Assembly: GCA_902812365.1 (NCBI GenBank)
Contig: CADDZC010000005.1
Coordinates: 1-35,000, forward strand
From: Acidobacteriota bacterium
GTDB taxonomy: Bacteria; Acidobacteriota; Terriglobia; UBA7540
Direction: 5' to 3'
Length of the DNA: 35,000 nt
Part shown: positions 1-35,000 of the stretch, piece after piece
Position numbering within the stretch: the stretch's first letter is position 1
Layout: every line of letters starts with the position of its first letter
The notes under the pieces: generated by a model
What the model saw: the letters and a program-made list of their open reading frames with translations, nothing else
Told to the model about the DNA's origin: nothing
Database searches by the model: none
Made by a program: the position numbers and the translations under genes

Positions 1-2
1 TG

Positions 3-482
3 TTAAAGGCGCCGACCGTGATTCCCAAGACGATTCAACAAGTGAAGGATCAGCCGGAGCCACCGCCACAGGCGGTGGGGGTGGTTGGCGGTGTGCCCGG
101 GGGCGTGCCGGGCGGAAGTGCGGGGGGAGTGCTCGGCGGACTGGTGGGAGGGCCGCCTCCGCCTCCTCCGCCGCCTAAGGCCAAGACCCCCACTCGCATT
201 CGGGTGGGCGGCCAAGTAGAGGCTGCCAAAGCGATTTTCCGGCCCAGTCCTGAATATCCGCCTCTGGCCAAAATGGCGCGCATCCAGGGGACGGTGAGGC
301 TGCAGGCGATCATCAGCAAGGACGGGACGATTCAAGACTTGAAGCTGATCAGCGGCCACCCGTTGCTGGCGAAAGCGGCTATGGAAGCAGTTTCAAAGTG
401 GCGCTACCAGCCGACGCTCCTCAACGGTGAACCGGTCGAGGTGGAAACGGAAATCGATGTCAATTTCACTTTAGCGGAATAA
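3..482 (+). CDS. tonB: TonB-type energy transducer, C-terminal part (5' truncated)
   Basis: The reading frame is already open at the window edge (base 3), so the start codon and the N-terminal membrane anchor lie upstream; the GTG at 18 is only an in-frame codon. What is visible is a Pro/Gly-rich periplasmic linker with an eight-proline run, followed by a TonB C-terminal domain of about 90 residues. That domain has the family pattern: a YPPLAK segment, a GTVRLQAIISKDG strand-turn and a KWRYQP motif near the end. TonB proteins couple the proton gradient, through ExbB/ExbD, to outer-membrane receptors. The exbB and two exbD genes follow on the same strand, which supports the call. The gap to exbB is 87 bases. 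The family is clear; whether this is a dedicated TonB or a TonB-domain protein with another role cannot be decided without the N-terminus. Confidence 0.85.
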   Translation, partial: LKAPTVIPKTIQQVKDQPEPPPQAVGVVGGVPGGVPGGSAGGVLGGLVGGPPPPPPPPKAKTPTRIRVGGQVEAAKAIFRPSPEYPPLAKMARIQGTVRLQAIISKDGTIQDLKLISGHPLLAKAAMEAVSKWRYQPTLLNGEPVEVETEIDVNFTLAE

Positions 483-569
483 TGAATAATGAGGAGCTTC
501 AACTTGTGCGCCAACGGTGAATCGGGCGCGAAGGCCTAAAGTTTTTTCGAAAATCTTTTAGGAGGAAAC

Positions 570-1313
570 ATGACTATGCTAGGAGCAAACCTAATCATGG
601 CGGGTTTGTGGCTGTTTCAGGAGGAGGCGGCCACGACCGGCTTTGACGTAGTAAGTATGTGGCGATCGATGGGGTGGGGAGCGCGTGGCGTCGTGATTCT
701 GCTGCTGTTCATGTCGGCCTGGTCCATCGGGGTGATGATTGACCGCTGGATCGCCTTTCAGGCGGCGCGAAAGCAGTCTCGAATTTTTGCCCCCGCCGTC
801 GCGGGAGCTTTGAAGGACGGCAAAATCGAAGAAGCCATCCAGATTGCCGAACAGAACAAGCGCAGCCACCTCGCCAAGGTTGTCACCTCGGGCCTGCAAG
901 AGTTTCAAGCCCATCAGGTTTCGGCGGAGATACCGGGCGAGGAGATTGAGGCGTCGAAGCGGGCTCTCGAGCGGGCCGCCGCCATCGTTCATGCCGAGCT
1001 GAAGCGCGGTGTATCGAGCCTGGCCACGATCGGTTCGACGGCGCCGTTTGTGGGTCTCTTTGGAACGGTACTCGGGATCATCGCCGCGTTTACCGGCATC
1101 GCCGCGCAAAAGACGACCGGCTTGGGTGCCGTCGCCGGCGGTATTTCGGAGGCGCTGGTAACTACGGCGGTCGGCCTGTTTGTGGCCGTGCCGGCCGTTT
1201 GGGTGTACAACTATTTCACCAGTAAGATCGAAGCCTTTGACGTGGAGATGGAGAATTCGTCCTCGGAGTTGATCGATTACTTCATCAAACGCAGTGCACG
1301 GGGGAAGAAGTAG
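570..1313 (+). CDS. exbB: ExbB/TolQ/MotA-family proton channel protein
   Basis: Inner-membrane proton channel subunit that pairs with ExbD to energise TonB (or TolA). The 247-residue protein has three hydrophobic segments at about 40-58, 150-178 and 188-215. The last two carry the family core: TAPFVGLFGTVLGI (157-170) and GISEALVTTAVGLFVAVPA (191-209). A cytoplasmic helical region lies between the first and second segments, as in ExbB. The ATG at 570 follows an AGGAGG ribosome site (560-565) at ideal spacing. Its TAG stop touches the ATG of the first exbD with no gap, so the two are probably translationally coupled. TolQ is the alternative name, but a TonB domain upstream and no tolA/tolB/pal nearby favour ExbB. 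Confidence 0.93.
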   Translation: MTMLGANLIMAGLWLFQEEAATTGFDVVSMWRSMGWGARGVVILLLFMSAWSIGVMIDRWIAFQAARKQSRIFAPAVAGALKDGKIEEAIQIAEQNKRSHLAKVVTSGLQEFQAHQVSAEIPGEEIEASKRALERAAAIVHAELKRGVSSLATIGSTAPFVGLFGTVLGIIAAFTGIAAQKTTGLGAVAGGISEALVTTAVGLFVAVPAVWVYNYFTSKIEAFDVEMENSSSELIDYFIKRSARGKK

Positions 1314-1751
1314 ATGGCATACAAACCGAAAGCGCCGGAAACTGTGTCGGATATCAACGTAACCCCGATGGTGGATATCATGCTGGTGTTGTTGATCATC
1401 TTTATGGTCATCACACCTATGCTCACCAAGGGACTACCGGTTGACCTGATCCGGGCGCGCAATCCCCGCCCCATGCCGGACGACGAGAGAGAAGACGCGG
1501 TCGAGATCGCGATCACTCGGGACGGCAAGCTGTATCTTAAAGACCAGCCGGTGAAGCTCGACGAGATCGCATCGAAGGTGAAGGATCTGATCTCGGGTCG
1601 CTTGGACAAGACCGTTTATGTACGGGCTGACTCGCGCGCCAAATACGGCGACGTGACTAAGGTTGTGGACGAGGTGCGGGCCGCGGGCGTCGACTCACTT
1701 GGATTGATCACCCAGACGTTGCAACGCAGCGCGGCGGGGATTACGCCCTGA
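1314..1751 (+). CDS. exbD: ExbD/TolR-family protein, first copy
   Basis: Partner of the ExbB channel: a single-pass inner-membrane protein whose transmembrane aspartate takes part in proton movement. The 145-residue protein has a short cytoplasmic N-terminus, the signature INVTPMVDIMLVLLIIFMV with the key Asp at 21 inside the single membrane segment (about 20-37), and a periplasmic domain after that. The ATG abuts the exbB stop codon. The gene is followed by a second, diverged exbD after 102 bases. Having two ExbD proteins next to one ExbB suggests a heteromeric stator or paralogues serving different receptors; this is inference. Confidence 0.92.
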   Translation: MAYKPKAPETVSDINVTPMVDIMLVLLIIFMVITPMLTKGLPVDLIRARNPRPMPDDEREDAVEIAITRDGKLYLKDQPVKLDEIASKVKDLISGRLDKTVYVRADSRAKYGDVTKVVDEVRAAGVDSLGLITQTLQRSAAGITP

Positions 1752-1853
1752 CGAAGCGCGGGGCTGATTTCAACACCAATCTCCGGTTCCCGGGCACCAA
1801 GGGGACGGGGAGGGGGTATTGTGGATCCCCGATGGTGAGAGGAGGGTAATGCT

Positions 1854-2282
1854 ATGGCCATGACAGTCGGTAAGAGCGGCGGACCGATGGTCAATGTCAA
1901 CGTGACGCCTTTGATCGATGTTTTATTGGTGTTGCTGATTATTTTTATGATTATTACCCCTTTGACTCCCAACGGGCTGGACGCGCTCGTACCCCAGCCC
2001 AACAAAGACAAGAAGGAAAATCCGGACGTGCTTAACCGCACCATCGTCGTATCGATGGATGCGGCGCGGCAGGTGAGGATTAACGAGACACCCACGAGCT
2101 TGCAGGAGCTCGGGCCACGGCTGGAAGACATCTTTAAAACCCGCAACGAGCGCATCATTTTCGTCAGTGGCGATCCTTCTCTGACTTTTGGTGACGTGGC
2201 GCAAATTATCGACATCGCTAAAGGGGCTGGTATCGACCACATTGGTCTGTTGCCCCATGAACTGACTGCTCAGGCGCAGTGA
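1854..2282 (+). CDS. exbD: ExbD/TolR-family protein, second copy
   Basis: A second ExbD of 142 residues, clearly related to but distinct from the copy just upstream. It has the same signature, VNVTPLIDVLLVLLIIFMII, with the membrane-embedded Asp at 22, a membrane segment at about 20-37, and a periplasmic domain ending near a GLLPHE motif. The ATG at 1854 is preceded by a purine-rich GAGAGGAGGG ribosome site. Its stop TGA lies shortly before the start of the TPR lipoprotein gene, so all five genes from tonB onward read as one transcription unit. Both copies keep the proton-path aspartate, so neither looks degenerate. Confidence 0.92.
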   Translation: MAMTVGKSGGPMVNVNVTPLIDVLLVLLIIFMIITPLTPNGLDALVPQPNKDKKENPDVLNRTIVVSMDAARQVRINETPTSLQELGPRLEDIFKTRNERIIFVSGDPSLTFGDVAQIIDIAKGAGIDHIGLLPHELTAQAQ

Positions 2283-2317
2283 ACCCAGCTCTGGGTGGGT
2301 CAGCGGAGGACATGGAG

Positions 2318-3115
2318 ATGAGAGGTTACAAGTTCATTCCGTTATGCGGAGTGTTGCTCGTGGCAATCGCGGCAGCCGGCTGTAACAAACTGCGGGCGCG
2401 AGATCAGCTCAACAAGGGCGTCGGAGCTTTCCGCAACGGGCAGTTCCAGGCCGCGATTGACCACTTCCAGCAAGCGGCCAGCCTTGACCCTACGCTGGTC
2501 AACGCCCGGTTGTATCTCGCCATGGCCTATTTTCAACAGTATGTGCCCCAAGGTCAGTCTGCGGACAATCTGAAGATTGCTCACCAGGCGATCGATGCGT
2601 TCAACGATGTTTTAAAGATGGATCCGAACAATACGACGGCGCTTGCCACGATTGGGCAGATCTATTACTACATGCAAGATTTTAAGACCGCGAAAGAGTA
2701 CCAACTGAAGCGCGAGGCCATCGAGCCCAACAATCCCGAGCCCTACTACTGGGTCGGACAATTGGACTGGGATTTGTGCCAGACGGCGGATAAGGCCATG
2801 CGCAGTAAAGACCCGAAGCTGCTGGTCCCGGACAAAAACGGCTACCTCCCCCCGCTGCCGGAGAAGGATCGGAAGGAGCTCGAGGAAAAGAACGGCGAAC
2901 TGATTGCCGAGGCCATCGCCTCATTGCAAAAGGCGATTGAGCTTAAGCCGAACTATTCGGACGCGATGGCATACCTCAACCTCATGTACCGTCAGAAGGC
3001 CGACATCGAGATGGACAACGACGCTCGCCTGGCGGATTTGAAGACGGCCGATGAATGGCAGCAGAAAGCGATCAATGCCCGCAAGGCGGCGAGCGGCCAG
3101 TCGGAGACAAGCTGA
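2318..3115 (+). CDS. TPR-repeat lipoprotein in the TonB/ExbBD operon
   Basis: A predicted secreted lipoprotein of 265 residues. I chose the ATG at 2318 because GGAGGA (2305-2310) stands 7 bases upstream; a GTG at 2279 overlapping the exbD stop and an ATG at 2312 are in the same frame but worse placed. The N-terminus has a positive start, a hydrophobic stretch and a lipobox-like AAAGC, giving a lipidated Cys at 22. Behind it are at least three tetratricopeptide repeats (about residues 28-70, 85-150 and 205-245), recognisable by helix pairs ending in LDP, MDP and LKP type turns. TPR proteins are scaffolds, and the position suggests a periplasmic partner of the ExbBD machinery or of outer-membrane assembly. 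The precise role is unknown. Confidence 0.8.
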   Translation: MRGYKFIPLCGVLLVAIAAAGCNKLRARDQLNKGVGAFRNGQFQAAIDHFQQAASLDPTLVNARLYLAMAYFQQYVPQGQSADNLKIAHQAIDAFNDVLKMDPNNTTALATIGQIYYYMQDFKTAKEYQLKREAIEPNNPEPYYWVGQLDWDLCQTADKAMRSKDPKLLVPDKNGYLPPLPEKDRKELEEKNGELIAEAIASLQKAIELKPNYSDAMAYLNLMYRQKADIEMDNDARLADLKTADEWQQKAINARKAASGQSETS

Positions 3116-3530
3116 GGAGGGAGCGCCATTTTCATGCCCCTGCACCCCGAGTTGCGCGACGCCTTGTGATTCCATGCGGTCATGTTGGACTCAGGGTGGC
3201 AGACACCGGCCGGCGCGCGTAGCCAGGCTCCGTCGATCGGGGAAGGGGCGTTTCCTTCTCTGAATTCCGGTCGCCTCGGGAATCACCGATCAGCGCAAGG
3301 CTCGCGGTCGGAATTCGGGGAATTGATCTCCCATGGGCCTGCGGCAGGCTGAAGTGAGATGGAGGCCTCCGTAGAGCAGAAAGAAGCTTGCGCGAATGGC
3401 TCCTCCCGGAGTCCGTCGCGAGTTTGAATCCGATGAGACGCTCTCCATCCATGGTCCTTCACTGGTTCTTCCCCTTGAAGAATTCTTCTGTTCGGCGATA
3501 ATCGAATGTAGGACGCGAGGGGAACAGGAG
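3116..3530 (+). other. Intergenic region between the TonB block and the small cysteine protein
   Basis: A 415-base stretch with no convincing gene; short open frames here lack ribosome sites and recognisable residues. It contains an 8-base inverted repeat, GAATTCCG at 3262-3269 and CGGAATTC at 3309-3316, separated by 39 bases. A promoter with a palindrome lies at its 3' end (separate entry). I see no intrinsic terminator with a T-tract for the upstream operon. Confidence 0.5.
3475..3502 (+). promoter_or_regulatory. Candidate sigma-70 promoter overlapping a 12-base palindrome
   Basis: TTGAAG (3475-3480) and GATAAT (3497-3502) are separated by 16 bases, a good match to -35 and -10 boxes. The perfect palindrome GAAGAATTCTTC (3477-3488) sits on the -35 box, where a dimeric repressor would block polymerase. 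The predicted start near 3509 leaves a leader of about 20 bases before the ATG at 3531. Confidence 0.5.
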
Positions 3531-3851
3531 ATGGGTCTGTTCAGCTTCTTTCGCAAAATTGACCGACGATACTATCACGTCTGCTATACCTGCATGATGC
3601 AGACTGGCCATGACGCCTTAAACTCGATTTTCTACTCCGAGGGTCCGGCGGTGCTGATTCTGGGGCGCCCGTGGATGCAATGTCCGCGCTGCGGGGGTAC
3701 GAATACGAAGTCCTTTCAGCAGTTGAAAGACGAAGGGGCTGAGCCGGCGCTGTTCGGGTTGGAGCGGATCGCCAAGCAGTATCCGCGAAGCCGTTTTGAG
3801 CTGCAGGGAACGGCACCCGTCACCGAGGAGCATATCGGACAGAAAAATTGA
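3531..3851 (+). CDS. Small hypothetical protein with a split zinc-ribbon-like Cys4 pattern
   Basis: A 106-residue protein that I do not recognise. It has two CxxC pairs: CYTC at 18-21 and CPRC at 51-54, the second followed by GG as in zinc knuckles. Together they could bind one zinc (or iron) in a zinc-ribbon fold, with a 29-residue insert between. The N-terminus MGLFSFFRK is hydrophobic plus basic but too short for a membrane helix. The ATG at 3531 is chosen over the upstream in-frame ATG at 3396 because a promoter ends at 3502 and purine-rich GAGGGG lies at 3517-3522, with AGGAG immediately before the ATG. The gene stands alone, convergent with the transporter gene. Confidence is high that it is a gene, low for any function. 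Confidence 0.6.
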   Translation: MGLFSFFRKIDRRYYHVCYTCMMQTGHDALNSIFYSEGPAVLILGRPWMQCPRCGGTNTKSFQQLKDEGAEPALFGLERIAKQYPRSRFELQGTAPVTEEHIGQKN

Positions 3852-3875
3852 GTAGTTCGGCCTCGATAATCGTTG

Positions 3876-3919
3876 AGCGTGCGACCGGGCCTTCTAACCC
3901 ACACAATCGATGGCACGCT
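3876..3919. terminator. Inverted repeat in a convergent intergenic region, possible bidirectional terminator
   Basis: AGCGTGC (3876-3882) and GCACGCT (3913-3919) form a 7-base inverted repeat with a 30-base spacer, between two genes that run towards each other. There is no T-tract on either side and the loop is long, so an intrinsic terminator is only weakly supported. Confidence 0.2.
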
Positions 3920-3937
3920 TAACCGAGGACGGTGCCT

Positions 3938-5824
3938 TCAATCATTCATCACAAACAGCTTTTGCGGATCCAGGTGGACGAGCCATGGTGAAGGCTGGTC
4001 CTTCAAGGCGGACCACGCCCCCTTAAAAATTTCGGCCTCCAGGTGATGATCGAGACCACCTTTTAGGGGCGTATCGAGGCGCAGGTAGAGCGTCATGCGA
4101 AAAGGAGTCTCACTGGCGCGCACCAGCCGGCAGCGAAAAGTGTTGGGCAAGACCGGGTGTTCACTGGCTAACGACAAGGCGAGGTGGTGGGCCCGAATAC
4201 CCACGTAAGCGACGGTTTCGGGAACCGCTTGGTTCACCTGAACCGCGCACCCCCAGTCAAGCGCCTCAACGCAATCCGACGCGATTTTCCGGGCCCGGGA
4301 TAGATTTTTGCAACCCGTCACCCGCGCCACCACATAAGAGGGGGGACGGCCGAACACCGCCTCTTTGGGTCCGAACGCGACATTCCTTCCTGCCGAGATC
4401 ACTAGCAGGTGTTTCGAGATCCGGTATGCCTCCTCCAGATTGTGGGTGACGTAAAGCGTGACGCCGCGGTAGGAGCCGAGGGCCTCGATCAGCTGCATTT
4501 CCATCTGGCTGCGCAGGTACGTATCCAGCCCCGAAAGCGGTTCGTCGAGCAGCATCGCTTCAGGATTGACGGCCCGAGCGCGGGCCACGGCCACCCTCTG
4601 TTGCTGGCCCCCGGAAAGCTGGTGCGGATAACAGTGTTGATGGCTATTCAGCTGGACAGCCTCCAGCAGCTCCCGAACTCTGCGCTGCCTCTCTTGCCGG
4701 TCCAGGTGACGTAGCCCGAAGGCGACGTTCTCCGCCGCGGTCAGGTGCGCGAAAAGGCCATAGTTCTGGAAGACAATTCCGATTCGGCGCTCACGGCTGG
4801 GTACGTTGATCCCGGCTTGCGAGTCGAAAAGCACGCGGCCATTCAGCACGATTCGACCTCGGTCGGGGGTTTCAAGGCCTGCGATGCATCGCAAGGTCAT
4901 CGTCTTGCCGGCGCCCGAGACGCCCAGCACGCCCAGGGGCTCCTTGCCAATGGCAAATGCTACCCGCAGGGTGAAGTCGGCGAGGCTCTTTTCGATGTCG
5001 ACTGAAAGGTGTACGCCACGTGCGAGCGCCTCGCCTGGCCCGGCGGTGACCGGAGCTTGACCCATGCGGGAGTCAGAGCCCCGGAGCGCCACCGATGCAT
5101 CGGCCGCGCGATAATCGAGCGCCGGAAGATCGATATCACTCGGGCGGACAGCCCTGGAAACCACCGCGTAACCCCGCCCGGACCAATAGTGAAGCACTGC
5201 AATCACGACCAGTGAAATGGCAACCACAAAAAGTGTCCAGAACGCCGCCTGCGCCATCTGTCCCCCCTCGACCGCGAAGTAGACGGCGATCGGCAGCGTC
5301 TGGGTGACGCCGGGAATGTTGCCGGCGAGCATCAGTGTGGCGCCAAATTCGCCGAGGGCGCGGGCGAAAGCCAGGCTGGTGCCGGCCAGCACTCCGGGCC
5401 AGGCGAGCGGCAGCAGGATGCGCACCAAGATCTCGATTTCGGAGGCGCCCAGGGTGCGTGCCGCCTGCACTGCGTTGAAATCCACTTGGTCGAATGCGGC
5501 CGCGGTGGTTTTATACATCAGCGGAAAAGCAACCACCGTGGAGGCGATCACCGTGGCCGGCCAAGAAAAGACCACGCTCGTACCGAGGCGGGCAAGAACC
5601 CAGCCGACGGGGCCGCTCTTGCCAAATAACATCAGCAGCAGGAAGCCGACAATGGAGGGCGATAATACCAAGGGCAACAACAGTAATCCGTCCAACCATC
5701 CTTTTGCTCGACCGCGATACTGGGCCATTCGGTAGGCCGCGGCAATTCCGAAGACGAACGAAACCGCCGTCGCGGCCAGTGCCGTCTTCAACGAGATCCA
5801 AATGGGCGTGAAATCAAACAGCAT
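3938..5824 (-). CDS. modBC: Molybdate-type ABC transporter, ModB permease fused to ModC ATPase
   Basis: A single 628-residue polypeptide combining both membrane and motor parts of an oxyanion importer. Residues 1-225 are a ModB/CysU-type permease with about five membrane segments and the EAA loop ([10 protein letters not shown]...[11 protein letters not shown], 121-148; RALGEFGAT at 155-163). After a linker of about 40 residues comes the ATPase: Walker A GVSGAGKT (301-308), Q-loop Gln353, signature LSGGQQQR (403-410), Walker B AMLLDEP (423-429) and switch His461. The C-terminal 120 residues resemble the regulatory extension of ModC. The start at 5824 (MLFDFTPIW) is preferred because it matches where permeases of this family begin and overlaps queG by only 11 bases; an in-frame ATG at 5881 would overlap by 68. 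No periplasmic binding protein ModA is in the window. Tungstate or sulfate as substrate cannot be excluded. Confidence 0.85.
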
Positions 5825-7181
5825 GAGACCCGCGCGACCCGGCCGGAATCGAGCAACGAGATGGTTGGTGATCCCCCGCATGACTCGACGCTCGGTGGTC
5901 GGCGCTGTGCAATTGGGCGAGAGCCCACGCGGCGTGCTCTTGCACCAAAGGATCCTGGTGCTTCCGGAGTCGTTCCAGCCAAGGAATGAATCGGAAATCG
6001 CCCGAATTGCCGATCACTACGCACAAGTTTCTAAGCCAGCCGCGAAATTTCACCCGCTTGATGGGAGAGTGGGCAAAGACGCGGCCAAAGTTTTCCTCGT
6101 CGAGGGCAACGAGGGCCTCGATAGGTGGATGAAACAGGGAAAGCGTCGGAGTCTGGCATCCCGAGCCCGGGGTGGAGAGATCTGCGGGCGCGGATACAGC
6201 CTCTGACGTCATCATCGGCCGAAACTCCGGCACCTTGCTGAGCGCGGCTCGCTGGCGCCGCGCGCCGAACGGTGGCGATCTGAAGCTATTGCCGGCCGCG
6301 TAATCGCAGCCTTCTCTTTTGTCCTCGATTCGGCCTGCTGAACCTTGATTGTTCCAGGGGCAGACATCCTGACAGATATCGCACCCGAACAGGTTAGAGC
6401 CGATTGCCGGTCGGAACTCCACCGGGATCGAGCCTTTCAGTTCGATGTTGAAATAGGCAATACACCGCGAAGCGTCCATCACATACGGCTCAATCAGCGC
6501 CCCAGTAGGGCAGGCATCCAGGCAACGGGTACACGAGCCGCATCGGTCGGGCGCCGGTAGATCAGGCTCAAGATCAAGGTTGGTCAGAATTACCCCCAGG
6601 AAGAACCAGGATCCCTTGCGCTGGTTGATCAGGCAGGTGTTCTTACCCATCCAGCCGATGCCAGAAAGGCGCGCGAAGGCCCGCTCGACCACCGGTCCGG
6701 TGTCCACAAAAACTCGTGTCTCAACCCCCGGCACCAGGCCTTCCAGATCGGCGCGAACCCGTTCGAGTCTGGAACGCATCACCTCGTGGTAGTCGTTGCC
6801 CCACGCATAGCGAGAAATCCAAGCGCGAGGAGATCCGCACTGGTGTCCGGGGTCGGTGTGAGGCTCTTCTTGGCTTCCAAGCGGGGCCGCGGCCTGTGTA
6901 ACCTCGTTCTCGACCAGCGTGGACCGCCGGCAGACTTCTATCGAATACGGCCAAGGCGCGTTGTACACGAGGCCCACACATAAGACGGATTTGGCAGAAG
7001 GCAGGACGGATCGGGCATCGGCCCGTTTGGGATTCCTGAGGTAGTGCATCTCGCCGCCGTAACCCCGTTCGGCCCACCGCCGAGCAAATTCGAGGTCGTG
7101 CCAGGCAGCCAGTGGGGCAATACCAACCAAGTCGAATCCAGCGGCAAGAGCGCGTTCCTTAACGGTCAGGCTCAGGCTCAC
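5814..7181 (-). CDS. queG: Epoxyqueuosine reductase QueG
   Basis: Catalyses the last step of queuosine synthesis, reducing epoxyqueuosine in the wobble position of tRNAs with GUN anticodons, using cobalamin and two [4Fe-4S] clusters. Visible are the N-terminal domain, the RYAWGNDYH motif, VDTGPVVERA with the likely acid Asp160, a ferredoxin-type CGSCTRCLDACPTGAL (Cys214, 217, 220, 224) and CDICQDVCPWN (Cys267, 270, 274) with Cys240 between them. A HEAT-like tail follows. The protein is longer than usual: about 30 extra residues precede RYAWG and about 45 follow CPWN. The GTG at 7181 (MSLSLTVKERALAAGFDLVGIAP region) is chosen because it agrees with family N-termini; a TTG at 7274 is the longer alternative, and neither has a strong ribosome site. 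It lies upstream of and overlaps modBC. The tRNA-His(GUG) in this window is a type of tRNA it would act on. Confidence 0.9.
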   Translation of the reverse strand: MSLSLTVKERALAAGFDLVGIAPLAAWHDLEFARRWAERGYGGEMHYLRNPKRADARSVLPSAKSVLCVGLVYNAPWPYSIEVCRRSTLVENEVTQAAAPLGSQEEPHTDPGHQCGSPRAWISRYAWGNDYHEVMRSRLERVRADLEGLVPGVETRVFVDTGPVVERAFARLSGIGWMGKNTCLINQRKGSWFFLGVILTNLDLEPDLPAPDRCGSCTRCLDACPTGALIEPYVMDASRCIAYFNIELKGSIPVEFRPAIGSNLFGCDICQDVCPWNNQGSAGRIEDKREGCDYAAGNSFRSPPFGARRQRAALSKVPEFRPMMTSEAVSAPADLSTPGSGCQTPTLSLFHPPIEALVALDEENFGRVFAHSPIKRVKFRGWLRNLCVVIGNSGDFRFIPWLERLRKHQDPLVQEHAAWALAQLHSADHRASSHAGDHQPSRCSIPAGSRGSHAV

Positions 7182-7644
7182 AAACTCTATGGTAACCCAA
7201 CGGCGGCAGATTAAAGTTATCCGAACAATCGTCCCGAACTTCCCCGCGAGGGCTCTCGCCCAACGTCGGTGCAAGCACCAGCCGCCATGTGCGATCTTCG
7301 CATCTAAAACGTTGATTTATAAGCACATGGTGGATCTCCGTTCACATCATCTTTTGTGCCGTCCAACCCTTCCAGGCAACCATTCGGCAGAAATTGCTTA
7401 ACCTGCCCGCACCCTCTACCTAGCATGAAACATGCCGACCGGCACCTCGTAGCTTCAGGCGACTGCCTTGAACTCGGATGCTGGGTTGACTTCTTGACTT
7501 CTCCCGGCCATGAGAGGCCGCCGGTCTCGCGGCTGAGAGAATTTTAATCCGGCGGCGGGCGCCGGCGCGACGAAGATTGGACTCAACCAACAGCCACGCG
7601 GCCCGTTAGCGATGGCTGATCTTAAACTAGAGAGGTACCGAGCG
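7182..7644. promoter_or_regulatory. Divergent intergenic region between queG and the radical SAM gene
   Basis: No convincing gene. An 8-base inverted repeat, CCATGTGC (7285-7292) and GCACATGG (7323-7330), encloses a second small palindrome GCGA-TCT-TCGC (7291-7301) and an AT-rich element TTATAA (7317-7322) that reads as a -10-like box on both strands. This placement could serve control of both divergent genes. A GC-rich 7-base inverted repeat, CCGCCGG (7519-7525) and CCGGCGG (7549-7555), lies nearer the radical SAM gene. No well-matched -35 box was found for either direction. Confidence 0.35.
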
Positions 7645-9777
7645 ATGCCAAGAATTCGAGGTCAGCGGCTGATGAAGTACGTTGACGGCGCCCTCGTGGC
7701 GACGGCCAGCGTTACCTTCGATACGATCCAGTTTTTCAATAAATATCACCCCAACGACACGTTCATCCCGAAATGGTCTGACAAGCCCCTTTTGAAGTCT
7801 TGGCAGAAGACCAAGCCCCAACTGGGCTGGCCTCGCACCACCGATTCGTTGTGCCCGGGTTGCGTGAAGGAGGCCCGGGAGCGCATCATCAACGGCGAGC
7901 AGGACCTCGAGACACTGAAGACGGAGAAAGTCGGCGAGATCAAAGCCCAGATCATCGAGCGCGACGGCCAAGTGTGGATGATCAAAGACTGTCCGATTCA
8001 CGGTCATTATGAAGACCTGATGGCGGTCGACTCCAAGTTCCTCGCCTGGATCGAGAAAAACTTTCCTGGCCGCGATATTCGCGCCCATAACGACGAAAAG
8101 CTTCACAACCACGGCTCGAGTACGATTAAGCACGGGCGGGGCTCGGTGTTAACCGTCGACCTGACGAACCGCTGCAATATGATGTGCGATCCCTGCTTCA
8201 TGGACGCCAATCAGGTGGGCTTCGTCCACGAACTGAAGTGGGAAGAGATCAAGGAGATTCTAGATAACGCCCTCAAGATCAAACCGCGCCGCCAAATGTC
8301 CGTGCAGTTCTCAGGCGGCGAGCCCACCATGTCGCCTTACTTCATTGACGCCATTCGTTACGCGCGCAAGCTCGGGTACAACAGCGTGCAGGCGGCGACC
8401 AACGGCATCGAATTCGCTAAGAGCAAGGAGTTTTGCCGGCGCGCCTTTGATGCCGGGCTCCGTTACGCTTATCTGCAGTTCGACGGCATCGGTAACGACG
8501 CCAACAGCCACCGGCAAGTCGGAAATCTTTTCGATGTGAAGCTGAAGGCTATCGACAACATGCACGAGGCCGGAATCGAAATTATCCTGGTCACCACGTT
8601 GGTCAACGGCGTCAATAATGACCAGGTGGGTCCTATCATTAACTTTGCCCGCGAAAATCCTAAGAAGATTGCGTTCATCGCCTTCCAGCCGGTCTCTTTC
8701 ACAGGACGCGATGAAGACATCACGCCGGAACGCCGTCTCCGCCAGCGATACACCCTTTCCCATATGGCCCGGGACGTAAAGGAGCAGGTGGGCATCACCG
8801 AACCTACTCGCGACTGGTTTCCAATTTCGCTGATGGGTGCCTTTGCGGATTTCGCCGACTTAGTTCATGGTCCGGAAGCCCAATGGGGCCAAGTCAGTTG
8901 CGGATGTCACCCTAACTGCGGCGTCGGTACGGCCTTGATGATCAACAAGGAAACCAAGGAAATGGCTCCGGTTCCGGAATTTCTCAACATTCCGGGGCTG
9001 GTGAAGGACATGCAGAAGATCACCGACGCCGGGCGAGGCAAGTGGTTCTCGAACTTTATGATGGCCTTGGCCCTGCTTAAGAACTACAAGCCGTTCAAAG
9101 CGCCCAAAAGCCTCGCCCTTGTGGATTTGCTCAAGAAGTTTGATAAGTCATTCGCCTTGCGGGGCGACCAGAAGGCCCGCAAGGTTTATGGGGATTCCAG
9201 CCCTGAACGTACCCTGGAAGACGCCCTGAAACGCCGGTCCGACCCGTGGAACTTTCTTTTCATTGCTGGCATGTGGTTCCAGGACCTGTTTAATTATGAT
9301 TTTCGCCGCACCGAGATGTGCATCATCCCGTACGCCACGCAAGAGGGCGAAATCTCCTTCTGTGCCTACAATACGGGGATCGGCTGGCGGAAGATCATCG
9401 AGAACATGCACAAGAACGCTACGGTGGCGGAATGGTACAAAAAGCACGGCAAGCACGAGATTTACGCCAAAGGGAAGAAGGTGAACCTCGAGAATTACGA
9501 ACATTCGCTGTACGTTGACCCCAAGGACGCCGCCCGCGTCCGCGAACGCCAGCACGACGTCCCGATGACGGCTGCCGAAGAGGAAAAGGCTCGCCGCAAG
9601 GCCGCCTGGGAGGCGCAGCAGGTGCGGCAGCTTTACGAAGAGCTGGTTCTAAAAAAGCCGGCTCCGCAGATCGTCCAGATCGGTCCTCCCCTGGGTTCTT
9701 CGAATGGCAACGGCTCTTCGGCCGGCCATATTGACAATGCTAAGCCCGCCGAAGTCGTCGAGAACGTGTCAGCTTAG
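7645..9777 (+). CDS. Radical SAM protein of the tetraether / membrane-spanning lipid synthase (Tes/Mss) type
   Basis: A 710-residue radical SAM enzyme. The cluster motif is CNMMCDPC (Cys177, 181, 184), with SGGEP at 223-227 for SAM binding. An N-terminal LCPGC (Cys70, 73) and KDCPIHGHY (Cys116) form a rubredoxin-like metal-binding pattern; SCGCHPNCG (Cys419, 421, 425), Cys559 and Cys573 (FCAYNTG) could hold auxiliary clusters. This layout is what I know from archaeal Tes and bacterial Mss, which join lipid tails by carbon-carbon coupling to make membrane-spanning lipids; several acidobacteria make such lipids (iso-diabolic acid). The C-terminal 100 residues are charged, then low-complexity Gly/Ser/Asn, and appear to be an extension. 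The ATG at 7645 is preferred since GAGAGG (7630-7635) precedes it by 9 bases; ATG 7612 has no ribosome site. It is a single-gene unit ended by a strong terminator. Radical SAM membership is certain, the substrate is inferred. Confidence 0.8.
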   Translation: MPRIRGQRLMKYVDGALVATASVTFDTIQFFNKYHPNDTFIPKWSDKPLLKSWQKTKPQLGWPRTTDSLCPGCVKEARERIINGEQDLETLKTEKVGEIKAQIIERDGQVWMIKDCPIHGHYEDLMAVDSKFLAWIEKNFPGRDIRAHNDEKLHNHGSSTIKHGRGSVLTVDLTNRCNMMCDPCFMDANQVGFVHELKWEEIKEILDNALKIKPRRQMSVQFSGGEPTMSPYFIDAIRYARKLGYNSVQAATNGIEFAKSKEFCRRAFDAGLRYAYLQFDGIGNDANSHRQVGNLFDVKLKAIDNMHEAGIEIILVTTLVNGVNNDQVGPIINFARENPKKIAFIAFQPVSFTGRDEDITPERRLRQRYTLSHMARDVKEQVGITEPTRDWFPISLMGAFADFADLVHGPEAQWGQVSCGCHPNCGVGTALMINKETKEMAPVPEFLNIPGLVKDMQKITDAGRGKWFSNFMMALALLKNYKPFKAPKSLALVDLLKKFDKSFALRGDQKARKVYGDSSPERTLEDALKRRSDPWNFLFIAGMWFQDLFNYDFRRTEMCIIPYATQEGEISFCAYNTGIGWRKIIENMHKNATVAEWYKKHGKHEIYAKGKKVNLENYEHSLYVDPKDAARVRERQHDVPMTAAEEEKARRKAAWEAQQVRQLYEELVLKKPAPQIVQIGPPLGSSNGNGSSAGHIDNAKPAEVVENVSA

Positions 9778-9802
9778 ACCATTACGCAATAAGCTCTGCC
9801 GG

Positions 9803-9842
9803 GGGCCGTCCAATCATTTGGCTGGACGGCCCTTTTGTTTTT
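9803..9842 (+). terminator. Strong intrinsic terminator of the radical SAM gene
   Basis: A perfect 10-base-pair stem, GGGCCGTCCA (9803-9812) with TGGACGGCCC (9823-9832), a 10-base loop, and an immediate T-rich tract TTTTGTTTTT (9833-9842). It lies 25 bases after the stop codon, so the radical SAM gene is probably transcribed alone. Confidence 0.92.
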
Positions 9843-9944
9843 CTTCCCGATCGTCCAGCCCCGCGCCCAGCCCACGTTTGGGGTAAAATACATAGTCGGT
9901 GGATCCGCATGGGGCCGGGGCAGCCAGGGGAGGACGAAAGCGTC

Positions 9945-11099
9945 GTGCCGGAGAGTAACAAGCGCGCAGATATGAGCCGGATCATACAGTTCGCTCGGAT
10001 CGTCGCTGGCGCCGCCGTTATCAGTATGGGGATCGGCCGAGCGTATGGAGTCCCACAGGACGGGCGCCGAAATCCAAGCGGCAGCGCGGGCGCGGCCTCG
10101 CTGGCGACCAACAATACGATCCGTCGCAACGTCCAAGTGGTGAATGTGCCGGTCACCGTGCTCGACAAGCGCGGCATTCCGGTGATTGATCTCACTAAGG
10201 ATGACTTCAAGGTCTATGAGGACGGAAAGCTGCAAAGCATCGGCTACTTCACCCGTGAGCCCGCCCCGCCGCTGCGGATCGGCTTGATTTTGGACACTTC
10301 CAACGCCATGCGCCAACAGATGCAATTCGAGAAGGACGCGGCGAGCGATTTCGTCTTCAACATCTTGCAGTCGACGAATACCCAGAACGAAATTTTCCTC
10401 GAGACTTTTGACCAGTCGAGCTCTATCATCCAGGACTTTACGGCCGACCCCCAGGTGTTAAACGACAAGATTCGGAGCCTCAAGGCGGGCGGTGGGAAGT
10501 CCTTATACGACGCCATCTATTCCGCCTGCCGCAACAAGATGCTGAGTGCGGGGTCACCCGAGGAGACCCGTCGGGTTCTGGTGGTGATTAGCGACGGCGT
10601 GGATCTTCAAAGCACCCACACCCTCGAAGAAACGCTTTCAATGGCTCATCGAGCCGAAACAGCCATCTACACTATCGGCAATTCACCTTACGGATACGAC
10701 AACCCGGCCGACAAGATCCTCCGCCAGCTCGCCCAAGACACCGGCGGTGCCGCTTTCTTTCCGCTCGAGAAGGAGCCGGGCGCCGATCTCGCCACAGGAT
10801 ATCTTTCGCACGGACAAATTGGCGACACCTCTCAAAACAAGGGGCTAGGGGCTGAAACGGGCATCTACAACGCCGAGCGCATGGTTCATCTGGCGGACGC
10901 ACTCGAATCGATCGAGCACGAGCTCGGCAACCAGTATTTCATCGGCTACACGCCGACTCATTTCGCCCTTGACGGCACGTACCGCAGTATCCGCGTGGTC
11001 GTGGACCGAAAGGGTCTGATCGTGCGCAGCAAGCCCGGGTACTTCGCGATTGCCCAGCAGGCGGCCGCGCCGCCGCCCGCTGGGAAAGCTGGAAATTGA
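9945..11099 (+). CDS. Exported VWA-domain protein, acidobacterial VWFA-related type
   Basis: A 384-residue protein with a basic and hydrophobic N-terminal export signal (about residues 10-36, ending near GRAYG), a short Ser/Gly/Ala spacer, then a segment typical of this family: VQVVNVPVTVLDKRG followed by DFKVYEDGK. The von Willebrand A fold starts at about residue 112. Its metal site is incomplete: the usual DxSxS reads DTSNA (117-121), while the later ISDGVD loop is present. Members are abundant in Acidobacteriota, and the role is thought to be protein binding at the cell surface; no enzyme activity is expected. The GTG at 9945 is chosen because GGGGAGGA (9927-9934) is 10 bases upstream; ATGs at 9909 and 9972 are in frame but lack good ribosome sites. 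Function in this organism is unknown. Confidence 0.8.
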   Translation: MPESNKRADMSRIIQFARIVAGAAVISMGIGRAYGVPQDGRRNPSGSAGAASLATNNTIRRNVQVVNVPVTVLDKRGIPVIDLTKDDFKVYEDGKLQSIGYFTREPAPPLRIGLILDTSNAMRQQMQFEKDAASDFVFNILQSTNTQNEIFLETFDQSSSIIQDFTADPQVLNDKIRSLKAGGGKSLYDAIYSACRNKMLSAGSPEETRRVLVVISDGVDLQSTHTLEETLSMAHRAETAIYTIGNSPYGYDNPADKILRQLAQDTGGAAFFPLEKEPGADLATGYLSHGQIGDTSQNKGLGAETGIYNAERMVHLADALESIEHELGNQYFIGYTPTHFALDGTYRSIRVVVDRKGLIVRSKPGYFAIAQQAAAPPPAGKAGN

Positions 11100-11257
11100 C
11101 GGCCGACGGCGAGTCACCCTTGAGGTGAATTCTCGAAGGCGCTCGAGCACTCTGACCAAGCGGCGTGAGCTTGCTTCCCCGCGCTGATTCACCGCCTGGC
11201 CCATAATGGTCTACCTCGCCGGCTCTGGCTCGTTTACACCCAACTGTATCGACAAGG

Positions 11258-11992
11258 ATGATGAGGATGATGAGTATGATCGACCTCCCACAGTGGGTTC
11301 AAACACTCCAAAACGCTCGGGTTATCGACTTGACGCAGACGCTGGAAGAAATTATGCCGCACTACCCCACGCACTCGAAGTTCTATCACACGCTGTGGAA
11401 CTCGTACTGGCACGGGGATCGCTCGCTGACCTATCAGTTGATCGTCAATGAGCACAACGGTACTCATGTTGATGCCCCAGCGCACTTCATCAGCGACGCC
11501 AAGCCCGAGGCCCACGTTACGATTGACCGGGTGCCTCTCACCCGGCTGTGTGGTCGCGGCGTGCACCTGAACTGCCGCCAGTTCCGAGCAGGCGAAAACG
11601 TGTCGAGGGCGTTCGTCACGGCGTGGGAGTCGTCGCACGGCGCACTTCAAGCCGGCGATATCGTGCTCTTCGATTTTGGTTGGGCCGATTACTGGGCGCT
11701 GCGGCCCCGCTCGGAGCGCTATCTGACCAACTGGCCTGGGGTCGGTCTCGACACCGCCGAATATCTTATCGGAAAGGCCGTCGCCGCCCTCGGAGTGGAT
11801 ACTCTTTCACCGGATAACCCTCAGGCGCTGGCTGGCCACCCCATCCACCCTATCGTGCTCGAAAAGCAGGTGCTGATCGTGGAAAACTTATGCCGCCTCG
11901 GCGAGCTGCCGGATTTTTTCCTTTTTCTGGCCCTACCGCTCAAGATTCGCGACGGCTCGGGCTCGCCCGTGCGAGCGATTGGGCTGGTTTAA
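11258..11992 (+). CDS. Cyclase-family metal-dependent hydrolase (kynurenine formamidase-like)
   Basis: A 244-residue soluble protein of the cyclase family, which includes bacterial kynurenine formamidase (N-formylkynurenine to kynurenine) and other amidase or lactone-forming enzymes. The family metal-binding motif HxGTHxDxPxH is intact as HNGTHVDAPAHF (His66, His70, Asp72, His76), usually holding zinc or manganese. The C-terminal half has the expected GHPIHPIVLEKQVLIVENL segment. Five in-frame ATGs occur between 11258 and 11276; GAGG at 11263-11266 would best serve the last (11276), so the true protein may be six residues shorter. No tryptophan-degradation genes are next to it, so kynurenine as the substrate is not supported by context. 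Confidence 0.82.
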   Translation: MMRMMSMIDLPQWVQTLQNARVIDLTQTLEEIMPHYPTHSKFYHTLWNSYWHGDRSLTYQLIVNEHNGTHVDAPAHFISDAKPEAHVTIDRVPLTRLCGRGVHLNCRQFRAGENVSRAFVTAWESSHGALQAGDIVLFDFGWADYWALRPRSERYLTNWPGVGLDTAEYLIGKAVAALGVDTLSPDNPQALAGHPIHPIVLEKQVLIVENLCRLGELPDFFLFLALPLKIRDGSGSPVRAIGLV

Positions 11993-12435
11993 GGGGACGC
12001 CGGCCGGCGAAGTCCTTCGGCGGGCTAGTGGCCGGTCGATCAGGTTGCTGACTCGCGCCGCCTGGCAGAGAGCACTCAGAATCCGGCCGACCGTCGAGGA
12101 CCGACACCGCCCCGTTCCCTCGTTGCCACAACACCACTATATTCGCTCATATAAATGCGTTAGATGTCCTCGAAGGTGTTTGGTGTCTTGCACTTACAGC
12201 TCAAGCTTTGGCCCAGATCTGGCGCATGTTTTTTGGCTGGTTCCTTCAAAGGCAGCCCTTTGCCTTTTAAAGATCCATGTCTTACAAGCGACCTCAGGAT
12301 CCGAAAGAGTCCCAATCATTCTGGACGAGCATACGCACTGATCTGCAGCTCTACCGCCGGTGGCGATTATGGGTTATAGTCCTGCTCAGCGGGGCGTGAA
12401 TTGGCGCAAAGATTCGTCAGCGGGTGGGTTTTCCG
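11993..12435 (+). other. Intergenic region before dnaG
   Basis: A 443-base gap. The short open frames inside have no recognisable protein features. A TATAGT at 12375-12380 about 60 bases before dnaG could be a -10 box, but the expected -35 position does not match. An AT-rich patch at 12137-12155 has TATATT and TATAAA elements. rpsU, which precedes dnaG in many bacteria, is not present here. No terminator was found for the cyclase gene. Confidence 0.4.
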
Positions 12436-14235
12436 ATGAGTGCAGTTGATGACGTTCGAGCGGCGGCGGACATCGTCAAGATCGTGGGGGATTACGTCAA
12501 ACTGCGGAAATCGGGGGTAAATTTCACCGGCCTGTGCCCCTTCCACAAGGAAAAGACGCCATCGTTGGCCGTCCACCCGGGCAAGCAGATTTTTCACTGT
12601 TTCGGCTGCGGAGTGGGGGGCGATGTGTTCAAGTTCGTGATGTTGATAGAGAACGTCTCCTTTTCCGAAGCGCTGCGGCGGCTAGCCGAAAAGACAGGCG
12701 TCGCCCTTGGGCGGTGGGGCGAGGGCGAGACAGGTGACGCTGATGCCCGCCGCCGGGCCGTGCTCTATAGAGTCCACGAAGTGGCGGCGAGGTTTTTTAT
12801 TGCCCGGCTGGGCGCGACGGCCGAGGGCCGGGCGGCGCGCGCGTACTTGGCGGATCGGGGCCTCAGCGATGCGGTTATCGCCCAGTTCGGTCTGGGCTAT
12901 GCTCCTTCCGACGGCCAGGTGCTGGTCCGCCATCTCACGGAGGCGGGTTTTGAGCCGGTTGACATCGACGCGAGCGGGCTGGTGGTCAAGGATGGTACGA
13001 GCGAGCGCCGTTTTGCCCGCTTCCGGCGGCGTGTGATCTTCCCGATCGCGCGGGAAACCGGCAAAATTGTGGCTTTCGGGGCGCGGACCCTTGGCGAGGA
13101 GCAACCGAAATACCTTAATTCCCCCGAAACTCCTATCTATACGAAGAGTCGGACCCTTTATAACTTAGACCGCGCCGGCAATTACATCCGTAGGGCCGAT
13201 TTCGCGGTGCTGGTCGAAGGGTACATGGATGTCATCGCCGTCACCTCGGCGGGCATCGAAAATGTCGTGGCCAGTTGCGGCACCAGCCTGACGGAGAGCC
13301 AGGTGAGGTTGCTGGCGCGGTACTCGCGTCGCATCGTGGTGAACTACGACCCGGATACGGCAGGCGCGGCCGGCGTTGAGCGTTCGCTCGGTTTATTGCT
13401 CGAGGAGGGCTTTCAGTGCCGTGTGCTCGAGCTCAAGGGCGGCCTCGATCCCGATGCGTTTATCCGCCAGCTGGGCGCGGCAGTTTATCGGGAAAGGCTG
13501 GATGCCGCTCCGAGCTATCTGGACTACTTGACCGAGCAAGCCGCCCGGGCACACGATCTCCAGACGGCGGAGGGCAGGGTGGCGGCGGCCAATGCTGTTA
13601 TGCCGCACGTGGCGCGGGTGCCGAATCCTCTGCTGCGTGCCGAGTATGCCGCGCGTCTGGCGGAGCGGCTGCGGATCGACGAACGGCTGCTACGGGCCGA
13701 GCTGACGCGGGCCGCCAGCGAGGGGCAGAAGCAGGTGAAGGGACGGCCCGAAGTGGCTGCGGCTCTCGAGGCGAGCCCGGCGGAAAAGGAACTCCTCCGC
13801 GCGTTTCTGAGCAGCCGAGCATTGGCGGATGAGTTTTTGCCCCGCCTGGCGGGTGAGGGCTGCCTAGAGGGTCTGCCGAGCGAGGCGATCTTTCGCGAGC
13901 TCCAGGCGGCGTTTGAGCGGGGCGAGAACATGGAGCCGAGCAGCCTGGAAGTAGGGCTAAAGCTTGAAGAGCGGCGGTTGCTCTATGAGTGCCAGTTCGC
14001 CGCGGGCGATCCCCCTAACCGGGGCCGTACCTACGCAGCGTATCTGGCCGTTAAGCGGCGACACTCGGAACGCCAACGGGAGCGGTTGCAGGCGGCTATC
14101 CAGGCGGCTGAGCGAGCGGGAGACTTGGTACGAATTGCGCAGCTGTTGAGGGATAAGTCAAATCTAGACAACGAGTTAGCTCAGCTCAGGCGCTCTCAGA
14201 AAAATGTTGTGCAACTCACCGACTTTCCGGTGTAA
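12436..14235 (+). CDS. dnaG: DNA primase DnaG
   Basis: Makes RNA primers for chromosome replication. The 599-residue protein shows all primase parts: an N-terminal CHC2 zinc finger (Cys34, His37, Cys55, Cys58 in CPFHKEKTPS and HCFGCG), the RNA polymerase core domain, and a Toprim fold with the metal-binding EGYMD (261-265) and YDPDTAG (DPD at 305-307). The C-terminal 180 residues are the less conserved helicase-binding part, rich in Glu, Arg and Ala. ATG at 12436 fits the family N-terminus; a GTG at 12424 adds only four residues. rpoD follows on the same strand after 153 bases, the usual macromolecular-synthesis order. Confidence 0.97.
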   Translation: MSAVDDVRAAADIVKIVGDYVKLRKSGVNFTGLCPFHKEKTPSLAVHPGKQIFHCFGCGVGGDVFKFVMLIENVSFSEALRRLAEKTGVALGRWGEGETGDADARRRAVLYRVHEVAARFFIARLGATAEGRAARAYLADRGLSDAVIAQFGLGYAPSDGQVLVRHLTEAGFEPVDIDASGLVVKDGTSERRFARFRRRVIFPIARETGKIVAFGARTLGEEQPKYLNSPETPIYTKSRTLYNLDRAGNYIRRADFAVLVEGYMDVIAVTSAGIENVVASCGTSLTESQVRLLARYSRRIVVNYDPDTAGAAGVERSLGLLLEEGFQCRVLELKGGLDPDAFIRQLGAAVYRERLDAAPSYLDYLTEQAARAHDLQTAEGRVAAANAVMPHVARVPNPLLRAEYAARLAERLRIDERLLRAELTRAASEGQKQVKGRPEVAAALEASPAEKELLRAFLSSRALADEFLPRLAGEGCLEGLPSEAIFRELQAAFERGENMEPSSLEVGLKLEERRLLYECQFAAGDPPNRGRTYAAYLAVKRRHSERQRERLQAAIQAAERAGDLVRIAQLLRDKSNLDNELAQLRRSQKNVVQLTDFPV

Positions 14236-14388
14236 CATAACATCCAATAGAATGGGACGCCGTCTGGAGTTGGCGGCTTTGAGTACGGAACCGCAGGTAA
14301 CCGGTAGTGTCACCACCGGCAGGGGGTGGTCGTGTAACCCCAAGATATTTTGCCATGATGTCGACTCCGGCGGAAGGATTGTTCCCAG

Positions 14389-16134
14389 ATGAGGGAGGCG
14401 AGGACCTTGGCGTTTGACGACAAGTTCGATCAGGTCAGCAAGCTCATTAACATGGGCAAGCAGAAAGGGTATCTGCTCTATGACGAGGTGAACGATCTGC
14501 TCCCGTCCGATATGCACTCGGCGGAAGAGTTGGAAGGCGTCTTGTCGATGTTCGACGACGCGGGCATTGAAGTGTTGGAATCTCCGCGCGCCAAGTTGGC
14601 GGAGAAGATCGAGAAAGAGGACGAGCTGCGGGAGGATATCGGGGAAGGCGAAGACATTGAGCTTGATCTCACCCCCGGGGCGCTCGACAAGACCAATGAC
14701 CCCGTTCGTATGTATCTGCGCGAAATGGGGACGGTGCCGCTGCTGACGCGCGAGGGCGAGGTGGAAATCGCCAAGCGGATCGAGCGCGGCCAGTTGAGCG
14801 TGCTGAAGGCGCTGTCTCGCTCGCCTCTCGTCGTGCAGGAGATGTTGAAGCTCCGCGACCAGCTCGCGCGCAAAGAACGCTCGATCAAAGAAGTGGTTGT
14901 CTTTAATGACGAAGAGCTCACCGAAGAGAAGGTGGAGGCGCGCACGCGCGAGGTCATGGCCACCATCGATGAAATGGAGCGACTTCACAAGAAGCTGCTG
15001 CAATTCAAAGTCAAGCGCGACGCCCACGCCCGGCGGGGATCAACTCCCCGCAGCAAGAATTTCCGTACGTACCGACGGTACGACCTGGCCCAAGCGCGAC
15101 ACCGTATTCTTATCTCGAAACTGATCCGCTCCCTGGGCCTGACCCACGGCGAGCAGAACCGGTTGATCGACAAGATCCGCGCCGCCGCCGAAGAAGTGAA
15201 ACCTCTGGAGCGCGAAATTAACCGCTTGGAAAGGAAAATCGAAGGTTCGCGAAACAATGGCCACAAGGAATTGCGCAGGGAACTAGCGCAGCTTCGCGCC
15301 GAGCTCGCCGAAAAGGAGAGGCGCTTCGGCACTTCGGCTCTCGAACTGAAGCGGACGGTGCAGACTATTCTCGAGGGCCAGCGCGTCGCAGCCAGCGCCA
15401 AGAGCGAGTTGATTGAGGCGAATTTGCGCCTGGTGGTCTCGATCGCCAAGAAATATACGAACCGTGGCCTCCAGTTCCTCGATTTGATCCAAGAAGGCAA
15501 CATTGGCTTGATGAAAGCGGTCGACAAGTTCGAATATCGGCGCGGCTACAAGTTTTCGACGTATGCTACCTGGTGGATCCGCCAGGCCATTACGCGGGCG
15601 ATCGCCGATCAAGCCCGCACCATCCGCATCCCCGTGCACATGATCGAGACCATCAACAAGCTCATCCGCACGTCCCGCCAGCTCGTGCAGGAGTACGGCC
15701 GCGAACCGACCTCGGAAGAGATCGCCAAGCGCATGGACATTCCGGTGGTAAAGGTGCGTAAGGTGCTGAAGATTGCCCAGGAGCCCATTTCGCTCGAGAC
15801 GCCGATCGGCGAGGAAGAGGATTCTCACCTCGGCGATTTCATCGAGGATCGCGGCGTGATCTCACCGGCCGAAGCGGTTATCAATATCAACCTGAAGGAG
15901 CAGACCGAATCGGTACTCAAGACGTTGACGCCCCGCGAAGAGAAAGTCATTAAAATGCGCTTCGGCCTCGACGATGGCAGCGAACACACGCTCGAGGAAG
16001 TGGGCCAGAGTTTTGCAGTCACGCGTGAGCGCATCCGCCAGATTGAGGCCAAGGCGCTGCGCAAGCTCCGGCATCCTTCCCGCAGTCGGCGGCTGCGCGC
16101 CTTTCTCGACGCCGCCACGCACGCCGGCGAGTAA
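14389..16134 (+). CDS. rpoD: Primary RNA polymerase sigma factor RpoD (sigma-70)
   Basis: The housekeeping sigma factor that directs RNA polymerase to -10/-35 promoters. The 581-residue protein has region 1.1 (about 11-65, acidic), region 1.2 starting [11 protein letters not shown] (104-114), a charged non-conserved insert (about 170-335), region 2 ([10 protein letters not shown] at 341-350; [19 protein letters not shown] at 365-383; the -10-reading [13 protein letters not shown] at 389-401), region 3 (about 418-495), and region 4 ([15 protein letters not shown] at 513-527; helix-turn-helix [19 protein letters not shown] at 535-553). Presence of region 1.1 and the group 1 motifs mark it as the primary sigma factor. 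ATG 14389 has GGAAGGA about 11 bases upstream; a TTG at 14407 after GGGAGG is a plausible shorter start. Downstream genes converge on it. Confidence 0.97.
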
Positions 16135-16211
16135 CGGCGCCGGGTATTGACGTCACGGGGGAGGAGATGATCCTGCTGAGGCGCGTGCTCTCCCCAACTC
16201 CCGGCTCGCTT

Positions 16212-17207
16212 TCAGGCACCGGGGAAGATTCGGTGCAGAATCCAGAAACACAGGGCTGACACCAAGCCGGCGACCGGAATGGTGAAAATCCACGCCCAGA
16301 CGATGTTCCGGGCCACGTCCCACCGCACGCCCGTGAAGCGATGAACGATTCCGACACCCATGATGCCGCCCGCGATGGTGTGCGTGGTGGAAACGGGGAT
16401 TCCGGCGAACGCCGTGCCCAAGATGCTGACGGCGGCGGCGGCCTCAGCGCAGAACCCGCCGAAAGGTCGGAGTTTGGTAATGCGCATGCCCATGGTTTTT
16501 ACAATGCGCCAGCCGCCGGCAAAAGTGCCAAGAGCGATGGCGCCGTTGGCGAGCAGAACCACCCAGAAGGGTATGTAGAACGTCTTGAGGAAGCCCGCGG
16601 TAAAAAGGGTTCCGGCAACAATGCCCATGGTTTTCTGGGCGTCGTTCGTGCCGTGTCCGAGGCTGACGGCGGCGGCGGAGAGCAGTTGCAATCGGCGGAA
16701 ATAACGGTCGAGCCGCTGCGGACGCCACTGCCGAAAGATCCAATAAACTGCGATCATCAGAGTGGCGCCCAGGATGAGGCCGATAGCCGGGGACAGGATA
16801 ATAAAGAGCAAGGTTGGTATCCAGCCCTTGAGGATCACAACCCGCCAGCCAGCCTTGGCAATAGCCGCTCCAGCGTAGCCCCCCATCAGGGCGTGCGAAG
16901 AGCTTACCGGCAAACCCCAATACCAGGTGATGATGTCCCAAAAGATCGCGCCCAGGAGTCCAGCCAGAATGACGTAGAGGTTGACGTACCGCAGGTCGAT
17001 CATTCCCTTGCCCATCGTTTTAGCAACGGCCGTGGTGAACAGGAAGGCGGCGACGAAGTTGAAAAACGCTGCCCACACGACCGCGACCAGCGGAGAGAGG
17101 ACGCGGGTGGAAACGACGGTGGCGATGGAGTTGGCGGCGTCGTGAAAGCCGTTCAGGAAATCAAACACCAAGGCGATGGCGATGATCAGGATGGCGAATC
17201 CCAGCAT
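16212..17207 (-). CDS. pit: Low-affinity inorganic phosphate transporter, PiT family
   Basis: An inner-membrane permease of 331 residues with about ten hydrophobic segments that moves phosphate (often as a metal-phosphate complex) using the proton or sodium gradient. The two PiT repeat signatures are present: GFHDAANSIATVVSTR near residue 21 in the N-terminal half, and GTNDAQKTMGIVAGT in the second half. Other family segments are GLPVSSSHALMGG and GIPVSTTHTIAGGIMG. The length is typical of the short bacterial and archaeal PiT proteins. The DUF47 gene lies 117 bases upstream on the same strand, the usual pairing, so both are likely co-transcribed. Confidence 0.94.
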   Translation of the reverse strand: MLGFAILIIAIALVFDFLNGFHDAANSIATVVSTRVLSPLVAVVWAAFFNFVAAFLFTTAVAKTMGKGMIDLRYVNLYVILAGLLGAIFWDIITWYWGLPVSSSHALMGGYAGAAIAKAGWRVVILKGWIPTLLFIILSPAIGLILGATLMIAVYWIFRQWRPQRLDRYFRRLQLLSAAAVSLGHGTNDAQKTMGIVAGTLFTAGFLKTFYIPFWVVLLANGAIALGTFAGGWRIVKTMGMRITKLRPFGGFCAEAAAAVSILGTAFAGIPVSTTHTIAGGIMGVGIVHRFTGVRWDVARNIVWAWIFTIPVAGLVSALCFWILHRIFPGA

Positions 17208-17324
17208 CGGTTTTCGGGTGGTGCCGGCGCAGGCGGCAAGGGCTGCCGGCTAGGGATGATGGTTCAAGTCTCACCGTCGTCGGATCCCATCGAGTCACTG
17301 AAAATGAGGCGCCGCTGGCGCGGT

Positions 17325-17942
17325 TCACGCTGCCTTGAGCACGACGGCTTCGAGCACATTGGCCACGTCGGCGCACTTGTCCGTGGTCGCCTCCAGCACT
17401 TCGTAGATTTCCTTCCACTTGATCACTTCGATCGGATCATTGGAGTTTTCAAAGAGCCGGGCGATGCATTCGCCTTTGATGCGGTCGGCTTCTTCTTCCA
17501 GGTGGGCGAGTTGCTCGCAATACTCCAGCACCTTTTCGGGCTTGCGTAACTCCGCCACGGCCTGCACCAGGATTTCCGCGCCGTGCACAATGACGCGCGC
17601 CAGCCTTCCCGCCCCCGGCGTCACCGCCGTGACCTTATACATGACCATGCGTCCGGCGACGGCATCGATCAGATCGAGCACGTCATCGAGGGCGGAACTG
17701 AGCGAGTGGATGTCTTCGCGGTCGAAGGGAGTGATGAACGTGCGATTGAGCTTCATCATCAGTTCATGGGTGAGCTGGTCCCCCATGTGTTCGATGAATT
17801 TAATCTCCGTGACCCGCTTTTCCACACCGTGGTCGTCGAAGTGATCGAACAGTTCGACGAGCTTGCGGGCAGCCTCCCCGATATTGGCGGCTTGCCGCTC
17901 GAAGAGCTCATAGAACTTTTCGTCGCGCGGTATCAGTTCCAA
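17325..17942 (-). CDS. DUF47/PhoU-like accessory protein of the Pit transporter
   Basis: A 205-residue all-helical cytoplasmic protein of the DUF47 (YkaA/PhoU-like) family, commonly encoded beside pit and thought to regulate phosphate uptake. The N-terminus ELIPRDEKFYELFERQA and the later EHMGDQLTHELMMKLN and IHSLSSALDDVLDLIDA stretches are family hallmarks; the acidic pairs in these helices bind metal in PhoU-like folds. The start is a TTG at 17942: GGAG lies 9 bases before it (complement of 17949-17952), an in-frame stop lies just upstream, and no ATG fits the conserved N-terminus. It precedes pit in the transcription direction. Confidence 0.9.
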   Translation of the reverse strand: MELIPRDEKFYELFERQAANIGEAARKLVELFDHFDDHGVEKRVTEIKFIEHMGDQLTHELMMKLNRTFITPFDREDIHSLSSALDDVLDLIDAVAGRMVMYKVTAVTPGAGRLARVIVHGAEILVQAVAELRKPEKVLEYCEQLAHLEEEADRIKGECIARLFENSNDPIEVIKWKEIYEVLEATTDKCADVANVLEAVVLKAA

Positions 17943-18173
17943 GAAAAACTCCGGGCTGATAAGGACCTGCTATGTGATTGTTACCGAAATGGATCGGGAA
18001 GGCAAGGACCGTCGCGGACCGACGGCAAAACGCTGGCCGACGAAGCCGGTCACGAGCCAGCCACGACTTCCCGCCACGAGAACGTTCAAGCCGCCGTTCC
18101 GGCCTTCTGCAGCCGACCGGAAGCGGTTCATTGCGGGGCGTGGGTTGCCCATGGGATTTTCACAGCCACGCCG

Positions 18174-18422
18174 TCACGACGCCGGCAAAGGCTTCGGCGC
18201 CGGCAGAGCAGCAAGCTGCCGGGCTTTCACCACGGATTCAAATCCCACCCGCTTGTGGCTGCCATCGCAAAACGGTTTGTCCTGGGATTGACCGCAGCGG
18301 CAAAGGCTGATGGCGGTGCGACCGGCAAGATCAAAAGCGTTGCCCTCGGGGTCACAAATCGTGAAGTCCCCCTCGACCCGCAAAGGCCCGTTCGGTCTGA
18401 CGGTGATTTTCGTTTCTCGCAA
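18174..18422 (-). CDS. CDGSH iron-sulfur domain protein
   Basis: An 82-residue soluble protein with the [2Fe-2S] CDGSH motif: Cys41, Cys43, Cys52 and His56 in CRCGQSQDKPFCDGSH, the three-Cys/one-His set of mitoNEET-like proteins. These bind a redox-active, acid-labile cluster and are linked to electron transfer or iron-sulfur handling; the bacterial role is mostly unknown. I place the start at TTG 18422 since AGGAGG (complement of 18428-18433) is 5 bases upstream and the protein then begins directly with the domain; a longer open frame to 18560 has no ribosome site or conserved content. The gene sits alone between the DUF47 gene and the debranching enzyme gene. Confidence 0.88.
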   Translation of the reverse strand: MRETKITVRPNGPLRVEGDFTICDPEGNAFDLAGRTAISLCRCGQSQDKPFCDGSHKRVGFESVVKARQLAALPAPKPLPAS

Positions 18423-18655
18423 GAGATCCTCCTCTAGACTCCGTTCAGGGCACAGCAGTACCCCGCAGCGGCGGGCTCGCCGGATGACCGTTCGATCGCG
18501 CGATGGAGCCGCCCGAGGCCAGCCCAGGGAAATCATAGCAGTTTCGACGGGTCCGCGCACGGACTATCCTGGACAGATTCACGATCGCCGGCGGCAGCCA
18601 CTCCAGTCCCCCGCCGTCTATCGGCATCTGAACAACCGCATTCCTGCGGAGCCGC

Positions 18656-20842
18656 CTACTGGAGCGAGACAATTTCCACGTCACCCTCCCGATGGAGAAC
18701 GTTCACGCTAACGTTTTCCTTCGAGCGCGAGATGGAAAGATCCACGGAAGCGTCCATGACCCGGAGGCCCTGGATGCGGATTTCGGGCACGGACTCAGGA
18801 AGAAAGGCGTGGGTGAAGCGGATTTGGGGCGGCGAGGCGGTGATGGAGATTCCCAAGCACGCGCCCAGCAGCATAAAGACGGCTCCGGCCGACCATGCCT
18901 GGGGAGAGCAGGCCACCGGATACAGAGTCGGTCCCTCTCCGGGACGCCTCGGGAATCCGCAAAAGAGCTCCGGCAGCCGATGCAGCTCCAGAAAGATTGC
19001 GGCATCGAACAGGCCGGTGAACAGGCGGGCGACCGATTCGCCGAGGCCGTAGCGTGCCATGCCCCACCCGATCAGGGCGTTGTCATGAGGCCAGACCGAG
19101 CCATTATGGTAGGACATGGGATTATATCGAAGCGCCTCGGAGCTCAGCGTGCGGATGCCCCACCCGGTGAACATGTCGTCTTCGAGCAAGGCGCGTGCGA
19201 CGCGGTGAGCGTGATCGACGGAAGCAATGCCGGTGAAAAGGCAATGTCCTGCGTTCGACGTCCGCACCTGACAGGGCCGCTTTCGGCCGTCGAGCGCCAG
19301 AGCGTAGCTGGAGATTTCGTCGCACCAGAATTGCTTCTCGAATTTGTCCCGGAGGCGGGCTGCCTGCGCCCGCAGCGTCGAAGCCTGGCCCTCTCGACCG
19401 AGCGCCTGGGCGAGTTCCGCCGCTCGCTGGCACGCAGCGTAAACGTATCCCTGGACCTCGCACAGCGCAATGGGCGGCTCCGCCAGCGCTCCATGACTGT
19501 GGAATACAGAGTCTCGCGAGTCCTTCCAGCCCTGATGCTCGAGACCCTTGGGGGAGCGCCGCGAATACTCGACGAAGCCGTCCCCGTCCGCGTCGCCGTA
19601 ATGGTCCATCCAGTGGAGGGCCTTCTCGATGTTGGGCCAGATACTCTCGACCAGGGCTCGATCGCCGGTGCGCTCGAAGTAAGCGCCGGCCAGCACGACA
19701 AAGAGCGGAGTGGCGTCCACACTGCCGTAATAGCGTGCGAAGGGAACCTCCTTCAACGCCGCCATCTCCCCTTTTCGCGTTTCGTGAAGAATTTTTCCCG
19801 GCTCGGCGTCCGCTTGCGGATCACTTTCCGTTGCCTGGGTGGAGGCCAGATAGCGAAGCACGCCGCGCGCAATCGCCGGCTCCATCCAGAGCGTCTCGAG
19901 CGCCGTAATGATGCCGTCGCGTCCGAACGCCGTGTTGAACCACGGAACTCCGGCATAAGGGTAAGGGCCTTGAGGCGTTTCGGTGATCAGCATGCGTAAG
20001 TCGGCAAAGGCCCGGTTTACCCAATCGTTGAACTGCTCGTTCGAGGTGTGAATCTTGCACTGGCGGAGGCGAGCCGTTTCGAGCTCCTTTTCCACCTCTT
20101 CAAAAGCGGCTTCAAATGACAGAGTTCGGGGGCGGAGGGCGGATTGCGATTCACAGGCCACGGTCATCCACAGCACATCCCGGCCCTTTGGCGGCAAGAC
20201 CAGATCAAACTTCAGCTCGGCGGCATCCACGCGTGTCGGCTGCGGCACGCACTGAATGCGGCTGCGGCGGACGACGCGGTCCAATCCTTCGTAGGCTAGC
20301 ACCATGCCGCCCGCTTCGAGATGCACGCCCAGGGACCGCCCCTTGCGTTCTCGCCGAATCCCCCGCACTTCGAAGACATCGGCGAAGTCCGATCCGAGCT
20401 GGACGGACAGACACACGGTGACCGGAGCCAAGCTGTAGTTGGTGATGGCGATGCGCTCGTAACAGGCGGCGTTCCATAAGAATTTCTCGCGCGATAGGTA
20501 CAGGGTACCTCGAGGGAGGGCGACATTGCCATCGACGAGGATATCGGGATTGGTGAGGTCGACCGTCAGCAGCATATTGTCCTCTTTGACCGCGGAGCTC
20601 AGCAGCATCGGACGGTCGCCATTGAGCCGCAGCACGAGGTGGGAGAGGAATCGGGTTTCTTCGTGGTAAAACCCCTGGGCTCCCGAGCCGATCGGCTCGA
20701 TGTCGCCGTGGCGGTCGAAAATGGCGAAGCTATCGCCATGCTTGAGGACTTGCGTACGGCTGTCTGCCAGCGAAGACGTTGCGAGGATGTAAAAATGGTC
20801 TTTGACACGGATGACCTCTTCGACCCCATTTCGGGTGGTCAT
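18656..20842 (-). CDS. Amylo-alpha-1,6-glucosidase / glycogen debranching-type enzyme
   Basis: A 728-residue glycoside hydrolase. The N-terminal 300 residues are a beta-rich domain of the bacterial GDE N-terminal type (FAIFDRHGDIEP, then GFYHEETRFLSHLVLRLNG). The C-terminal part is an (alpha/alpha)6-barrel catalytic domain with GVPWFNTAFGRDGIITA, GLEHQGWKDSRDSV and SYHNGSVWPHDNALIGWG, where acidic residues of the GRD and KDSRD segments are probably catalytic. Such enzymes cleave alpha-1,6 branch points of glycogen or related glucans. The start at ATG 20842 has GGGAGGG (complement of 20853-20859) upstream; an ATG at 20887 lacks that. No signal peptide, so cytoplasmic. It follows the GT4 gene on the same strand. 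Exact substrate is not certain: related proteins act on other oligosaccharides. Confidence 0.88.
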   Translation of the reverse strand: MTTRNGVEEVIRVKDHFYILATSSLADSRTQVLKHGDSFAIFDRHGDIEPIGSGAQGFYHEETRFLSHLVLRLNGDRPMLLSSAVKEDNMLLTVDLTNPDILVDGNVALPRGTLYLSREKFLWNAACYERIAITNYSLAPVTVCLSVQLGSDFADVFEVRGIRRERKGRSLGVHLEAGGMVLAYEGLDRVVRRSRIQCVPQPTRVDAAELKFDLVLPPKGRDVLWMTVACESQSALRPRTLSFEAAFEEVEKELETARLRQCKIHTSNEQFNDWVNRAFADLRMLITETPQGPYPYAGVPWFNTAFGRDGIITALETLWMEPAIARGVLRYLASTQATESDPQADAEPGKILHETRKGEMAALKEVPFARYYGSVDATPLFVVLAGAYFERTGDRALVESIWPNIEKALHWMDHYGDADGDGFVEYSRRSPKGLEHQGWKDSRDSVFHSHGALAEPPIALCEVQGYVYAACQRAAELAQALGREGQASTLRAQAARLRDKFEKQFWCDEISSYALALDGRKRPCQVRTSNAGHCLFTGIASVDHAHRVARALLEDDMFTGWGIRTLSSEALRYNPMSYHNGSVWPHDNALIGWGMARYGLGESVARLFTGLFDAAIFLELHRLPELFCGFPRRPGEGPTLYPVACSPQAWSAGAVFMLLGACLGISITASPPQIRFTHAFLPESVPEIRIQGLRVMDASVDLSISRSKENVSVNVLHREGDVEIVSLQ

Positions 20843-21013
20843 TGCGGATCTTCCCTCCCGCCCTGTCAGTCCGGCTCTCCAGCGCAACTGCGGGACGGCC
20901 CTCTCGAAAGTCGCCCTCCCGATGGGAATGAGACTGGCGCCATCCCTCTGCAGGCTTTGGGACGATTCTGAGGGCTAATGCCGGCGTTCCGTGATTGCCG
21001 CCTGACGATTTCA

Positions 21014-21050
21014 GGCGTGGCCTCGTCGTAATCCTTGCCGAGGCCACGCC
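21014..21050 (-). terminator. Long perfect hairpin between the GT4 and debranching-enzyme genes
   Basis: GGCGTGGCCTCG (21014-21025) and CGAGGCCACGCC (21039-21050) form a perfect 12-base-pair stem with a 13-base loop, 17 bases after the GT4 stop codon. There is no T-tract on the minus strand, so it may reduce read-through or protect the upstream message rather than act as a full terminator. Confidence 0.45.
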
Positions 21051-21066
21051 TTGCAGTTCCTTGACG

Positions 21067-22275
21067 TTAGTTGTTTTCCCATAGGGTCGGCAATCCCTCC
21101 GGCACGATGGAAAAGTCCTGAAAAGGACCGTTGCTCCGCGGCACCGGCCCGCGCGATGAAGCCGTCACCGCCACAGGGTCGTCGTTCCGAAACCACGGGC
21201 GATTCGCAGCGTCCCCTCTGGCGAAGGCGGCCGCGGCCACCTTCGCGGGCCTCTTTTCCCGCAACCCTTCGTAAACGCGCAGGTAGTCGCTGGCCATGCG
21301 CTCCACCGTGAATCGCTGCTCGAAGACTTGGCGACAGCGCCGGCGGTCGAGGGTGGGAACGCGCTGGACGGCCTCCACGGCTTCTTCGATGTTGCCGACG
21401 ATATAACCGGATACTCCGTCCTCTACAATTTCCGGCACCGAGCCACGCCGGAAGGCAATGACCGGCGTTCCGCAGGCCATCGCTTCGATCATGACGAGTC
21501 CAAAGGGTTCCGGCCAATCGATCGGCAGCAGCAAAGCATAGGCGTTGCCGAGGAACTCGTTCTTTTCTTGCTCTCCGATTTCACCCACGAACTCGACGAA
21601 CGGCTCGGACAGCAGGGGCCGGACGACCTCCCGGAAATACTCGCGGTCGGCCCGATCAACCTTAGCGGCAATGCGCAATTTCATTCCCGACCGTCTCGCG
21701 ATCTCCACGGCCCGATCCACGCCTTTCTCGGGGGAAATCCGCCCGAGGAACGCTAGGTACTCTCCACAACGCCCCTCGAAGCGATAAAGATCGGTGGGCA
21801 GGCCGTGGTACACCGTTGCCTGCCAGTTGAGCCAGGGAAGGGGTTCGCGCTGAGCATTCGAAATAGAAACGACGGGCATCTCTTTAAACTCCCGATAGAG
21901 CGGGACTAAGTCGGGGATGTCTAATCGGCCGTGCAAGGTCGTCAGATGCGGAATTCGCTGCCGCCGGCTGGACGGAAAATGAAGGTAATCAATATGAAAA
22001 TGGATGACGTCGAAATCGCTCGCCTGCCTGATGACCTGCTCTAGCATGACGATGTGGTGAGCCAGCTGATCGATGCAGCCCGGATCCAGCCGTAAGGCCC
22101 GCGGCGTCCGGGATACCAAGCGAGCCTTCGTGACCGAGTCACCGCTGGCAAAAAGGGTGACCTCATGCCCCTGTCGTACCAGTTCTTCTGTCAGATAGGA
22201 AACCACACGTTCTGTGCCGCCGTAGAGTTTAGGGGGGACACTCTCATAGAGCGGCGCTACTTGTGCGATCTTCAT
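21067..22275 (-). CDS. Glycosyltransferase family 4 (GT-B fold)
   Basis: A 402-residue cytoplasmic enzyme transferring a sugar from a nucleotide-sugar donor with retention. The N-terminal Rossmann domain has the start KIAQVAPLYESVPPKLYGGTERVV with the glycine loop; the C-terminal domain has LGRISPEKGVDRAVEIARR (donor-site Arg and Lys) and the EPFGLVMIEAMACGTPVIA segment with the two conserved Glu of GT4. A GT4 core ends near residue 335; the last 65 residues are low-complexity, rich in Arg, Ala, Pro and Asn, and look like a lineage-specific tail. ATG 22275 is preceded by GGAGGT at 6 bases. The gene precedes the debranching enzyme and may share its pathway. Acceptor and donor cannot be told from sequence. 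Confidence 0.88.
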   Translation of the reverse strand: MKIAQVAPLYESVPPKLYGGTERVVSYLTEELVRQGHEVTLFASGDSVTKARLVSRTPRALRLDPGCIDQLAHHIVMLEQVIRQASDFDVIHFHIDYLHFPSSRRQRIPHLTTLHGRLDIPDLVPLYREFKEMPVVSISNAQREPLPWLNWQATVYHGLPTDLYRFEGRCGEYLAFLGRISPEKGVDRAVEIARRSGMKLRIAAKVDRADREYFREVVRPLLSEPFVEFVGEIGEQEKNEFLGNAYALLLPIDWPEPFGLVMIEAMACGTPVIAFRRGSVPEIVEDGVSGYIVGNIEEAVEAVQRVPTLDRRRCRQVFEQRFTVERMASDYLRVYEGLREKRPAKVAAAAFARGDAANRPWFRNDDPVAVTASSRGPVPRSNGPFQDFSIVPEGLPTLWENN

Positions 22276-22338
22276 GCGCCTACCTCCCAAGAAGACACTT
22301 TTTGTCGGCGCCTACAGGCCGAACACGACTTACCGAAA

Positions 22339-22368
22339 ATTATATTTCGAGACGCTCGGCGGCCTCAA
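22339..22368 (-). promoter_or_regulatory. Candidate sigma-70 promoter of the GT4 gene
   Basis: On the minus strand a consensus TATAAT (complement of 22339-22344) follows TTGAGG (complement of 22363-22368) after 18 bases. The predicted start near 22331 leaves a leader of about 55 bases before the ATG at 22275. Confidence 0.6.
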
Positions 22369-22478
22369 GAGGTCTCGGTACAACGCGAAGACCCAGGGCT
22401 CCGCCAGAAGGAGGCGACAGCCCGAGCCAGAAGGCCGGGGCACTACCGAGCGGACTTAACACATGTAGTGGTGACCTG

Positions 22479-22507
22479 TTGTGTACGACCACGGTAGGCT
22501 TTATACT
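22479..22507 (+). promoter_or_regulatory. Candidate sigma-70 promoter of the orphan helical protein gene
   Basis: TTGTGT (22479-22484) and TATACT (22502-22507) are 17 bases apart. The -10 box is good and the -35 box weak. It is back-to-back with the GT4 promoter. Transcription would begin near 22514, which argues against the in-frame GTG at 22519 as the start codon. Confidence 0.45.
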
Positions 22508-22602
22508 CGGGGCGTGCGGTGAATCGAGTTGGCGGTCCTTTCGCCGGAAAAAAGATGATTCTTGAGGAGCCGGTGGAGGCCGGAATCGTTGAGAGGGACA
22601 CT

Positions 22603-23661
22603 ATGGGACGACCACCCACCACCATGGCCGAGCTTCAGGCACTAGGTGCCATTGCCAAAGCCCGGCGGGATAATCTAAGGATCCTGTTCGAGGGAACGCA
22701 GCTCTCATTCAACAAGTGGGCTCGGGAGAAGACCGTCAAAGAATCTCTCAGCGATGGCCACAAAATCTACAAAGGCATCAGTTCCATGATCAAGGGCATC
22801 CAGACCGGCTCGAAGTCTGTGGCCGCCATCCACGAGGCTGTCGAAATCCCGGCTACTACCCACGAATTCCTTCAGATTTGTATGGATTTGGACGATCTTA
22901 ACGAGGTGACGGCCGCTCTGACGGTCGAACTTGCCCAGCAGTTGATCCACGAGGTGACTCCCTTTATTGGCGTGCTGACGAGCGGCTACAAATCGGTAAA
23001 ATATTGGAGGGCTGTGGTCAAAGGAGCGCGGGAGCTTTACAAGAGTGATTACTACCTCGAGGGCGTGCTTCCCGGCGACCCTTTTGCCGCAGCGGAAGCC
23101 GTCAAAGTGGTTATCGAGCGGTACATCGCCGCCAACACCATTGAGGCGTCCCGCAACACCGCCGCCGCCGCAACCAAAATCGCCGGTCTGTTCGCCGATC
23201 TCGGAACGGCAACCACCGCCGCTGTAGGTGCGGCGAGCGCCCTAGCCAAGCTGATTCTAACTTTATACGAGCTGGGCCGCGATTGGAAAGAGATGAACGC
23301 CGGCAACAAACTTTTGCAGGATCCCGCGGCTATCGATCTGAATGTGTTTAGGATATGCCCCCTTCTCGGCTGTTACGTCATCGCCTGCTCAGACACGAGC
23401 AACGTCGTCAATTTCTTTGTTTCCGAGATCGGCCTGCCGGGCTGGATGGACAAGGTAGAAAGACTCAAAAAGCAGCAGCTCGATCCCCTCATCAAGATCT
23501 CCAACCGGGCGATTGTGAACTCTCGCCTTCATCTGGAGGGGCTCAAGTCAACTAAAGGGACGATTAAGGAAAAAGGCTTTTCGGACAAAATAAAGGCGAA
23601 CGTGGTTCAGAATTTTAAACGCTTGATCCGATCCAATGCCAGTATTGCGGCAGGAAGATAG
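22603..23661 (+). CDS. Orphan helical protein of unknown function
   Basis: I do not recognise this 352-residue protein. It appears almost wholly alpha-helical, with an Ala-rich hydrophobic stretch (IAGLFADLGTATTAAVGAAS and following, about residues 195-230) long enough for a helical hairpin or membrane association, a shorter hydrophobic segment around PFIGVLTSGYKS, and a Cys cluster in RICPLLGCYVIACSD near residue 270. The C-terminal 90 residues are Lys-rich and basic. There is no signal peptide. The ATG at 22603 follows GAGAGGG with about 5 bases spacing; in-frame alternatives are ATG 22555 and GTG 22519. Codon use looks like that of its neighbours. It stands alone, divergent from the GT4 gene, behind its own promoter. 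A membrane-active or scaffold role is possible but is only a guess. Confidence 0.7.
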   Translation: MGRPPTTMAELQALGAIAKARRDNLRILFEGTQLSFNKWAREKTVKESLSDGHKIYKGISSMIKGIQTGSKSVAAIHEAVEIPATTHEFLQICMDLDDLNEVTAALTVELAQQLIHEVTPFIGVLTSGYKSVKYWRAVVKGARELYKSDYYLEGVLPGDPFAAAEAVKVVIERYIAANTIEASRNTAAAATKIAGLFADLGTATTAAVGAASALAKLILTLYELGRDWKEMNAGNKLLQDPAAIDLNVFRICPLLGCYVIACSDTSNVVNFFVSEIGLPGWMDKVERLKKQQLDPLIKISNRAIVNSRLHLEGLKSTKGTIKEKGFSDKIKANVVQNFKRLIRSNASIAAGR

Positions 23662-23717
23662 GATCTCGTCAAAGATGGAACGGAACTCGCTTCGGCCCGT
23701 CGTGTGGGGCAAGCAGA

Positions 23718-23737
23718 GGCGGGCTGCTTCGCCCGCC
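23718..23737. repeat. GC-rich hairpin downstream of the orphan gene
   Basis: GGCGGGC (23718-23724) and GCCCGCC (23731-23737) form a perfect 7-base-pair stem with a 6-base loop. No T-tract follows on either strand, so it may be a weak terminator or a REP-like element; I saw no other copy in the window. Confidence 0.35.
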
Positions 23738-23890
23738 GCAGGCGTGATGCGGTTAGGGAGGCCCGCGGCGTTTGAGATCAGCACATTCTGCCGTCTGAAT
23801 CTCCCTCGCCTGCACGGCAACTCCCTCTGTTGAAGATAAAGCGAGCGCGGAGCGAAGGTTCAACCTGGGTTCATCAGGCGATTATAAGAC

Positions 23891-23967
23891 TGGGGTGAGC
23901 GACGGGATTCGAACCCGCGACATCCAGATCCACAGTCTGGCGCTCTACCAGCTGAGCTACGCTCACC
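23891..23967 (-). tRNA. tRNA-His (anticodon GUG)
   Basis: On the minus strand the acceptor arm GTGAGCG pairs with CGCTCAC; the D arm is GCTCAGCTGGTAGAGC; the anticodon arm CCAGA-CTGTGGA-TCTGG shows anticodon GUG; the T arm contains GGTTCGAATCC. The extra G at -1 (base 23967), characteristic of tRNA-His, faces discriminator C73 (23894), and the CCA end is encoded (23891-23893). It is a substrate type for queuosine modification, whose last enzyme QueG is in this window. Confidence 0.97.
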
Positions 23968-24000
23968 GTTCGAAGGCGCGCAAAAGCATGCCGTTGCTTC

Positions 24001-24030
24001 GTTGTAGCATCCAGCGAGGCGGCGTGTCAA
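24001..24030 (-). promoter_or_regulatory. Promoter of tRNA-His
   Basis: On the minus strand a consensus TTGACA (complement of 24025-24030) and TACAAC (complement of 24001-24006) are 18 bases apart, placing the transcription start roughly 27 bases before the tRNA. Confidence 0.6.
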
Positions 24031-24118
24031 CGCAACCGCAATGGGGAGAGCTGAAACAGACTGGCAGGGCGCGGCATTGGTCGCGGTTTGTGCGCTTTGT
24101 ACTTGATACTGCATACCC

Positions 24119-25501
24119 ATGCGCTACAACAACATCTTGGAAGCGATTGGCCACACGCCCCTGGTCCGACTGCATCGCCTGCCGCGGGATTCCAAGGCCG
24201 AGGTGTGGGCGAAGTGCGATTACCTGAACCCCGGTGGGAGTGTCAAGGACCGCATCGGCGTCGCCATGATTGAAGACGCGGAACGGCGGAGACTGCTCCA
24301 ACCCGGAGGGACGATCGTCGAGGGTACTTCAGGGAACACGGGGATGGGGCTGGCGCTCGTTGCGGTTGTCAAGGGTTACAAGGCCATCTTTACCATGGCG
24401 GACAAGCAGTCCAAGGAGAAGGTCGATGTGCTCAAAGCGCTCGGGGCGGAGGTCATCGTGTGTCCCACCGCCGTACCGCCCGAGGATCCGCGCAGCTATC
24501 ATTCCGTGGTAGATAAACTGGCGCGGGACGTCCCCGGCGCCTATCATCCCAACCAGTATTCCAACCCAGTGAACCCGGAAATCCACTATCGCACCACCGG
24601 CCCCGAAATTTGGGAGGATACGGAGGGCCGCATCACCCATTTCGTGGCCGGAATGGGCACCGGCGGCACGATTACTGGTGTGGGCCGGTATCTCAAGGAG
24701 AAGAATCCCCGCATCCGAATCATTGGCGCCGATCCGGTCGGCTCGATCCTGTACGACTTTTTCCATGCAGGTCAACTTCCAGCGGCGGAGCCATACAAAG
24801 TGGAAGGCATCGGCGAGGATTTCATACCCAGCACGCTGGATTTTAGCGTGATTGACGACGTGAAGCGGGTCACTGATAAAGAATCGTTTCTCTGGACGCG
24901 CCGGCTGGCGCGCCTCGAAGCCCTGTTTGCTGGAGGCTCGGCGGGAACGGCAATGGCCGCCGCCATGCAGGTCTTGCCTTCCCTGAAGGAGGGCGACTGC
25001 ATGGTAGTATTCATTCCGGACAGCGGCACGCGTTATCTGGGCAAGATTTACAACAACGAGTGGATGAAGGACAACCGATTCCTGGAATCATCCGTGCCCC
25101 TGACCGCCGCCGAGATTGTGCGGGCTAAAACCGCGATGGGCGGCACCGGCGAATTGATCGTCGCCGCGCCGGCCGAGACTATCGCTCAGGCCCTCCACCG
25201 CATGCAGGCCCACGACTTCTCGCAGTTACCCGTCTTCGAGGACGGCCGTCCCGTCGGGGCGGTTTATGAGGATGACATCTTGAATTTGGCGCTCGAAGGC
25301 AGGGACTTGACGAAGGTGGTCGTGCGCGAAGTCATGGGAGAACCGTTTCCCGTGGTACAACCGGCAACCGCCATCGACCACATTACCGTCAACATTACCC
25401 GCCAATGTCCCGCGGTGTTTGTGGAGCTCGGTCGCGGACACTTCGAGATTTTGACCAAGTACGATCTGCTCCACGCCGTCGCCAGGGCTGTAGACCGCTG
25501 A
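24119..25501 (+). CDS. cbs: Cystathionine beta-synthase with C-terminal CBS-domain pair
   Basis: A PLP enzyme that condenses serine and homocysteine to cystathionine, the first step of reverse transsulfuration; it can also release hydrogen sulfide. The 460-residue protein has the fold-type II PLP core: NPGGSVKDR with the PLP lysine at 43, the GTSGNTG loop (69-75), MGTGGTITG for the phosphate, and FAGGSAGTA near the end of the core. Residues from about 335 form two CBS domains (HDFSQLPVFEDGRPVGAVYE in the first), the regulatory module of the eukaryotic-type enzyme. No N-terminal haem-binding domain is present. The ATG at 24119 has no ribosome site before it, and GATACT at 24105-24110 could be a -10 box placing the start 6-8 bases upstream, so the mRNA may be nearly leaderless. 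Cysteine synthase is the alternative, but the CBS pair favours this call. Confidence 0.9.
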   Translation: MRYNNILEAIGHTPLVRLHRLPRDSKAEVWAKCDYLNPGGSVKDRIGVAMIEDAERRRLLQPGGTIVEGTSGNTGMGLALVAVVKGYKAIFTMADKQSKEKVDVLKALGAEVIVCPTAVPPEDPRSYHSVVDKLARDVPGAYHPNQYSNPVNPEIHYRTTGPEIWEDTEGRITHFVAGMGTGGTITGVGRYLKEKNPRIRIIGADPVGSILYDFFHAGQLPAAEPYKVEGIGEDFIPSTLDFSVIDDVKRVTDKESFLWTRRLARLEALFAGGSAGTAMAAAMQVLPSLKEGDCMVVFIPDSGTRYLGKIYNNEWMKDNRFLESSVPLTAAEIVRAKTAMGGTGELIVAAPAETIAQALHRMQAHDFSQLPVFEDGRPVGAVYEDDILNLALEGRDLTKVVVREVMGEPFPVVQPATAIDHITVNITRQCPAVFVELGRGHFEILTKYDLLHAVARAVDR

Positions 25502-25865
25502 GCGGATAGAGCGGCCGCCGCCGATCCTCTGGCACGCTGTCATCCTCGCCATCGGCTTGACACATCCGCGCGGTGAAACGGCTTTGCGTCCAGAAAACCC
25601 GCTGTGGCGAAATTGCCCTCCGCTCGGGGCCCGCTAGCGTGACCAGAGAGAGGCTTTGAGCTCGCCAAGTGCAGCCACGGACGACCCGAGCTGCTTCGGG
25701 CGCCAAAGACCATCGAAGTGGCGATTTGTCAATGACTTGTATCACCAAGGCCAGCTCCGATGATACCGGGACGCGTATGTCGAGAATGGCATCATCCGGC
25801 CTAAAGTACCTGGAATGCTGCCCCGTCGACAATTTGCCCCTGCCCGCCTACAATCAGGAATCGTT
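25502..25865. other. Intergenic region between cbs and the metallo-hydrolase gene
   Basis: A 364-base stretch. Open frames on both strands exist, including one of 145 codons on the minus strand, but they start inside neighbouring genes or lack ribosome sites and show no recognisable residues. A consensus TTGACA lies at 25557-25562 with no matching -10 box. I see no hairpin terminator. Confidence 0.4.
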
Positions 25866-26513
25866 ATGATCCACGAAGTGATTCCGGTCGGCTGGCTACA
25901 GTGCAACTGCTCGATTGTGGGCGACGAAGCGAGCGGCGAGGCGGTGGTGATCGACCCCGGCGATGAGATCGAGCACATCCAGGAAGTCCTACGGCGACAT
26001 AACCTTCGCGTGCGGTACATCATTGCCACGCACGCGCACATCGACCACGTCGGCGGAATCGAGAAGCTCCAGAAGGCCACCGGGGCGGCCGTCGGGCTGC
26101 ACGCCGCCGATTTGCCTCTTTACCGTAACTTGGCGGCCCAAGCCGCTTGGCTGGGCGTGAAACCGCCCGGAACGGTTGTCATCGACCAAATTCTTAAAGA
26201 GGGGGACAGGCTTCGTGCCGGGCCGCTTTCTTTGGAGGTTTTCCATACCCCCGGACACTCTCCCGGCAGCCTCTCACTCTATTTGGAGGGCGAACAACCC
26301 CGAATCTTTAGTGGCGACACACTGTTTCAGGGAAGCGTTGGCCGAACGGATCTCTGGGGTGGATCGTACGAGCAGCTCTTGCGTTCGATTGCCGGCACCT
26401 TGTTTCTTTTTCCCGATGAGACGCCGGTCTTTCCCGGTCACGGCCTGGCCACCACGATCGGCCGGGAGCGGGAGAGCAATCCATTTCTGCGGAATTTTTC
26501 CCAAAGCCGGTGA
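25866..26513 (+). CDS. Metallo-beta-lactamase-fold hydrolase (glyoxalase II / YcbL type)
   Basis: A 215-residue soluble hydrolase with the full set of metal ligands of the fold: THAHIDH (His56, His58, Asp60, His61), HTPGH (His131), SGDTLF (Asp151) and FPGHG (His192), which bind two metal ions. The GSVGRTDLWGGS segment and the C-terminal ERESNPFLR are typical of the short glyoxalase II-like group (YcbL), which hydrolyses thioesters such as S-lactoylglutathione or related compounds. ATG 25866 follows AGGA at 6 bases; an upstream ATG at 25815 adds 17 unconserved residues. It follows cbs by 364 bases, so a sulfur-linked role such as thioester or persulfide handling is possible but not shown. Confidence 0.87.
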   Translation: MIHEVIPVGWLQCNCSIVGDEASGEAVVIDPGDEIEHIQEVLRRHNLRVRYIIATHAHIDHVGGIEKLQKATGAAVGLHAADLPLYRNLAAQAAWLGVKPPGTVVIDQILKEGDRLRAGPLSLEVFHTPGHSPGSLSLYLEGEQPRIFSGDTLFQGSVGRTDLWGGSYEQLLRSIAGTLFLFPDETPVFPGHGLATTIGRERESNPFLRNFSQSR

Positions 26514-26678
26514 AAGCGTGACTTCGGCCGTTTAGTAACGACCCGCGAGGTCTTAAATTCTTCTGGGCTGGTCCGCCGACCGGCTCTGTGAGCTGTTCTT
26601 TCAACGTGGGTTATTAGAATCGCCGCGCGGGTTACCGGATGGAGAATTGGAAGGCCGCCAAATTGGATGGTTTGTCTC

Positions 26679-26707
26679 TTTACAACGCGTCACCAGCGTG
26701 TCATATT
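26679..26707 (+). promoter_or_regulatory. Candidate promoter of the MocR-type regulator gene
   Basis: TTTACA (26679-26684) and CATATT (26702-26707) are 17 bases apart. A start near 26714 would leave a leader of about 50 bases before the ATG at 26767 and would exclude the longer open frame beginning at 26647. Confidence 0.4.
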
Positions 26708-26766
26708 GGATCCATCTCGATGGTAACAGTTGCATGGGCGTGGCAAACCCCTTCTGCGGGGATGGG

Positions 26767-28278
26767 ATGTGGATAACGCTCGATACCGGATTACCGCGGC
26801 CGCTATACGCTCAGATCCGCGATCAGATCCGCCAGCGGATCATGTCCGGCGCCCTCAATCCGGGCGACCGACTGGAGCCCAGTCGCGAACTGGCCCGCCA
26901 GCTTGGGGTTCACCGCACAACCGTGGGCAACGCTTATGCGGAACTGGAGGCAGAGGGGTTGATCGCGGGAACCGTCGGTCGGGGCACTTTCGTCTCGCCG
27001 CTGGCCGAAACGGTTCGGCGCGCCAGACGGGAAGGGGCGCAGGAGCGCTCCGATTCGTTTTGGGACAGCCTTCTCGACCGCGAGCCGCAAGACGATTCAC
27101 TCGGGCGGCTGGTGTCGAGCGTTTATGAGCCGGGGGTGATTTCATTCGCTATCGCGCACGGCTCCGATGAGCTGATCTCGGTCGATCGGGTGCGTCGGGC
27201 GATCGACGCCGTGCTGCGGCGTGAGGGTCCGGCACTGCTCCGATACGGTTCGAGCGGTGGCTACCGACCGCTCCGGCACTATATCGAGGGCTGCATGCGT
27301 CGTGCCGGAATCTCCGTGGAAGCGGAGCAGATCCTTATTACCAGCGGGTGCCAGCAATCGCTGGACCTGCTGCGCCGGTCACTGGTCGCTTCGGGCGACG
27401 TGGTGGTGTCAGAGAATCCCACTTATCCTGGCCTGTGGAACGCTTTTCAGTCCTCAGGCGCGCGGCTGATCGGAGTTCCGGTCGGGGAGGACGGCCTGGA
27501 CCTCGATCATCTGCTGGCCGTGCTGGAACGCACTCGCGTCAAACTGATCCTGGTGAGCCCGACCTTCCAGAATCCGACCGGTCGTACGATGTCGATCGAG
27601 GCCCGCCGGCGTCTATTGGAGATTGCGCGGCGCTTTCGGGTACCGATTGTCGAGGAGGACATTTACGGTTGGCTGCGGTACCGAGGCCGCGAGATGCCGC
27701 CTCTTAAGGCGTTAGACACGCTGGGCTTGGTGATCTACGTCAACAGCTTCTCGAAGGTCGGTTTCCCCGGATTGCGGGTGGGCTGGATCGTGGCCTCGCG
27801 ACGGGTCATCGAACGGTTGCGCTGGGCCAAGCAGCACGCGGATTTGCACACCAACGTTCTCGGGCAAGCGGCGCTCGACGAGCTGGGCCGCCGCGGTTGG
27901 CTCGATAGACTATTGCGCCGAACCAGAAGGCTATACGAACACAAGCTTGACGCCTTGTGCGACGCTCTGCGGCGGCATTTTCCGCCTGAGGCCCGTTGGA
28001 CTGACCCGCAAGGGGGAATGTCAGTGTGGGTGGAACTACCGCCGGGGACGGATGCCGGGGACTTATTGGTCAAAGCCCGCGACCGAGGGGTGATTTTTGC
28101 GCCCGGACGCTACTTCTACTTCCAGGACGTCAGGCATCATGCTTTCCGGCTCTGCTATAGCTCGCTCACCGACGACCAGATTGAGCGGGGAGTGGGCGTG
28201 CTAGGAAGTTTACTGAAGGAGGAGATGGGCAAGACCGGCAAATCGTCAACCGGTGCGGCCGAATTAGCTTTGGTTTAG
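26767..28278 (+). CDS. pdxR: MocR-family (GntR helix-turn-helix plus aminotransferase) regulator, PdxR-like
   Basis: A 503-residue transcription regulator: an N-terminal GntR winged helix (about 8-76; [40 protein letters not shown]), a linker, then a fold-type I aminotransferase-like domain. The PLP-site lysine is present at 330 in [10 protein letters not shown], with the upstream SPTFQNPTG (Asn) and EEDIYG (Asp) motifs, so it should bind PLP. In PdxR-type regulators PLP acts as the signal that tunes pdxST expression. Here pdxS begins 71 bases downstream in the same direction and pdxT follows two genes on, which strongly suggests this role. The ATG at 26767 is taken because [17 protein letters not shown] matches family N-termini and GGGGA lies just upstream. 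A free-standing aminotransferase is the alternative for the second domain, but the fused helix-turn-helix argues against it. Confidence 0.85.
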
Positions 28279-28295
28279 CGCTGAGGCCGGGGCGT

Positions 28296-28312
28296 GGTTC
28301 GAGCCGCGAACC
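28296..28312. promoter_or_regulatory. Palindromic operator candidate before pdxS
   Basis: GGTTCG (28296-28301), a 5-base spacer and CGAACC (28307-28312) form a perfect dyad in the 71-base gap between the MocR-type gene and pdxS, 37 bases before the pdxS ATG. Its position fits a binding site for the adjacent regulator or a small hairpin in the leader; this is inference. Confidence 0.4.
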
Positions 28313-28349
28313 GGGGGTTGAAGGATCCAGCGGTCAAAGGGGAGGTCCT

Positions 28350-29237
28350 ATGTGGGAATACGACGAAAAAATGAAGCTGAAAATCGGATTGGCGGAGATG
28401 CTGAAGGGCGGGGTCATTATGGACGTGACGACGCCCGAACAGGCCAGGATCGCCGAGGAAGCGGGAGCCTGCGCGGTCATGGCCCTTGAACGGGTGCCCG
28501 CGGATATCCGCAAGGAAGGCGGCGTCGCGCGCATGGCCTCGGTGAAGATCATTAAAGACATTATGGCTGCGGTGACCATTCCGGTGATGGCCAAAGCGCG
28601 CATTGGCCACTTTGCCGAGGCTCAGGTTCTCGAGGCGATCGGGGTGGACTACATTGACGAAAGCGAAGTGCTGACTCCCGCTGACGAAGAGCACCATATT
28701 AACAAGTGGCCTTTCAAGGTGCCCTTCGTCTGCGGTGCCCGCAACCTAGGCGAGGCCCTGCGGCGCATCGGAGAGGGCGCGGCCATGATCCGCACCAAAG
28801 GCGAAGCCGGCTCGGGGAACATTGTGGAAGCCGTCCGTCACCTGCGCGCCATCACCGGCGAAATTCGTCAGTTGACGGTGCTCCGAGAGGAAGAACTGAT
28901 GGCCAAAGCCAAGGAGCTGGGCGCGCCGCTCGAAATCGTGAAGTGGGTGGCCACGAACGGCAAGCTGCCCGTGCCGAATTTTTCGGCCGGTGGCATTGCG
29001 ACTCCCGCTGACGCCTCACTGGTGATGCAGCTCGGCGCCGAAGCTGTGTTCGTGGGGTCGGGCATCTTCAAGTCCTCAGACCCCGCAAAGCGCGCCCGCG
29101 CCATCGTCCACGCCACGACCCATTACCACGAGCCGCACGTTGTGGCCGAGTGCTCAGAAGACCTGGGTGAAGCCATGCGGGGGATCGACGTTTCGAAACT
29201 GGATCAGAAGGAGTTACTGCAGACACGAGGATGGTAG
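28350..29237 (+). CDS. pdxS: Pyridoxal 5'-phosphate synthase lyase subunit PdxS
   Basis: Builds PLP from ribose 5-phosphate, glyceraldehyde 3-phosphate and ammonia, in a dodecamer decorated by the glutaminase PdxT. The 295-residue (beta/alpha)8 protein keeps Asp25 (MDV) and both catalytic lysines, Lys82 ([10 protein letters not shown]) and Lys150 ([10 protein letters not shown]). The C-terminus with [18 protein letters not shown] is complete. ATG 28350 follows GGGGAGGT at 5 bases. It is next to the MocR-type regulator and upstream of osmC and pdxT, which places the DXP-independent vitamin B6 pathway in this organism. Confidence 0.97.
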
Positions 29238-29302
29238 AGGGATCGCTGCCGGCAGTCGGTGAGCAAGCCGGTGAGAATCCAGCGAGCACGAAAGGAGGCA
29301 CG

Positions 29303-29737
29303 ATGCCGATTCGGCATGCAGAAGCGGAATGGAAAGGCAATCTTACGGAAGGTCAAGGTCACATGAAGATCGGGACGTCCTACGACGGTCCGTTTTCGTT
29401 CAAATCCAGAATGGAACAGGGCCCGGGTACCAACCCCGAGGAGCTGATCGCCGCCGCGCACTCGGGCTGTTTCTCGATGGCCTTGTCAGCCGGGCTGGCG
29501 AAGGCCGGATTTTCGCCAAGGCGCGTCCACACCACGGCCGCGGTGCACTTCGACAAGGTGGGGGACGGGTTCGCCATTACCAGCATCGACTTGAACACTG
29601 ACGCGGAAGTCCCCGGCATTGACAACGCCAAGTTCCAGGAGCTCGCCGAGAGCGCCAAGAAGGGCTGCCCGGTCTCGAAGGCGCTGGCAGGAACGACGAT
29701 CAACCTGAAGGCGACGCTGGCAAGCGCAGCCGACTGA
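29303..29737 (+). CDS. osmC: OsmC-family peroxiredoxin
   Basis: A 144-residue OsmC/Ohr-family thiol peroxidase that reduces organic hydroperoxides. The two redox cysteines are Cys56 (AAHSGCFSMAL) and Cys122 (KGCPVSKAL), with the conserved Glu47 (NPEELIA). The GCFSMAL and KGCPVSKAL contexts fit OsmC rather than Ohr. The ATG at 29303 is set by an excellent AAAGGAGG ribosome site (29291-29298). It lies between pdxS and pdxT, 65 bases after the former and 90 before the latter, so it is likely in the same transcript; a link between B6 synthesis and oxidative defence is inferred from position only. Confidence 0.92.
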   Translation: MPIRHAEAEWKGNLTEGQGHMKIGTSYDGPFSFKSRMEQGPGTNPEELIAAAHSGCFSMALSAGLAKAGFSPRRVHTTAAVHFDKVGDGFAITSIDLNTDAEVPGIDNAKFQELAESAKKGCPVSKALAGTTINLKATLASAAD

Positions 29738-29827
29738 ACGGGGGCGGTCGGTTCTCGGGAGGCGCCGGTCGCGGGCCGAGACGACAATCCCCGAGCCGGG
29801 ACCGGAGGGAGCTGGAACGGCGTAACC

Positions 29828-30406
29828 ATGAAGAACGGCGGCAAACGAATCGGGATACTCGCGCTGCAGGGTGATTTCGCCCTGCACGCCCGCATGCTCG
29901 ATCGCCTGGAGGCGCCGTGGAAACTCGTCAAGCATGTGCCGGACCTGGATGAGATCGGCGGTCTCATTCTGCCGGGTGGCGAGAGCACGACGATGCTCAA
30001 ATTCTTCGGTGAGGAGGGATGGGGCGAGGCGATTCGACGCTTCGCCGCGCAAGGCAAGCCTCTTTTCGGGACCTGCGCGGGCACGATCTTGCTGGCCAGC
30101 GAGGTGCTGAATCCTCCCCAGGAGCGGTTGGGCCTGATTGACATCACCGTGGAGCGCAATGCGTATGGGCGCCAGGTTGACAGTTCCGTGCGCTATGGAG
30201 ATTGCCCCGAGCTTACCGATCACCCGTTGGAGATGGTGTTTATTCGGGCGCCGATCATTCGGCGTGTGGGCGCCGGGGTACGGGTGCTCGGTCGCGCCGA
30301 AGGCCTGCCCGTGCTCGTGGAACAGGGCAGCGTGCTGGCGGCCACCTTTCATCCCGAGCTCACCGAGGATGAGACCGTCCATCGGTATTTTTTGCGAAAG
30401 GTCTAG
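29828..30406 (+). CDS. pdxT: Pyridoxal 5'-phosphate synthase glutaminase subunit PdxT
   Basis: Releases ammonia from glutamine and channels it to PdxS. The 192-residue class I glutamine amidotransferase has the PGGEST oxyanion segment (49-54), nucleophile Cys83 in GTCAGTILLA, and His175 and Glu177 in FHPELTED, the complete catalytic triad. The N-terminus IGILALQGDFALH is the standard PdxT start. The ATG at 29828 has no close ribosome site; GGAGGG lies about 16 bases upstream, so translation may be modest. pdxS and pdxT being separated by osmC is less usual than direct adjacency. Confidence 0.96.
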   Translation: MKNGGKRIGILALQGDFALHARMLDRLEAPWKLVKHVPDLDEIGGLILPGGESTTMLKFFGEEGWGEAIRRFAAQGKPLFGTCAGTILLASEVLNPPQERLGLIDITVERNAYGRQVDSSVRYGDCPELTDHPLEMVFIRAPIIRRVGAGVRVLGRAEGLPVLVEQGSVLAATFHPELTEDETVHRYFLRKV

Positions 30407-30493
30407 ACGAGATCGCCGGAACGGCTGAGGGTGCCCGCTGGCGAGGCTGAAGCCTTGCTGGGCGGGCGGCAGCTCATGTTTCGGGAGGAACGC

Positions 30494-30946
30494 ATGCGGG
30501 AACACGCCGATCATCACGATGCGGAACTGTTGCTGCGCCTGTACGAGTTGCGGCGCGAAGAAAAACTGCGCCGGGCGCGCGAGTGGTTTTCTCAGCAGTT
30601 CCGGGCCGAGTCGCTCGAAGATTTATTCAACCGCTACCCGTTTGGTTCGCCCGAAAACACGTATCTTCGCATGACGCTCGGCTACTGGGAGATGGCGGCG
30701 TCGATTGTCAATCGCGGGCTGATCGTCGACGATCTCTTCTTCGAGAATAACTCCGAGCTTTGGATGGTATGGACGAAAATCGCCCACTTGATGTCGCGAT
30801 GGCGCGACTGGTTCAAGAATCCTCACCTGTACGAAAATCTGCAAACTCTGGCCGGGAAATACGAGAAATGGATGGAAGGGCGCTCTCCTGGAGCGCTGGC
30901 CGTGCTCAGCGAGCGGTGGAAGGAGCCGGCCGCCGGGCGACAGTAA
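30494..30946 (+). CDS. Hypothetical helical protein, about 150 residues
   Basis: I do not recognise a named family with confidence. The protein is predicted to be mostly helical, with no signal peptide, a charged N-terminus (ELLLRLYELRREEKLRRAR), and an aromatic-rich middle and C-terminus (YWEMAASIVNRGLIVDDLFF, MSRWRDWFKNPHLYENLQ). This pattern resembles small DUF4760-like proteins of unknown role, but that assignment is weak. The ATG at 30494 is preferred because GGGAGG (30483-30488) sits 5 bases upstream; ATG 30476 is a longer alternative. It follows pdxT by 87 bases in the same direction and precedes the promoter of the molybdenum hydroxylase operon, so it may be the last gene of the pdx transcript. 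Confidence 0.7.
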   Translation: MREHADHHDAELLLRLYELRREEKLRRAREWFSQQFRAESLEDLFNRYPFGSPENTYLRMTLGYWEMAASIVNRGLIVDDLFFENNSELWMVWTKIAHLMSRWRDWFKNPHLYENLQTLAGKYEKWMEGRSPGALAVLSERWKEPAAGRQ

Positions 30947-31025
30947 TGGAGGGGCCCCCGGCCAGGAGATCGACAGGCTAGCCGTTCATCCCGCGGCCGA
31001 TCCGCCGGCGCTCGTTCATAAGCCG

Positions 31026-31054
31026 TTGACAATCTCGCGCCCCAGTCGTATATG
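31026..31054 (+). promoter_or_regulatory. Sigma-70 promoter candidate of the molybdenum hydroxylase operon
   Basis: A perfect -35 box TTGACA (31026-31031) and TATATG (31049-31054) are exactly 17 bases apart. The predicted start near 31061 gives a leader of about 100 bases before the coxS start at 31161, and that leader is structured (next entry). Confidence 0.65.
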
Positions 31055-31061
31055 TAGCGTG

Positions 31062-31126
31062 CTCCAGGTAGCTGGAAGCCGTTAGCGAAGCGGGACCAAC
31101 CTGGAGGCGTCGGGCGCTTGGGCGCC
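31062..31126 (+). promoter_or_regulatory. Structured 5' leader of the coxS-L-M operon
   Basis: Just after the predicted transcription start, CTCCAGGT (31062-31069) pairs perfectly with ACCTGGAG (31099-31106). Nested inside are TGG/CCA (31073-31075 with 31096-31098) and CCG/CGG (31079-31081 with 31091-31093), separated by purine-rich internal loops. A second hairpin, GGCGC-TTGG-GCGCC (31113-31126), lies before the ribosome site at 31146-31153. The layout is like a small cis-regulatory RNA or attenuator. I do not match it to a named riboswitch class. Confidence 0.4.
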
Positions 31127-31160
31127 GTGCCAGGCGGTTTCGTGAAAGGAGGTCGCCCCC

Positions 31161-31625
31161 GTGAAAATCAAGGTCAAGGTGAACGGCGCGTGGCGCGAAG
31201 ACGAGGTGGAACCGCGGCTGCTATTGGTGCATTACTTGCGCGATGTGGCGGGGCTGACGGGAACGCATATCGGCTGCGAGACCTCCATCTGCGGAGCTTG
31301 CACCGTTCTGGTGAACGGCGAGGCCGTGAAATCGTGCACGCTCTTCGCGGTTCAGGCCGACGGAGCCGAGATTTTGACGATCGAGGGACTCGCGCCCGAC
31401 GGCCAGCTCCACCCGTTGCAACAAGGCTTCTGGGAAGAACACGGCCTGCAATGCGGATTCTGCACGCCGGGAATGATCCTGGCCTCTTACCAGCTCCTGA
31501 AGCGCAATCCCCATCCGAGCCCGGAGGAGATTCGCCAGGGGCTGGAAGGAAACCTGTGCCGCTGTACGGGCTACCAGCATATTGTCAAGGCGGTCGAATG
31601 GGCCGCCGCAAGAATGAGTTCCTGA
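31161..31625 (+). CDS. coxS: Molybdenum hydroxylase small subunit, 2 x [2Fe-2S] (CoxS type)
   Basis: The electron-transfer subunit of a xanthine dehydrogenase/CO dehydrogenase-family hydroxylase. The 154-residue protein has a plant-type ferredoxin cluster site (Cys39, Cys44, Cys47, Cys59) and the helical C-terminal cluster site (Cys98 and Cys101 in QCGFCTPG; Cys133 and Cys135 in LCRCTGY). Both clusters are complete. The start is a GTG at 31161, fixed by AAAGGAGGT 7-8 bases upstream. No Tat signal is present, so the complex is cytoplasmic. It is the first gene of the S-L-M operon, 61 bases before coxL. Confidence 0.95.
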
Positions 31626-31686
31626 GCGCGCCGCTGGCCGCAACGGTGAGAGAGGGGAAGCGTCCAGCCTGCGGAAGGAGTTCGAC

Positions 31687-34014
31687 ATGGCCACTCCATT
31701 GTTAGGACAGCGCGTGAAACGGAAAGAAGACCCGCGGCTGATTCAGGGACGCGGCCACTACGTTGACGACATCCAGCTTCCCGGCATGCTGCACATGGCT
31801 TTCACGCGCAGCCTCCACGCCCACGCTCGGATCGGGTCGATCAGGGTGGCGGCGGCCAAAGCAGCCCCAGGCGTCGTGGCGGTGTACACCGGCCAAGACA
31901 TTCAAGGCCAGCTCGGCTGGGTACCGTGTGCGGCAGGGATCGAAGGCTTGAAAGTTCCCCGGCATTCGTGCCTGGCGATCGATAAGGTGTGTTACGTGGG
32001 TGAGCCCGTGGCGGCGGTGGTGGCCGCCAGCGGTTACGCGGCGCGCGATGCTGCCGACTTGATCGAAGTCGATTACGAACCCTTGCCGGCGGTGGTGAAT
32101 CCGGAAAAGGCGCTCGCCAAGGAGTCTCCGGTCATACATGAGGAGCTGGGCGACAATGTGGCCTTTGTGGCCAAGCTGGCGGGCGGCGACTGCGCATCGC
32201 TTGAGGCGGACAAAACTCTGAAGGTCATCAAGGCGCGATTCATCAACCAGCGTCTGGCGCCGGTGTCGATGGAGACGCGCGGCGTGGTGGCGAATTACTC
32301 GCCCGGCGAAGACCTATTAACGGTGTGGTCGTCAACCCAGGTGCCGCATATTCTCAAGACTCAGCTCGCCATCATGAACAGTCTCGACGAGGCGCGCTGC
32401 CGCGTGATTGCGCCCGAGGTGGGCGGAGGTTTTGGGAGCAAGCTGAATGTGTACGGAGAGGAAGGGATGGCTTGCTTGGCCTCCCGCCGATTGGGGCGGC
32501 CGGTGAAGTGGATCGAGGGGCGCCGCGAGAATCTGCAAGCCACGATTCACGGGCGCGATCAAATCAACGAGCTGGAGGTTTACGTTCGGCCGGACGGCAA
32601 GGTGGTGGGCCTGAAGTGCTCGATCATCGCCGATCTAGGCGCCTACCACCAGTTGCTGACGCCCGCCATCCCGACCCTGACCGCGTTGATGATCCTGGGG
32701 TGCTACAACATCCCCAACGTGTTCGTGCAGACGACCGGGGTCTTCACCAACAAAATGGCGACCGACGCCTATCGCGGCGCCGGCCGGCCGGAAGCGACCT
32801 ACATCATCGAGCGGGTGATGGACCTGGTCGCTCATGAGCTCAACATGGACCCGGTCGACGTCCGGATGAAGAACTTCCCATCGCCGGACGACTTTCCGCT
32901 CGCGCTCCCCACCGGGGTGACGTACGACACGGCCAACTATCAGAGGTCGTTGAAGAAGGTTTTGAAGGCGGCGGGTTACTCGCGGTTGCGGAAGGAACAG
33001 GAGCGGCTGCGGAAAAAGGGCAAGTATCTCGGCATTGGTCTTTCCACCTATGTTGAAATCTGCGCCATGGGACCTTCCAGCCGCATGCCGGCCGGCGGGT
33101 GGGAATTCGGCGAGGTCCGAATCGATCCGACGGGCAAGGTTACGGTGCTGAGCGGAACGTCGCCTCACGGTCAGGGGGAAGAGACGAGCTTTGCTCAGAT
33201 TGTCGCCGACGGCTTGGGAATCCCTTATGACGACGTAACCGTATATCACGGCGATACGTTTCAGGTTCCGATGGGTATTGGGACGTTTGGGAGCCGCACG
33301 ACGGCGGTCGGTGGCACGGCTATTTACCAGGCCATGGGGCGTCTCAAGAAGAAGATGGCGCGGATCGCGGCTCACCAGCTGGGGGTAAAACCCGGCGAGC
33401 TGGTATTCAGGGACCGCCGGATCGAGACCGAAGACGGTCAAAAGTCGATCGGTTTTGCCGAGGTGGTGGCCGAGGCGATTTTCGCCAAACAGCTTCCGCC
33501 GGGAATCGATCCCGGACTCCATGAACACTCCGTCTTCGAGCCGTCAAACTATACTTTCCCCTTTGGCGCGCACGTGGCGGTGGTCGAGGTGGATGGAGAG
33601 ACAGGGGAAATCCGATTGCGGAATTACTACGCCGTGGACGATTGCGGGCGCGTGCTCAATCCCATGCTGGTAGACGGACAGATTCACGGCGGAGTCGCGC
33701 AGGCCGTCGGGCAGGCCCTTTGGGAAGAACTGGTTTATGACGAAAACGGCCAACTCATCACCGGCTCGCTGATGGATTACGCTGTGCCCAAGGCTCACCA
33801 GTTCTGCTGGTTCGAAACCCAGAATACCGAGACCCGGACGCCGGTGAACCCACTAGGCGTCAAGGGCGTCGGCGAGGCCGGCACGATCGGCGCCACGCCG
33901 GCCGTGGTCAATGCCGTGGTCGACGCGCTCAAACCCTTCGGCGTGCGGCACATCGACATGCCTCTCAAGCCGGAGAAGATTTGGCGCATCCTGAAGCAAG
34001 GGGTGAGAAACTGA
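31687..34014 (+). CDS. coxL: Molybdenum hydroxylase large subunit, form II CoxL type
   Basis: The molybdopterin-binding catalytic subunit (775 residues). The N-terminus GQRVKRKEDPRLIQGRGHYVDD is typical of CoxL-type proteins; the Moco-binding segment includes PEVGGGFGSK (243-252), and the catalytic Glu lies near 730 in GVKGVGEAGTIG. The active-site loop reads AYRGAGR (361-367), the form II signature, not the AYXCSFR of genuine form I CO dehydrogenases with their Mo-Cu centre. The enzyme may therefore oxidise another substrate such as an aldehyde, a purine or an N-heterocycle; CO oxidation is unproven for this form. ATG 31687 follows GGAAGGAG at 6-7 bases. It needs molybdate, which the ModB-ModC transporter in this window might supply. 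Confidence 0.95.
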   Translation: MATPLLGQRVKRKEDPRLIQGRGHYVDDIQLPGMLHMAFTRSLHAHARIGSIRVAAAKAAPGVVAVYTGQDIQGQLGWVPCAAGIEGLKVPRHSCLAIDKVCYVGEPVAAVVAASGYAARDAADLIEVDYEPLPAVVNPEKALAKESPVIHEELGDNVAFVAKLAGGDCASLEADKTLKVIKARFINQRLAPVSMETRGVVANYSPGEDLLTVWSSTQVPHILKTQLAIMNSLDEARCRVIAPEVGGGFGSKLNVYGEEGMACLASRRLGRPVKWIEGRRENLQATIHGRDQINELEVYVRPDGKVVGLKCSIIADLGAYHQLLTPAIPTLTALMILGCYNIPNVFVQTTGVFTNKMATDAYRGAGRPEATYIIERVMDLVAHELNMDPVDVRMKNFPSPDDFPLALPTGVTYDTANYQRSLKKVLKAAGYSRLRKEQERLRKKGKYLGIGLSTYVEICAMGPSSRMPAGGWEFGEVRIDPTGKVTVLSGTSPHGQGEETSFAQIVADGLGIPYDDVTVYHGDTFQVPMGIGTFGSRTTAVGGTAIYQAMGRLKKKMARIAAHQLGVKPGELVFRDRRIETEDGQKSIGFAEVVAEAIFAKQLPPGIDPGLHEHSVFEPSNYTFPFGAHVAVVEVDGETGEIRLRNYYAVDDCGRVLNPMLVDGQIHGGVAQAVGQALWEELVYDENGQLITGSLMDYAVPKAHQFCWFETQNTETRTPVNPLGVKGVGEAGTIGATPAVVNAVVDALKPFGVRHIDMPLKPEKIWRILKQGVRN

Positions 34015-34154
34015 GACGGGTGGGCTGATCAGGTCATTCGATCACCGGGTCCTTGGACCGCCCAGCGGGGGCTTTGCGGGTCCGAAGGGCCTGATCATTC
34101 CGGCCATCGATTTTCCTGATTAGGTCGACCGATGCCACGAGGAGACGGCTGCTC
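34015..34154 (+). repeat. Structured intercistronic region between coxL and coxM
   Basis: TGATCAGG (34026-34033) and CCTGATCA (34090-34097) form an 8-base inverted repeat 56 bases apart. Between them GGTCC, GGACC and a later GGTCC can pair in alternative ways, and GCCC can pair with the following GGGGGC. This suggests a folded spacer that could set the L to M expression ratio or mRNA stability. No T-tract, so not a standard terminator. Confidence 0.4.
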
Positions 34155-35000
34155 ATGATCCCTCAATCTTTTGAATATCACGCTCCGCGGACGGTGGCCG
34201 AAGCGTCAAGCTTGCTGGCTAGGCTAGGCAGCGACGGCAAGATTCTGGCCGGGGGTCACAGCCTAGTGCCGATGATGAAGCTGCGGCTGGCCGCACCCAA
34301 GCACATCGTGGATATCGGCCGCATTGCCGAGCTGGCCCACATCCGCGAGGAAGACGGAACCATCCAGATCGGCGCGCTGGCCACGCACTTTAACATTGAA
34401 TCCTCGCCGCTGCTGAAAGACCGATGCCCGCTCCTGGTGGAGACGGCGCGGGAAATTGGCGACGTGCAGGTGAGAAACAGGGGCACGATCGGCGGCAGCC
34501 TCGCTCACGCTGATCCGGCGGCGGACTGGCCCGCCGCGATTCTGGCGCTCGGGGGAGAGATCCTGGCCGTCAGCGCGCGCGGTGAGCGGCGGATTCCAGC
34601 CCGGGATTTTTTCCTCGACGTGATGACCTCGGCGCTGGAATTCGACGAGATCCTGACAGCGATACGGGTGCCCGCTCTTCCCGCGCGAGGAGGAGACGCG
34701 TACCTGAAGCTCCATCACCCGGCTTCCGGCTTTGCGGTCGTGGGAGTGGCGGCGCGCGTCCTGTTGAACGCTCAAGGGGCGGTGCAAGAGGCCGCAGTGG
34801 GAATTACGGGCGTAGCCCCGAAGGCTTATCGCGCCACGGGCGTGGAAGCGGCGCTGCGAGGGAAGTCGCCGAGTGCGAGGCACATCGAGGCCGCGGCCAG
34901 TCACGCCGCCGACGGTATCGAGGTAAACTCTGATCTTTACGCTTCCGCGGATTATCGCCGCCATTTGGCCGCGATTTACACCCGCCGCGCCCTAGAGAGA
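34155..35000 (+). CDS. coxM: Molybdenum hydroxylase FAD subunit (CoxM type), 3' truncated
   Basis: The flavin subunit that passes electrons from the iron-sulfur clusters to the acceptor. The frame runs open from ATG 34155 to the window end, giving 282 residues, so nearly the whole protein (usually about 285-295) is visible. It has both FAD-binding motifs of the family: AGGHSLVPMMKLRLAAP (32-48) and TIGGSLAHADPAADWPA (111-127), then the C-terminal CoxM domain (HPASGFAVVGVAARV, GITGVAPKAYRA). The ribosome site is a GAGGAGA about 10 bases upstream. Order S-L-M agrees with form II operons; maturation genes, if any, would be beyond the window. Confidence 0.93.
   Translation, partial: MIPQSFEYHAPRTVAEASSLLARLGSDGKILAGGHSLVPMMKLRLAAPKHIVDIGRIAELAHIREEDGTIQIGALATHFNIESSPLLKDRCPLLVETAREIGDVQVRNRGTIGGSLAHADPAADWPAAILALGGEILAVSARGERRIPARDFFLDVMTSALEFDEILTAIRVPALPARGGDAYLKLHHPASGFAVVGVAARVLLNAQGAVQEAAVGITGVAPKAYRATGVEAALRGKSPSARHIEAAASHAADGIEVNSDLYASADYRRHLAAIYTRRALER

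Follow-up and report, generated by a model that had tools for sequence, protein, structure and literature searches.

What does the Tes-like radical SAM gene at positions 7645..9777 (+) make, and is its product Tes itself? The gene lies in a window, the whole 35,000-nucleotide stretch of DNA analyzed here, for which the acidobacterial origin implied by the first-pass annotation is supported; the source genome comprises 3.5 Mb in 123 contigs and is 96.7% complete. Iso-diabolic acid accounts for a large share of the fatty acids of many soil acidobacteria and is also contained in Chloracidobacterium; the brGDGTs, lipids that serve as temperature and pH proxies, are presumably built from it. A membrane-spanning lipid synthase, Mss, has reportedly been defined from Thermotoga maritima (Sahonero-Canavesi et al. 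2022). Among acidobacteria, subdivisions 1, 3, 4 and 6 contain iso-diabolic acid, which in cultured members of the first two reaches 20–40% of the fatty acids (PMC13274423), and in six Edaphobacter strains (class Terriglobia) it amounted to 11.8–30.4% with no ethers detected (PMC11354219). Edaphobacter aggregans has one Tes homologue with 32% identity, and closer homologues are found in Koribacter and Solibacter (42 and 40%, respectively) (PMC8941075). Solibacter, which has two Tes homologues, makes brGDGTs and contains undetectable levels of iso-diabolic acid (PMC10087280). Bacterial Tes homologues have already been proposed for brGDGT synthesis, with their activity unconfirmed (PMC11868695), and the available literature holds no confirmation of the enzyme that forms acidobacterial iso-diabolic acid.

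The gene and its predicted fold

The open reading frame spans 7612..9777 (+) and contains 721 open codons, with ATG codons at 7612 and 7645. The latter is the better start, because a GAGAGG motif lies 9 nt upstream of it and it is in register with the starts of close homologues; it gives a protein of 710 residues. The strong terminator claimed for the gene in the first-pass annotation is real: a Rho-independent terminator occupies 9803..9842 (+), consisting of a perfect hairpin of 10 bp (9803-9832) and, after it, a T run, TTTTGTTTTT. Its 10-nt loop accounts for its absence from the output of the consensus scanner. The palindromic upstream region described in the same place amounts to an arm of 9 nt (89%) amid GC-rich sequence, which is not compelling, and we dropped it as an element. 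A promoter consensus scan gave a number of sites not above that in shuffled sequences. The gene is flanked upstream by a divergent QueG gene and downstream by a gene for a VWA-domain protein. Farther away in the window, a single 647-aa ORF at 3938-5881 (−) fuses an ABC-transporter permease domain (PF00528) to an ATPase domain (PF00005), and at 26647-29737 (+) a MocR-type regulator (GntR plus aminotransferase) precedes PdxS and an OsmC-like gene in what is probably a vitamin B6 locus under PdxR control.

Pfam recognizes two domains in the 710-residue protein: an HMPTM N-terminal zinc-ribbon domain at residues 63-127, which corresponds to the rubredoxin domain of MJ0619, and a radical SAM core domain (PF04055) at residues 173-335 (8161..8649, +). 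The best NCBIfam model is Tes (NF045702) with 321 bits (3e-95), followed by TrsS (NF045646) with 217 bits, which reflects an N-terminal and radical SAM region in common. A sequence search of the PDB returned as its best match 7TOL, the GDGT-MAS of Methanocaldococcus jannaschii (E 6e-63), and the identity to this archaeal Tes (MJ0619; 7TOL/7TOM) is 32% over 473 aligned residues. An AlphaFold2 model built with an alignment of 83 relatives had a pLDDT of 90.0 and a pTM of 0.87. Superposition on the Tes structure, the check that the first-pass annotation had put forward, gave a match to 7TOM along nearly the entire chain, with a Z score of 42.3 and a deviation of 2.5 Å for 478 aligned of 498 residues; the second-best structure was MoaA, with a Z score of 20.1 over 272 residues. 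The predicted protein and GDGT-MAS thus have the whole fold in common.

Among the differences from GDGT-MAS are additions at the two ends of the chain and in one loop. An N-terminal extension of ~60 residues includes a predicted helix at residues 4-32 (7654..7740, +) that archaeal Tes does not have; relatives of the protein carry a similar N-terminal stretch of the KPIKYVEKGLTYAAKGAW type, and the helix is a possible membrane-surface anchor. The rubredoxin loop carries a 22-residue insertion. The C-terminal extension relative to archaeal Tes that had been noted before is also real, covering residues 620-710 (9502..9774, +); its sequence is weakly conserved, and residues 685-710 are predicted to be disordered.

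Metal sites

The published ligand positions of GDGT-MAS (PMC9433317) were transferred by aligning MJ0619 with 134 members of the clade to which the protein belongs and 33 strict acidobacterial Tes sequences (those above the curated cut-off). Sequence numbering and published numbering coincide at all the ligands compared (C9, C12, C33, H36, C73, C77, C80, M439 and Y459), which supports the mapping. All the Cys motifs listed in the first-pass annotation were found in the protein, and their near-invariance over the 134 homologues excludes chance.

Three of the four Tes metal sites are retained. The rubredoxin-type iron site, C70-x2-C73-x42-C116-x2-H119 (PF23545; 7852..8001, +), is made up of the CPGC and KDCPIHG motifs; its three Cys residues are invariant, and H119 is present in 133 of the 134 homologues. 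The CX3CX2C motif of the radical SAM cluster, C177/C181/C184 within CNMMCDPC (8173..8196, +), is likewise invariant. At the C-terminal auxiliary cluster, C425 of the SCGCHPNCG motif (8896..8922, +) aligns with C338 of MJ0619, C559 and C573 lie at 9319..9363 (+), and Met543 (9271..9273, +) aligns with Met439, the labile cluster ligand of GDGT-MAS. All four residues are invariant in the clade; we assign the Cys trio to this cluster by conservation, as the text of the paper names Met439 only. The equivalents of Tyr459 (Y563 here, within 9319..9363) and of the 5′-dAH contacts F106 and Q268 are kept in 133-134 of the 134 relatives, as is a further 5′-dAH contact of MJ0619, S271, in the clade; Arg210, also a 5′-dAH contact in MJ0619, is not conserved in the clade alignment.

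The fourth site is missing. At the position of the N-terminal auxiliary cluster of Tes (8086..8121, +) the equivalents of Cys73, Cys77 and Cys80 of MJ0619 are a gap, His156 and Ser159, and none of the 134 clade members has a Cys at any of them (gap, His and Ser throughout, with one Ala at the third). In contrast, all three Cys residues are present in 33/33 strict acidobacterial Tes. The first-pass annotation had named a failure of the auxiliary-cluster cysteines to align with Tes/Mss as a refutation of its reading; against Tes this holds by half, since the C-terminal cluster does align and the N-terminal one is absent throughout the clade. H154 and H156 are invariant, so that a clade-wide H-x-H beside a near-invariant Ser stands in place of the missing cysteines. 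The clade also has two extra invariant cysteines compared with GDGT-MAS, C419 and C421 of the SCGCHPNCG motif, the second of which is also Cys in 26 of the 33 strict Tes.

Clade membership and distribution

A quick first tree with very long outgroup branches was replaced by a careful one. In both, strict Tes including MJ0619 falls outside the clade of the window protein, which the careful tree separates from the rest with 100/100 branch support and a long stem. Rooted on its single long outgroup row, which leaves the order of the Tes lineages around the clade unsure, the careful tree has the clade emerging among bacterial Tes. The protein is thus placed in a clade of its own and not in the Tes clade. 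It also scores below the curated Tes cut-off (321 versus 450 bits), no clade member is listed above this value, and with the N-terminal cluster cysteines missing as well we rejected its identity as Tes proper. TrsS was rejected as the host family at 217 bits against a cut-off of 490. The clade is a distinct, new Tes-like subfamily that does without the N-terminal cluster and is independent of ether-lipid genes (see below).

We surveyed 396 Acidobacteriota genomes, taking as clade members those proteins that matched with E below 1e-150 and as strict Tes those scoring over 450 bits. The clade gene is present in 182 of the 396 genomes, including 52/52 of the window's class, and is usually the sole Tes-family gene of its genome; strict Tes is found in 34, and the two kinds occur together in 13. 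The genome of the window itself holds no second Tes-family gene, its other radical SAM genes scoring far lower. Identity among the best 80 relatives of the protein is 72-88%. Named relatives come from Aridibacter famidurans, Candidatus Acidiferrum, Sulfopaludibacter and Pyrinomonadaceae, and others from groups gp2, gp4, gp5, gp13 and gp18; the gene is also carried by two complete genomes that we take to be those of Terriglobus saanensis and Luteitalea pratensis, and by presumably Chloracidobacterium-like genomes. A second, divergent clade paralogue is seen in one Pyrinomonadaceae-like family (f22; L174, L165, L166 and L176). Shorter acidobacterial relatives, in frames of 434-529 aa, match the Tes model only over its initial ~315-325 positions and do not have the C-terminal cluster domain.

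No conserved partner gene was found over 118 loci. The commonest upstream neighbour occurs in 26 of 85 A-type loci, one 439-aa example of it having no Pfam match, and QueG lies upstream in 15 loci. With no conserved lipid operon around the clade genes, we discarded neighbourhood as a guide to function. Strict tes genes, which belong to the same superfamily and phylum, do lie close by in places: one directly follows the clade gene on the same strand in G253 (L167:7820-12000), and in G111 and G067 (L168 and L169) the two are 3-6 kb apart.

Candidate reaction and its alternatives

By analogy with GDGT-MAS, we consider tail coupling of ester-linked acyl chains the most likely function of the window protein; it is probably associated with the membrane and uses radical SAM chemistry to couple phospholipid acyl tails into ester-bound iso-diabolic acid lipids. 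The reading draws on a predicted fold far closer to 7TOM than to other radical SAM structures, on ligands kept in almost every relative, and on a gene that is carried by all 52 genomes of its class, where Edaphobacter makes iso-diabolic acid, and is mostly alone of its family. It also draws on the binding of bacterial phosphatidic acid by GDGT-MAS itself (PMC9433317) and on the strict tes gene next to the clade gene in G253. Tail-to-tail coupling as proposed by the first-pass annotation is thus plausible, although the enzyme to which it was ascribed is not Tes itself. Against the coupling reading stand the missing N-terminal cluster, the unconserved Arg210 and the lack of a lipid-gene neighbourhood, and bacterial Tes homologues are so far without demonstrated activity (PMC11868695). 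What connects the gene with iso-diabolic acid is that their distributions match at the level of groups.

Substrate, product and mechanism are modeled on GDGT-MAS. The substrate would be a pair of saturated acyl chains in membrane phospholipids, presumably both iso-C15, to be joined end to end. Cleavage of SAM at the CX3CX2C cluster would yield a 5′-deoxyadenosyl radical that takes a hydrogen from one chain end, and the C-terminal [4Fe-4S] cluster, with C425, C559 and C573 and the labile ligand Met543, would hold the resulting chain radical. Cleavage of a second SAM for the other tail would then allow the two tails to join, with the N-terminal surface cluster of Tes dispensed with.

Alternatively, iso-diabolic acid could be the product of a separate Mss-type enzyme encoded elsewhere in these genomes, and the window protein would then have an unrelated radical function. 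The proposed reaction of Mss is the same acyl tail-to-tail coupling; homologues have been called at E ≤ 1e-30 and over 30% identity, and Mss models from AlphaFold reportedly have the Tes architecture (PMC13274423). Activity in E. coli is reported for the T. maritima mss gene (PMC11604127). As the genome of T. maritima contains no match to the Tes model at E ≤ 1e-40, a route to diabolic acids outside the Tes family exists; by the same comparison, the window protein at 3e-95 is much nearer to Tes than any T. maritima protein. Its unrelated neighbours, QueG and the VWA-domain protein, would suit such an explanation, which we nevertheless regard as unlikely, as the fold, the catalytic cofactors and the distribution all point to lipid coupling and conservation of the clade is strong in groups where iso-diabolic acid is abundant.

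The fold and catalytic cluster would also suit a strict-sense acidobacterial tetraether (brGDGT) synthase that couples Ger-made ether lipids, and the distribution of the Ger/PlsA domain PF09989 bears on this directly. Strict Tes tracks the domain (25/34 versus 61/362 genomes; odds ratio 13.7, uncorrected for shared ancestry), the pairing being seen in 10 of the 14 family codes that hold strict Tes, whereas the window clade has no association with it (37/182 versus 49/214; odds ratio 0.86, likewise uncorrected). Both the co-occurrence of Ger with strict Tes and the clade's lack of that link are new here. A strict tes gene adjoins a Ger/PlsA-type gene at G262:C59:1631-6031 and G184:C20:59513-64044, each likely a brGDGT locus. 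In 42 of the 52 genomes of the window's class the clade gene occurs without a PF09989 gene, so any membrane-spanning lipids in these genomes' hosts would be expected to carry ester bonds, barring a different route to ethers. The genome of the window itself (G000) does encode, on contig C23 at 30430-34032 (L189:6431-10033, +), a Ger/PlsA-like protein of 1201 aa with two BcrAD_BadFG domains and DUF2229 (PF09989), the 'BB' architecture that has been tied to alkyl ethers (PMC13274423), and the organism might therefore make ether versions. Given the pattern across genomes, we think it improbable that the window protein is itself the brGDGT synthase.

Another modification of the tails, such as ring formation or radical methylation at C5/C6, seems least probable: the first annotation given to MJ0619 was class D radical SAM methylase (PMC9433317) and acidobacteria do methylate iso-diabolic acid at these carbons (PMC13274423), but the C-terminal cluster, which in GDGT-MAS carries the alkyl intermediate, is conserved in full, labile Met included, and in most genomes of the class coupling would then need an enzyme other than the sole Tes-family gene.

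Returning to acyl-tail coupling as the preferred function, a division of labour among Tes-derived couplers can be entertained tentatively, in which strict Tes with Ger would produce ether-bound brGDGTs and the cluster-less clade ester-bound iso-diabolic acid, the loss of the cluster being perhaps an adaptation to aerobic life. The clade gene, strongly conserved and present also in culturable relatives in Edaphobacter and Terriglobus, is the strongest candidate for the source of the membrane-spanning fatty acids that are common among soil acidobacteria, and its natural lack of the N-terminal auxiliary cluster bears on the role of that cluster in archaeal Tes.
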